49,774 bases of DNA from Dehalococcoidia bacterium (GTDB lineage Bacteria > Chloroflexota > Dehalococcoidia > SHYD01): assembly GCA_009692945.1 (NCBI GenBank), contig SHYD01000009.1, forward strand, positions 1 through 49,774, written 5' to 3'. The translations under genes and the position numbers were made by a program. Positions 1 to 49,774 of the stretch are shown piece after piece; position 1 is the first letter of the stretch, and each line of letters starts with the position of its first letter. The notes below the pieces were generated by a model. That model searched no databases, was not told the origin of the DNA, and worked only from the letters and a program-made list of their open reading frames with translations.

Positions 1-42
1 CTCGCTCACCTTGTCCGACCCCATCTGATATCGTGTCCCCAT

Positions 43-113
43 AGCGTACCCTTCCTTGCTCGCCCCTCATTGAGGCGGTGTTGCTCTTCACCTGGAAGGG
101 TACGCTCCTTTTT
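43..113 (+). terminator. Hairpin with following T-run
   Basis: A 13-bp perfect inverted repeat (AGCGTACCCTTCC at 43-55, GGAAGGGTACGCT at 94-106) is followed by CCTTTTT. The 38-nt loop holds a smaller CCTCA/TGAGG hairpin. The layout is terminator-like, but the long loop is unusual. It could instead be structure belonging to the surrounding mini-element. Confidence 0.3.
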
Positions 114-142
114 CGACCGGAGCCCAATTTCCACAACTTCTG

Positions 143-352
143 ATGCTAGTTCCCGCCAAGGATCGGAAGGTGCCTGGCGTTCAGGAACTGATTGACCTCT
201 TCAATGCGGTTGGTAAACTCCAGAAAGACTACGAAACCAATGTGCTCAACCCGATGATCGACTTGGTCAGCCGCATCTGGACAGGGGAGATCGAGGCTCC
301 GACTACCGAAGGCGAGTGGGACCAACTAAGAGAACGCCTCCAAGGCGAGTGA
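143..352 (+). CDS. Small hypothetical protein (69 aa)
   Basis: A short ORF lying entirely inside the inverted-repeat-bounded segment. The product is acidic, with an amphipathic helical stretch near residues 12-45 (VQELIDLFNAVGKLQKDYET) and a Glu-rich tail. No family is recognised, and there is no clear Shine-Dalgarno before the ATG. Its position makes a passenger gene or a remnant of a mobile element possible. It could also be a chance ORF. Confidence 0.35.
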   Translation: MLVPAKDRKVPGVQELIDLFNAVGKLQKDYETNVLNPMIDLVSRIWTGEIEAPTTEGEWDQLRERLQGE

Positions 353-629
353 AGTAGACACTATGGGGACATGGTGTCCGACGTTTTATCAAGCGGTCCA
401 ACGGGCCGATCACGGCCTCCACCTCTGCCATCCCCGCTTTCCTTAACCGGTCAGGGTTCCCTACCCTCGGGGGCTTGGGCTACGGGATGTGCTTTTTCTA
501 CTCCCTACCTCGACTGGCGGACCAGCACCGTTTGGAGACGTGGCTCTGAGCCCGCGTCCGTTGACCGGCCGCAGGCCGCATGTTATAAGAACAGCCGTGG
601 CTGCTGCCAGCCCCCATCCTGAAAGGACC

Positions 630-1028
630 GTGCGCATCGTGGCCGAGCCGTACCGAGCCTGGGAAATTCGCCGTGAGTGGGCCGTGTTTCGGCCCGTGGC
701 CGTGGCAGCGATCCCCGGAAGCTACGGCGTCTACGAGATCGCCGGCGCCGCCGGCGATCTGCTGTACGCGGGCTACGCCGGGGGCCGCACGCTGTTCGGA
801 CTGCGCGGCTGCATCGCCGCTCACTTCGAGGGTGCGCTGCCCTTCGCCGCGGCGATGCAGACGGCGGCGCTCTATCGTTATGAAGTAAACAGCTCGTACC
901 TGGGCCGCTGGCTGGAGATCCTGGGGCGGTACCGGGAAGAGCACGGCGCGCTGCCTCCCGGCAACATTCCGGAGGAAGCGGATATGCCGACGCTGCCCCG
1001 GTTCACCGGCGGACTGCGGCGCGCCTGA
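630..1028 (+). CDS. GIY-YIG-like domain protein
   Basis: About 132 aa. The segment PGSYGVYEI followed by LLYAGYAGG and a downstream GLRG resembles the GIY-YIG nuclease fold core (a 'GIY'-like strand, a 'YIG'-like strand, then a conserved Arg). Whether it is a catalytically active nuclease is not clear: the usual late Glu and Asn cannot be assigned confidently. The start is GTG at 630 or GTG at 639; the purine run GAAAGGA (621-627) is too close to the first and about 11 nt from the second, so 639 may be correct. The reading frame stays open upstream to 489 but looks non-coding there. It lies 40 nt before an acyl-CoA dehydrogenase and may be co-transcribed with it. Confidence 0.6.
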   Translation: MRIVAEPYRAWEIRREWAVFRPVAVAAIPGSYGVYEIAGAAGDLLYAGYAGGRTLFGLRGCIAAHFEGALPFAAAMQTAALYRYEVNSSYLGRWLEILGRYREEHGALPPGNIPEEADMPTLPRFTGGLRRA

Positions 1029-1068
1029 AACCAACATCCGGCCTCCCGTCTCCCCTCAAGGACATCCC

Positions 1069-2253
1069 ATGGAACTGAAACTCAGCGAAGAGCAGCGGAT
1101 GATCATCCACAACGTACGACGGTTCGTGCGGGAAGAGATCGTGCCGCTGGAGCGGGACCTCGACCCCGATGCCTTCGAACTGCCGGCTCGGGAGCAGGAA
1201 CGGCTGACCGCCATGGTGAAGGCCATGGGGTTGTACCAGATGGGCATCCCCAAGCGCTACGGCGGACCGGGCGTGGATATGATCACCCGGACGCTGGCGG
1301 CCGAGGAGATGTCCCAACACCGGGCCGGGCTCTACCACCCCAGTTACGACGTGTTCGGCGAGGAACCCCCGCCGCCGCTGTTCGAGGCCACCGATTACCA
1401 GCGGGAACGCTACCTGCTCCCCCTGATCCGGGGCGAAAAGCGGGTCTTCATCGGGGTCACCGAGCCCAGCGGCGGGTCGGACCCGGCCCGCGCCATCCAA
1501 ACCAAGGCGGTGCGGGACGGCGACGACTGGGTGATCAATGGATCGAAGATGTTCAACTCCTGGGCCGACCGGGCCGATTTCGGGCTGGTGTTCGTCCGGA
1601 CCAACCCCAAGGCGGGGCGCCAGGGCATCTCCTGCTTCCTGGTGGACACCGATACCCCCGGCTTCGTGGTCAAGCGGCTGGTCCATGTGTTGCGATCCGA
1701 TTACACCACCGAACTGGCCTTTGAGGACATGCGGGTGCCGGCCACCCATCTGCTGGGGGAGGAGGGCCAGGGCTTCGCCATCGTCAACGAGTGGCTCACC
1801 GCCAACCGCATCCCCTACTCCGCCGTCGGGATCGGGGTGGCGGTGGCCGCCCAGAAGATGGCCATTGAGTACGCCAAGCACCGGGAGACTTTCGGTGACG
1901 TCCTGGCCAACCGGCAGGCCATCCAATGGATGCTGGTGGACAACGAACTCGACATCCGCACCTCCCGCTGGCTGGTGCTCCACGCCGCCCAGAAGGCCGA
2001 CGAAGGCAAGCCTTTCCGGTTCGAGGCGGCGGCGGCGAAGGTGTTCGCCACCGAGGCCGCCGGACGGGTGGTGGACCGCAGCATGCAGGTCCACGGCGGC
2101 ATCGGGGTCACCAAAGACCTGCCGCTGGAGCGCTGGTATCGTGAGCTGCGCATCCGCCGGATCGGAGAGGGGCCCTCGGAGGTGCAGCGGATCATCATGG
2201 CCCGCGACCTCCTCTCCGCCGCCGCCACCAGCGACCTCGACTCGCTGATTTGA
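1069..2253 (+). CDS. Acyl-CoA dehydrogenase
   Basis: A 394-aa FAD enzyme that oxidises an acyl-CoA to its 2,3-enoyl-CoA, passing electrons to ETF. It is full length for the family. The N-terminal helical domain is followed by the family signature [10 protein letters not shown] in the beta domain and a C-terminal helical domain. That domain carries the flavin-binding segment around [12 protein letters not shown], the MQVHGGIG motif and [10 protein letters not shown], whose Glu (after RIG) sits at the usual catalytic-base position. AAGGA lies 7 nt before the ATG. Next on the same strand are two CoA-transferases, so the natural unit was probably dehydrogenase plus CoA-activation enzymes, now interrupted by a GxxExxY cassette. 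The substrate is unknown. Confidence 0.92.
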
Positions 2254-2261
2254 TCCCGAAA

Positions 2262-2736
2262 ATCCGCAGATGACGCAGATTTCGCAGATAGGAGAACGGG
2301 ATGAACGGACCCATGCCATTATCGGAGCCGCAATGGAGGTCCATCGGGAGCTTGGAAGCGGGTTCTTGGAAATGGTGTACCAAGAGGCACTGGTGGCAGA
2401 GTTTGGAATCCGCGGCGTTCCATTCGGCCGCGAGGTGTCGATTCCTGTGCGGTATAAGGGAACCGCATTGTCTGCCTCGTATCGAGCCGATTTTGTCTGC
2501 TTCGACTCGGTCATTGTTGAGATCAAGGCCCTGGCGGTGTTGAGTGGTACCGAAGAAGCTCAGGTCATCAACTATTTGAAAGCAACCGGCTACGAGGTTG
2601 GCCTGCTGCTTAATTTTGGCTCGGGTAAACTGGGGTTCAAACGTTTGGTCCGTTCGCGCAATGTTCTGAGGTTGAGCACGGAAAATCAATGACTCGTTCC
2701 TCTCTGAATCTACGGTATTCTGCGTCATCTGCGGAT
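2262..2736. mobile_element. GxxExxY cassette bounded by 18-bp inverted repeats
   Basis: The 18-nt sequence ATCCGCAGATGACGCAGA (2262-2279) recurs as its exact reverse complement at 2719-2736. Between the arms lies a single GxxExxY gene. The left arm starts 8 nt after the acyl-CoA dehydrogenase stop, and the right arm ends 7 nt before the next gene's likely ATG. The arms belong to the CCGCAGATnnCGCAGAT repeat type that recurs elsewhere in the window without a gene. The arrangement looks like a mobile or mobilised gene cassette; no transposase is present. Confidence 0.7.
2270..2692 (+). CDS. GxxExxY protein (PD-(D/E)XK-like)
   Basis: 140 aa. The motif GFLEMVY (residues 31-37) gives the GxxExxY family its name. 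The later RADF (Asp74) and VIVEIKA (Glu84, Lys86) fit a PD-(D/E)XK nuclease-like active site, followed by a conserved NYLKATG. The family's function is not established. The start codon sits inside the left arm of an inverted repeat, so the first residues (MTQISQIG) are translated repeat; no Shine-Dalgarno is evident. The gene separates an acyl-CoA dehydrogenase from CoA-transferases with which it has no obvious metabolic link. Its codon use is somewhat less GC-rich than its neighbours, consistent with insertion. Confidence 0.85.
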
Positions 2737-2743
2737 GCTCTCC

Positions 2744-3943
2744 ATGTCTGAAGGCCTGCTGTCGGATCTGTTGGTGGTGGAGTTGGGGCGCGATGTCGCC
2801 GGGCCCTACTGCGGCAAGATCCTGGCCGGGTGCGGCGCCGAGGTCATCAAGATCGAGCCGCTGGCGGGGGACCCCGCGCGCAGCGCCGGACCCTTCAAGG
2901 ACGATGACCCGCATCCTGAGAAGAGCGGGCGGTTCCTGCACCTGAACGGCGGCAAGAAAAGCATCACGCTGGACCTGGAGGCGGCCTCGGGGAGAGGGCT
3001 TTTCAAGCGCCTGTTGGCCCAGGCCGACATCCTGATCGATAACCTGGGTTATGGGGTGCTGGCCGGGATGGGGCTGGAGTACGCCGCCATCGCCGCGGCC
3101 AACCCCGGCTTAATCATCGTTGCCATCACCTATTACGGCCAGGACGGGCCCTACCGCGCGTTCGCCGCCAGCGAACTGACGGCGTACTCGATGTCCGGTT
3201 ATCAGTACCTCACCGGCGACCCGGACCGCGAACCGGTCCGCCCTAATTTCGCCCTGGCGCAGTATCAGGGTGGGGCCCAGGCGGCCACCGGCGCGATGGC
3301 GGCGCTCATGGCGCGGGACGCCATGGACATCGGCCAGCTGGTCGACGTCTCCATCGTGGAGGCCACCTGCTTCTCCCACGGCTCGTTGTCAGCCGGATTG
3401 AACCTGGGGATGGTGTACCGGCGGGCGGGCAGCCGCAACCTCAACTTCCACCCCAAGTTCCAGTACCCGTCGGTGACGCTACCCTGCAAGGACGGCTACG
3501 TGCACGTCCACTTTGCACCGGCGGACCCGCAACTGCTGGCGGTGCTTATGGAGGAGCCCAAACTCGGCGCCCCGGAACTCTGGGACACGCCCATGGGCCA
3601 CGCTGATGACTTCGACGCGCTCTGCCTCCCATGGCTGGCCCGTTACGACAAACGGGAGGTGGTGCAGCGAGCGCAGGAGTTGCGCCACCCTTTCACCGAG
3701 GTGCTGACGGTGGGAGAACTGTTCGACGACGAGCAGTTCAAAGCCCGGGGGATGTTCGTCGGTGTCGAACACCCGGTTGTCGGGACGGTGACCCAGGTGG
3801 GACCGCCCATCCGTTCCACCGAGACCGAGTGGCGGGTGGCGCGGGCTCCGCTGTTGGGCGAGCACAACGACGAAATTTATTGCGGCCGTCTCGGCTTGAG
3901 CCGTGAGGAACTGGTCATTCTCAGCGAGAACAAGGTCATCTGA
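2744..3943 (+). CDS. Class III CoA-transferase (CaiB/BaiF family), subunit lacking the usual Asp
   Basis: 399 aa, normal length. Family features are the N-terminal GAEVIKIEPLAGDPAR, the NGGKKSITLDL stretch and the TGDPDREPVRP loop. Formyl-CoA transferase-type enzymes use an Asp nucleophile just after this loop; here the aligned position appears to be Gln173 (ALAQYQGG), so independent catalysis is doubtful. The next gene is a paralogue that keeps Asp. The two may form a heteromer, as the two-subunit benzylsuccinate CoA-transferase does (inference). I chose ATG 2744 over the in-frame ATG at 2735 because the latter lies in the cassette repeat. No Shine-Dalgarno remains upstream, probably because the cassette displaced the native leader. 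Confidence 0.85.
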   Translation: MSEGLLSDLLVVELGRDVAGPYCGKILAGCGAEVIKIEPLAGDPARSAGPFKDDDPHPEKSGRFLHLNGGKKSITLDLEAASGRGLFKRLLAQADILIDNLGYGVLAGMGLEYAAIAAANPGLIIVAITYYGQDGPYRAFAASELTAYSMSGYQYLTGDPDREPVRPNFALAQYQGGAQAATGAMAALMARDAMDIGQLVDVSIVEATCFSHGSLSAGLNLGMVYRRAGSRNLNFHPKFQYPSVTLPCKDGYVHVHFAPADPQLLAVLMEEPKLGAPELWDTPMGHADDFDALCLPWLARYDKREVVQRAQELRHPFTEVLTVGELFDDEQFKARGMFVGVEHPVVGTVTQVGPPIRSTETEWRVARAPLLGEHNDEIYCGRLGLSREELVILSENKVI

Positions 3944-3944
3944 C

Positions 3945-5201
3945 GTGGGCCCACGCCGCCGCCCGCTGGAAGGCATCCGTGTCGCCGACCTCACCATCGT
4001 GGTGGCGGGTCCGACGGCCACCGGGGTGCTGGGGGACCTGGGCGCCGAGGTCATCAAGATCGAACACATCGTGGCCCGGGGCGACACCTCGACGGCGCTG
4101 CCCAAAGCGCCCCATGTGGATGAGGACCGGCCCTACAACCGGGGCAATTGGTTCCATGACCTGAACCGGAGCAAGAAGGCGATCACCCTCAACTTTGTGG
4201 TCCCCGAGGCCAAGGAGCTGTTCAAGCGCCTGGTGGCCATGAGCGACGTGGTGGTGCAGAACTTCAGCCCGCGGGTTATGGAGAACCATGGCCTAACGTA
4301 TACTGCGCTGCGGGAGGTGAAACCGGACATCATCATGGCCTCGCTGCCGGGGTTCGGGATGGATGGACCGATGCGCAACCGCACCTCCTTCGGTCCGGGG
4401 ATCGAAGCGGTCACCGGTCTGGGCGACCTGACGGGATTTCCGGATGGACCGCCGATGAAGCCAGGGAACTTCGTGACAGACTACACCGCGGGGATGATGG
4501 CGGCCTTCGCCATCATGGCCGCGCTTCACTACCGCAAGCGCACCGGCAAGGGGCAGCACCTGGAACTGGCGATGCGGGACGGCGCGCTGCAGTTCATCGG
4601 CGAACCGTTGATGGACTTCGCCATGAACGGCCGGGTCCAGTCCCGCATCGGGAACCGGCACCCGGCGATGTCGCCCCATGGGGTCTACCGCTGCAACGGG
4701 GAGGACATGTGGGTGGCCATCGCGGTGGGCTCGGACGACGAGTGGGAACGGCTGCGGTCGGCGTTGGGAGACCCTGAATGGGCGCGTGACGAGCGGTTCG
4801 CTACGGTGACCGGCCGGCTGCATCACCAGGACCAGATCGATGGCCACCTGAACGAATGGACCGGTCAACGGAGCCACTACTCCGCGATGCAGACGCTGCA
4901 GGCCGCGGGAATCGATGCCGGAGCGGTGCTGACCACCAGCGAGATCGGGACCGATCCCCACTACAACGCCCGGCGGTTCATGCAGCCGGTTTACATTCCC
5001 GAAGCCGGACCGATCCGGCTGAGCCGTCAGGGGTTCAGGCTATCGGAGACGCCCGGAGAGATCGGCGCCGGGCCCAATTTCGCCGCCGACAACCACTACG
5101 TGTTCCGTGACCTGTTGGGTCTCACCGAGTCGGAGATCGCCGATCTGGAGGCGAAGCAGGCCATCGCGTGGCGACCGGTGACGCAGATGGGACGATTATG
5201 A
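3945..5201 (+). CDS. Class III CoA-transferase (CaiB/BaiF family), Asp-containing subunit
   Basis: 418 aa. It should transfer CoA between carboxylic acids, activating a substrate for beta-oxidation-type breakdown. GAEVIKIEHIVARGD and NRSKKAITLNF mark the N-terminal half. The FPDGPPMKPGNF loop leads into VTDYTAG, with Asp179 at the expected nucleophile position, and GKGQHLELAM follows. The start is taken as GTG 3945, one base after the previous gene's TGA, with AAGG about 9 nt upstream; an upstream ATG at 3903 would overlap the preceding gene by 41 nt. The tight spacing implies an operon with the first CoA-transferase. The substrate is unknown. Confidence 0.88.
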   Translation: MGPRRRPLEGIRVADLTIVVAGPTATGVLGDLGAEVIKIEHIVARGDTSTALPKAPHVDEDRPYNRGNWFHDLNRSKKAITLNFVVPEAKELFKRLVAMSDVVVQNFSPRVMENHGLTYTALREVKPDIIMASLPGFGMDGPMRNRTSFGPGIEAVTGLGDLTGFPDGPPMKPGNFVTDYTAGMMAAFAIMAALHYRKRTGKGQHLELAMRDGALQFIGEPLMDFAMNGRVQSRIGNRHPAMSPHGVYRCNGEDMWVAIAVGSDDEWERLRSALGDPEWARDERFATVTGRLHHQDQIDGHLNEWTGQRSHYSAMQTLQAAGIDAGAVLTTSEIGTDPHYNARRFMQPVYIPEAGPIRLSRQGFRLSETPGEIGAGPNFAADNHYVFRDLLGLTESEIADLEAKQAIAWRPVTQMGRL

Positions 5202-5217
5202 GGGGCAGGCGGCCTCG

Positions 5218-6144
5218 TCACCGCGGCGGGAACACCTTGAAGGGGTGCCAGACGTGGCGTGAGGGCTGTGGCTCCAGTAGCGCCACCAACCCGCCTCCCG
5301 GTCCGAGGCCGCGCACCCGCGCTTGAACACCATCGTTGGGGGCCATGGCGGCCGGCCCAGACCCCGGGCGAACGGCGTGTTCTCCGGCCACCACATTACG
5401 TCCCATGAGCAGTTCCCGTTCCTGGTCCGAGTTCAACTCGATCCACGGCCAGTTCTGAAGCGGGAAGTCCAGGGGGTAGAGCCACTGCTCGCCCTCGCCT
5501 GCGATAAAGCCCTGTTCGATCTGCTCCAAGGAGAGCCCCGCGGCAACCAGGAACCCGCCGTCCTGCACCCGTTCGAGCCGCTGCAGGTGAGCGCATGACC
5601 CAAGCGCCTCCCCCAGGTCGTGGGCGAGGGAACGGACGTACGCGCCGCGGCCGCAAGTCATCCGCAGCGTCAGCACCGGCGGCTCCCAGCCCTCCGCCCT
5701 CAGGGAATAGATATGCACCGGTCGGGGCGGCGGTTCAACGACGACGCCCTGCCGGGCAAGGTGGTACATGCGTTGCCCCTGGTGCTTCACGGCGCTGAAG
5801 CGGGGCGGGCGCTGGCTGATTTCGCCCTCAAACTGGGGGAGCGCCGCCGCTATGCGCTCGGGGGTGATGCAGGAGGTGCCCATGGTGGCCACCACCTGGC
5901 CGGCAGCATCGTAGCTGTCGGTCTCGATGCCGAACTCGATGCGGGCCACGTAGACCTTTGGCTCGGGCCAGAACTCCAGCAGCCGGGTGCCGTACCCCAG
6001 GCCGAGGGGCAGGACCCCGGTGGCGTCAGGGTCCAGGGTCCCGGCGTGGCCAACCTGCTGCTCGCCGGTCCAGCGGCGCACCCGATAGACCACATCGTGG
6101 GAGGTGAGCCCGGCCGGTTTGTTGACGTTGAGGAAACCGTCCAC
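5218..6144 (-). CDS. truB: tRNA pseudouridine(55) synthase TruB
   Basis: 308 aa. It isomerises U55 in the T-loop of tRNAs. The catalytic Asp38 lies in GHAGTLDPDATGVL. The N-terminal NVNKPAGLTSHDVV, the RPPRFSAVKHQGQRMY motif and the CGRGAYVRSLAHDLG segment are all typical. The start is a GTG that overlaps the last base of the rbfA stop codon (TAGTG), so translation is probably coupled. It is the last gene of the nusA-ylxR-infB-rbfA-truB operon and converges with the CoA-transferase gene 16 nt away; I see no strong terminator between them. Confidence 0.95.
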   Translation of the reverse strand: MDGFLNVNKPAGLTSHDVVYRVRRWTGEQQVGHAGTLDPDATGVLPLGLGYGTRLLEFWPEPKVYVARIEFGIETDSYDAAGQVVATMGTSCITPERIAAALPQFEGEISQRPPRFSAVKHQGQRMYHLARQGVVVEPPPRPVHIYSLRAEGWEPPVLTLRMTCGRGAYVRSLAHDLGEALGSCAHLQRLERVQDGGFLVAAGLSLEQIEQGFIAGEGEQWLYPLDFPLQNWPWIELNSDQERELLMGRNVVAGEHAVRPGSGPAAMAPNDGVQARVRGLGPGGGLVALLEPQPSRHVWHPFKVFPPR

Positions 6145-6527
6145 TACTCGGTCTGCTGGGGTTCAGCTGGCGCCGGTTCGGTGGGGACGACCGTATTGAT
6201 CATCGAAAGCACCCGGACGCCCCGTTCGATCGAATCATCCAACTGGAACTGCAATTGCGGGGCGGTACGCAGCTTCAGACGCTCAGCAAGCTGATGCCGC
6301 ATGAATGGCGTGGCGGACCGCAGGCCTTGCAGGGCCGTCTTGTGCTCTTCAGCCGTACCCAGCACGCTCACAAACACCCGGGCGTAACGCAGGTCGTGGC
6401 TCACGCGCACCGCGGTGACGCTGATGAGCATCGACAGCCGGGGGTCCTGGAGTTGCCGGGAGATCAATTCGCTCAGTTCCTGCCGCAGCGTCTCATTGAC
6501 GCGCAGCAACCTTCGGTTAGGGGGCAT
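6144..6527 (-). CDS. rbfA: 30S ribosome-binding factor RbfA
   Basis: 127 aa, KH-like fold factor that helps mature 16S rRNA in the small subunit. The typical order is an N-terminal RVNETLRQELSELI helix, then LISVTAVRVSHDLRYARVFV, then a C-terminal LRTAPQLQFQLDDSIERG segment. A Pro/Glu-rich tail follows. It lies 28 nt after infB and overlaps truB by 1 nt, which is the usual bacterial gene order. Confidence 0.95.
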   Translation of the reverse strand: MPPNRRLLRVNETLRQELSELISRQLQDPRLSMLISVTAVRVSHDLRYARVFVSVLGTAEEHKTALQGLRSATPFMRHQLAERLKLRTAPQLQFQLDDSIERGVRVLSMINTVVPTEPAPAEPQQTE

Positions 6528-6555
6528 GGCGGGTATACCGGAGACGAGGCAGGGA

Positions 6556-8430
<1,875 letters not shown>

Positions 8431-8451
8431 GGGCAGTCTCCTCTCGACTGA

Positions 8452-8820
8452 TCAGGGGGCGCGCTCGGGGCTGGTTGGGGTTGACTGGCCGGTTGGCTCT
8501 TGACCCGGTTGGCGGGAAGCCGCGGCTTCGAAGAAGGCTTCCAAAGCCGCCTGGTCTGCGGGTGCAATGGTGGTGTGGAGGGCCCTTCCCAGCCTTCCCT
8601 TTTTCAGACCTTCCTGCCAGCAGGCGGATACAAGATGTACGTAGGCGCCTCGGCCTGCCTGCCGGCTGGTCGGGTCCGCCACCACGGGTCCGCCCGGCGT
8701 CCGCACAATGCGGACGAGTGCGCGTTTGGCAAGGACCTTGCGGCAGCCTACACAGGTGCGTTGTGGCACATGCCGCGGGCGCAGCGGTTGAACGGGGTTG
8801 GTGGAGGCCTCCGGTCTCAT
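8452..8820 (-). CDS. rnpM: YlxR/RnpM family RNA-binding protein
   Basis: 122 aa. The N-terminal QRTCVGCRKVLAKRALVRIV and the later RQAGRGAYVH and KKGRLGRAL segments match the YlxR (DUF448) family, which is known as an RNase P modulator in Bacillus and binds RNA. Its position between nusA and infB is the conserved one. The Pro/Gln-rich C-terminal tail of about 25 residues looks disordered. The start ATG is 21 nt after the nusA stop. Confidence 0.9.
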   Translation of the reverse strand: MRPEASTNPVQPLRPRHVPQRTCVGCRKVLAKRALVRIVRTPGGPVVADPTSRQAGRGAYVHLVSACWQEGLKKGRLGRALHTTIAPADQAALEAFFEAAASRQPGQEPTGQSTPTSPERAP

Positions 8821-8841
8821 GGCGCCGTGACGCTGCGGCGG

Positions 8842-10347
8842 TTAGCGACGGGGCACCCGGATCAGTTCCGAGTACTCCTCCAACTCGTCGTCCTCCTCCT
8901 CCACCTCATACACCGGCCGGCCGGAAGACCGCTTGGCCTTTTTGACTTTGGCAGCCGCTGCGACTCCCTCTTCATCCCGCGTCTTTTTGCCCTTGCCCTT
9001 TTTCTCCGGCTTGCCCCCTATAACAATGGGGGCGGCAGCAGGGAAAATCTCCTCGGCGAATCGGATCCCGGCGAGCGCGGGTGCAGCAGCCGGCGCGGGC
9101 GGAGCTGCAACCGTCACGGCGGCGGGCGCCGGCGCGGTGGGGAGCGCCCAGGTGCCGGCGGTGGCCGCGGGTACCGCGCCCCCAACCCTGGCGGCTGGGG
9201 CCAGCGGTTCGGCCACCGGCTCGGGTGTTGGCTCCTCAGCCACAGGAGGGGCGAGCAGCGCCGCCTCGGCGGCCCGAACCGCCTCTTCTTCGGCCCACAC
9301 CAGCCGGTCGGCCTCGGCGGCGGACGCGCTCTTGATATCGATGCGCCAGCCGGTCAGCTTGGCGGCCAGCCGGGCGTTTTGTCCCTCCCGGCCGATGGCC
9401 AGGGACAGTTGCCGGTCCGGCACCACCACCGCCGCGGTCTTTTCATCCTCGTTGACTCTCACACTGACCACGGGCGCCGGGCTCAGCGCGTTGGCGACGA
9501 AGACCGAGGCGTCGGGATGCCACTCGATGACGTCGATCTTCTCGCCGCTCAGTTCGTTGATAATGTTCTGGATTCGAATGCCCCGCAGACCGACACAGGC
9601 GCCCACCGCGTCCACGCCCTCTTGCCGGGCCGCCACGGCAACTTTGCTGCGGAAGCCGGGCTCGCGGGCGATGGACTTGATCTCAACGGTCCCGTTGAAG
9701 ATCTCCGGCACCTCGAGTTCGAACAGCCGCCGCACCAGGTTGCGGTGAGTCCGGGACACCACCACCTGGGGGCCGCGCCCCGACCGGAACACCTCGTGCA
9801 GGTAGACCTTCAGCCGCTGGCCGGGCCGGTAGTGTTCCGTCCGGATCTGCTCGGCGGAGGGGAGGATCGCCTCGGTCTTGCCCAGGTCGATGATGATCTG
9901 CTTCGGCTCGATGCGCTGGATGATGCCGCTGACGATATCGCCTTCCCGGCCGACGAACTCAGCGAACACCACTTCCCGCTCCGCCTCCCGCAGGCGTTGC
10001 ATGACCACCTGCTTGGCCGTCTGAGCGGCGATACGTCCCGCATTCTTCACCATAGTCTCGATGGCGACCGTGTGACCGATCTGTGCCTTCTTGTCGAACA
10101 CCTGCGCTTCGCCCAAAGTGAGTTCTATCTTGGCGTCCTCGACCGTCTCGACCACCGTCTTCATGGTATAGACCAAAACCTCTCCCGAGGTCGGGTTCAC
10201 CTTCACCGTGATGTTGGGCCCGGTTTCGTTGGCCTCCCGCTTGAACGCGGAGGCAAGCGCCGCCTCCACCGCCTCGAGCACCACCTCCTTCGGGAGGTTC
10301 TTCTCTGCGGACAGTTGGGTTATGGCGATGAGAAAGTCGTTTTTCAT
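8842..10347 (-). CDS. nusA: Transcription termination/antitermination factor NusA
   Basis: 501 aa. An RNA polymerase-binding factor acting in pausing, termination and antitermination. The order is an N-terminal RNAP-binding domain, an S1 domain ([21 protein letters not shown]), and KH domains ([27 protein letters not shown], then [23 protein letters not shown]). A long Ala/Pro-rich linker and a Lys-rich, acidic tail (about residues 345-500) replace the E. coli-type repeats. ATG 10347 is chosen because MKNDFLIAI is the conserved start; the frame is open further upstream, but that part overlaps the promoter. No rimP gene precedes it. Confidence 0.96.
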
Positions 10348-10391
10348 AGCCGCAGCACCCCTGGAGCTGTTAGGCGGCGATTTTTTAGCTA

Positions 10392-10418
10392 ACAAAAAAG
10401 TGGGAGCCGACCCCACTT
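10392..10418 (-). terminator. Attenuator-like intrinsic terminator in the nusA leader
   Basis: On the minus strand, AAGTGGG and CCCACTT form a 7-bp stem (10398-10404 with 10412-10418) with a 7-nt loop, followed by a run of six T. It lies between the predicted nusA promoter (10443-10471) and the nusA ATG (10347), with no gene in between. This suggests regulated read-through rather than ordinary end-of-gene termination. Control of nusA operons by leader terminators and NusA autoregulation is known in E. coli. Confidence 0.6.
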
Positions 10419-10442
10419 GAGTGTGTCCTTGGAACTGGTCCC

Positions 10443-10471
10443 AGTATAGCACCCGCGGGGAGACCGCACAA
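10443..10471 (-). promoter_or_regulatory. Predicted sigma70-type promoter of the nusA operon
   Basis: On the minus strand a -35 TTGTGC (10471-10466) and a -10 TATACT (10448-10443) are separated by 17 nt. Transcription would start near 10436, giving a leader of about 90 nt that contains the attenuator-like hairpin. Confidence 0.6.
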
Positions 10472-10509
10472 CCAAAAGCCGGGGCCGTATGAGTTCGCAT
10501 TCGAGGGGA

Positions 10510-10605
10510 TCCCGCTGGGACGACGCAGATTCTCGCTTCGCTCGCACAGTAACAGGCACTCAATACTCTTCGAGCTCTGCGAGAAGTTTCCACAGCCATC
10601 GGTGT
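10510..10605. repeat. Diverged dispersed repeat, second family, copy 1
   Basis: The stretch shares ordered blocks with 24886-24980: TTCTCGCTnCGCTCG, then AnTACTnCTCGA, then GCGAGAAGTTTCC. The blocks are separated by similar distances and in the same orientation. No coding function is apparent. The similarity was judged by eye. Confidence 0.45.
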
Positions 10606-10782
10606 TCGTCGTTCCACCTTGGTACGCGTTCACCCAAATGTGAACTCTTACCCGAGGCCAAAATGGGGCTCCCAACCAGGGCTCACGGGCTCACCCGAGG
10701 CCGGACGTGGGTCTTGTGTTTGTTGCTGCAAGCGCGCTCCCGAGCCGCTTCCGAGCCTGTACGAGTTCAGGCTCGGGGTTCC

Positions 10783-10898
10783 GAGACGGGGGTGCAGGGG
10801 GCGGAGCCCCTGTTTGTCGTGAGCTTGCCGAAGGACCGGGGGCCTGGGGGTGTTCCCCCAGAAACAAAACCATCTCTTTTCTTTGGGGGGCGGGGGCA
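10783..10898 (+). repeat. Two-hairpin dispersed repeat, copy R1
   Basis: This is a copy of the roughly 90-bp element (GTGCAG start; stem 1 GGGGC/GCCCC; stem 2 CTGGGGG/CCCCCAG; pyrimidine tract; G-rich end). It lies upstream of the predicted promoter of the Rieske gene and points toward it. About 25 bp of foreign sequence is inserted just after stem 1. A separate CCGAGCCTG/CAGGCTCGG hairpin lies just upstream (10751-10776). Confidence 0.7.
10813..10838. repeat. Insert within repeat copy R1
   Basis: The segment TTTGTCGTGAGCTTGCCGAA plus GGACC interrupts R1 after stem 1 and is absent from the other copies. Its reverse complement (GTCCTTCGGCAAGCTCACGA) resembles the short CTTCG-CAAGCTCA-type repeats scattered in many bacterial genomes. 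Only one copy is seen in this window. Confidence 0.4.
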
Positions 10899-10952
10899 AA
10901 CGATCAAGTAGCACTCCTTCATGTCTGAACAGATACCCGAGCCTGCCTCTTC

Positions 10953-10980
10953 TTGACACTCAAGGTGTGTTGGTTATAGT
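10953..10980 (+). promoter_or_regulatory. Predicted promoter of the first Rieske gene
   Basis: A consensus -35 TTGACA (10953-10958) and a -10 TATAGT (10975-10980) are separated by 16 nt. The predicted start of transcription is about 55 nt before the Rieske ATG. Confidence 0.7.
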
Positions 10981-11041
10981 AGCGGTAATCGGAGGCGGCC
11001 AACCGGGCCTTCAGGCCAGGATTAGATGGAGGATCGACGCC

Positions 11042-12388
11042 ATGCTGCGAAAAGAACAGAACGACAAGCTCACCCAGGTCGGGCCGGGGACTCCCATGGG
11101 GGACCTGCTGCGGAACTACTGGTTCCCCATCGCCGCCAGCGTCGAACTCGATGAGAACCCGGTGAAGAAGGTGCGCCTGCTCGGCGAGGACCTGGTGCTG
11201 TACAAAGACCGCAGCGGCAACCTCGGCCTCATCGACGAGCCGTGCCCTCATCGACGCGTATCGATGGAGTACGGCATTCCGGAGGAGGTGGGGCTGCGCT
11301 GCCCCTACCATGGGTGGCTGTTCAACCACGAGGGGCAGTGCATCGAGCAGCCCGCCGAGCCCTGGAACAGCACCTTCAAAGACCGGGTGCGGACCAAGGC
11401 CTACCAGGCCCAGGAGTTGGGCGGACTGGTGTTCGCCTACATGGGCGCCCAGCCGGTCCCCCTGCTGCCCCGCTACGACCTGTTCGTGTGGGACAACGTT
11501 ATCCGCCACATCGGGGTGACCGTGCTCAACTGCAACTGGCTCCAGTGCATGGAGAACAGTCTCGACCCGACCCATGTGGAATGGCTGCACGGCCACTACT
11601 TGGACTACGTCTGGTCCCGCAAGGGCCGGCCGATGCCCAACAACTTCGGCAACTCGCACAAGAAGATTGGGTTCGACCGCTACGAGCACGGCATCATCAA
11701 GCGGCGCGTCCGGGCCGGCACCACCGAGGAGCACGACATGTGGAAGGTGGGCCACCCGGTGGTGTTCCCGGCCATGCTGCGGGTGGGCCCCACCTTCCAG
11801 ATCCGCGTCCCCATCGACGACGAGCACACCTACCACGTGCACTACGTGGTCTACCGCCCCGGCATCCCGGTGCCGCCCCAGGAGTCGGTGCCGGTCTACG
11901 AGGTGCCGCTGTACGACGAGCACGGCAAGATCATCAGCGACTACGTGCTGGCACAGGACTTTTTCGTGTGGGTGACCCAGGGCGCTATCGCCGATCGCAG
12001 CCAGGAGCATCTCGGACAGAGCGACGTGGGCATCATCATGTACCGGGAACTGCTGCTGGAGCAGATGGATAAGGCGGCACGCGGTGAGCCCCTGATGGAG
12101 GTCTATCGCGACGCAGCACAGAACCAGTGCATCACGCTACCGCAGGAGCGGGACGGGGTGGCCAGTTCCGCCCAGAACCCCCAGGTGGCGGTGTACATCG
12201 GCGCCCAGGGCGTCCAGACCGAGGAGATCTTCGGCGAGGCCTTCAAACACCTCGACCAGCGGATGTGGGCGCTCCACAAGGAAGCGGGCGAGCGGCAGGC
12301 GCGCGGCGAATCGCTGTTGCCGGTCGACGAGCCGCCCATCGTGCCGGTGGGCTATCAGGACCACAAGGCAGTGACCATCCTGCCGTAA
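11042..12388 (+). CDS. Rieske 2Fe-2S aromatic-ring/mono-oxygenase, large subunit
   Basis: 448 aa. Rieske non-heme iron oxygenases use O2 and electrons from a separate reductase to hydroxylate or demethylate organic substrates. The N-terminal Rieske ligands are Cys68, His70 (CPHR), Cys87 and His90 (CPYHGW). The mononuclear iron site is visible as ENSLDPTHVEWLH (Asp175, His178, His183) with a later Asp in QDFFVW. GGAGGA lies 8 nt before ATG 11042; frame upstream of it is repeat DNA. No ferredoxin or reductase gene is adjacent. A solute-binding protein gene follows, and a close paralogue lies at 39132-40430. The substrate is unknown; phenoxybenzoate or phthalate dioxygenase-like enzymes are the nearest type I recognise. 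Confidence 0.9.
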   Translation: MLRKEQNDKLTQVGPGTPMGDLLRNYWFPIAASVELDENPVKKVRLLGEDLVLYKDRSGNLGLIDEPCPHRRVSMEYGIPEEVGLRCPYHGWLFNHEGQCIEQPAEPWNSTFKDRVRTKAYQAQELGGLVFAYMGAQPVPLLPRYDLFVWDNVIRHIGVTVLNCNWLQCMENSLDPTHVEWLHGHYLDYVWSRKGRPMPNNFGNSHKKIGFDRYEHGIIKRRVRAGTTEEHDMWKVGHPVVFPAMLRVGPTFQIRVPIDDEHTYHVHYVVYRPGIPVPPQESVPVYEVPLYDEHGKIISDYVLAQDFFVWVTQGAIADRSQEHLGQSDVGIIMYRELLLEQMDKAARGEPLMEVYRDAAQNQCITLPQERDGVASSAQNPQVAVYIGAQGVQTEEIFGEAFKHLDQRMWALHKEAGERQARGESLLPVDEPPIVPVGYQDHKAVTILP

Positions 12389-12430
12389 GACGGCCACGGT
12401 CAGAGATAGGGGTCGGAGGCTTTGGGAGCA

Positions 12431-12520
12431 GGCGTGCAGAGGGCGGCAGCCCTTTGCCAGGGGCTGTGGGGGTGCCTCCCACGAACACCTCTCTTCTCTT
12501 TCTTTAGGGTGGGGCAACAG
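12431..12520 (+). repeat. Two-hairpin dispersed repeat, copy R2
   Basis: Stem 1 is AGGGC/GCCCT and stem 2 is GTGGG/CCCAC, followed by a TCTCTTCTCTTTC tract and GGGTGGGG. It lies between the Rieske gene and a solute-binding-protein gene, with its G-rich end 73 nt before the latter's ATG. Confidence 0.75.
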
Positions 12521-12592
12521 ACGATTGCGATCCCTTTGCGAGCGCGTTACCGCCTTCACCCGCTGTGCTTTTTTGTTGAGGAGGTAGCCGCC

Positions 12593-13768
12593 ATGACCAG
12601 CCAGCACGTATCCGAGCCGTCCCGCCGCCGGTTCATCCGCATCGGCGGGCTCACCGGCGCCGCCGCGTTTGTTGCCGCCTGCGCGCCCTCGGCTTCGCCG
12701 CCCCCAGCGGCTCCGGCGTCCGGCGCCGCGCCCGCCCCGGCAGCCAAGGCTGCTTGGGAACAGCAGTGGGATAGATTGGTTGATGCTGCCAAACAGGAAG
12801 GTAAGCTAGCGGTGACATTTACGGGTGCGGGAGCCGGCTACAGGAAGATAGGCGAATCTTTTGAACAGGCGTTTCCAGGTGTAACCGTTGAGGTCACGAC
12901 ATTCGCGAGCGCCAGCCTGTTTGCGCCCAGGGTAATACAAGAACGAAACGCTGGGGTTTACACGTGGGACGTGGCCGCGCTCTCCATCAATGATACCTTG
13001 ATGAGTTTGATCCCTGCCGGAGCTATCGACCCGATTCGTCCGGTGTTGTTCCGGCCCGATGTTGTTGACGACACCGTCTGGCACAAGGGATTCGAGTTTG
13101 GATTTGCTGATAACGCAAAGAAATGGGGTTACTCGTACAATTGGTATAAACAAGGTGCGATCTTGGTCAACACGGACTTGGTGCGGGACGGAGAGGTACA
13201 GAGTGCGCGGGATCTGCTGAATCCAAAATGGAAAGGCAAGATCATCCTAGCGGACCCCCGAACTATTGGGAGTACCTCGGTTCCTTTGACCGGCATTCGA
13301 CTGAAGTTAGGGGATGAGGTAGTCAAACAGCTTCTTATTGATCAAGAACCCGTGATAAGCAGAGATGTGAGACAGCTGAGCCAGTGGCTTGCGCAGGGCA
13401 GATACGCCATGGGGTACGGTGTAACCGACGCCATTCTGGATGACTTCAAAGCACAGGGGCTCGGTCAGAACCTCAAGCATATTGATATACCAGAAGCCAT
13501 CATCCCGCAGATGACCGGCATCTATGCTATGAATCGGGCGCCTCATCCCAACGCAGCTAGGCTCTTCGTTAACTGGTTTCTCACCAAAGAAGGTCAAGGG
13601 ATTTATACCCGAAATGCCCTCCTGAACAGCCGAAGGAAAGACGTGCCTATCATCGATCCGAGGTTGGCACTGGATACCACCCGCGAGTACGAACATATAG
13701 GAGGAACCGAAGCGTTTCTCGAACCACATAGGAAAACGCAAGTGATGGCCAGAGAGCTATTCAAGTAA
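12593..13768 (+). CDS. Extracellular solute-binding lipoprotein (iron(III)/family 1 type)
   Basis: 391 aa. It should bind a small solute outside the membrane for an ABC importer. The N-terminus has a twin-arginine-like SRRRFIRIGG, a hydrophobic stretch and a lipobox ending at Cys (FVAACAP), then an Ala/Pro linker and the periplasmic-binding fold beginning AAWEQQWDRLVDAAKQEGKL. GAGGAGG lies 8 nt before the ATG. No permease or ATPase gene is adjacent. Three paralogues lie at 32546-33730, 37453-38613 and 41470-42669. The first 180 bp have GC-rich codons like the neighbours, but from about 12790 onward A/T-ending codons become common, suggesting a mosaic origin. Confidence 0.88.
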   Translation: MTSQHVSEPSRRRFIRIGGLTGAAAFVAACAPSASPPPAAPASGAAPAPAAKAAWEQQWDRLVDAAKQEGKLAVTFTGAGAGYRKIGESFEQAFPGVTVEVTTFASASLFAPRVIQERNAGVYTWDVAALSINDTLMSLIPAGAIDPIRPVLFRPDVVDDTVWHKGFEFGFADNAKKWGYSYNWYKQGAILVNTDLVRDGEVQSARDLLNPKWKGKIILADPRTIGSTSVPLTGIRLKLGDEVVKQLLIDQEPVISRDVRQLSQWLAQGRYAMGYGVTDAILDDFKAQGLGQNLKHIDIPEAIIPQMTGIYAMNRAPHPNAARLFVNWFLTKEGQGIYTRNALLNSRRKDVPIIDPRLALDTTREYEHIGGTEAFLEPHRKTQVMARELFK

Positions 13769-13809
13769 TCCGCTACGTAGGACTTGCATAACCAGAAAGG
13801 AGACAGCGC

Positions 13810-14631
13810 ATGCAATTGACACTTCTGGGCACGGGGAGTCCCGCACCGAACCCGCTACGCGGTGGCCCCAGCGAACACTTGCAGATCGGCCCGACGTCAA
13901 TGTTGGTGGACTGCGGTAGCGGAGTGGTCCGCCGCATGGTCGAGGCAAATCTGGCGCCCAAAGATATCGATTACATATTTTTTACCCATCAGCATTCTGA
14001 CCATACCATCGATTTTGCCCACGTCCTCATCATGGGTTGGATAGCGGGCCGCACCAAACCGGTCACCGTGGTTGGACCTCCGGGGATGAAGGAATTCGTG
14101 CAGCGCCTCCTGCACGCCTTTGAGTGGGACATCAAGATGAGACACCTGGAGGAAAGGGTGGGCGCCCGGGTTCTAGAGGTTCCGGTGCGAGAAATCGGGC
14201 ACGGTGAGGAAATCTTGGGCGAGGGGTGGAAGGCCAAGGCTATTGGGGTCAACCACGGGCATGTGTCGCCGGCTTTGGGATACCGCTTTGAAGACGGCGA
14301 TCATACCATCGTGCTCTCTGGCGATACTGCGCCCAGCGATGCGCTGATCGAAGCGGCGGCGGGGGCTGACGTAATAGTGCACGAGCTGATGGGCGCGTTG
14401 ATCGACCGGGACGTTCACACTCCAGGCGTGGAGCTGACTCCTTGGCAGCAAATCGTCGCCGCATCACACACCTGCGTTCATCAAGTCGGGGCCGTGGCTC
14501 ACCGATCCGGCGTACCGAAGCTGGTACTCAATCACCTCCCTGTGCGGCCGGATGAGGAATGGGTGTACAAGACCATCAGAGCGGACTACGGCGGCGAAGT
14601 TGTGCTAGGGCACGATTTGTTACGCGTCTAG
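13810..14631 (+). CDS. MBL-fold metallohydrolase, tRNase Z-like
   Basis: 273 aa. It begins MQLTLLGTGSPAPNP, as in the RNase Z/arylsulfatase-like branch of the metallo-beta-lactamase fold. Zinc ligands are in HQHSDH (60-65), NHGHVS, SGDTAPSD and the final VLNHL. An exosite typical of true tRNase Z is not obvious, so a small-molecule hydrolase is at least as likely. AAAGGAGA sits 6 nt upstream of the ATG. Codon usage is less GC-biased than most of the window, like the preceding gene body, so the two may have been acquired together. Confidence 0.85.
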   Translation: MQLTLLGTGSPAPNPLRGGPSEHLQIGPTSMLVDCGSGVVRRMVEANLAPKDIDYIFFTHQHSDHTIDFAHVLIMGWIAGRTKPVTVVGPPGMKEFVQRLLHAFEWDIKMRHLEERVGARVLEVPVREIGHGEEILGEGWKAKAIGVNHGHVSPALGYRFEDGDHTIVLSGDTAPSDALIEAAAGADVIVHELMGALIDRDVHTPGVELTPWQQIVAASHTCVHQVGAVAHRSGVPKLVLNHLPVRPDEEWVYKTIRADYGGEVVLGHDLLRV

Positions 14632-14851
14632 TGGCGCCTATGCCTGCACAACGTAGTTGCGAGCAGGACGACTAAGTAAAACGGGGGCACAATGGGAAAT
14701 AGCGGAGCTCTCGTCAAATCTTGTGTAAATACCCTTCCAGGATCGTCGTCTGATCAGGCCGCGGCTTCGGTGTTTACCTCCTCTCTTTGAAGGATCCCGT
14801 CCACGAACCTTCGTCCCGCAAGAACCAGGGTCATGACCGTGCGACCACCAT

Positions 14852-15232
14852 TTAAGGCCCGCCAGTTCTGCCCCAGCCGTGGGCGTGCTGGTAAAACTCG
14901 ATGGCCTGGCGCAGGGGCGGATTTTCCTCCGGAATCTCGAACAGGAAGCCCTGCACCGGTGCGCCGTCCCCGTTGCGCTTACGCACTGCCTCGATGATGG
15001 TGCGCGGATCAATGCGCTCGTGGACGTGCAATGAGCGCATGGGCACCTCGAAGGAAGTGTGCTCGGCCTTACCCGCCCAGGCCAGTTGCGGGTCGTAGGC
15101 ATAGGTCTTTTCCCTGCCCGCGTCCGGATCGGTCTCCGGCGTCACCAGCCCGACCGGAGGATTGTTGACCCGTAACTTGCCCTTGTGCTCGTAGGTCTCA
15201 ATCTGGCGCTTTGCCCGCTCGTTACTTGCCAT
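14852..15232 (-). pseudogene. Truncated site-specific DNA-methyltransferase (type III-like) N-terminus
   Basis: The 126-aa product matches, from memory of the family, the N-terminal leader of adenine-specific DNA-methyltransferases of the type III-like group: IETYEHKGKLRVNNPPVGLV, then GKAEHTSFEVP, then HVHERIDPRTI, then NPPLRQAIEFYQHAHGW. In intact proteins this is followed by the AdoMet and DPPY motifs; here the homology stops at HGW and a stop codon follows within six residues. The next 200 bp on this strand show none of the missing domains. The YDPQLAW segment also appears to have lost a few residues. It is a decayed restriction-modification remnant with no partner endonuclease nearby. 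Confidence 0.75.
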
Positions 15233-15349
15233 GAATCCCCCGATTTACATCAAGCCAGGCGGCGCCGTTGAGTATTCGACAGAAATGGACAGCGTACTGC
15301 ATCTGGACCCGGTCGAAGGGTTCACCACGAGGGCATTCCGGCCGTCCCC

Positions 15350-16201
15350 CTAACGCCGCGGCGCGCCACCGTAGACCGCCTGGCTACCCAGTTGCTGCCA
15401 GGCCAGCGGCGCCCCCGCCTTCTCCAGCCGCTGAGCCGCCGGCAGCGATGCGTCCCAACGGTAGGCGATGAAGCGCCGGCCATTGACGCCGTCGGCCGCG
15501 TCGGAGACGAGCCACACGATGGGGACCATCATGATCTCGGGCTGTATCAGCAGGGCGCGGTCGAAGGTGGTGTCGGGCGGAAGGAGGTTGGTGTTGGCGG
15601 GGCCGCCGGGCACCAGCACGTTGGCGGTGACTCCGGTGCCCTCCAACTCCTGGGCGACGGTCGCCATCCACGCCTCATGGCCCGCCTTCGACGGTCCGTA
15701 GGGAGATGACCACTTGCGATACATCGTGTCCAGGCTGGTGGTGACGCCGATGAGGCGGCCCCACTTCTGGGCCACCAGGTGCGGCACGGCCGCCCGCGCC
15801 ATGTAAAAGGGTCCGCTGAAGTTGATGGCCACCACCCGCGCGAAGGCATCCGCGGGCGTTTCCCAAGCCGGGCCGTCGCTGCGGGTGGCCAAGCCGACAT
15901 TGCGGGGGTTGGTGCCGGCGTTGTTCACCAATATATGGAGGCCGCCGAAACCGTCGATCGTCGACTTGACCACCCGCTCGCAGTCGGCTGGGTTCGAGAC
16001 GTCCCCCACCAGCGGCCGCACGCAGTTGGCGCCGCCAATGGCGCGGGCCTGATCGGCCGTCTTGGCAAGGTTGGCGCCGTCGATGTCCATCATGCCCACT
16101 TTAGCGCCCGCCTTCACCAGGGCCAGGGTCATGGTGCGGCCCATTCCCACCGGGCTCCCCGCCCCCGTCACGATTGCGATCTTGCCGTCCAGTTCAGCCA
16201 T
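15350..16201 (-). CDS. Short-chain dehydrogenase/reductase
   Basis: 283 aa. An NAD(P)-dependent oxidoreductase with a Rossmann fold: the glycine motif TGAGSPVGMG at residues 12-21, NNAG at 93-96, and the catalytic Ser156, Tyr168 and Lys172 (YGPSK). An Asp in the MMDIDG segment after the second beta strand suggests NAD preference. GGAGG lies 6 nt before the ATG. It has a longer C-terminal part than classical 250-aa SDRs. It is on the minus strand downstream of the cofE group but 200 nt from it, so a separate promoter is possible. The substrate is unknown. Confidence 0.92.
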   Translation of the reverse strand: MAELDGKIAIVTGAGSPVGMGRTMTLALVKAGAKVGMMDIDGANLAKTADQARAIGGANCVRPLVGDVSNPADCERVVKSTIDGFGGLHILVNNAGTNPRNVGLATRSDGPAWETPADAFARVVAINFSGPFYMARAAVPHLVAQKWGRLIGVTTSLDTMYRKWSSPYGPSKAGHEAWMATVAQELEGTGVTANVLVPGGPANTNLLPPDTTFDRALLIQPEIMMVPIVWLVSDAADGVNGRRFIAYRWDASLPAAQRLEKAGAPLAWQQLGSQAVYGGAPRR

Positions 16202-16419
16202 GATGACCTCCAGCCTTCAGATGCGTGCAGGTAACAATGGTTCCAGCCGCCGAAACCGTGGTCATGATACCGCGAATGGGGAGCTCTGTTCGGCCCGGTC
16301 TGAAACGTCTAACGTCCACCCGGGCGGCGACCGTTAGGAGGCAATGGCCGCCAAGCATACACCGTGGCGTTCGCGATAGTGGTGGTCCCAGTATTGTCCA
16401 GGTTTGCCGTACGCAGTAC

Positions 16420-17687
16420 TTACGGGACCCCTTGGGCCGTTCCGTAATCGACGAACGCGTATTTCTGGATATCCGGGGAGAAGGCAACCCGGATCGAAGG
16501 GAGGGCGGACAGCCGGCTCAGGCCAGACCCGTCCCGGTTGGCGCGGACGAATGCGTTGGTCCAACCGACGTCGGCCCACACGAAACCGGCTCCGGACGGT
16601 TCGAAGACCAGGTGCTCGTGGGGGATGTACTCACTGGGGTAGCCGACGCTGGAGCCGGGGATGGGTGTCAGGATCAGGGTGGTGAAATCGAGCAGGGCCA
16701 CCACAATTGGGAAGGCAGCGCCCTCCGCCGCCCGGGTGTAGGTGACCGCCATGGCACCGTCCGGCGCCGGCCAGAAGGTGCGGCCGTTGTCGAGGATGGG
16801 TACCCGCTCCATCCGCCCATCGGCCAAGTCCAATAGCTGTGCTTGAAAGCAGACCACGTAGCAGTCGGGGTTGTGCTGGGTGGCCACCAACAATGACCGA
16901 CCGCCCCGAACCCAGGCGAGAACGCGGTCGACCTCCGGCGGCAGTGCTTCCAGGTCTCCCAACGTGAGGTCATAAATCCCGGTCCGGCCGGAGGCTAAGA
17001 CCAGGGCCAGACGCTTGCCATCCGGCGACCAGGCGAAGTTGCCGGCTTCGAAGTCGGGCGGGAGCCCGCTGCGAGCCGCGGTGCCGGGAATCTCTTTGAT
17101 GATGCTCCCGTCGCTGCGGGCGATGTAATGAGTGCCGCTGAGATCGCCGGGCCGGACCTGGTTGCGTTGGCCCGCCGCCTTTGGCGCCGTGCTGTAGGCG
17201 AAGTGCCCTCCTGTTGGCGACCACGCGAAACCAGCGATGCTCTCGGCGCGAAGCAGCGGGCCACCAGAAGCGCCCATGACCGTCAGGTCCGCCAGCATGG
17301 CCCAGTTGTTCACCAGCGGACACCCGATGGACGACCAAGGCAGGCCAACCGGTCGCCCGCCGGCGACCAGATGAGGGTGTGCGCTGCAGGGCAGTCCTCT
17401 GCCCGGAGCAACACGGACTTTCGCCCGCCGTCCGCATCGCTCAGCCACATCTCACCCGTCTCGTTCACGTAGGCGATCTGAACGGGCGAGGGCGCTGGCG
17501 TGGGGGTGCGAATCGGGGATGGGGTTGCAGTCGCTATGGGGGGAGCCGCAACAGGGACATCCGGGACGGCGCTGCTCTGGTCGAAACAGCCAGCCGCAAA
17601 GAGCATTAGGACCGCGGCAAACGGAAAAACGATTTTCAACGCCGTGTCTGGTCTGTCAACTGATTGCCCGCGCGGTCTCGCCCGCAT
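16420..17687 (-). pseudogene. Beta-propeller-like lipoprotein gene, frameshifted
   Basis: Two overlapping minus-strand frames together make one protein of about 420 aa. The first (from ATG 17687) encodes a signal peptide with lipobox (FAAGC), a Thr/Pro linker and a first WD/TolB-like repeat (LIWSPAGDRLACL), then runs into a stop near 17310. The second frame continues with FAWSPTGGHFAYS and FAWSPDGKRLALV repeats to 16420. The switch lies at about 17310-17345. The ATG lies 1 nt after the cofE stop codon, so it was translationally coupled to cofE. Either a real single-base lesion or an assembly error would explain the break. Confidence 0.7.
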
Positions 17688-17688
17688 C

Positions 17689-18444
17689 TTACCGAAACAT
17701 ATCCCGGTCCGGCGGCCGCAGCAGCGCCTTCCCTGTCCCTTCGCCTGCAGGGTAGGCCGCGCCCCGCAGCACCACCACCGGCACGCCGGAGAGCTTTTCG
17801 GTAACCGCACCCGCCGCGGCGGCGAGTTGATCCGCCACTGCGATCTCGGTGGTGCGCAGCAGGTTGCCGAAGCGGTCGGCCCGGCCGCGGTAGCTCTCGA
17901 CCGGCAGCATCCCCGCCACCCCGATGGCGATCTCGGTGGTCCCCTCCCGCCAGGGACGCCCGAAGGAGTCGGTGATGATCACGGCGGTCTCGACGCCGGC
18001 CAGCGTCCGGAACGCCGCCCGCAGCCGCGCGGCCGAGGCGTCGGGGTCGGCCGGAAGCAGCGAGACGATGTCGCTGCCGGGGATATTGGAGTTGTCGACC
18101 CCGGCGTTGGCGCACACGAAGCCGCCGTGGGTCTCCACCACCAGCACACCCTTGTCCATGCGCACCACCCGTTTCGTCTCCCGTAGCACCACCTCCACCA
18201 CCCGCGGGTCCTTCTCGGCTTGAGCCGCCACCTGCCGGGCGAAATCGGAGGGTTCGACCTCCCGCAGGTCGACCAAGCGTCCCTCGGCTTTCGACACGAT
18301 CTTCTGGGTCACGCTGACCACATCGCCGTCCTGAAGCCCCACCCCCTCCCGCTCCGCTGCATCGAAGATGAGGCGCGCCAGATCGTCTCCCGGCCGGACC
18401 TCGGGGAGCGAGGTGAGCCCGGCCACCCGCAGTTCAACGGCCAT
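17689..18444 (-). CDS. cofE: Coenzyme F420:L-glutamate ligase (CofE)
   Basis: 251 aa. It adds L-glutamate residues to F420-0 using GTP in F420 biosynthesis. Recognisable segments are LRVAGLTSLPEVRPGDDLA, VVSVTQKIVSKAEGR, the NAGVDNSN motif (metal/GTP site) and ITDSFGRPWREGTTEIAIGVAG. It corresponds to the ligase domain alone, without the nitroreductase-like FbiB domain of actinobacteria. I chose ATG 18444 because the longer frame begins inside a palindromic repeat (18494-18522). The gene is next to an F420-type NADP reductase, which supports a working F420 system. Other F420 synthesis genes are not in the window. Confidence 0.92.
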   Translation of the reverse strand: MAVELRVAGLTSLPEVRPGDDLARLIFDAAEREGVGLQDGDVVSVTQKIVSKAEGRLVDLREVEPSDFARQVAAQAEKDPRVVEVVLRETKRVVRMDKGVLVVETHGGFVCANAGVDNSNIPGSDIVSLLPADPDASAARLRAAFRTLAGVETAVIITDSFGRPWREGTTEIAIGVAGMLPVESYRGRADRFGNLLRTTEIAVADQLAAAAGAVTEKLSGVPVVVLRGAAYPAGEGTGKALLRPPDRDMFR

Positions 18445-18493
18445 AGGTTTCCGCCTGGGGGTGTCCGGCGTGAGCGCGTCCACGAGGGCCATC

Positions 18494-18522
18494 GTAGGGG
18501 CGGGTTTCAAACCCGCCCCTAC
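18494..18522. repeat. GTAGGGGCGGGTTT palindrome, copy 1
   Basis: A perfect 29-nt palindrome: GTAGGGGCGGGTTT and AAACCCGCCCCTAC around a central C. Related copies are at 24821-24848 and 27672-27699. It lies between cofE and the NADP reductase gene. Confidence 0.8.
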
Positions 18523-18552
18523 CTGCTGGTATTGCCACCCCCGGTTGGCATT

Positions 18553-19224
18553 TCAAGACTTCAGCCCCACCAGCCGCACGCCGGCGTTCACCTTGTAGCG
18601 CCGGTTGATCCCCAGGATCAGCGCCGTAAACGCTTCCAGTTGCCAGGCGTACTCCAGCCCGCCGGCGTCCACCGGACGCAGGGCCGCCACCGCGGAGACC
18701 AGCGCCATGGTCGATTGCTTGGCCTCGGCGTCGTCGCCGCAGACCAGCACGTCGCCCTCCAGGGGGTGGTCGATAGCCGCCAGGTGGCGGGCGCTGAGGT
18801 GGTGGAAGGCGGCGGTGACACGGGCGCGCGGCAGTTGCGCCTGCGCCTCCAGCGCCGCCGAACCTCCCGGCACCAGCACGGCCTTGGGCCGGCCGCCCTC
18901 GAAGCTGAGCGGCGCCACCGCGCTCACCAGGATGCGATCACCGATGGCGCTCTCCAGCGCCGCCAGGGTGTCGCGCTGGCCCTCGTAGGGGACCACGAGA
19001 AACACGACGGAAGCGGCCTCGGCTGCTCCGGCGTTGTCGAGGCCGGTGGCGAGGTTTCCGCCGAGTTTCTGGTTGATCGCGCCGGCCGTACTCTGAGCCC
19101 GCTCGCTGCTGCGGGAACCGATGATGACGGGATGGCCCGCCTGGGCGAACCGCAGCGCCAGTCCCTGCCCCTCCGGACCGGTGCCGCCGATGAAACCCAG
19201 CGTTGGTGATGGTGCGATGAGCAT
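18553..19224 (-). CDS. npdG: F420-dependent NADP reductase-like protein (NpdG family)
   Basis: 223 aa. It should move hydride between F420H2 and NADP+. The N-terminus has the nucleotide motif LGFIGGTGPEGQGLALRFA, followed by IIGSRSSERA, which is typical of the NpdG/Fno group. Later segments (VVFLVVPYEGQ, FHHLSARHLA, GDVLVCGDDAEAK) also fit. I chose ATG 19224 because AGGAAG lies 5 nt upstream; an in-frame ATG at 19242 is possible. It precedes cofE on the same strand with a GTAGGGGCG palindrome between them. An NADP-oxidoreductase acting on another cofactor cannot be fully excluded. Confidence 0.87.
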   Translation of the reverse strand: MLIAPSPTLGFIGGTGPEGQGLALRFAQAGHPVIIGSRSSERAQSTAGAINQKLGGNLATGLDNAGAAEAASVVFLVVPYEGQRDTLAALESAIGDRILVSAVAPLSFEGGRPKAVLVPGGSAALEAQAQLPRARVTAAFHHLSARHLAAIDHPLEGDVLVCGDDAEAKQSTMALVSAVAALRPVDAGGLEYAWQLEAFTALILGINRRYKVNAGVRLVGLKS

Positions 19225-19446
19225 TACTTCTTCCTGACGCATGATGGCGTGTTGAGAATTGGCCCAGCACGCCGAAACGGAACCGCCGCCTGGCTGGAGC
19301 ACCGCCTTATGGTAAAACTGCGGCGAGGGAAGCACAACCTCGGGAAGAGTTCACACTCGAAGGGACGTAGCTCCGTTGCCCCAATATGCATCGGCCGTGA
19401 CACCTTCTCACAGGAGAGTAGGGCGGCCCGCGGGCATCTGCATTCG

Positions 19447-19812
19447 GTGCTGGTGCTACAATTCAGTTACGTTCAAACGGAGACGGCTCTGGCTACCTTC
19501 TACCGGATCGTCACGACCGCCCAGCCGGCTCCTGCAGATTTTCTGTCGCAGTCTGCGCTGCGCAACCCCCCGAGACAGGCGAGCGGCGACACCACCCGGC
19601 TCTGGGAAAGTATATCGGTGTACGAGAACGAGGGCCAGGCCAGCGCCACGGCAAACAGGTACCCGAAACTCGGTGCCTTTATCGCAGAGTTAGAGATAGA
19701 CGAGAGCAGCCACATTCATTTCGAGAGAACGACCTTGAGCTTAGGACACCACACCCTGTGGGGTGAAGCTATCGCCATCTGCGCCTGCGTCAGGCGCGTG
19801 ATGCCGGTCTGA
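19447..19812 (+). CDS. Hypothetical protein (about 121 aa)
   Basis: The C-terminal part (from TFYRIV to VRRVMPV) looks like a genuine protein: balanced composition, a RLWESISVYENEGQA segment and FERTTLSLGHHTLWGE near the end. I have an impression of a small family in Chloroflexota and cyanobacteria that sits by short antitoxin-like genes, but cannot name it. The start is uncertain: GTG 19447 or 19453, or a CTG at 19489 preceded by ACGGAG. The next small gene starts 18 nt after the stop, so the two form an apparent pair. Confidence 0.55.
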   Translation: MLVLQFSYVQTETALATFYRIVTTAQPAPADFLSQSALRNPPRQASGDTTRLWESISVYENEGQASATANRYPKLGAFIAELEIDESSHIHFERTTLSLGHHTLWGEAIAICACVRRVMPV

Positions 19813-19830
19813 AGGGACAGGAGAACAACG

Positions 19831-20058
19831 ATGATTTTCTATGAGTTGTGGGACTTGCAATCCAGGAACCTGATCGGTACGTATTCTACAGAAGCCGAAG
19901 CGCTCGCGGTGGTGAGCAGCGTGGTGGCACTCAGCGGCGGTCCTTACGCCGAAGACCTTGCGCTCGGCTGGGCGGATGACCAGGATGAAACCCCCGGAGG
20001 ACAGATCGCGACGGGCGCCGCACTTATCGAGCGCGCCGGGAGCCAAAGGGTGGCGTAA
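19831..20058 (+). CDS. Small hypothetical protein (75 aa)
   Basis: It begins MIFYELWDLQSRNLIGTYST, followed by EAEALAVVSSVVALSG, a pattern I associate with small uncharacterised proteins of Chloroflexota-type genomes that have a short beta-hairpin N-terminus and one helix. GGAGA lies about 7 nt before the ATG. It directly follows the hypothetical gene ending at 19812. No function can be assigned; a partner role in a toxin-antitoxin-like pair is speculation. Confidence 0.6.
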   Translation: MIFYELWDLQSRNLIGTYSTEAEALAVVSSVVALSGGPYAEDLALGWADDQDETPGGQIATGAALIERAGSQRVA

Positions 20059-20181
20059 CGAGAGAGGACACTTCCCGTCGCGTCTCCGGCCAGGTCAAAC
20101 CCCACTCAGAGACTTACCGACCCCTGTGAGCCAGCGCGCCGGCAAGCGGCCTGGCGACGCGAGCGGGCGACGCTGGACCCC

Positions 20182-20340
20182 GTGAAGCTGCTGGTTGACG
20201 AGATGTGGCTGCCAGATTTGGAGGCGCAACTCAGAGCCAGGTGGCATTATTTCGTAGCCCTTCCCATTAAAGCAGACAGGCGCATTGCGGCACACTGCTG
20301 CTGGCAACCGCCCTGGGGACAACGCCATGGGACGACCTGA
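20182..20340 (+). pseudogene. Decayed copy of the DUF5615-type toxin gene
   Basis: The GTG-started frame encodes VKLLVDEMWLPDLEAQLRAR, nearly the same as the start of the intact gene at 20811 (MKLLLDEMWPPALAIELRAR). After about 27 codons the similarity is lost and the frame ends at 52 codons. It is a truncated duplicate lying upstream of the intact antitoxin-toxin pair. No matching antitoxin remnant is recognised before it. Confidence 0.65.
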
Positions 20341-20388
20341 TTTTCGCATTGTGTTACGCTGTGGTACATCTGGATCAGGAGGGTAACC

Positions 20389-20814
20389 ATGGCAACCCGG
20401 CACTTCTCAGTACGGTTGGACAGCGATACTATCGACCGGCTGGACTATCAGAGCCGGACTTCCGGCCGCACCCGTTCGGACATCGCAAAAACGCTGATCG
20501 AAGAGGGTCTCCGCATGGAAGCCCACCCCGGCATCGTATTCCGCCCGGGGCCCACTGGGCGGCGGCCCGGGTTGGCGGGCGGACCGGACGTTTGGGAGGT
20601 GGCACAGGTGTTCCGCGCCTTGGACAGTCGCGGGGAACAGGCGATATCGGAAACCGCAGAATTGACGGGCCTTGTCCGCGAGCAGGTCCACATCGCAATC
20701 CGTTATTACGCCCAGTTTCAAGGGGAAGTCGACCAGTGGCTCCAAAGGCTCAATGACGAGGCGGACCGGCTGGAGGCTGCATGGCTCCTTCAGCAGGCGA
20801 TGCTGGCGCGATGA
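20389..20814 (+). CDS. Antitoxin with ribbon-helix-helix N-terminus and DUF433-like C-terminus
   Basis: 141 aa. The first 45 residues (RHFSVRLDSDTIDRLDYQSR, then RSDIAKTLIEEGLRM) look like a ribbon-helix-helix DNA-binding domain. The middle (HPGIVFRPGPTGRRPGLAGG, then DVWEVAQVFRAL) resembles the DUF433-type domain found in antitoxins paired with PIN-like proteins. GGAGGGTAACC precedes the ATG. It overlaps the next gene by 4 nt (ATGA), so the two should be translationally coupled. It probably binds and represses its own promoter region, as is usual for such antitoxins (inference). Confidence 0.75.
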   Translation: MATRHFSVRLDSDTIDRLDYQSRTSGRTRSDIAKTLIEEGLRMEAHPGIVFRPGPTGRRPGLAGGPDVWEVAQVFRALDSRGEQAISETAELTGLVREQVHIAIRYYAQFQGEVDQWLQRLNDEADRLEAAWLLQQAMLAR

Positions 20815-21167
20815 AGTTGCTGCTCGATGAGATGTGGCCGCCGGCATTGGCGATCGAGTTGCGGGCCAGGGGCCATGATGCGATAGCCGTCGCCGAGCGC
20901 AACGACCTCAGAGGCCAGCCAGATTCCGTAATTTTCGAGTTCGCCCAGGAGGAGATGCGGACCGTAATGACGGAAGATGTCCCCGGCTATCGCGCCCTGG
21001 CCACCGTACGAATCCTCGGCGGAGGTACCCATGCCGGCCTCATCTTCACGACAAACCGCCGCTTACCCCGCAGCAGAGCAACCACGTTTTGGCGTATTGC
21101 GGAGTTGTTGGACCAACTCCTGCCCAGTGGGGGTTACCTTGAGAACTCGGAGCACTGGCTGACCTGA
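20811..21167 (+). CDS. DUF5615 (Mut7-C/PIN-like) toxin
   Basis: 118 aa. The N-terminal MKLLLDEMWPPALAIELRAR with DAIAVAER and the internal TVMTEDVPGYRALA fit the DUF5615 PIN-like family, presumed ribonuclease toxins with acidic active sites (Asp6/Glu7, and Glu/Asp in MTEDVPG). The ATG overlaps the antitoxin's TGA. The intact length contrasts with the decayed copy at 20182-20340. Toxicity is inferred from family and context. Confidence 0.75.
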   Translation: MKLLLDEMWPPALAIELRARGHDAIAVAERNDLRGQPDSVIFEFAQEEMRTVMTEDVPGYRALATVRILGGGTHAGLIFTTNRRLPRSRATTFWRIAELLDQLLPSGGYLENSEHWLT

Positions 21168-21206
21168 CCCGGGATGGCGCCCCAGCGTGTTGAGCTTGGG
21201 CAGCCG

Positions 21207-21236
21207 TTGGAGCCGACCCCCGCGAGGTAGTACACT
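21207..21236 (+). promoter_or_regulatory. Predicted promoter of the LLM oxidoreductase gene
   Basis: A -35 TTGGAG (21207-21212) and a -10 TACACT (21231-21236) are separated by 18 nt. The ATG lies 32 nt downstream of the -10. Confidence 0.45.
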
Positions 21237-21267
21237 GCCGCTATCAACAGCCACGGAGGGCGACGCC

Positions 21268-22368
21268 ATGGCACGACTCGACTTCGCATTGTGGGACGCG
21301 GTGGGCGGTTACTCGCAAAAAGATGAGGTGATGGCGGATGTGTACGACGAGCACATCCGGCTGGCCCAGGAGGTCGAGCAGGCGGGCTGGCACTCCTACT
21401 TCGTCATCGAGCACCAGAACTCGCCGGTCGGCCGCATCACCGCGCCCTCGGTGTACCTGACCGCCGTGGCCCGTGCCACCAGCGTGCTGCGCATCGGCGC
21501 CATGATGTGGCAACTCCCCTTCTACCACCCCATCCGTCTGGCCCAAGAGATCGCCATGCTGGACCACCTCTCACGCGGGCGGGTGGAGTTCGGCACCGGC
21601 ATCGGGGTCCACGAGCATGAGTTCATCCGCTGGGGGATGGACTTCTACCAGCGGGCCGCCATCGCCGGGGAGGTGATGGAGATCGTCAAGCGGGCGTGGA
21701 CCGCCAGCGAGGTCACCTTCGAAGGCAAGTATTTCAAGTTCGACGAGGCGCTGCCCCAACCCAAGCCCTTTCAGCAGCCCCACCCGCCCATCTGGGCCGC
21801 GGTCCACAGCGAGGCCGCCATCGAGTTTGCCGCCCGCAACAACTACCACGTTGCTCAGAACCTCGATACCGACGAGGCGGTGGCTCGCAAGTTCGACCTG
21901 TATCGCAAGACCTGGCGGGAGTGCGGGCACCCCGGCCCGATGCCCCGGGTGTTCCTGATGCGCCAGGTGCACGTGGCCGAGACCGACGAGAAGGCCCACG
22001 AGGAGGCACGCCGGTTCATCGCCTCTCGGGAGGGCGGCGCGGTGCCGGTGGGCGGCGGGCCCATCGAGCGGACCCGCATCGGTTGGGGCACCAATGCGCG
22101 CGGGATGGGGCGCGATGGCGAACGCCCCCACGACAAAGAGCGGGGCGAGGCCATCTTCAGGGCAGTTCAGAACTACGAGTTCAACATCGAGTCGGGCCTG
22201 GCGCTGGTGGGCAGCCCGGAAACCGTGATCCGCAGGCTGGAGGAGGGGCAGAAGCGCATCGGCTACAACATCTTCTGCTGCAACCACGAGATCGGGCAGA
22301 TGCCGCCGGACCTGGTGTCGAACTCGATCCGGCTGTTCGGGAAAGAGGTTGTTCCGGCGTTTCGGTGA
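21268..22368 (+). CDS. LLM-class flavin/F420-dependent oxidoreductase
   Basis: 366 aa, TIM-barrel luciferase-like oxidoreductase. Segments typical of the family are EQAGWHSYFVIEHQ, TSVLRIGAMMWQLPFYHPIR, LSRGRVEFGTGIG, FEGKYFKFDEALPQPKPF and PHPPIWAAVHSE. Members use FMN (monooxygenases) or F420 (dehydrogenases and reductases); the nearby cofE and F420 NADP reductase make F420 use plausible but the sequence alone does not decide. GGAGGG lies 7 nt before ATG 21268. No flavin reductase gene is adjacent, which mildly favours F420. The substrate is unknown. Confidence 0.9.
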   Translation: MARLDFALWDAVGGYSQKDEVMADVYDEHIRLAQEVEQAGWHSYFVIEHQNSPVGRITAPSVYLTAVARATSVLRIGAMMWQLPFYHPIRLAQEIAMLDHLSRGRVEFGTGIGVHEHEFIRWGMDFYQRAAIAGEVMEIVKRAWTASEVTFEGKYFKFDEALPQPKPFQQPHPPIWAAVHSEAAIEFAARNNYHVAQNLDTDEAVARKFDLYRKTWRECGHPGPMPRVFLMRQVHVAETDEKAHEEARRFIASREGGAVPVGGGPIERTRIGWGTNARGMGRDGERPHDKERGEAIFRAVQNYEFNIESGLALVGSPETVIRRLEEGQKRIGYNIFCCNHEIGQMPPDLVSNSIRLFGKEVVPAFR

Positions 22369-22437
22369 CGACAAACTGCACGGGGAGCCGACGGGAGGTA
22401 TCCATTCGGTATCAGGGGTTCGGGAGATTTGAGCCAC

Positions 22438-22530
22438 GCCCCCAACCCAGAAAAAAAGAGGAGATTCTCTGTGGGGGGGCACCCCCACTCCCCCGGCAGA
22501 GGGCTACCGCCCTCGTGCACTCCCACTCCT
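22438..22530 (-). repeat. Two-hairpin dispersed repeat, copy R3
   Basis: On the minus strand: stem 1 GAGGGC/GCCCTC, stem 2 GTGGGGG/CCCCCAC and an A/T-rich tract on the side of the LLM gene's 3' end. A CTCAACAGTGAACTCTTAC tail follows (22544-22562). It closely resembles R11. Confidence 0.75.
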
Positions 22531-22565
22531 GAGCCCGGCCGCCCTCAACAGTGAACTCTTACGAC

Positions 22566-22660
22566 GGGAGTGCAGAGGGCAGAGCCCCTTGCCAAGGGGA
22601 GCGGGGGATGTTTCCCCGCTATTCTAATGAGTACCCTAAACCGCGCAAGGGGTTGGGGGT
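22566..22660 (+). repeat. Two-hairpin dispersed repeat, copy R4
   Basis: Adjacent to R3 but in the opposite orientation: GGAGTGCAGAGGGC, then a GCGGGG/CCCCGC stem and a degenerate tract ending GGGGTTGGGGG. It ends about 26 nt before the MBL hydrolase ATG. R3 and R4 together form a large imperfect inverted pair. Confidence 0.6.
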
Positions 22661-22685
22661 ACAGTCCGTTCTCGGGAGATGACCC

Positions 22686-23471
22686 ATGCCAGAGCAACCC
22701 GAACCCTACGCCATCTACGCGTTGAAATACGCCACCCGCATCGCCCCCGCCTCGGAGTGCTTCCTGGGCGCCGAGGCCCACGAGCCGCCGCTGCGCATGG
22801 ACTACTTCGTGTGGGTGGTGACTAACGCCCGCCACACGCTGGTGCTGGACACCGGCTTCAGCGAGGAGGTCGCCCGCAGGCGGGGCCGCGACTATGAACG
22901 CAACCCGGCCGAGGGGCTGCGGGCCCTCGGCATCGACCCCGCGAAGGTCGACCGGGTGGTGCTGAGCCACATGCACTACGACCACGTGGGAAACATCGCC
23001 CGCTTCCCCAACGCCCGCTTCCAGGTGCAGGAGATCGAGATGGCCTTCTACACCGGACCGGCGGCCCACTACCCCCGCTTCAGCAAGTCGATGGAGGTAG
23101 AGGATGTGGTGGGGCTGGTGCGGGCCAATTACGACGGGCGGCTCGAGTTGAGCAGCGGCGACCTTGAGTTGCTCCCCGGCATCACCATGCACCTGGTGGG
23201 CGGCCACACCGCGGGCTCGCAGATCATGCGGGTGGCCACGGCGAGGGGCACGGTGGTGCTGGCCGCCGACGCCGCCCACTACTACGAGGAGGTGGAGCAA
23301 CTCCGCCCCTTCCCCACGCTCCACGACCTGGCCAAGATGTACCGGGCCTACGAGACCGTGAACCGGCTGGCGGACTCGCCGGGCCACGTCATCCCCGGCC
23401 ACGACCCGCTGGTGATGGAGCGTTATCCGGCGGTTGCTAAGGACACGCCGTGGATCGTGAAGCTGGCGTGA
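22686..23471 (+). CDS. MBL-fold hydrolase, N-acyl-lactonase-like
   Basis: 261 aa. The metal-binding motif SHMHYDHVGN (His95, His97, Asp99, His100) is followed by GGHTAGSQ, an Asp in AADAAHYYEE and a late PGHDP histidine, as in AHL-lactonase-like metallo-beta-lactamases. These act on lactones or related esters; the natural substrate here is unknown. GGGAGA lies 6 nt before the ATG. The repeat pair R3/R4 lies immediately upstream. It converges with the HDOD gene 15 nt away. Confidence 0.88.
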   Translation: MPEQPEPYAIYALKYATRIAPASECFLGAEAHEPPLRMDYFVWVVTNARHTLVLDTGFSEEVARRRGRDYERNPAEGLRALGIDPAKVDRVVLSHMHYDHVGNIARFPNARFQVQEIEMAFYTGPAAHYPRFSKSMEVEDVVGLVRANYDGRLELSSGDLELLPGITMHLVGGHTAGSQIMRVATARGTVVLAADAAHYYEEVEQLRPFPTLHDLAKMYRAYETVNRLADSPGHVIPGHDPLVMERYPAVAKDTPWIVKLA

Positions 23472-23486
23472 ACATGAGGTCCGGCT

Positions 23487-24572
23487 TCAACCCTTGTTCG
23501 TGCCCAGGATGGCCGATTCCACCGCCGGGTATTCACTCTCGGTGGTATCGATGATGGCCTTGAGCCGGTCCGCATCAAGATTCAACAGCTTGCTGGCGGC
23601 GTTGTCGATCGGTGGGACGAACGGGTTGCCGCTGGAACCGATCCCCAACCCCAGGCTGACGATGTCGGCCAGGTGAACCACCGCTGCGACTTCCGGATGG
23701 GCCTTGGCCTGTCCTGGGTGATGGTGCTGGCTCAGCCCGGCAACCAATGACGGTGGCAGTGACCAGCGATTGCCCAAGAGCGCACCGATCAAAGCATGGT
23801 TGGTGCCGCACACCACGTTCTCGGCGTCCGCGAACTGGGTCTCATCACTCACCGCCAACCGCGCACTCTGCTCGAAGGCGTCTGGACATGATCGGAGCAC
23901 AACCAGTTTCCCCAGGTCATGGAGCAGCCCGGCGACGAAGTACTGTTCGACATCACCGAACCCCGCAAGGCTGGCGATGATCTTCGCGGCGACGGCGCAT
24001 CCGATGGAGTGATACCACAGTTGTTCCATTCTGGCGCTGGCGGTAGGTGAGGTGGACTTGAACAGCCCATCCATGGAGGTCGCCAGCACCAGAGAATTGA
24101 CCGCGTCGAATCCCAGCAGGCGCACGGCCCCAGCGACTGACGAAACCGGGTTCCTGAGACCGTAGAACGGTGAGTTGACCAGGCGCAGCAGTCTAGTCAC
24201 CGAAGCGGGGTCTGTTCCGAGCACCTCCGCGACCTGTGCTGCGGTGGACGAAGGGTCCTGGGTCAGTTTGGACAGCCGGAGGTAGAGGATCGGGATGGAG
24301 GGGAGCTGTGCCGGGTCGGAGAGGATCGGAACCAATGCAGACCGGAAGGTCAGCGCCCCGATCTTTTTGACCGGGGTGGCCGCCCCACCATCTGCGCCCT
24401 CGAAAGGCAAGTTGAGATGACCCCTCGGGGCATTTTCACCGTCGCGGGCCGCAAGGCATTCCACCACCTCCCCTGCTACCCCGTGCATGAGGGGGTCTTC
24501 CAGCACCTGGGCGAAACGCCGGTGCACCTCTTCCAAAACCAGTCCCTTCGCGTCCAGTGCGTCGGTTATCAT
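23487..24572 (-). CDS. HDOD-domain signalling protein
   Basis: 361 aa. The C-terminal two thirds is an HDOD domain: LPSIPILYLRLSKLTQDPSS, VLGTDPASVTRLLRLVNSPF, YGLRNPVSSVAGAVRLLG and an HD-like core at LLHDLGKLV. HDOD proteins act in regulation and signalling and usually lack phosphodiesterase activity despite HD-like residues. The first 75 residues are not recognised and contain LPFEGADGG. No sensory or output domain is fused. It is a single gene on the minus strand between plus-strand genes. Confidence 0.87.
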   Translation of the reverse strand: MITDALDAKGLVLEEVHRRFAQVLEDPLMHGVAGEVVECLAARDGENAPRGHLNLPFEGADGGAATPVKKIGALTFRSALVPILSDPAQLPSIPILYLRLSKLTQDPSSTAAQVAEVLGTDPASVTRLLRLVNSPFYGLRNPVSSVAGAVRLLGFDAVNSLVLATSMDGLFKSTSPTASARMEQLWYHSIGCAVAAKIIASLAGFGDVEQYFVAGLLHDLGKLVVLRSCPDAFEQSARLAVSDETQFADAENVVCGTNHALIGALLGNRWSLPPSLVAGLSQHHHPGQAKAHPEVAAVVHLADIVSLGLGIGSSGNPFVPPIDNAASKLLNLDADRLKAIIDTTESEYPAVESAILGTNKG

Positions 24573-24733
24573 GATGCTCCCTCCGGCGTCCGTCGGATTG
24601 CCGTCCAGGGCGCCACGGTCTGTTCCCCCAATTCGTTTCGCTGGCTGCTCAGCGTCGCCGCGCGGCGGGGCGATCCGTCTATATAGTATTGTCGGCGCGC
24701 CGTCACCTCGTTACAACGCAGGGATGTCCGAAA

Positions 24734-24756
24734 TAATCCGCAGATGGCGCAGATGC
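24734..24756. repeat. CCGCAGAT-type repeat, single arm
   Basis: TAATCCGCAGATGGCGCAGATG is one arm of the same repeat type that bounds the GxxExxY cassette at 2262-2736. It lies in the 489-nt gene-free stretch between the HDOD and amidohydrolase genes. No partner arm or gene is seen. Confidence 0.7.
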
Positions 24757-24820
24757 GCGCGAGGGTGGGTGGGCCCGGTGGCTGATGTGACCCTCGCACG
24801 CCCAATGAGGGCCGTCCGCC

Positions 24821-24848
24821 GTAGGGGCGAATCATCATTCGCCCTTTA
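24821..24848. repeat. GTAGGGGCG palindrome, copy 2
   Basis: GTAGGGGCGAATCAT and ATTCGCCCTTTAC form an imperfect palindrome. It shares the GTAGGGGCG start with the copies at 18494 and 27672 but has a different centre. Such palindromes are scattered in many Chloroflexota-type genomes (from general knowledge). Confidence 0.7.
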
Positions 24849-24885
24849 CCTTCCCCATCCTCAGCGCGCTGGTTGCCCGCAGCGA

Positions 24886-24980
24886 AGTTCTCGCTGCGCT
24901 CGAACGGTATCGCCGTGGGCGCGCACCAGCAACAAAATACTGCTCGAACCCCCGCGAGAAGTTTCCGCACTGTTCCCCGC
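24886..24980. repeat. Diverged dispersed repeat, second family, copy 2
   Basis: Shares blocks in the same order with 10510-10605, ending GCGAGAAGTTTCC. Between 24573 and 25061 I see only this, two other repeats and a promoter candidate; no gene. Confidence 0.45.
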
Positions 24981-24992
24981 GCACCCGGCGCC

Positions 24993-25021
24993 TTGCCCGC
25001 GCCTCCGCCCGGCGTTAGAAT
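24993..25021 (+). promoter_or_regulatory. Predicted promoter of the amidohydrolase-nitrile hydratase cluster
   Basis: A -35 TTGCCC (24993-24998) and a -10 TAGAAT (25016-25021) are separated by 17 nt. The amidohydrolase ATG is 40 nt downstream of the -10. Confidence 0.45.
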
Positions 25022-25061
25022 TGCGGCAAACACCGGCGGCGTGAGTGAGGAGGATACCGTA

Positions 25062-26177
25062 ATGCGCGGCGTTATCGACGCGGACACCCACATCGTTGAA
25101 CACCCCGGCATCTGGGAGCATATGGACCGGGAGTTCTACCCCCGGCGCCCCGTCATCGTCAAGGCGCCCAGCGACACCTGGTACGGCAGCGTCAACGCCT
25201 TCTGGCTGCTGGACGGCGAGATCTTCCCACGCCCGGTGGGCAAGGGCAGCTTCGGACTCCACGTGCCCGGCGGCGACCGTGAGGAAGCCCGGGAGGACGT
25301 GCCACCGGGTGTTCGTAACCTGACCGACGTCCCCGGCCGGTTAGCAGCGCTGGAAGCACGGGATGTGGAGGCCGAGGTCATCTACCCCACGTTGTTCATC
25401 ATGTACCTCACCGATGACGTCGATCTGGAGATCGCCCTCTGCCGGGCCTACAACCGCTACATGGCGGACGTGTGGAAGCAGGGCGGCGGGCAGTTGCGCT
25501 GGGTGGCGCCGCTGCCGCTGCGGTCGGTCGAGGCGTCGGTGGCCGAGATGCGCGTCGCTCAGGAGGGCGGCGCGGTGGGGCTGCTGTTCCGGGGCGTGGA
25601 GGGAACCCGCTCGCTGGCGGAGCCCTACTTCTATCCCGTCTACCAGGAGGCGGCCCGGCTGGGGCTCCCCATCTGCGTCCACACCGGCGGCGGCAGCCCC
25701 GCCATCACCAAGTCCTTCGACATCACCTACAGCCACGTCTTCCCTCACGTCCGGGTCACCCCGCTGTTCGCGTTCCGGGACATCGTGGCCCACAAGGTCC
25801 CGGAGCGGTTCCCCGGCCTGCGCTTCGCCTTCGTGGAGGCGGCCTCGTCCTGGGTGCCCTACGTGCTGCACCTCCTGCGGCGGGCCGCCAAGGCCCCCAT
25901 CACGGTGGGTCCGCTGGGACCGTCGTGGGACTCGGGGTGGGGCCCGAAGCTGTTCCAGGACTACAACCTCTACGTGGCCTGCGAGGCCGACGAGGACATC
26001 CCCTACCTACTGAAGTACGTGGGCGAGGATAACCTCATCATCGGGTCGGACTACGGCCATCAGGACCAGTCGCGCGACGACGGTGTGGTGGCCCTCATCA
26101 ACCGCCGCGAGGACATCCCGCCCTCAGCCCGGACCAAAATGCTGAGCGACAACCCCCGCCGCCTTTACGGGATGTAG
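25062..26177 (+). CDS. Amidohydrolase family protein (ACMSD-like)
   Basis: 371 aa. A TIM-barrel metal hydrolase/decarboxylase of the amidohydrolase-2 group. VIDADTHIVE gives an Asp-x-His in place of the usual His-x-His. ICVHTGGG, RFAFVEAASSW and IIGSDYGHQD carry the other expected metal or catalytic residues. GAGGAGG lies 8 nt before ATG 25062; upstream sequence in frame is repeat. It is followed 11 nt later by nitrile hydratase beta, so it probably belongs to the same operon and may act on the amide or acid formed by nitrile hydration (inference). It is not a classical amidase. Confidence 0.88.
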   Translation: MRGVIDADTHIVEHPGIWEHMDREFYPRRPVIVKAPSDTWYGSVNAFWLLDGEIFPRPVGKGSFGLHVPGGDREEAREDVPPGVRNLTDVPGRLAALEARDVEAEVIYPTLFIMYLTDDVDLEIALCRAYNRYMADVWKQGGGQLRWVAPLPLRSVEASVAEMRVAQEGGAVGLLFRGVEGTRSLAEPYFYPVYQEAARLGLPICVHTGGGSPAITKSFDITYSHVFPHVRVTPLFAFRDIVAHKVPERFPGLRFAFVEAASSWVPYVLHLLRRAAKAPITVGPLGPSWDSGWGPKLFQDYNLYVACEADEDIPYLLKYVGEDNLIIGSDYGHQDQSRDDGVVALINRREDIPPSARTKMLSDNPRRLYGM

Positions 26178-26188
26178 GGAGACAGGCG

Positions 26189-26893
26189 ATGAACGGCGTG
26201 CACGATATGGGCGGGATGCACGGCTTCGGCCCCATCCCCCGTGAGGAGAATGAACCGGTCTTCCACCAGCCGTGGGAGGGACGGGCCTACGCGCTCAACG
26301 CCAGCGGCAACGTCCGCTGGTTCGAGAGCACCAGCGGCTTCCGCTTCGCCCAGGAGTCGCTCCCGCCGGCCTTTTACCTGAACGCCGGGTACTACGAGCG
26401 CTGGCTGGGGGTGGTGGAGCGCCGTATGGTGGAGTTGGGGCTGGCGACTCAGGATGAGATCGAGGCACGCATCCAGCAGTTGCGCGCCCATCCTGAAACG
26501 CCGATGCCGGTGCATCACGACCCCGCGTTGGTGGAGCGGGCCGCCACCCGGCTGCGGCGCGGCCGTGGCCCCCACCGGCCCGACGGGGCGCCGCCCTGCT
26601 TTCAGATGGGCGATGCCGTGATCACCAAGAACATCCATCCCGCGGGGCACACCCGGCTGCCGCGTTACGCCCGGGGCAAGCCCGGCGTGATCCACCGCGT
26701 CCACGGCATCCACGACTTTGCCGATACCGACGCTCACGGCCTGGGCCGCAACCCCCAGGGCGCCTACAGTGTCCGCTTCGAGGCCGCAGTCCTGTGGGGG
26801 CCAGACGCCGAGCCGGGCGCGGTCTACCTCGATCTCTGGGACGCGTATCTTGAACCCGCCGCTTCGGGCGGGAGTACAGAGTTGAGGGGTTGA
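26189..26893 (+). CDS. nthB: Nitrile hydratase beta subunit
   Basis: 234 aa. It pairs with the alpha subunit to hydrate nitriles to amides. The N-terminal MNGVHDMGGMHGFGPI is the family hallmark. The segment LNAGYYERWLGVVERRMVELG follows, and a C-terminal SH3-like barrel starts near FQMGDAVITKNIHPAGHTRLP. Length is normal. Beta before alpha is the usual order for cobalt-type enzymes. A copy of the dispersed repeat (R5) separates beta from alpha. Confidence 0.93.
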   Translation: MNGVHDMGGMHGFGPIPREENEPVFHQPWEGRAYALNASGNVRWFESTSGFRFAQESLPPAFYLNAGYYERWLGVVERRMVELGLATQDEIEARIQQLRAHPETPMPVHHDPALVERAATRLRRGRGPHRPDGAPPCFQMGDAVITKNIHPAGHTRLPRYARGKPGVIHRVHGIHDFADTDAHGLGRNPQGAYSVRFEAAVLWGPDAEPGAVYLDLWDAYLEPAASGGSTELRG

Positions 26894-26907
26894 GAGGCTT
26901 TTGAGGC

Positions 26908-26995
26908 AGGCGTGCAGAGGGCGCAGCCCTTTGCCGGGGGTTCTTGGGCGTGTCCCCCAAGAATAAAATCCTCCCTCTCTTGGGGGGTGGGGTTC
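26908..26995 (+). repeat. Two-hairpin dispersed repeat, copy R5
   Basis: Stem 1 AGGGC/GCCCT, stem 2 CTTGGG/CCCAAG, then AATAAAATCCTCCCTCTC and GGGGGGTGGGG. It sits inside the nitrile hydratase operon between nthB and nthA, ending 38 nt before the nthA ATG. Confidence 0.75.
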
Positions 26996-27032
26996 CGACA
27001 GGTGGTAATGGCATATCAAGGAGGACCGAACC

Positions 27033-27653
27033 ATGAGCGGCGATCACCACGGCCACCACCCCGAGCCGGAGTCCCCCGCTGCGTTGCGGGCCAGAGCCAT
27101 AGAATCGCTGCTGGTCGAAAAGGGGCTCATCTCGACCGACGCCATCGACCTCATCGTCCGGGCCTACGAGCAGGACATCGGGCCGATGAACGGCGCGCGG
27201 GTCGTCGCGAAGGCTTGGACCGACTCCGCTTATAAGGACCGGTTGCTGACCGACGGCACCGACGCGATCGCTGAACTGGGATACGGCGGCAACCAGGGCG
27301 CCGAGATCGTGGTGCTGGAGAACACTGCCACCGTCCACAACGTGGTGGTGTGCACCCTGTGCTCCTGCTACCCCTGGCCGGTGCTCGGTCTCCCGCCCTC
27401 GTGGTACAAGTCGGCGCCCTACCGCTCCCGGGTGGTGCGGGAGCCGCGCTCCGTGTTGCGGGAGTTCGGCCTGGAACTCGGTCCTGAGGTCGAGGTGCGG
27501 GTGTGGGACAGCACCGCCGAGGTGCGCTACATGGTGCTACCGGAGCGCCCCGCCGGCGCCGAAAGCCTGAGCGAGCCCGAACTGGCGGCGCTGGTCACCC
27601 GTGATGCGATGATCGGAGTGGTCAAGGTGCAGGCCCCGGCGTTGGCGCGGTGA
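27033..27653 (+). CDS. nthA: Nitrile hydratase alpha subunit, cobalt type
   Basis: 206 aa. It carries the metal site in VCTLCSC (Cys107-Cys112), where Thr at the second position marks the cobalt type (iron types have Ser). [15 protein letters not shown] and [14 protein letters not shown] are typical. The two outer cysteines are normally oxidised after synthesis. CAAGGAGG lies 8 nt before the ATG. The His-rich start (MSGDHHGHH) is variable in the family. It should act in the cytoplasm with nthB and the activator gene downstream. Confidence 0.95.
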
Positions 27654-27671
27654 CCGGGGAATGCACGAGGC

Positions 27672-27699
27672 GTAGGGGCGGGTTTGAAACCCGCCCTCT
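27672..27699. repeat. GTAGGGGCGGGTTT palindrome, copy 3
   Basis: GTAGGGGCGGGTTT and AAACCCGCCC nearly repeat the palindrome at 18494-18522, with the last arm degraded. It lies between nthA and the activator gene. Confidence 0.75.
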
Positions 27700-27762
27700 T
27701 GCCGAGGTGTGGGTGACCCCACGAACAACAAACCCACACCCACTCCAATGGAGGTGATACCT

Positions 27763-28113
27763 TTGACCCCTGAACCGAGCCCCGAGATCAGCGAGATGGA
27801 GGGAGCGGCGGCACTCCCCCGCAAGAACGGCGAGTTGGTGTTCGAAGCGCCCTGGGAGGGCCGTGCCTTCGGCATCGCGGTGGCGCTCAACGAGCAGGGC
27901 CTCTATCCCTGGCGGTCGTTCCGGAACAGCCTGGTCGACCGCACTGTCACCGACGACGCCGCAGGCGGCATCACTCCCTACTACGAGAAGTGGCTGGCGG
28001 CGCTGGAAACGCTGCTGCTCCAGCAGGGCGTGGTCAGCGCCGCCGAACTGGCCACCCGCACTGAGCAATACGCCACCGGCGCCCGCGATGACGACTGGGA
28101 CCACGAGGACTGA
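27763..28113 (+). CDS. Nitrile hydratase accessory/activator protein (beta-like)
   Basis: 116 aa. The segment NGELVFEAPWEGRAFGIAVAL, with YYEKWLAALETLLLQQGVVS, resembles the N-terminal half of nitrile hydratase beta, as in the 14-kDa activators that exchange cobalt into the alpha subunit. The start is TTG 27763, with a near-perfect GGAGGTGAT 4 nt upstream; earlier ATGs at 27709 and 27748 are less likely. The acidic tail (DDDWDHED) may help bind metal (inference). It completes an amidohydrolase-nthB-nthA-activator cluster. Confidence 0.82.
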   Translation: MTPEPSPEISEMEGAAALPRKNGELVFEAPWEGRAFGIAVALNEQGLYPWRSFRNSLVDRTVTDDAAGGITPYYEKWLAALETLLLQQGVVSAAELATRTEQYATGARDDDWDHED

Positions 28114-28239
28114 AGCCAGCTCCGGCCAGTGCCTGCAACGCGGTGCCGGGACCGTGGATGATCCGGGCGACGACAAAGGACGGCTCCAAGATTCAGCGCA
28201 TGCCAGCCGCCATCCCACGCAAAATTTTCCAACCTATGG

Positions 28240-28728
28240 TTGTCCAAACAGCCGTACGTGGTCGCCCTCCTCGTTTGGCTGTTTGCGTTTAGCTCTCTAG
28301 CGTTGGTGGCAGTACGAACGAACACGGTAGGAACAGGGTTGTTCATGAATCCTGCCATCTTACTCGGTGATTTTACGTTACTCCCAGCAATCGCTTTTTT
28401 GATTACCCGCTCCTCCCGCAGTACGAAAATGTGGGACGCTGTTTTGCCGAGTTCGAAATGGAGCGTCGGTACAGCTACTTTGACGCTTCTCCTGACAGTA
28501 ATATCGGGTATTTACTTTGGGCTCGTAAACTCATGGTGGATGTTCCACGGGCTTTTCTATTGGCTTATGGCCTATATGATTGGATCTTTTTTGTTGAGGG
28601 GGCTATTGTTGTTCTTGCGGGGCGTCATCGAACCAAGACTCGTTTTAACATCGTGCTTGGTCTGCGTTTTTGTTCTCCTGCACCAGTACCTGGGTATCGC
28701 TTTTCCTAAGGTATTTCCAATGCGGTGA
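28240..28728 (+). CDS. Small membrane protein of unknown function
   Basis: 162 aa with about four or five hydrophobic segments (near residues 8-24, 38-56, 74-95, 100-124 and 138-155). No family is recognised. The base composition is clearly lower in GC than the neighbouring genes, and codons such as TTT, ATT and TTG are frequent, which suggests acquisition. The start is uncertain; TTG 28240 opens the frame, without a clear Shine-Dalgarno. It follows the nitrile hydratase cluster but nothing ties it to that function. Confidence 0.6.
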   Translation: MSKQPYVVALLVWLFAFSSLALVAVRTNTVGTGLFMNPAILLGDFTLLPAIAFLITRSSRSTKMWDAVLPSSKWSVGTATLTLLLTVISGIYFGLVNSWWMFHGLFYWLMAYMIGSFLLRGLLLFLRGVIEPRLVLTSCLVCVFVLLHQYLGIAFPKVFPMR

Positions 28729-28847
28729 TGCGAGGCTGACATCAGAAATTGTGGCGATTGGGCCTCCGGGCGATGAAGATGACGCCCAGCCTCGAACGGG
28801 CGCTGCGGGCCAACGGGGTGGTGGGGTAGTGCAATGTTCAAGGTACT

Positions 28848-28902
28848 AAATCTGCGCAATTCTGCGCAATCTGCGGATGACTAAATCTGTGAAAATCTGT
28901 GG
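28848..28902. repeat. AATCTGCG-type repeat cluster
   Basis: Tandem units AATCTGCGC, AATTCTGCGC, AATCTGCGGATGA, AATCTGTG and AATCTGTGG. They lie immediately before the methyltransferase gene, whose reading frame can be extended through them, giving a misleading longer N-terminus. Confidence 0.8.
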
Positions 28903-28930
28903 ATCAACTCTGGTTGAAATGCCGGGAGCC

Positions 28931-29758
28931 ATGACCAACGACTACACGACAGGCGTGAACCAGCACTACGGCCGCAGCGGCCTGCTCGGCCGCATCGACG
29001 CCGCGCTACGGGCCGCTGGTAAGGATCCTGCCCACCTGTCCCAGGCCGACCTGGGTCCGGTCGATCAGTTTCATGGCGGCGGCCTTCCCGCCACCCGCTC
29101 GCTGGCGCGGCTGGCTGGGTTGCAGCCAGGGACCGCGGTGCTGGACGTGGGGGGCGGGTTCGGCGGCCCGGCCCGAACCCTCGCCACCGAATTCGGCTGC
29201 CGGGTGACGGTGGTCGACCTCACCGAGGAGTACTGCCGGGTGGGAGAGGAACTCACCGCCCGCCTGGGGCTGGGAGACAGCGTCAGCTTCCACCACGGGA
29301 ACGCGTTGGAACTGACCTTCCCGGACGCCTCGTTCGATGTGGTATGGACCCAGAACAGCACTATGAACATCCAGGACCGGGCCTCGTTATACCAGGGGTT
29401 CAGGCGGGTGCTGAAGCCCGGCGGCGTCTACGCCGTGCAGGAGGTTATGGCAGGGCTGGTACAACCCGCGCACTACCCGGTGCCATGGGCGCAGGAAGCC
29501 GCGCTCAGCTTCCTCTACCCGCCGGAACGGGTGCGGGCCTGGCTCGAAGGGGCCGGGTTCCGGGCCGAGGCGTGGGCCGACGAGACCCATAACACCCGTC
29601 CGGCGGGGCCGCCGCCTGCCGCGCCCGCACCCGGCGCTCTCCCTGCGGCGGTCGATCTGGTCCACGGGGCCGATACCGCCAAGATGCAACGGTGCAACCT
29701 CGCCAACCAGAACGAGAACCGGGTGGTGGTGGTGCAAGCGCTGCTGCGGCGGGGGTGA
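28931..29758 (+). CDS. SAM-dependent methyltransferase
   Basis: 275 aa, class I fold. Motif I is VLDVGGGFGGPARTLA, followed by VTVVDLTEEYCRVGEEL and the FPDASFDVVWTQN motif, as in the UbiE/COQ5 and glycine/sarcosine/dimethylglycine methyltransferase-like groups. ATG 28931 with GGGAG upstream is preferred over the ATG at 28877, which lies in repeat DNA. The methyl acceptor is unknown; small-molecule or amine methylation is plausible. Confidence 0.87.
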   Translation: MTNDYTTGVNQHYGRSGLLGRIDAALRAAGKDPAHLSQADLGPVDQFHGGGLPATRSLARLAGLQPGTAVLDVGGGFGGPARTLATEFGCRVTVVDLTEEYCRVGEELTARLGLGDSVSFHHGNALELTFPDASFDVVWTQNSTMNIQDRASLYQGFRRVLKPGGVYAVQEVMAGLVQPAHYPVPWAQEAALSFLYPPERVRAWLEGAGFRAEAWADETHNTRPAGPPPAAPAPGALPAAVDLVHGADTAKMQRCNLANQNENRVVVVQALLRRG

Positions 29759-29777
29759 ATGTCGGGAAGTCTATGGA

Positions 29778-29799
29778 TTGAATTCCGATCCCGTATAAT
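29778..29799 (+). promoter_or_regulatory. Possible promoter of the MBL hydrolase gene (strong -10)
   Basis: A perfect -10 TATAAT (29794-29799) lies 56 nt before the TTG start. TTGAAT occurs only 10 nt upstream of it, which is too close for a -35, so the -35 is weak or extended. Confidence 0.35.
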
Positions 29800-29855
29800 C
29801 TAGCGTGCACCGGACCGTACCCTCACGGCCGTGACGCTGCCCTCAAGGACTCCCC

Positions 29856-30986
29856 TTGGTCTCCGATCTGACGGCGCTCCAGCCCATCCACGTGGGCTTC
29901 ACCAACTGCTTCCCCATCGATACCGGCGACGGCCTGGTGCTCATCGACACCGGGCTGGACACCGACCAGAACTGGGACCGCCTCACCAAAGGGCTCGAAG
30001 AGCGGGGCCGGTCGATCAAAGACGTGCGCTGGGTGCTGCTGACCCACGCCCACACCGACCACTGCGGGCTGGTGCACCGGGTGAAGGAAGCCTCCAACGC
30101 CCAGATCATCATCCACCAACTCGAGGCCTTCTTCCTGCGCCAGGGGAGCCATCACCGCAGCAGCAACCAGGCGCAGTTCACCCGCCTATTCCTGGAGCAC
30201 GGCGTGCCGGAGCAACTCGTATCGTGGCTGTTCCGCATGGGCTCCCGCGCTTGGGGGCGCCGCTGGGAGGCCGACCCTCCACTGTTCGGCCCGGAGCCGG
30301 AGCACACGCTGCGCTGGGAGGCACTGGAAGCGGCGGAGGTGACCGAGCAGGACCGGCAGGGGCCCGACGCCGGGCATGCCGTCCCCGTCTCACGGCGGGA
30401 CGAGCGTTCGCCCAACGTGTGGCGTTTCAAGGGGCTGGAGCCCGACGTCACCTTCGACGACGACCAGCACATCGAACTGGGCGAGCTGCGGCTGCGTTCG
30501 TTCTACACCCCCGGGCACACCCCGGGCCACGCCTGCTTCTACCATGAGGAGAGCCGGGTGTTCTTCGCCGGCGACCATATCCTCAAGCGGATCACGCCTA
30601 ACCCGGGGCTCTATTTCGTTTACAACCTGTACGAGCGCCGCAGCAAGAGCCTGCCCGACTACATCCGCTCGTTGATGGCGGTACGGAACGTTCCCTGCGT
30701 GCGGGTGCTGGGCGCTCACGAGTCTGAAATGCCTAACATGGAGTACGCGGTGGACCGCATCGTGATGCACCACGAACGGCGGGCCCGGACCGCCATGAGC
30801 GCGGTGCGCCACGGCCGGAACACCACCTACGGGCTGCTGCCGGTGCTGTTCCCCACGCTACGGGCCTCGGCCCTATTCCCGGCCCTGGGCGAGACGCTGG
30901 GGCACCTCGACCTGCTGGAGGAGCAGGGCCAGGTGGTCCCCGAGATGGTCTCCGGCCGCTACATCTACCGCCCCCTCGGCGATTGA
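29856..30986 (+). CDS. MBL-fold metallohydrolase (glyoxalase II-like)
   Basis: 376 aa. The metal motif is LLTHAHTDHCG (His64, His66, Asp68, His69), followed by a long alpha-helical insert (about residues 90-185), then FYTPGHTPGHACFYH, FFAGDHIL and LGAHESEM. The large insert and C-terminal domain resemble hydrolases acting on thioesters or lactones in catabolic clusters; the substrate is unknown. The start is TTG 29856 with AAGGA 6 nt upstream. Confidence 0.88.
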   Translation: MVSDLTALQPIHVGFTNCFPIDTGDGLVLIDTGLDTDQNWDRLTKGLEERGRSIKDVRWVLLTHAHTDHCGLVHRVKEASNAQIIIHQLEAFFLRQGSHHRSSNQAQFTRLFLEHGVPEQLVSWLFRMGSRAWGRRWEADPPLFGPEPEHTLRWEALEAAEVTEQDRQGPDAGHAVPVSRRDERSPNVWRFKGLEPDVTFDDDQHIELGELRLRSFYTPGHTPGHACFYHEESRVFFAGDHILKRITPNPGLYFVYNLYERRSKSLPDYIRSLMAVRNVPCVRVLGAHESEMPNMEYAVDRIVMHHERRARTAMSAVRHGRNTTYGLLPVLFPTLRASALFPALGETLGHLDLLEEQGQVVPEMVSGRYIYRPLGD

Positions 30987-31023
30987 GTAACTACTCAGTC
31001 TGGTGCGTTGCGGCCTGGCCGTT

Positions 31024-31115
31024 CACCCCACCCCCCGAGAGAAAGAAAAGTTTTTGTTCCTGGGGGAACACCCCCAGGCCCCCGGCAGGATGGCGTCGCC
31101 CCCTGCACCCCCGCG
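31024..31115 (-). repeat. Two-hairpin dispersed repeat, copy R6
   Basis: On the minus strand: stem 2 CCTGGGGG/CCCCCAGG, AACAAAAACTTTTCTTTCTC tract and GGGGGGTGGGG. It lies between the MBL gene's 3' end and the MFS gene and points back toward the MBL stop codon. Frames read across it give false N-terminal extensions of the MFS gene. Confidence 0.72.
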
Positions 31116-31187
31116 TCCGACCCCCGAACACTGAGCCGTCACGCGATTGACCCAAACGGCCAACAGGCGACACCCGAAACGGCGCCG

Positions 31188-32447
31188 GTGACGCGACCCC
31201 GCTTCTTCTACGGTTGGTGGGTGGTCATGGCATGCGCCCTGATCACACTGGTCAGCGGCTCCACCTTCTACTACGGCTTCGGGGCGCTGTTCGACCCCAT
31301 CATCGACGAGTTCGGCTGGAGCACCACCGCCACCGCCCTCGCATTCTCGCTCCGCTCCGAGGCGGCTGCGGTGGGGTCGCCCATCACCGGGTTCTTGGTC
31401 GACCGCTTCGGACCCCGCAAGGTGATGATGGGCGGCGTGTTGACCGCGGTCCTGGGCATGCTGTGGTTCAGCCGGATGGACTCGCTGTTCCCTTTCTACG
31501 CCTCGGTATTCGTCATCGCCCTCGGGAACAGTGGAACGGACAGCCGCATCGGTGGGTTGGCGGTCTCGTATTGGTTCATCCGCCGCCGGACCCGGGCCAT
31601 CGCGGTGCTCACGCTCGGCATTGGGCTCAGCGGGTTCGTCGTCCCGGCAGTGGCCTGGATGGTCTCGACCCACGGTTGGCGGGCCGCGGTGGTGGCGATG
31701 GCGTGGGCGCTGTTGGTGGTTGCGTTCCCGCTCACCCTGCTGGTGCGGGATAACCCGGAGCGCCATGGGCTGCGCCCCGACGGCGATCCGCCCCACCCGC
31801 CTTCGACCCCCGGCACGGGTTACCAGCAGGAGCGCAGCGTGTTCACCGAACACGACCTGTCGTTGCGGCAGGCGGTGCGAGGGCGGGCATTCTGGCTGCT
31901 GTCGCTCGCCTTCGCCCTCAGCACCATGGGGTCGAGCGCGTACACCGTGCTCATCATCCCGGCGCTGCTCCACGCAGGCCACTCCCACGAGATCGCGGCG
32001 CTGGCGGCGGCGGGCGTCCCCATGCTCTCGCTGCCCGGCCGCGCGATGACCGGGGTTCTGGGCGACCGGTTCGACAAACGGAAGGTGGTGGCGGGCACCT
32101 TTACGGTCCAGGCGGTGGGGACGCTGGTGCTGGCCGCGGCCGACGCCGGGGCGCCGGTGGTGCTGCTCAGCCTGCTGCTGTTCGCCCCCGGATTCGGCGC
32201 CTTCCTGCCGCTGCGCACGCCTATCCAGGCCGAACAGTTCGGCCTCAAGGCGCTGGGCAGCATCCAGGGATCGATCCTGGGCGTCGCCACTATCGGAGGC
32301 TTCATCGGGCCGGTGTTCACCGGGGCCGTGGTGGACCTGACCGGCAGCTATGGGCCCGCGTTCGCAGCGTTGAGCGTATGCCTCGCGCTGGCCGCGCCGC
32401 TGGTGCTGGCGCTACCGAAACCGGCGCTGGAGCCCTGGCGCGAGTGA
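31188..32447 (+). CDS. MFS transporter (oxalate/formate antiporter-like)
   Basis: About 419 aa with some 12 hydrophobic segments. It has RFFYGWWVVMACALITLVSG near the start, the loop DRFGPRKVMMGG (MFS signature between TM2 and TM3) and its second-half counterpart DRFDKRKVVAG. It probably exports or imports an organic acid by proton coupling. GTG 31188 is taken as start because upstream frame is repeat R6; the Shine-Dalgarno is weak. A hairpin terminator follows the stop. Confidence 0.85.
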   Translation: MTRPRFFYGWWVVMACALITLVSGSTFYYGFGALFDPIIDEFGWSTTATALAFSLRSEAAAVGSPITGFLVDRFGPRKVMMGGVLTAVLGMLWFSRMDSLFPFYASVFVIALGNSGTDSRIGGLAVSYWFIRRRTRAIAVLTLGIGLSGFVVPAVAWMVSTHGWRAAVVAMAWALLVVAFPLTLLVRDNPERHGLRPDGDPPHPPSTPGTGYQQERSVFTEHDLSLRQAVRGRAFWLLSLAFALSTMGSSAYTVLIIPALLHAGHSHEIAALAAAGVPMLSLPGRAMTGVLGDRFDKRKVVAGTFTVQAVGTLVLAAADAGAPVVLLSLLLFAPGFGAFLPLRTPIQAEQFGLKALGSIQGSILGVATIGGFIGPVFTGAVVDLTGSYGPAFAALSVCLALAAPLVLALPKPALEPWRE

Positions 32448-32480
32448 GCGGAGACGATCCAGCCCCCAGGAGGGCAGCAA

Positions 32481-32520
32481 CCGAAAAGGGATGGGTAACA
32501 CTGTCCCCACCCCTTTTCGG
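32481..32520. terminator. Bidirectional terminator between converging genes
   Basis: CCGAAAAGGG and CCCTTTTCGG form a 10-bp perfect stem, extended by TGGG/CCCA inside, with a 10-nt loop. A/T-rich arm parts could serve either strand. It lies between the MFS gene and the minus-strand solute-binding protein gene. Confidence 0.65.
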
Positions 32521-32545
32521 CTCGAAGTCTGCGTGCTGCGGCGCG

Positions 32546-33730
32546 TTACTTGATGACCTCTTTGGTCAGCGCGTAGATCCGGTTGACCTCTTCCAGTTGG
32601 GCCTCAGCCTCGATGGTGGGATACGTCCTGCCGGCGGTCGGCAGGTACCGGGGATTGCCGGGAGGCACGCCATCGGTGCGCCGGCTATTCTGGCCGGTGA
32701 ACTTGGCCCAGTTGGTCTGGCCCTCCTTGGTGAACAGCCAGTTGATGAACAGCTTGGCAGCGTTGGGGTGCGGCCCGCGTTCGATGCGGTAGGTGTTGCT
32801 GGTGGAGAGCAGGAAAGTGCCGCCGTCGATCTCCAGGAATTTCAGGTTCTTGCCAAGCCCCTGCGCCTCGAAGTCCAGGAAGGCGTCGGCGTTGGGAACA
32901 CCGATACCGATGGGGTACTGGCCCTTCACCATGAACTCGGTGCCCTGGCGCAGGTCGCGCACCAGCACTGGTTCCTGCTCGCCGTACAGCTTGCGGACGA
33001 ACTCTTCACCGCCGGTGCGCTTCATGTCCAACACGTTCCAGGCCACGCCGACGGAACGGGGGTCGAGACTCAGGATCTTGCCCTTCCACTTGGGGTTCAA
33101 CAGGTCCTTGATGCCGCTGATCTCGGTGGCGCCCACCTGATCGGTGTTGATCCACAGCCCCAGGTTCCGGTCGAAGGTGGGGGCGTACATCATGCGCTTT
33201 TCTTTGTCGAGGAAGCCCGCCTCGAAGCCGCCGGACCACACCTTGTCGTCGATCACGTCGCCGCGGAAGATCAACGGGCGCACCGGCTCGAGGGCGTTGG
33301 CCGGCCGGAGGTTGATGAGGGGGGTGGTCACGGTCGCCAGCATCAAATCTTGGCTGTAGACGCCGCCCTGACGCTCCTGAATGATCTTGGGGACGATGGC
33401 GCTGGCGTTACCGGCTGTGTGTTGCACCATGATGCCTGGGAAAGCGGCCTCGAAAGTGTCCAGGAACTTACGAAACTGTGATCCCGGGTAGGTGATGACG
33501 GCGACCTCTTTCTCCTTCTTCGCCGCCTCCACCAGCGTGTCCCATTCCTTCTCCCATGCGGCCTTGGCGGGTGCGGCCGCGGGCGCCGCCTGCCCGCTGC
33601 GAGCCGGATCGCTGGCCGGGGCCGCGGCCGGGGCGCACGCCGCAACGGCGGCCGCGGCGCCGGCCAGCGATCCGGCTCGCAGGAAACCGCGGCGGCTGAT
33701 ATCGTGCTGGTTCTCGTTGGAAACGGTCAT
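32546..33730 (-). CDS. Extracellular solute-binding lipoprotein (family 1 type)
   Basis: 394 aa, paralogue of the proteins at 12593, 37453 and 41470. It has a twin-arginine motif (SRRGFLRAG), a lipobox ending AVAAC, an Ala/Pro linker and a binding fold beginning AAWEKEWDTLVEAAKKEKEV; ERGPHPNAAKLFINWLFTKE is conserved among the paralogues. GGGAGGA lies 4 nt before ATG 33730. The signal-peptide and linker codons contain a 22-bp perfect inverted repeat. No transporter permease or ATPase is nearby. Confidence 0.9.
   Translation of the reverse strand: MTVSNENQHDISRRGFLRAGSLAGAAAAVAACAPAAAPASDPARSGQAAPAAAPAKAAWEKEWDTLVEAAKKEKEVAVITYPGSQFRKFLDTFEAAFPGIMVQHTAGNASAIVPKIIQERQGGVYSQDLMLATVTTPLINLRPANALEPVRPLIFRGDVIDDKVWSGGFEAGFLDKEKRMMYAPTFDRNLGLWINTDQVGATEISGIKDLLNPKWKGKILSLDPRSVGVAWNVLDMKRTGGEEFVRKLYGEQEPVLVRDLRQGTEFMVKGQYPIGIGVPNADAFLDFEAQGLGKNLKFLEIDGGTFLLSTSNTYRIERGPHPNAAKLFINWLFTKEGQTNWAKFTGQNSRRTDGVPPGNPRYLPTAGRTYPTIEAEAQLEEVNRIYALTKEVIK
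33597..33682. repeat. 22-bp inverted repeat within the signal-peptide/linker codons
   Basis: CTGCGAGCCGGATCGCTGGC plus CG at 33597-33618 is repeated as its exact reverse complement at 33661-33682, with 42 nt between. It encodes LRAGSLAG on one side of the lipobox and PASDPARS on the other. The mRNA could form a long hairpin about 50 nt after the start codon. Confidence 0.9.
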
Positions 33731-33820
33731 CGGTTCCTCCCTCATAAACGCTACGTTCGCGTAACAATCGATCCAGGTAACGCCAGCACTGCTGCCCTGG
33801 CGCTGCGCCGAGTGCACCAG

Positions 33821-33848
33821 CTTATACATGGGCCGCGGGCGCGGTCAA
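33821..33848 (-). promoter_or_regulatory. Predicted promoter of the solute-binding protein gene
   Basis: On the minus strand a -35 TTGACC (33848-33843) and a -10 TATAAG (33826-33821) are separated by 16 nt. The leader would be about 85 nt. Repeat R7 lies about 80 nt upstream of the -35. Confidence 0.6.
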
Positions 33849-33927
33849 GTGTCTGTACTCGTCTCGTCTCGTCGTAACTGCTCTTTGGGGGACGAGTTGT
33901 CGCTAACACAGGCGGTCACCACTTTTT

Positions 33928-34018
33928 TGCCCCTCCCCGCAAAAAAGAGGGGTTATATTCTTTTGGGGTCACCCCCCAAATCCCCCGCCAAAGGCCCGCT
34001 GCCCTCTGGGCTCCTGCG
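33928..34018 (-). repeat. Two-hairpin dispersed repeat, copy R7
   Basis: On the minus strand: stem 2 TTGGGG/CCCCAA, AGAATATAACCCCTC, a T-rich tract and GGGGAGGGGC. It points toward the solute-binding protein gene at 32546-33730. Stem 1 is poorly conserved here. Confidence 0.65.
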
Positions 34019-34308
34019 CCCAAGGTCTCTGACCTGATTGTCCGTTGCTTCTATGGCTCACCCGTGGTAGTTTAGGCAGCGCCAGGGTGCATGCACTCAG
34101 TGGCTATCGTGGTCAGGGGAGGTGTCCGATGATCTACGATCGAACCATTCGGGAACTGGCCTGCGTATGGCAGGTTGACGTGTGAGCCTCGCCCAGCCGA
34201 GGCCGACCACCCTTCGCAGCGCCCCGTAGTAGTGCAGAGGCCCGAACCCTGAATGGGCCGCCGTTGCGGAAGTGATTCCCGCGAGTGGGGCGGGCGAAGT
34301 TTGCATCG

Positions 34309-34360
34309 AGATAACCACAGGAGCCCCGCAGCTTATGCTGTGGGGCTCCTGTGGTTATCT
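34309..34360. other. 24-bp near-perfect hairpin
   Basis: AGATAACCACAGGAGCCCC plus GCAGC (34309-34332) pairs with 34337-34360 around a TTAT loop, with one G-T mismatch. The stem is much longer than usual for a terminator and lacks a clean T-run. The 290 nt before it (34019-34308) contain no convincing gene but several short complementary stretches, so it may be the end of a structured RNA or a relic of a mobile element. Confidence 0.6.
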
Positions 34361-34390
34361 ATTCAGCGTCAGGGGGTCAGGGGATATGAG

Positions 34391-34470
34391 CCACTCCCCC
34401 CCCCGGCAGAGGGCTGCCGCCCTCGTGCACTCCCACTCCTGAGCCCGGCCGCCCCTCAACAGTGAATTCT
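34391..34470 (-). repeat. Two-hairpin dispersed repeat, copy R8 (internally deleted)
   Basis: On the minus strand: GTGCACGAGGGCGGCAGCCC and the tail found in R3 (CTCAACAGTGAATTCTTAC at 34456-34474), but stem 2 and the pyrimidine tract are missing. This marks the 5' half of the element. Confidence 0.65.
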
Positions 34471-34489
34471 TACCTTCTGTGATCACGGC

Positions 34490-34518
34490 TTGACCGGAGC
34501 GTTCGCGACCAGCATGAT
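34490..34518 (+). promoter_or_regulatory. Weak promoter candidate for the first acyl-CoA dehydrogenase pair
   Basis: A -35 TTGACC (34490-34495) and a poor -10 CATGAT (34513-34518) are separated by 17 nt. The leader would be about 130 nt and would include a 17-nt direct repeat. Confidence 0.3.
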
Positions 34519-34537
34519 AGAAAGTTGGCGGAGCGCC

Positions 34538-34573
34538 GCGCCACCCTCTCGCAACAGCGCCACCCTCTCGCAA
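34538..34573. repeat. 17-nt tandem direct repeat
   Basis: GCGCCACCCTCTCGCAA occurs twice with a 2-nt spacer (34538-34554 and 34557-34573), in the leader of the acyl-CoA dehydrogenase pair. It could be an operator or slippage product; nothing decides. Confidence 0.6.
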
Positions 34574-34655
34574 TTGACACCCTCCCCATCCGATCCCCAC
34601 ACTCGGGGCATCACCGGACGGGAATCCCCCCTCGGCCTGCCATAAGGAGTGCGTC

Positions 34656-35894
34656 ATGAACTTCGACCTCAATTTTGCCACCAACCCGGACCTCGTCGCC
34701 TTTCAGGACGAAGTCCATACCTGGCTGGAGGAGAACGCTCCCCGAGATGTCCCACGATCGGCCGATCCCATCCTCTACACCCATGAGGAGTTCGAGTGGC
34801 GGCGGGACATCGGGCGGAAGCTGGGGGCCAAGGGGTGGCTGTACCCCACCTTCCCCAGCGAGTACGGCGGCGGTGGGCTCGACCTCGACCGCGCCACCAT
34901 CATTCAACTGGCGTTGGATGAGCACCGGATCCCGGTCCCGCCCTATTACAACTCCGGCGGGCCGCTCGCTGCGGCCAGCATTCTGGTGTGGGGCACCGAG
35001 GAGCAGAAGCGCTTCTTCGTGCCCCCCATCCTGCGGGGCGAGACGGTCACCTGGCAGTTGCTCACCGAGCCCCAGGGCGGTTCGGACCTCGCCACCGTCA
35101 CCACAAGGGCCACCAAGGACGGCGATGATTATGTCATCAACGGCCAGAAGGTCTTCGTCGGTGGCGCTTACGAGTTCGACTACGCATGGACCATCGTCAA
35201 CACCGATCCGCTGGGGCCGCGCCACCAGAACGTCAGTTGGCTGATGGTCCCCGCCAAGAGCGAGGGAATGACCCGCCAGTCGCTCGATCTGTTCACGGTG
35301 CATGGCGCGGGGGAATCGCCGGTGGGGCCCAAGGAGGCGGTGTTCTTCGATAACGTGCGGGTCCCCGCTTTCAACCTGGTGGGCGGCGAGAACAACGGCT
35401 GGAAGGTCGCCAGCACCCACCTGGAGTACGAGCACGGCGGTGCCGGCCATCTGCGCAACATCTGGGTGCTGGACGAGTTCTTCCAGTACTGCAAAGAGAC
35501 GAAGTTCCGCGGCAAACCCATCAGCGAAAACCCCGACGTTCGGGACATTCTCGCCGATGTCTGGGCCGATTACCAGGTGGACAAGCTGCTGGGCATGCGG
35601 ACCTTCTGGCTGCACCACACCAAGCGCCCCATGTCTTATGAGGGCATCCAGTCCACCTTCTACCACCGCATGTTCAGCCTGCGCACCTCGCAGCGCATCC
35701 AGCAGGCCCTCGGCTATTTCGGACTGGTGAGCGACCCGCAGTGGACGCCCAACGAGGGGCGCACCGAGGTGTTCGTCCGCTACGGGCTTGGCAGCCTCCA
35801 CGGCGGCGGCACCCACGATACCGACCGCGTTATCATGTCGCGCCGCATGGGCCTCGGGCGCAACGCCTCGGAGTCGGCCGGACAGATGGTGTAG
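34656..35894 (+). CDS. Acyl-CoA dehydrogenase, large-type subunit of a tandem pair
   Basis: 412 aa. It has the beta-domain signature LLTEPQGGSDLATV and an N-terminal helical domain with FPSEYGGGGLDLD. The C-terminal position of the usual catalytic Glu is not conserved (HGGGTHDTDRV), but a Glu in STHLEYEHGG lies where isovaleryl-CoA dehydrogenase-type enzymes place it. The next gene, 27 nt on, is a second dehydrogenase subunit. Such adjacent pairs form heteromeric enzymes in the mycobacterial steroid pathway, so an alpha/beta enzyme acting on a bulky acyl-CoA is plausible (inference). TAAGGAG lies 6 nt before the ATG. Paralogue: 46620-47855. Confidence 0.9.
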   Translation: MNFDLNFATNPDLVAFQDEVHTWLEENAPRDVPRSADPILYTHEEFEWRRDIGRKLGAKGWLYPTFPSEYGGGGLDLDRATIIQLALDEHRIPVPPYYNSGGPLAAASILVWGTEEQKRFFVPPILRGETVTWQLLTEPQGGSDLATVTTRATKDGDDYVINGQKVFVGGAYEFDYAWTIVNTDPLGPRHQNVSWLMVPAKSEGMTRQSLDLFTVHGAGESPVGPKEAVFFDNVRVPAFNLVGGENNGWKVASTHLEYEHGGAGHLRNIWVLDEFFQYCKETKFRGKPISENPDVRDILADVWADYQVDKLLGMRTFWLHHTKRPMSYEGIQSTFYHRMFSLRTSQRIQQALGYFGLVSDPQWTPNEGRTEVFVRYGLGSLHGGGTHDTDRVIMSRRMGLGRNASESAGQMV

Positions 35895-35921
35895 CAGCTA
35901 CTTCGAAAGGATCATCCAAGC

Positions 35922-37058
35922 GTGGACCTCTCCCTCACTGAAAGCCAACAGATGCTCAAGGCCACGGCTGCGGAGTTCGTGAAAACCGAAGTCCCAACCC
36001 ATGTGGTCACCGAGTTGAGCCGCAAAAATGTCGGATTCGTGCCCGAGCTGTGGCGCAAGGCCGCCGGGCTTGGGTGGGCCGGCATGCTCACGCCCCCACA
36101 ATACGGCGGCGCAGGCCTCGGTTACACCGACACCGCCGTGTTGTTTGAAGAGTTGGGACGCGCACCCCTGGTCGGCCCCTTCTTCTCCTCGGGGGTGCTC
36201 GCTCCGCTGGTGATTTTGGAGGCGGGGACCGAGGAGCAGAAGCAGTCGCTGCTGCCGCCGCTGGCGCGCGGCGAACGCATCGCCACCGTGGCCATCAGCG
36301 ACCCGGCCCCGTCCTTCGGCGCCGATTCCGTCCTCATGACTGCCGCGCGAGACGGCGATGCTTACGTGCTCAACGGCACCAAGCTATTCGTGCACGACGC
36401 GGCCGCCGCCGATTACTTGATCTGCGCGGTGCGGACCGAACCCGAGGATCCGAACGACCTGACCCGCGGCATCACCCTCGTGGTGGTGGAGACGGGCGCT
36501 GCGGGCGTCTCGGTCCGCAACCTTGAAGGGTTCATGGCCGCGGTGGGTCAGGTCGACCTGTCCGGCGTCCGGGTACCCGCCTCTGCGGTGCTGGGCACCC
36601 CGGGCCAGGGGTGGCCGGCGCTCCAGCGGGCCATGCAGCGGGCGCTGCCGGTGCTGTGCGCCTACCAGGTGGGCGGCGCCCAGGAAGTGTACGAGTTCAC
36701 CGCCGACTACACCAAGACGCGTGTGGTGTTCGGCCAACCCATCGGCCGCTTTCAGCGGGTGCAGGACCATGTGGTGGAATTGGTGAACAACCTGGACGGC
36801 GCTCGCTGGACCACCTACGAGGCGCTGTCCAAATTGGACGACCACCAGCCGGCCGCGGGCAATGTGCACCTGGCGAAAGCCATGGCCAGCGACGGCTACT
36901 ACCAGGCCTGCGTCAACTCGTTGGAGGTCCACGCCGGGGTGGGCACCGACCGCCAGCACCCACTGGTGCCTCACGTGATCATGGCCCGTACCCTGTACAG
37001 CTATCTGGGTGACCCCCGCTACCACAAACGCCTGATGGCCGATGCGGTGGGGTTGTAA
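35922..37058 (+). CDS. Acyl-CoA dehydrogenase, second subunit of a tandem pair
   Basis: 378 aa, starting at GTG (MDLSLTESQQMLK) with AAAGGA upstream. FAD/CoA-domain features are LTPPQYGGAGLGYTD, RVVFGQPIGRFQRVQDHVVE and LEVHAGVG. The usual signature in the beta domain is degenerate (VAISDPAPSFGAD), and at the alternative catalytic position it has Gln (AMQRALPVL) where its paralogue at 47917 has Glu. It probably forms a heteromer with the upstream subunit. Downstream lie repeats R9 and R10. Confidence 0.9.
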   Translation: MDLSLTESQQMLKATAAEFVKTEVPTHVVTELSRKNVGFVPELWRKAAGLGWAGMLTPPQYGGAGLGYTDTAVLFEELGRAPLVGPFFSSGVLAPLVILEAGTEEQKQSLLPPLARGERIATVAISDPAPSFGADSVLMTAARDGDAYVLNGTKLFVHDAAAADYLICAVRTEPEDPNDLTRGITLVVVETGAAGVSVRNLEGFMAAVGQVDLSGVRVPASAVLGTPGQGWPALQRAMQRALPVLCAYQVGGAQEVYEFTADYTKTRVVFGQPIGRFQRVQDHVVELVNNLDGARWTTYEALSKLDDHQPAAGNVHLAKAMASDGYYQACVNSLEVHAGVGTDRQHPLVPHVIMARTLYSYLGDPRYHKRLMADAVGL

Positions 37059-37173
37059 ATGGTTCCCAGCGTAGCTGGTACAATATCCCAGTTTGCGTGG
37101 CGGGTAAACTAGTGTAATGCGTCAAGCAGACGGTAAATTATCTTCGCCGTCTGATTTCCTTGGCTGCCAAGAC

Positions 37174-37260
37174 CGGGAGTGCAGGGGGGCGGCGCCCTCC
37201 TGCCGGGGGCTTGGGGGTGCCCCCCAAGAACAAAACCTCGCTCTTTTTCCGGGGGTGGGG
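37174..37260 (+). repeat. Two-hairpin dispersed repeat, copy R9
   Basis: Stem 1 GGGCG/CGCCC, stem 2 CTTGGGGG/CCCCCAAG, AACAAAACCTCGCTC, T-run and GGGGGTGGGG. This is one of the best preserved copies. It points toward the solute-binding protein gene 193 nt downstream. Confidence 0.8.
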
Positions 37261-37331
37261 CAACACAACGAGTGAGTCCGCAGTGTGGGTGTCGAAGCTC
37301 TCGAAGGAGAGAGGGAGAAAGAAGATAAGTG

Positions 37332-37402
37332 AGGGGGCACCACGGGGGCACCCCTCACACTCCCCGCCAGCGGGAGACCCGCTGGACACCCCTTCCAGAG
37401 CG
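37332..37402 (-). repeat. Diverged relative of the dispersed repeat, R10
   Basis: On the minus strand it reads GGTGTCCAGCGGGTCTCCCG, then GCGGGGAGTGTGAGGGGTGC. It has the same order of a stem-1-like and stem-2-like part, but is strongly diverged. It may belong to a sister family. Confidence 0.4.
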
Positions 37403-37452
37403 GTGTCGATAAAATACGCTATTTCTGACGAGCTATACTAGGAGGTTCGGCG

Positions 37453-38613
37453 ATGGACAGCGGGATTTCACGGCGGGTGTTTGTGAAGGTGGGCGGGTTA
37501 GGACTGGTGGCGGGCGCCTGCGCCCCCAGCGCGGCGCCGCAGTCTCCGGCCAGCGCGTCGGCAGGCGGGCAACCGGCTCCGGCGGCAAAGGCGGCGTGGG
37601 AGGTGGAGTGGGACAAGCTCGTGGCGGCGGCCAAGGTGGAAGGGAAGCTGGTGGTGCAAACCGCCACCGGTTCCGGCTACCGCGAGGCGTTGGAGGAATT
37701 CAACAAGGCCTTCCCGGGCGTGGAGGCAACTCAGCTGGCATTCGCTGATGCCGCCACCTACGTACCCAAGATTAAAGCAGAGCGCCAGGCGGGGGTCTAT
37801 AGCTTCGACGCTGCCCTCATCCCGCCGACCTCGGCGCTGCAGCAACTCAAGCCCGATGGCGTGTTCGACCCGCTGCGGCCCCTGCTGTTCCGGCCCGACA
37901 TCCTCGACGACAAGGTATGGGACGGCGGCTTCGAACTGCAGTGGTGCGATGTGGACAAGAAGCTGGCTTTCTTCATCCAGCGCGATGTCAACCACAACAT
38001 CTACATCAACACCGACTTGGTGAAACCTGCCGAACTCGCCAAGGTCGAGGACCTGGTCGATCCCAAGTGGAAAGGGAAGATGGTGATGGCCGACCCGCGG
38101 CAAGGCGCGGTGCGGCTGCCCATGACCTCCCTCTGGCTCAGCGGCAAGAAAGACCTTATCAAGAAAATGATTATCGACCAGGAGCCCCAGATCATCCGGG
38201 ACCGCCGGCAGAACGTGGAGGCGCTGGTCCGGGGCAGGGTTCCCTTCGCCGTTGGCATCCTCAAGGCAGTGTTGCACGAGTTCAAGAAAGATGGTCTCGC
38301 ACAGAACGTCATCGCGCTGGATTTGCCCGAAATCGACTACCAACCCCATGACATTGCCCTAGTATTCAACAGGGCGCCGCATCCCAATGCCGCCAAACTA
38401 TTCCTTAACTGGATCCTTACCGAGGAAGGGCAGACGGCGTGGTCCAAGAACGTGTTCGTTAACGCCAACCGCATCGATGTTCCCATCATCAACCCAACCG
38501 ATGCCCCCAAGCCGGGAGTCGTCTACAAGAACCGCAACCAGGAAGCGATCTACCCCATCGTCGGCGAGGTGGAGAAGCACATCGCCGATATCCTGAAGGC
38601 GGCGAACCTATAG
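37453..38613 (+). CDS. Extracellular solute-binding lipoprotein (family 1 type)
   Basis: 386 aa. SRRVFVKVG suggests Tat export, and the lipobox ends VAGAC. The binding fold begins AAWEVEWDKLVAAAKVEGKL; KWKGKMVMADPR and RAPHPNAAKLFLNWILTEEG are shared with the three paralogues in the window. GGAGG lies 7 nt before the ATG. It follows an acyl-CoA dehydrogenase pair rather than transporter genes and precedes a small hypothetical protein. The ligand is unknown. Confidence 0.9.
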   Translation: MDSGISRRVFVKVGGLGLVAGACAPSAAPQSPASASAGGQPAPAAKAAWEVEWDKLVAAAKVEGKLVVQTATGSGYREALEEFNKAFPGVEATQLAFADAATYVPKIKAERQAGVYSFDAALIPPTSALQQLKPDGVFDPLRPLLFRPDILDDKVWDGGFELQWCDVDKKLAFFIQRDVNHNIYINTDLVKPAELAKVEDLVDPKWKGKMVMADPRQGAVRLPMTSLWLSGKKDLIKKMIIDQEPQIIRDRRQNVEALVRGRVPFAVGILKAVLHEFKKDGLAQNVIALDLPEIDYQPHDIALVFNRAPHPNAAKLFLNWILTEEGQTAWSKNVFVNANRIDVPIINPTDAPKPGVVYKNRNQEAIYPIVGEVEKHIADILKAANL

Positions 38614-38734
38614 GGTCCGTGCTCGCGGCGAGCAGGACCGGCGCCGGCGCGTTCAAGTTGACATCGGAACGGGCCGCCCCATAGAGTTCCCGGCACGTCA
38701 CTTTCATCAAGGAGGTTTGAAAATACCGAGATAC

Positions 38735-39034
38735 ATGGTGTTGTACAAAGCCAACCCCTCGGTTTGGCCGACGGATCCCAAACAGGCGCTGGCGGTTTGG
38801 GAGGGAGTAGTCGCGGGTGGAGACCACTTGCTGACCACCGGCGCGCTCAAAGAAGTCGGGTGGTTCACTGACCAAGAGGGCTTCGGTATCTTCGAGGCCG
38901 AATCCAAGGATCAAGTGTTGGGGATGATTCAGCCCTTCGGCCCCTTCTACAGCCCGGTCATTCACGAAATCGTGCCCTGGGACAAGGCGAAGGTAGCCCT
39001 CCTGGAGAGCGCGCGCAGGTCGGCGTCGCGCTGA
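38735..39034 (+). CDS. Small alpha/beta protein, DUF3303/YCII-like
   Basis: 99 aa from ATG 38735 (105 aa if TTG 38717 is used; AAGGAGG at 38709-38715 is too close to that TTG). YMVLYKANPSVWPTDPKQAL and the later GFGIFEAESKDQVLGMIQPF suggest a ferredoxin-like dimeric alpha/beta-barrel fold as in DUF3303 or muconolactone-isomerase-like proteins. No catalytic motif is visible. It may act with the preceding solute-binding protein or the following Rieske oxygenase; only proximity suggests this. Confidence 0.7.
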   Translation: MVLYKANPSVWPTDPKQALAVWEGVVAGGDHLLTTGALKEVGWFTDQEGFGIFEAESKDQVLGMIQPFGPFYSPVIHEIVPWDKAKVALLESARRSASR

Positions 39035-39081
39035 TCGCCAGCGCCGGGTCAGGCATACCCCGACAAACACCGCATGACACA

Positions 39082-39115
39082 AAGCGGCCGGTGCAGTTCC
39101 GTGCACCGGCCGCTT
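39082..39115. terminator. Bidirectional terminator hairpin
   Basis: AAGCGGCCGGTGCA and TGCACCGGCCGCTT form a perfect 14-bp stem around a 6-nt loop. It lies between converging genes (the small alpha/beta protein and the Rieske gene). The A-rich left and T-rich right ends could serve both strands. Confidence 0.8.
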
Positions 39116-39131
39116 CAGTTGTCCAGCTCGT

Positions 39132-40430
39132 TCAGAAGACGGGTTGCACCAGCGCTGCCTGGCCGTCCCGTTTGGCCACGTAGTCCCGCAGCACAGGACT
39201 GTACTTCTGTGCCTGGCCGGTGCGGCGGTTGGCCACCACGGTGAAGCGCTCGCCGCCCTCCTGACCCTCCCAGGGCAGGTCGATGCGGGTGTTCTTGGCG
39301 GGGTCGCGGAACACGTTCATGGTCTCCTCGCCGCGCTGCAACTTGGCCAGCTGGTCGCGCAGCAGACGCCGGAAGAGGATGATCCCCTTGTCGGAGAGTC
39401 CGAGGTGCTCGGTGGTGCGGTCGGCAATCCGCCCCTGGCTGAACCACGCCCACATGTCCTGCCCGCTGTTATTGTCCAGCAGGTTCCACGGGATCTCGCC
39501 GTAGTTGTCGTTCTTGGGCATCGGCACTTCGTAGAAGGGGATCGAAGCCTGCTTTTCGGCCATGCCGGGAGGGAAGATGTGGGCCGTGAAGTACACGTGC
39601 AGCGTGTTCTCGTCGTCGATGGGCACCCGGTACTGGAAGGCGCTCTGGATCCGGAGGATATTGGGGAACACCACCGGGTGACCGATGCGCCACTCGACGT
39701 TCTCCTCGGTGTTGCCCGCCACCACCCGCCGCTTGATGATGCCGTGTTCGAACACGTCGAACCCAATCTTTTCGTGCTTCCAGCCCTCACCGGAGTTCTC
39801 GCCACGCACGTACATCTGGCGCTTCAGGTCGGGACGGCCCAGCCGCTCCAACACGTAGTTCGAGAAGGCGACGTGCAGCCACTCGACGTGGACCGGGTCC
39901 AGCGAGTTTTCCATGCATTGCAGCCAGTTGCAAGGGATGACGGTGGCGCCGATGTCCCACATCACATTGTCCCAGGTGAACAGGTCCCAGCGCGGCAGCA
40001 GCGGCGCGGGTTGCGGTCCGAGATAGGCAAAGATGAGGCCGCACAGCTCCTGGACCGGGTAGGACTGGGTGTGGATCTTGTCCTTGAAGTTGCTGTTAGG
40101 GTCCTCGGCCTGCTCGTAGGGCTGCTCGATGCACTGGCCTTCATTGTTGAACAGCCATCCGTGGTAGGGACACCGCAGCCCCTCCTGCTCCGGAATGCCG
40201 TACAGCATGTTCACCTTGCGGTGGGGGCAGCGGTCGCCGATGAGGCCAAGGTTACCCGAGCGGTCGCGGTACAACGTCAGGTTTTCCCCCAGCAGGCGAA
40301 CAGCCTTGGTGGGGTTTTCGTCGAGCTGCACGCGGGCGGCGATGGGGTGCCAGTAGCGCCGCATCAACTCGCCCATGGGGGTACCAGCGCCGACGCGCGT
40401 CAGCGTCTCGTTGTCGTTCTTCGAAAGCAT
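39132..40430 (-). CDS. Rieske 2Fe-2S oxygenase, large subunit
   Basis: 432 aa, a clear paralogue of the protein at 11042-12388. The Rieske ligands are Cys68, His70, Cys87 and His90 (RCPHRK, RCPYHGW). The iron site lies in ENSLDPVHVEWLH (Asp178, His181, His186) with a late Asp in GQDMWAW. GAGGAGG lies 5 nt before ATG 40430. No reductase or ferredoxin gene is adjacent, so electron supply must come from elsewhere. It has its own strong promoter. Confidence 0.9.
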   Translation of the reverse strand: MLSKNDNETLTRVGAGTPMGELMRRYWHPIAARVQLDENPTKAVRLLGENLTLYRDRSGNLGLIGDRCPHRKVNMLYGIPEQEGLRCPYHGWLFNNEGQCIEQPYEQAEDPNSNFKDKIHTQSYPVQELCGLIFAYLGPQPAPLLPRWDLFTWDNVMWDIGATVIPCNWLQCMENSLDPVHVEWLHVAFSNYVLERLGRPDLKRQMYVRGENSGEGWKHEKIGFDVFEHGIIKRRVVAGNTEENVEWRIGHPVVFPNILRIQSAFQYRVPIDDENTLHVYFTAHIFPPGMAEKQASIPFYEVPMPKNDNYGEIPWNLLDNNSGQDMWAWFSQGRIADRTTEHLGLSDKGIILFRRLLRDQLAKLQRGEETMNVFRDPAKNTRIDLPWEGQEGGERFTVVANRRTGQAQKYSPVLRDYVAKRDGQAALVQPVF

Positions 40431-40468
40431 GCGTCCTCCTCGTGTCTTCAACCGGCCAGCTCGCGCCT

Positions 40469-40498
40469 GTTATAGCGCCGAGGGCGGGTCGCTGTCAA
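40469..40498 (-). promoter_or_regulatory. Predicted promoter of the second Rieske gene
   Basis: On the minus strand a consensus -35 TTGACA (40498-40493) and a -10 TATAAC (40474-40469) are separated by 18 nt, 39 nt before the ATG. Confidence 0.65.
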
Positions 40499-40531
40499 AT
40501 AGGGGTGTTAGTGGCTGGGGGACAACGCTCC

Positions 40532-40945
40532 TTACCAAACCGTCTGGACCAACGGATGACTGCTCAGCAGACGATCACGGGTGATCACCGGAGCCCCCAA
40601 CTGTAGGGCTATTGCGGCTATGAAACGGTCGTGCATCTCGGGGATACTCGACAACTCATCAAAGGCCATCAAGTGCAGCCGGGTCATGCCTTCGATCCGT
40701 AGCGATGGAGCCCCGTCCACCAACTCCAAGAGTTCCCCAACCGAACGGCCTCTGCCGAACTTGGCAGTTAGGCTGTGGAGCTCCGCGATCACAATCAGCG
40801 GAACGACTCCGATCGCATCGCGCGCCTCAATCGCCCTGAATGCAGCCTCAGCGGTCCGGCCCAAGCGGCTAGGCTCGTACCAGAACCAATATAACGCGTG
40901 GGTATCCGCCACGTATATCCTGGCACTTCCGTTGTCATTCGCCAT
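40532..40945 (-). CDS. PIN-domain ribonuclease toxin (VapC-like)
   Basis: 137 aa. Acidic active-site residues are visible: Asp14 (ADTHALYW), Glu55 (VIAELHS), Asp106 (MHDRFIA) and Asp124 (VITRDRLL). It overlaps the upstream antitoxin gene by 11 nt. VapC toxins cleave RNA, often tRNA; the target here is unknown. It is a complete-looking gene. Confidence 0.9.
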   Translation of the reverse strand: MANDNGSARIYVADTHALYWFWYEPSRLGRTAEAAFRAIEARDAIGVVPLIVIAELHSLTAKFGRGRSVGELLELVDGAPSLRIEGMTRLHLMAFDELSSIPEMHDRFIAAIALQLGAPVITRDRLLSSHPLVQTVW

Positions 40946-41210
40946 CGGACAGGCGCGGATCCCACTGGCGTTTCAGGGCTTGGAAATCCTCCCATTCCGC
41001 CTGAGGCAACGTACCCGCGAAAATCCCTCGGGCCCCCCCCATGCCGTCGACCGCCTTTCCGCGTGGTGTGCCCAGCGGTTCGAGCCGCGCCACGGGGCGC
41101 CCATGAACGGTGATGATGATTTCTACGCCCTCTTCTTGAACCGATCGGAGCAAGGCGCTGGTGTGGGTCTTTAACTCACGGACGCCAACCGTCCGAAAGG
41201 CATTTTTCAT
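40935..41210 (-). CDS. Phd/YefM-type antitoxin
   Basis: 91 aa. The N-terminal FRTVGVRELKTHTSALLRSV, followed by IIITVHGRPVARLEPLG, is typical of Phd/YefM antitoxins that bind DNA with the N-terminus and the toxin with the C-terminus. ATG 41210 with AGGTGG upstream is preferred to 41219. It forms an overlapping pair with the PIN toxin and probably represses its own operon. Confidence 0.88.
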   Translation of the reverse strand: MKNAFRTVGVRELKTHTSALLRSVQEEGVEIIITVHGRPVARLEPLGTPRGKAVDGMGGARGIFAGTLPQAEWEDFQALKRQWDPRLSDGE

Positions 41211-41269
41211 TGAGACCACCTTTTATTTTATGACTACATTGCACTCGCAACCACTATACCCCTCAAGCC

Positions 41270-41357
41270 TAGGAGTGCACGAGGGCGGCAGCCCTCTGCC
41301 GCGGGAGTGGGGGTGACCCCCACAGAGAGAATTCTCCTCTTTTTTCCCTGGGGTGGG
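41270..41357 (+). repeat. Two-hairpin dispersed repeat, copy R11
   Basis: Stem 1 GAGGGC/GCCCTC, stem 2 GTGGGGG/CCCCCAC, then AATTCTCCTC, a T-run and CTGGGGTGGG. It is nearly identical in layout to R3. It lies in the divergent gap between the antitoxin and solute-binding protein genes and points to the latter. Confidence 0.8.
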
Positions 41358-41392
41358 CGAGGACACTGGATAGCTACATTCCCGCCGGAGAT

Positions 41393-41421
41393 TTGCTCTT
41401 CCTAAACCCCCGTGGTACAAC
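41393..41421 (+). promoter_or_regulatory. Possible promoter of the fourth solute-binding protein gene
   Basis: TTGCTC (41393-41398) and TACAAC (41416-41421) are 17 nt apart and 49 nt before the ATG. The match is weak. It lies just after repeat R11. Confidence 0.3.
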
Positions 41422-41469
41422 GAGTCATCGATTGTTTCAGAATTCAGGAGCAGCCATAGGAGGGCGATC

Positions 41470-42669
41470 ATGACCGTTCAGGTGTCGCGGCCGTCGCCGT
41501 CCGTCACGCGGCGGCAGGTGCTGGGAGCCATGGCATTGAGTTCCGCTGCAGCCGCCTGCGCGCCCGCCAGTGCTCCGGCGGTGGCGTCACCACCACCCCA
41601 AGCGCCCGCCGCCGGAAAACCTGCCTGGGAGGCGGAGTGGGACCAATTGGTCGCGAAAGCCAGGCAGGAGGGCAAGCTCAATATCATGACCTTGACCGGC
41701 GTGGGCCAGCGCAAGCGGATGGACGCCTTCCAGAAGGCGTTCCCCGGCATCGAGGCGAACCTGCAGGAATTCTCCTCCGCCAGCCAGATTGCCCCCAAAG
41801 TCATAGCCGAGCAAAAGGCCGGGGTGTTCGAGTGGGACATGGCCGACATCTCCCCCACCACCGCGCTGCAAGTGATGCGCCCGGCGAACACCTGGGACCC
41901 GATTCGTCCGCTGTTCTTCCGCCCGGACGTGCTGGGCGACGAGAACTGGCACGGCGGCTTCGAGGAGGGGTTCATCGACACCGAAAAGAAGTGGGCCTAC
42001 GGCGGCGACTACATCGTCAGCCCCCGCAACAGTTGGATCAACACAGACTTAGTACCCGAAGGGTCCATCAAGTCCGTCACAGACCTGCTCGATCCCAGGT
42101 GGAAGGGCAAGATCCTGATTGCGGACGTGCGTACCGGGTACACCTTCTTTCCCATGAACGTCCTGCGGGTTTCCCGCCCCAGCGACGGCGAATCGATCAT
42201 GAAGCGGCTGCTGGTGGACCAGGAGCCCACCTTCCTGCGGGACACCCGCCAGATCACCGAGGCGATGGCCCGCGGCAAGTACGCCATTCTGGCCTCGCTT
42301 GGCTTGGAAGAGGTGACCCTGACCGATATGCAAAAAGAAGGCGTGGGAAAGAATCTGAAGCCGATCGAGATCCCGGAATTCACCTACGGCGGCGCCGCTG
42401 GCAGCATGTTCCTTTACCAGAAGGCGCCCCACCCCAACGCCGCCAAGCTCTACGTGAACTGGGTGTTCACCAAAGAGGGCCAGATCGCCTACCAGAACGG
42501 GCCCGACCCGGCCCGCAACAGCCGCCGCAAAGACGTGCCGGTGTACGACAAGTCCACCTTCCCCGACCCCACCCGCAAGGTCTACAACAACAGCAAAGAA
42601 AGCAGCATCAAGGACCTGGAGGTCACCCAGAAGATCCTGGAGCAACTGGTGGGGCTGTCGAACCGGTAG
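41470..42669 (+). CDS. Extracellular solute-binding lipoprotein (family 1 type)
   Basis: 399 aa. TRRQVLGAMALSSAAAAC combines a twin-arginine-like motif with a lipobox. The fold begins PAWEAEWDQLVAKARQEGKL, and WKGKILIADVRTGY and KAPHPNAAKLYVNWVFTKEG are shared with the paralogues. AGGAGGG lies before the ATG. It converges with the M20 peptidase gene 18 nt downstream. No permease genes are close. Confidence 0.9.
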   Translation: MTVQVSRPSPSVTRRQVLGAMALSSAAAACAPASAPAVASPPPQAPAAGKPAWEAEWDQLVAKARQEGKLNIMTLTGVGQRKRMDAFQKAFPGIEANLQEFSSASQIAPKVIAEQKAGVFEWDMADISPTTALQVMRPANTWDPIRPLFFRPDVLGDENWHGGFEEGFIDTEKKWAYGGDYIVSPRNSWINTDLVPEGSIKSVTDLLDPRWKGKILIADVRTGYTFFPMNVLRVSRPSDGESIMKRLLVDQEPTFLRDTRQITEAMARGKYAILASLGLEEVTLTDMQKEGVGKNLKPIEIPEFTYGGAAGSMFLYQKAPHPNAAKLYVNWVFTKEGQIAYQNGPDPARNSRRKDVPVYDKSTFPDPTRKVYNNSKESSIKDLEVTQKILEQLVGLSNR

Positions 42670-42687
42670 AGCCTCCCCCATCCCCCT

Positions 42688-43806
42688 TCACACCCCGCAC
42701 CAGCGGCGGGCGATGGCCTCGTACAACTCGACGGCCTGCTCGATGCAGTCGATACGGCAGTACTCGTCGGTCTGGTGGGCCTGCTCCAGCTCGCCGGGGC
42801 CGAGGATCACGGTGGGCGGGCCGCCGTAGGCCGGGGTCAGCAACGAGGCGTCGGTGAAGTAAGGGGCGGCGCGCACGGCTGGGCGGGCGCCGAGAAACGG
42901 GGTGGCCAGGTCGAACACCTCCTGGAGCCACGGATGATCGGGATCGGTCCACACGCCCTCGACGTCGACCACCGGCGTCAGTGCGACCTCGCCGCCGAGA
43001 TAGCGGCTCAGCCGCTCCCGGACCTCCTCGTGCCGCTGGCCGGGGATGGTGCGGAGATCGATGCCGACCGTGGCGGCGTCGGGCACCGAGTTGATGTTGA
43101 GGCCGCCGGTGATGGTGCCGACATTGAGGGTCGGGGCTCCCAGCACCAGATGCGGGGTGGCGTCGAAAGTGAAGCGCTCCAGCAGGGTCACCGCCCGCGC
43201 CGCCTTGTAGACGGCGTTGACGCCCCGCTCGGGCATCGATCCGTGGGCGGTCACGCCGGTAGTGCGGCCGTGGAGCCACAGCGCCCCCTTGTGACCGACG
43301 CACGGGTGGTTCCCGGTCGGCTCCGCCACGACGATGGCGCCCGCCTCGCCCAGCGCTCCCGCCGTCCGGGTGAGGTGGCGCGAGCCATCACAGCCGGTCT
43401 CTTCGCCCGCGACGATGACCAGCGCGAGACCGGGCGTCCCATGCAGCCGCGCCCCCAGATTGCAGGCCGCGGTAACGAAAGCAGCGACGCCGCTCTTCAT
43501 GTCGCTCGACCCTCGCCCGTACAGCCGGCCGCCGGCGGTCTCGCCGGCGAAGGGATCGCGTTGCCAGCGCGTCGCCCCCAGGGGCACGGTGTCGATGTGC
43601 CCGGCGAAGCACAGCGGCGGCCGGTCGGTCGAGCCACCGAGCCGGGCGACCAGGCTGGTCCGGCCGGCCGCGTACTCGTAGCTGCGGACGGTAAAACCGG
43701 CGTCCTCCAGCAGGCGGCCCAGGTGCTGCGCACAAGCCCGTTCCTCACCGGGCGGGTTAATAGTGTTGAAGCGAAGCAGCGCGCGGGTGAGTTCGAGAGC
43801 GTTCAT
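42688..43806 (-). CDS. M20-family metallopeptidase (ArgE/DapE-like deacylase)
   Basis: 372 aa. Metal ligands are apparent: CFAGHIDTVP (His70, catalytic Asp72), YGRGSSDMKSG (Asp102), and AGEETGCDGS with the Glu base and metal Glu. The dimerisation domain lies between about residues 175 and 285. It should cut an amide, peptide or N-acyl bond with two zinc ions. The ATG overlaps the stop codon of the upstream ThDP enzyme by 4 nt (ATGA), so translation is coupled and the two probably act in one pathway. Confidence 0.9.
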   Translation of the reverse strand: MNALELTRALLRFNTINPPGEERACAQHLGRLLEDAGFTVRSYEYAAGRTSLVARLGGSTDRPPLCFAGHIDTVPLGATRWQRDPFAGETAGGRLYGRGSSDMKSGVAAFVTAACNLGARLHGTPGLALVIVAGEETGCDGSRHLTRTAGALGEAGAIVVAEPTGNHPCVGHKGALWLHGRTTGVTAHGSMPERGVNAVYKAARAVTLLERFTFDATPHLVLGAPTLNVGTITGGLNINSVPDAATVGIDLRTIPGQRHEEVRERLSRYLGGEVALTPVVDVEGVWTDPDHPWLQEVFDLATPFLGARPAVRAAPYFTDASLLTPAYGGPPTVILGPGELEQAHQTDEYCRIDCIEQAVELYEAIARRWCGV

Positions 43807-45587
43807 AGTTGTTGCGCGGCCATCTCCTCCACCAGCGTCGGCAGCATGACCGCCACCAGCGCGGGCACCCCGGTGCGCGCCACGGCGAGCCCTCGCTGCA
43901 GGGCGGGGGCGAGCGCTTCGGGGTCACTGACGGTCTCGCCGTGGCCGTTGGCGGCCTCGGCCAGCTTGGCAAAGTCGGGCGGCGGGTCGAAGAGCCCGCC
44001 CTCGTAGTTCCCCGCCGCTACCGCGTAACCCTCGGGGAAGCCGCGCCTCAGACCGACCGTACCGGTGCTGTAGGACCGGTTGACGAACACGACGGTCAGG
44101 AAACCGGCGCGGTAATGGCTGGCGGCCCACAGCGCGGCGAGGGGCGTTCCAAACATGAAGTAGCCGTCGCCGGTCGCCAGCACCACGTCCCGATCGGGGG
44201 CCGCCAGCTTCGCCCCAACCGCCGCGCCCGGACCCCAGCCGCCGGTGCTGCCGCCGCTGCGGAAGTAGGTGCCGGTGCGATCGGTGCGGTAGTGGGCGTG
44301 TACGTATTCGGCGTTGCTCAGGGCGTCGTTCAGTAGGATGGTATCCGGCTGCAGGATCCTGCCGATCTGGTACCCCACCCAGCGGGGGTGCATGGGGCGC
44401 CGTTGCCCGGCCTCCAGCGCCAGTTGCTCCTGGCGTGCGAGTTCCTCCAGCTTCTTCTGCTCGAGGCGGGCCCTGCGGTCAGCAATGCGGCCCATGTCGG
44501 CGGTGGACAGCATGCCCTCGGCCGCCTCGCGTATCGCCTGGGCCGCGGCGGCGCTGGCCACCGGCAGCCAGAGGTCGGCGCGAAACTCCATCGTCTTGTA
44601 GCGGGATTGCACCGGATCGTTGTCGACCCACACGATCTTGGCGTCCGCGGCGGGGCATTCGCGCGGCGGCGAGAAGGGGACGGGCGCTTCGAGGATCAGC
44701 AGCACGTCGGCATCCTGCGGCGAGGGGCCGGTGCCATACAGCGGGTGGTCCGTCGGGAAATTCATGCGGTCCGTGCGGTTGGTGTCCATCACCGGGAGCG
44801 CCAGCAGCTCGGCGAGCCGGACCAATTCGGCCACGGCCTCGGGGTTGCGTCCGGAGCGGGCCGTGAAGATGCAGGGGTTGCGGGCATCGATCAACCAGCG
44901 CGCGGCCTGACGGGCGTCCGACGGGTCCGGCCACGCGGGGCGCGCCAGCCCGAGCTGGTCCCGCGTGGGGAACCGGGCCACCGCGCCCGACACCGGGAGC
45001 AGTGCGGTCTCCTGGGGAAAGGTGAGGTAGGCCGGGCCGCGCGGCTCGCTCATCGCCACCTGGAGCAGGCGGCTGACCATGAGACCGGGGTTGTCCTGGT
45101 GCTCCATGCGGTGGTCCAGCTTGGTGTACTGGCGCACGATCTCCCCCTGATCGCGCGGCTCCTGCACCCACTGCACGCCGCTCTCCCGGCTGCCCGGCAT
45201 GGAGCCGGGGTAGGCGCGCGGGCCTGCGCCGGCGGTGATGAGCACCGGGGCGCCGCCGCGCCAGGCGGTGTGGATCCCGGCGCCGTAGTTGAGGGTGCCG
45301 ACGTCGACGTGGGCGGCGGTGGCGGTGGGCCGGCCCGACACCATCGCCGAGCCCATGGCGGCGTTGAGGGCCACCCCCTCATGCACCATGGTGATGAGAC
45401 GCGGGGCGGGCCAGCCGCGCGCCCCGGCTTTGGCGATGGCCTCCTGGTAGAAGGAGAGCTCGGACCCGGACACGAAGAACACGTGGTCAACGCCACCGAG
45501 TTTCATGGCGGTCACGGCCGCGTCGGCCCAGAGATCGGCCGGGTGTTCGCCCCAGGCGGGGTCGGCGAGGTAGGGATGGTGCTGCAT
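43803..45587 (-). CDS. Thiamine-diphosphate enzyme (acetolactate synthase-like)
   Basis: 594 aa. The three-domain layout of the acetolactate synthase/benzoylformate decarboxylase family is visible: an N-terminal Pyr domain with the activating Glu70 in TMVHEGVALNAAMGSAM, a middle domain, and a C-terminal PP domain with ATGDGYFMFG and FVNRSYSTG (Mg-ThDP motif, GDG to N). ATG 45587 with AAGGAGG 6 nt upstream is chosen over a longer frame. It sits 11 nt after a Rid-family gene and overlaps the M20 gene, forming a three-gene operon. The substrate is probably a 2-oxo acid, but is unknown. Confidence 0.9.
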   Translation of the reverse strand: MQHHPYLADPAWGEHPADLWADAAVTAMKLGGVDHVFFVSGSELSFYQEAIAKAGARGWPAPRLITMVHEGVALNAAMGSAMVSGRPTATAAHVDVGTLNYGAGIHTAWRGGAPVLITAGAGPRAYPGSMPGSRESGVQWVQEPRDQGEIVRQYTKLDHRMEHQDNPGLMVSRLLQVAMSEPRGPAYLTFPQETALLPVSGAVARFPTRDQLGLARPAWPDPSDARQAARWLIDARNPCIFTARSGRNPEAVAELVRLAELLALPVMDTNRTDRMNFPTDHPLYGTGPSPQDADVLLILEAPVPFSPPRECPAADAKIVWVDNDPVQSRYKTMEFRADLWLPVASAAAAQAIREAAEGMLSTADMGRIADRRARLEQKKLEELARQEQLALEAGQRRPMHPRWVGYQIGRILQPDTILLNDALSNAEYVHAHYRTDRTGTYFRSGGSTGGWGPGAAVGAKLAAPDRDVVLATGDGYFMFGTPLAALWAASHYRAGFLTVVFVNRSYSTGTVGLRRGFPEGYAVAAGNYEGGLFDPPPDFAKLAEAANGHGETVSDPEALAPALQRGLAVARTGVPALVAVMLPTLVEEMAAQQL

Positions 45588-45598
45588 GGACGGCCTCC

Positions 45599-46279
45599 TT
45601 AGAACTGTGCAGTGACCTCGATTTCGACCAATTTCCCCGGCGTGGAGTAGCCGTCGGCAAAGGAGAAGCCGATGCGGGCGGTGTCGAACGGGAGCCGCGG
45701 GCGGAGCAGCGACTCCAGTCTCTTGAGCGACTGGCTCCGATGCAGGCACACCCCCACTTCGATCACCTGATCCCACGACAGACCGGCGTGTTTCAACGAG
45801 CCCTCGATCAGGCCGAGGATCTCGCTCACCTGCTCACCGAGGCTGGGGAGGACGGCGGTCACGCCGGAGAGGACCATGAAACTGTCGTGCACCAGGTAAC
45901 GCAGCGGCACGACCGGCGGGTCGTACTCGACGATCCGCTTCTCCAGACCAGGCTGTGAGGGACGGAGCGCAATCAGGTCGAGGGCGATACCCGCATCGGA
46001 ATCGAAGTGCGCGGGCGAGATGTAACTGGAGCTGGCGGACCGGGCGAGGCCCGACAGCCGCTTCACCCGCTCGCTGCTGCCCCCGTCCCGGTCCTCACGG
46101 GTGCGGCCCCACAGGCGGGTGCGGACGGTGTTGTCGAGCGAGAGACCCAGGCCGTTCAGTTCGCCGGCCATGCGTTCCAGCAGCGCGGCGGTCGCCTCGC
46201 CGGGCGCGCGCGCTGAGTCCCCCTCGCCGGAGAGGGCGACGAACTGGCGGCCGAAGGCGTAAAAGACCCTGCTTCGCAT
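45599..46279 (-). CDS. Rid-family protein with two RidA-like halves
   Basis: 226 aa, about twice the length of a normal RidA. Both halves contain a RidA-like helix pattern (ELNGLGLSLDNTVRTRLWGR and GSLKHAGLSWDQVIEVGVCL). The second half ends GYSTPGKLVEIEVTAQF, typical of YjgF folds. RidA proteins remove reactive enamines or imines formed by PLP and related enzymes, so it could protect or assist the ThDP and M20 enzymes in the same operon (inference). ATG 46279 follows AGGAGG. Confidence 0.75.
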   Translation of the reverse strand: MRSRVFYAFGRQFVALSGEGDSARAPGEATAALLERMAGELNGLGLSLDNTVRTRLWGRTREDRDGGSSERVKRLSGLARSASSSYISPAHFDSDAGIALDLIALRPSQPGLEKRIVEYDPPVVPLRYLVHDSFMVLSGVTAVLPSLGEQVSEILGLIEGSLKHAGLSWDQVIEVGVCLHRSQSLKRLESLLRPRLPFDTARIGFSFADGYSTPGKLVEIEVTAQF

Positions 46280-46319
46280 GGGAGACCTCCTGGCGGAACG
46301 GAGCGGAGACGGTAGAGGG

Positions 46320-46350
46320 AGCATAGCAGAGGTTGAGGAGCAACTCTCAA
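46320..46350 (-). promoter_or_regulatory. Possible promoter of the Rid-ThDP-M20 operon
   Basis: On the minus strand a -35 TTGAGA (46350-46345) and a -10 TATGCT (46325-46320) are 19 nt apart, directly next to repeat R12. The spacing is slightly long. Confidence 0.35.
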
Positions 46351-46359
46351 CCGTTCTGT

Positions 46360-46446
46360 TCCCCACCCCCAGAATAAAGAAATGATGTTGCGTTTGGGGG
46401 ACACCCCCAATGCCCTGGCAAAGGGCTGTCGCCCTCTGCACGCCTG
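46360..46446 (-). repeat. Two-hairpin dispersed repeat, copy R12
   Basis: On the minus strand: stem 1 AGGGC/GCCCT, stem 2 TTGGGGG/CCCCCAA, then a CATCATTTCTTTATTC tract and TGGGGGTGGGG. It lies in the divergent gap between the Rid operon and the second acyl-CoA dehydrogenase pair, and points to the Rid gene. Confidence 0.78.
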
Positions 46447-46498
46447 ATCCCAACGGCTCTGAGCCGTCGAGGCTGAGCAGTTCAAAAACCACCCCTCT

Positions 46499-46535
46499 GA
46501 ATCTGCGGGAATCTGTGTAATCTGTGACCTCTCTG
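46499..46535. repeat. AATCTGCG-type repeat
   Basis: Units GAATCTGCGG, GAATCTGTGTAATCTGTGA and CTCTGTGGAC, related to the repeats at 28848 and 49058. It is upstream of the acyl-CoA dehydrogenase promoter candidate. Confidence 0.75.
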
Positions 46536-46546
46536 TGGACCTCTCG

Positions 46547-46576
46547 TTGACGCCACCGAAGGGTTCAGGATACGAT
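46547..46576 (+). promoter_or_regulatory. Predicted promoter of the second acyl-CoA dehydrogenase pair
   Basis: A -35 TTGACG (46547-46552) and a -10 TACGAT (46571-46576) are separated by 18 nt, with a leader of about 40 nt. Confidence 0.5.
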
Positions 46577-46619
46577 TTCGGCGATTCGTCCCCGGGCGCG
46601 GGCCCCCCTGGAGGTAACC

Positions 46620-47855
46620 ATGGATTTCGAGATCGAGTATTCCACCGAGCAGGAGCGTTTCCGCGCCGAGGTCCGCTCGTTTCTGGAAGCGAACGTCCCC
46701 GCGGCGATGGTCACCACCGCCGCGGTGGAATCGTACACCGCCGAACAGTACCGGATGCAGCGCGATCTGGGACGGAAGATGGGCGTCAGGGGTTGGCTCT
46801 ATCCGCAATTCCCCCAGGAATACGGCGGCGGCGGGCTCGACCTGGACCATGTGATCATCCTGGACGAGGAACTGGAACGGCTGGGCCTGCACCTGCCGCC
46901 CTACTACGATTCCGGCGGCAAGATGGGCGGCCCCACCATCCTGGTGTGGGGCACCGAGGAGCAGAAGCAGCACTTCCTGCCCCCCATCTTCAAGGGCGAG
47001 GTCCGCACCTGGCAGCTCCTCACCGAGCCTGGCGCGGGGTCCGACCTGGCGGGCGTCACCACCCGCGCCATCCGGGACGGCGACGACTACGTGGTGAACG
47101 GCCAAAAGGTCTTTGTGGGCAGCAACAACGGCGCCGAATGGATGTGGACCATCGCCGTGACGGACCCCGAGGGGCCCCGCCACAAGAACCTGAGCTGGTT
47201 CATGATCGACTCGTCGCTGCCGGGCATCACCATGCAGCCGCTTGAACTGCTCACTGCCTCGGGCGGCGAGGCCGGTTCGGCCAGCGGCGAGAAGCAGAGC
47301 GTCTTCTTCGACGACGTCCGGGTGCCGGCCAACTGCCTGGTGGGCGGCGAGAACAACGGTTGGACCGTGGCCTCCACCCACCTGGAGGTGGAGCACGGCG
47401 GCACCGGCAACATCGGCCGCAGCCGGATGCGGGAAGCGCTCTTCGAGCACTGCCGCACCCATCAACTGGATGGGCGGCCCATGACCGAGGATCCGGACAT
47501 CCGGGAACTGCTGATGGACTTGTATGTCGACACCGAGATCACCCGCCTGTACGGCCTTCGCAACTACTACCTCGCCTATGCCAAGAAGGCCCGCACCTAC
47601 GAGGGTCCTCAGTATTCGGCGCACCGCAAGACCTCCAACCTCAAGCTCACCCGTACCGTCCAGCAGATCCTCGGTTACTATGCGCTGACCACCGACCCCG
47701 AATACCTGGTGGGCGAGGGGCACATCGAGTTCATGCAGCGGGCGGGCATCGTGGGCACCCACCCCGGCGGCACCATCGAAGTGCAGAAGCTGATCATGGC
47801 GCGCCGCATCGGCATCGGGAGCACGCCGCGTGAGAAGGCGGGGGACTTGGGCTGA
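46620..47855 (+). CDS. Acyl-CoA dehydrogenase, large-type subunit of a tandem pair
   Basis: 411 aa, paralogous along its whole length to the protein at 34656. LLTEPGAGSDLAGVTTRA is the beta-domain signature. At the C-terminal base position the Glu is absent (HPGGTIEVQK), while a Glu in STHLEVEHGG fits the alternative location. GGAGGTAACC directly precedes the ATG. A partner subunit begins 61 nt after the stop. Its natural substrate may differ from that of the first pair. Confidence 0.9.
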   Translation: MDFEIEYSTEQERFRAEVRSFLEANVPAAMVTTAAVESYTAEQYRMQRDLGRKMGVRGWLYPQFPQEYGGGGLDLDHVIILDEELERLGLHLPPYYDSGGKMGGPTILVWGTEEQKQHFLPPIFKGEVRTWQLLTEPGAGSDLAGVTTRAIRDGDDYVVNGQKVFVGSNNGAEWMWTIAVTDPEGPRHKNLSWFMIDSSLPGITMQPLELLTASGGEAGSASGEKQSVFFDDVRVPANCLVGGENNGWTVASTHLEVEHGGTGNIGRSRMREALFEHCRTHQLDGRPMTEDPDIRELLMDLYVDTEITRLYGLRNYYLAYAKKARTYEGPQYSAHRKTSNLKLTRTVQQILGYYALTTDPEYLVGEGHIEFMQRAGIVGTHPGGTIEVQKLIMARRIGIGSTPREKAGDLG

Positions 47856-47916
47856 CCCCTCAGCCCCGCCGCACCCAGCCTGAGCGCCCGAACAGAGAAA
47901 GGACCCCGGACAACGC

Positions 47917-49044
47917 ATGGACCTGTCCCTCAACGAACATCAGACGATGCTGAAGAACGCCGCGGCGAACTTCATGGAGCGGGAATGCCCCAAGAACGTG
48001 CTGCTGCAACTGGACAAGCACGAGACGGGAGCGCCGCCCGAACTGTGGCACAAGATAGCTGAACTTGGCTGGCTGGGGATGCTGATCCCGGCGCAGTACG
48101 GCGGCAGCGGCAGTTCCTTCTCGGATGCTGCGGTGCTGTATCAGGAATTGGGCAAGGGCCCGCTGCCCGGCCCCCATCTCTCCTCGGCGGTGCTGGGCGC
48201 CCTGACGGTGCTGGAGGCCGGCTCGGAGGAGCAGCGGCGGGCGATCCTGCCCAGGGTGGCCGATGGCGTCCAGGTGCTGACGCTCGCGGTGCTGGAGCCG
48301 GAGCGGCGCTGGGGGCCGGATGCAGTGCAGTTAACCGCTGCCCGCAGCGGCGGGACGTTCACCTTGAACGGGTTGAAGGTGTTCGTGCACGACGCTCTCG
48401 CCGCCACCCATTTCATCTGCGCGGTGCGCACCACGCCCGGATCATCCGGGGCCGAGGGCATCAGCCTGGCCCTGGTGGACCGCAGCCTGCCCGGGGTCTC
48501 AGTACGACCCCTCAAGGGGTTCATGGGCTGGGTGGGCGAGGTCCGCTTCGATGGGGTCCAGGTGCCGGAATCGTCGGTCTTGGGCGCTCTGGGCGGCGGA
48601 TGGGCGGCCCTCGACCGGGCCATCGAACGGGCGCTGCCGATCCTGGCGGCCTATCAGGTTGGGGGCTGCGAGGCGGTGTTCCAGATGTCGGTGGAGTACA
48701 GCCGCACCCGCATCCAGTTCAGCCAGCCCATCGGCCGGTTCCAGCGGGTGCAGGACCACATCATCGAGATCACCAACGCGATGGATGCGGCGCGCTGGGT
48801 GACCAATGAGGCGCTGTGGAAGCTGGACGCCGGGAGGGACGCCGCCAGCAGCGTCCACATGGCGAAGGTGGTGGCCAGCGACGGCTACTACACCGCCTGC
48901 AACCACGCCCACGAGGTGCACGCCGGCATCGGCGTCTCGTGGGAGTATGGCCTCAACCTGCACACCCGCATGTCCCGCACCCTCTACTCACACCTGGGGG
49001 ACCCCCGCTACCACAAGCGGCGCATGGCCGAAGCCCTGCTGTGA
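47917..49044 (+). CDS. Acyl-CoA dehydrogenase, second subunit of a tandem pair
   Basis: 375 aa, paralogue of 35922-37058 (shared start MDLSLnE; shared FSQPIGRFQRVQDHIIEITN and the LGDPRYHKRRMAEA end). It keeps Glu at the alternative catalytic position (AIERALPILAAYQVGG). AAAGGA lies about 16 nt before the ATG, which is distant. It probably forms a heteromer with the upstream subunit. The next feature downstream is an inverted AATCTGCG repeat. Confidence 0.9.
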   Translation: MDLSLNEHQTMLKNAAANFMERECPKNVLLQLDKHETGAPPELWHKIAELGWLGMLIPAQYGGSGSSFSDAAVLYQELGKGPLPGPHLSSAVLGALTVLEAGSEEQRRAILPRVADGVQVLTLAVLEPERRWGPDAVQLTAARSGGTFTLNGLKVFVHDALAATHFICAVRTTPGSSGAEGISLALVDRSLPGVSVRPLKGFMGWVGEVRFDGVQVPESSVLGALGGGWAALDRAIERALPILAAYQVGGCEAVFQMSVEYSRTRIQFSQPIGRFQRVQDHIIEITNAMDAARWVTNEALWKLDAGRDAASSVHMAKVVASDGYYTACNHAHEVHAGIGVSWEYGLNLHTRMSRTLYSHLGDPRYHKRRMAEALL

Positions 49045-49057
49045 GGGAGAGGCAGAG

Positions 49058-49136
49058 AATCCACAGATTACACGGATTTTCACAGATTCAGACTCATTTC
49101 TAAATCTGCGTTTATCTGCGCAATCTGCGGATTTAC
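49058..49136. repeat. Inverted AATCTGCG-type repeat without a gene
   Basis: A left arm (GAATCCACAGATTACACGGA, then CACAGATT) and an inverted right arm (AAATCTGCG, TTTATCTGCGC, AATCTGCGGATT) enclose only about 15 nt. It resembles the arms of the GxxExxY cassette with no gene between, like an empty or miniature form. It ends just before the minus-strand membrane protein gene's 3' end. Confidence 0.75.
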
Positions 49137-49140
49137 CCCC

Positions 49141-49560
49141 CTACAGGCCCCTGAGCTTGCTGCGCAGCCAGAACAGGAACCGGTTCAGGTAGCCGGAGCC
49201 GTAGGCCGTCATGTCGATGACCTGCCCACGCCAGCGCACCCGCCGCCGGCCGGACCCGAATAGCTGGTTGAATGAGACCGCGAACGCAGCCACAAACAGG
49301 ATGAGCCCGGCCACGGCGACCAGCCGAGCGAAGCCCGGGAACACATAGCGCAGAAAGAAGGCGCCGGCAATGAACACGACCGCTGCCAGCATCATCTGGT
49401 CGCCGGGCACCGCCTGCGGCAGCGAGCGAATCGCGGCGCCTAGGGCGGCGATACGTGCCATGGCGATCCGCCGCAGCCGCTGCCATCCGGTCTCCTTGGG
49501 CCCGAACTCTCCGAGCTTGGACAGGATGTCGTCGATGTCGCGATCGAACTGGGAACCCAT
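49141..49560 (-). CDS. Small membrane protein with two transmembrane segments
   Basis: 139 aa from ATG 49560. An N-terminal cytoplasmic-looking part (MGSQFDRDIDDILSKLGEFG) is followed by two hydrophobic segments (about residues 56-72 and 80-98) and a basic C-terminus ending SKLRGL. N-terminal segments of the type DRDIDDIL-KL occur in small actinobacterial and chloroflexotal membrane proteins of unknown function. No enzymatic motif is seen. Confidence 0.7.
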   Translation of the reverse strand: MGSQFDRDIDDILSKLGEFGPKETGWQRLRRIAMARIAALGAAIRSLPQAVPGDQMMLAAVVFIAGAFFLRYVFPGFARLVAVAGLILFVAAFAVSFNQLFGSGRRRVRWRGQVIDMTAYGSGYLNRFLFWLRSKLRGL

Positions 49561-49689
49561 GGCGCCCAAACCCCCTCACGCCTCCACCTGGTATCTCGTG
49601 GTCCAGTGCCATCCGCAGGGCCATTACTCCGGTTCCGTCACACTATCGCGCGTCTAACCCTCTGTCAACGGCGTCGTTCCTTGGTATGA

Positions 49690-49752
49690 GTTCAGACTCC
49701 TTGTGCCCTCCCGCTCCTGAGCCTGATAGTACCCTCAATTGTGAACTCTACG
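49690..49752 (-). repeat. Tail fragment of the dispersed repeat, R13
   Basis: GCCCTCCCGCTCCTGAGCC and CCCTCAATTGTGAACTCTAC match the outer tail seen beside R3 and R8. The rest of the element is absent. Nothing else is seen from 49570 to the window end. Confidence 0.45.
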
Positions 49753-49774
49753 TTCCTTCGCCATCCGAACGGTG

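Follow-up and report, generated by a model that had tools for sequence, protein, structure and literature searches.

Template switching has been documented in bacteria (E. coli), phage and yeast, and the documented events include coding changes (PMC8604942). In quasipalindrome correction (Ripley model; van Noort et al. 2003, cited in PMC10434271; PMC7202029), one arm of a local inverted repeat takes on the reverse-complementary sequence of the other arm, and synthesis returns to the original template nearby. In most of the events described, a few bases of a quasipalindrome that already existed are altered. In yeast evolution, clustered amino-acid changes have been produced by template switching (PMC8604942). 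The replacements described by Abraham and Hazkani-Covo (2021, PMC8604942), who used a strain phylogeny, kept the frame of coding DNA and affected at most five neighbouring residues. Perfect inverted repeats within protein-coding sequence are also found in the mitochondria of Nematomorpha (PMC6649704), where they are numerous, reach 284 bp and code for conserved regions with both arms. In intragenic invertons, the phase-variable inversions to which related work is devoted (PMC11892184), inverted repeats flank an intragenic segment.

In this study, we analysed a stretch of 49,774 nucleotides (the window) from a Dehalococcoidia MAG of 2.5 Mb (99 contigs, 81% complete). The window contains a solute-binding lipoprotein gene with a long inverted repeat near its start. 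This repeat is very probably the scar of a short local two-step template switch, a fold-back copying of the quasipalindrome type, for which we infer the polymerase steps. Understood in this way, the locus adds one more case to a mutational mechanism that is already known. It differs from the quasipalindrome corrections in that about 23 nt (up to 34) were rewritten at once and in that the nearest paralogue shows no strong quasipalindrome as a forerunner. The frame was kept as in the yeast cases, but the change is found in a bacterium, comprises about 6-7 adjacent tether residues plus the gain of one codon, and was recognized by comparison with paralogues. Unlike the Nematomorpha palindromes, it is a single case, and the copy is found in a linker that is not conserved. 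Yeast and laboratory mutants have provided examples of template switching in coding DNA, and polarised natural rewrites of a bacterial protein have rarely been described. The present locus provides a clear before/after pair within one genome. It illustrates how the tether of a lipoprotein, being free of constraint, can acquire six to seven residues through a single event, and codon models would read such a one-step change as a burst of substitutions.

The gene (32546..33730, minus strand, 394 aa) was delimited from the open reading frame, Pfam matches and an alignment of paralogues. A program-listed ORF of 427 aa begins at an upstream ATG; the paralogue alignment favours the ATG at 33730, which is preceded by GGGAGG. 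Three Pfam families matched above their cut-offs: SBP_bac_8 (E 1e-9), SBP_bac_11 (6.7e-9) and SBP_bac_1 (5.7e-8). The N-terminal twin-arginine signal sequence (SRRGFLRAGSLAGAAAAVAAC) contains the Tat motif SRRGFLR and is followed by a lipobox V-A-A-C at Cys32, a Pro/Ala linker and the solute-binding domain. Since the twin-arginine motif, hydrophobic stretch, lipobox Cys and binding domain are all present, the product is, as judged from its sequence, a Tat-signal lipoprotein and ABC-type solute-binding protein that is predicted to be exported. The MAG is rich in such proteins: four are encoded in the window (12593-13768, 32546-33730, 37453-38613 and 41470-42669) and at least 16 loci lie elsewhere. 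In the window, these genes are interspersed with acyl-CoA dehydrogenase and CoA-transferase-like genes. The other two genomes of the family to which the MAG belongs gave at most one marginal match.

An earlier note on this DNA had reported a perfect 22-bp inverted repeat at 33597-33682, and had assigned its arms to signal (LRAGSLAG) and linker (PASDPARS) codons. The repeat is present at these positions and the peptide assignment is right, but the perfect arms measure 23 bp (33597-33619 and 33660-33682) with a spacer of 40 nt. They can be extended inward to 34 bp, of which 33 are paired (33597-33630 and 33649-33682, spacer 18 nt). On the coding (minus) strand, the arms fall in codons 17-28 (L R A G S L A G A A A A) and codons 34-45 (P A A A P A S D P A R S). 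The 5' arm (33649..33682, gene nt 49-82; perfect part 33660-33682) consists of the signal codons LRAGSLAGAAA and the first base of Ala28. The 3' arm (33597..33630, gene nt 101-134) consists of the linker codons (P)AAAPASDPAR(S), and its perfect 23-nt tract at 33597-33619 codes for PASDPARS. The 18-nt loop between the extended arms (33631..33648, minus strand) surrounds the TGC codon of the lipobox Cys. The sole unpaired position of the 34 joins 33620, the third base of Ala37, and 33659, the third base of Gly24 (gene nt 111 and 72). It is a wobble base on both sides, and the difference is synonymous in either arm.

The repeat might have arisen by chance complementarity of G+C-rich codons for Ala, Pro and Gly. 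The inner 11 bp are indeed formed by Ala-rich codons that pair easily, and paralogue linkers joined to the signal of the window gene gave stems of 7-15 bp. However, a 23-bp stem was never reached. In 3000 synonymous resamplings of the protein it did not occur once (maximum 21), the 3000 codon-order shuffles did not exceed 15 bp, and the window signal codons combined with 4000 random linkers built from paralogue codons gave 17 bp at most. Even at 80% G+C, fewer than 0.01 cases of at least 22 bp are expected per 2.5 Mb. The repeat was also the longest perfect one (arms of at least 13, spacer of at most 100) in 289,075 bases of the genome, which comprise the window and 15 other stretches taken around paralogues. 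The arms of the other long inverted repeats in this background (at least 16 bp) are separated by 0-14 nt, and these repeats resemble terminators or palindromic repeats. The 23-bp core is therefore excluded as a chance product, and chance as an explanation of the repeat has a negligible probability.

The polarity of the change was read from the paralogues, of which the same genome has at least 19 (18 scored matches including the gene itself, together with 37453-38613 and 41470-42669). All of them have the same signal and linker architecture. In the first 210 nt of 17 paralogues, the longest perfect stem was 7-11 bp and the codon-shuffle folding z ranged from -1.3 to +1.8, whereas the window gene has the 23-bp stem and a z of -5.0. 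The two further paralogues in the window (37453-38613 and 41470-42669) have stems of 7 and 9 bp. The repeat is thus absent from 19 of the 19 paralogues examined. A close orthologue was found neither among 100 relatives, nor in 393 genomes of the class, nor in a contig scan of the GTDB species, and the best long matches outside the genome had less than 40% identity. The exact hairpin was absent from the other 399 of the 400 phylum genomes searched. The signal arm is conserved among the paralogues as [IL]R[VIA]G..L, and SDPAR occurs in none of their linkers. Because the signal arm is paralogue-like and SDPAR matches no paralogue, the copying must have run from the signal arm to the linker arm.

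The closest paralogue, C38 (G000:C38), shares 72% of amino acids and 74% of nucleotides with the window gene. Its linker reads AAAPPAP-APSGQ against AAAPASDPARSGQ in the window gene. The alignment is clean up to CAPAAAP and again from SGQAAPAAAP; between these points, P-A-P-A-P in C38 is opposed to A-S-D-P-A-R in the window gene. In DNA, the window has CCGGCCAGCGATCCGGCTCGCAG followed by CGG, and C38 has CCGCCTGCACCGGCGCCCAG followed by CGG. Accordingly, 20 nt were replaced by 23 nt, a net gain of 3 nt that keeps the frame, and the new tract of 23 nt is the exact reverse complement of the signal codons. Directly after the copied tract stands the return junction CAGCGG (33594..33599, minus strand), which is common to both genes (window ...GGCTCGCAGCGGGCAG, C38 ...GGCGCCCAGCGGACAG), and colinear homology continues past the copied tract (CAGCGG..CAGGCGGCG). 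C38 itself has a stem of only 10 bp at other positions and is a paralogue, not the immediate ancestor.

These comparisons support the template-switch origin that the earlier note had proposed for part of the linker: in the paralogues, the signal arm is retained while the Pro/Ala linker is unrelated and lacks the repeat, and the copy is bounded by sequence shared with C38. The event was a replacement, not an addition of linker. In the mechanism that we propose, the growing strand would have folded back during replication where G+C-rich Ala codons flank the lipobox. A stretch of about 23 nt (34 at the most) from the signal-peptide codons of this same strand would have been copied as reverse complement, and synthesis would have returned to the normal template at CAG/CAGCGG. 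The 23 nt coding for APASDPAR would in this way have taken the place of about 20 nt in the ancestral linker of Pro and Ala codons (roughly APPAPAP). Since the copy ends with a CAG that is also present in the ancestral-type sequence, the return may have used a 3-nt microhomology. The inner 11 bp may be pre-existing complementarity of Ala codons, hence the copied length is uncertain and the exact ends of the tract are approximate; this inner Ala-codon arm may also have served as the seed for the fold-back. The change was probably tolerated because this part of the protein is a flexible tether that links the lipidated Cys to the binding domain, and it may have been selectively neutral.

The copy can also be placed in time relative to the paralogues. 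At fourfold-degenerate sites, the window gene and C38 differ by 49%, while the two arms differ at just one of their 11 wobble-wobble pairs. Had the arms diverged as the paralogues did, at most one differing pair would be expected with P about 0.008. On this measure, the copy is much younger than the duplication that separated the paralogues, unless selection or repeated homogenisation kept the arms together.

Selection of this kind might have acted on the hairpin itself, if an early mRNA stem slows elongation or tunes expression or export and the arms are kept complementary for that reason. The 86-nt RNA stem is predicted to be very stable (-83.7 kcal/mol, z -9.2), and the arms show almost no decay, with 10 of 11 wobble pairs intact. 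However, the lack of decay is explained equally well by the youth of the event, and a comparable stem was found in 0 of the 19 paralogues examined despite the same signal and linker layout. The stem lies outside the initiation region, as it begins 49 nt into the gene. The Tat pathway exports folded proteins and acts post-translationally, and a Tat-type signal therefore implies post-translational export. The same three points speak against the suggestion of the earlier note that the mRNA hairpin slows translation during export, and a selected hairpin is very unlikely. The literature found on hairpin-slowed export dealt only with peptide arrest or unrelated systems, and Rfam gave no family match in the window. 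The hairpin was also considered as a conserved feature of the family; this was rejected because it is missing in the paralogues. Given the predicted stability of the 86-nt RNA, the hairpin may have some influence on translation or on the lifetime of the mRNA. The simplest reading is that of a tolerated mutation in a flexible tether, and nothing points to selection on the hairpin.

It was also considered that the copy is an artefact of library or assembly, made by a fold-back chimera or, where a short inverted repeat is present, by a de Bruijn mis-join. The fragmented state of the MAG would suit such an error. In a fold-back chimera, however, all sequence past the joint is inverted, whereas in this gene sequence that is colinear, in frame and paralogue-like returns 23 nt later, and the net gain of 3 nt keeps the frame. 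The assembled spacer has the orientation with the conserved lipobox Cys, which a mis-oriented spacer would drop. Because the frame and the paralogue-like sequence run on at both sides and the lipobox Cys is kept, an artefact is very unlikely.

The spacer raises a further question of orientation. If the 40-nt spacer is inverted, it stays in frame and loses the lipobox Cys (SLAGAAAGAHAATAAAAPASDPARSGQ). Inversion of a spacer between the arms of an inverted repeat by template switching is known (PMC8604942). Further template switching could thus act as a recombinase-free anchoring switch between a membrane-anchored lipoprotein and a released binding protein of the signal-peptidase-I type. Only the Cys-containing orientation was assembled, and we consider such a switch highly improbable. 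A recombinase-driven inversion was rejected: the genome has no serine recombinase, and its five tyrosine recombinase matches all lie on contigs other than that of the window (C47). The locus resembles intragenic invertons in that inverted repeats flank a segment within a gene and the inverted spacer would also be an open frame. It differs from them in the lack of a serine recombinase and of a nearby tyrosine recombinase, in its single assembled orientation and in its spacer of only 18-40 nt.

Palindromic elements are known to occur in frame in coding genes, for example the Rickettsia palindromic elements. A mobile element of this type (RPE/REP-like) could have been inserted into the linker, and a dispersed palindrome family does exist in the same genome. 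However, the arm is unique within 3 mismatches, only the two arms being found in a search that covers about 81% of the genome and would miss copies in the remaining 19% or so. One arm is the ancestral signal sequence common to the paralogues, and the length changed by only 3 nt. An inserted element is therefore hardly conceivable as the origin of the repeat. The dispersed REP-like palindrome, GTAGGGGCGGGTTTSAAACCCGCCCCTAC, occurs at 10 places with 0-3 mismatches (window 18494-18522; G000:C44:9884-9912; C82:4709-4737; seven more), and a control with the reversed pattern gave none.

Other repeats were observed in the window. A 24-bp hairpin at 34309-34360 (96% paired, 4-nt loop) lies between the solute-binding gene and an acyl-CoA dehydrogenase gene; it has no obvious T-run and is possibly a bidirectional terminator. 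A 13-bp inverted repeat with a 38-nt spacer at 43-106 is found again near the start of contig C7 (35-98), indicating that contig ends share a repeat. The motif GCAGAGGGC occurs in both orientations, at 12436, 22496, 22572, 26914 and 34406 on the plus strand and at 25434, 41291 and 46431 on the minus strand. It lies mostly near gene starts or ends and is possibly a degenerate dispersed repeat.
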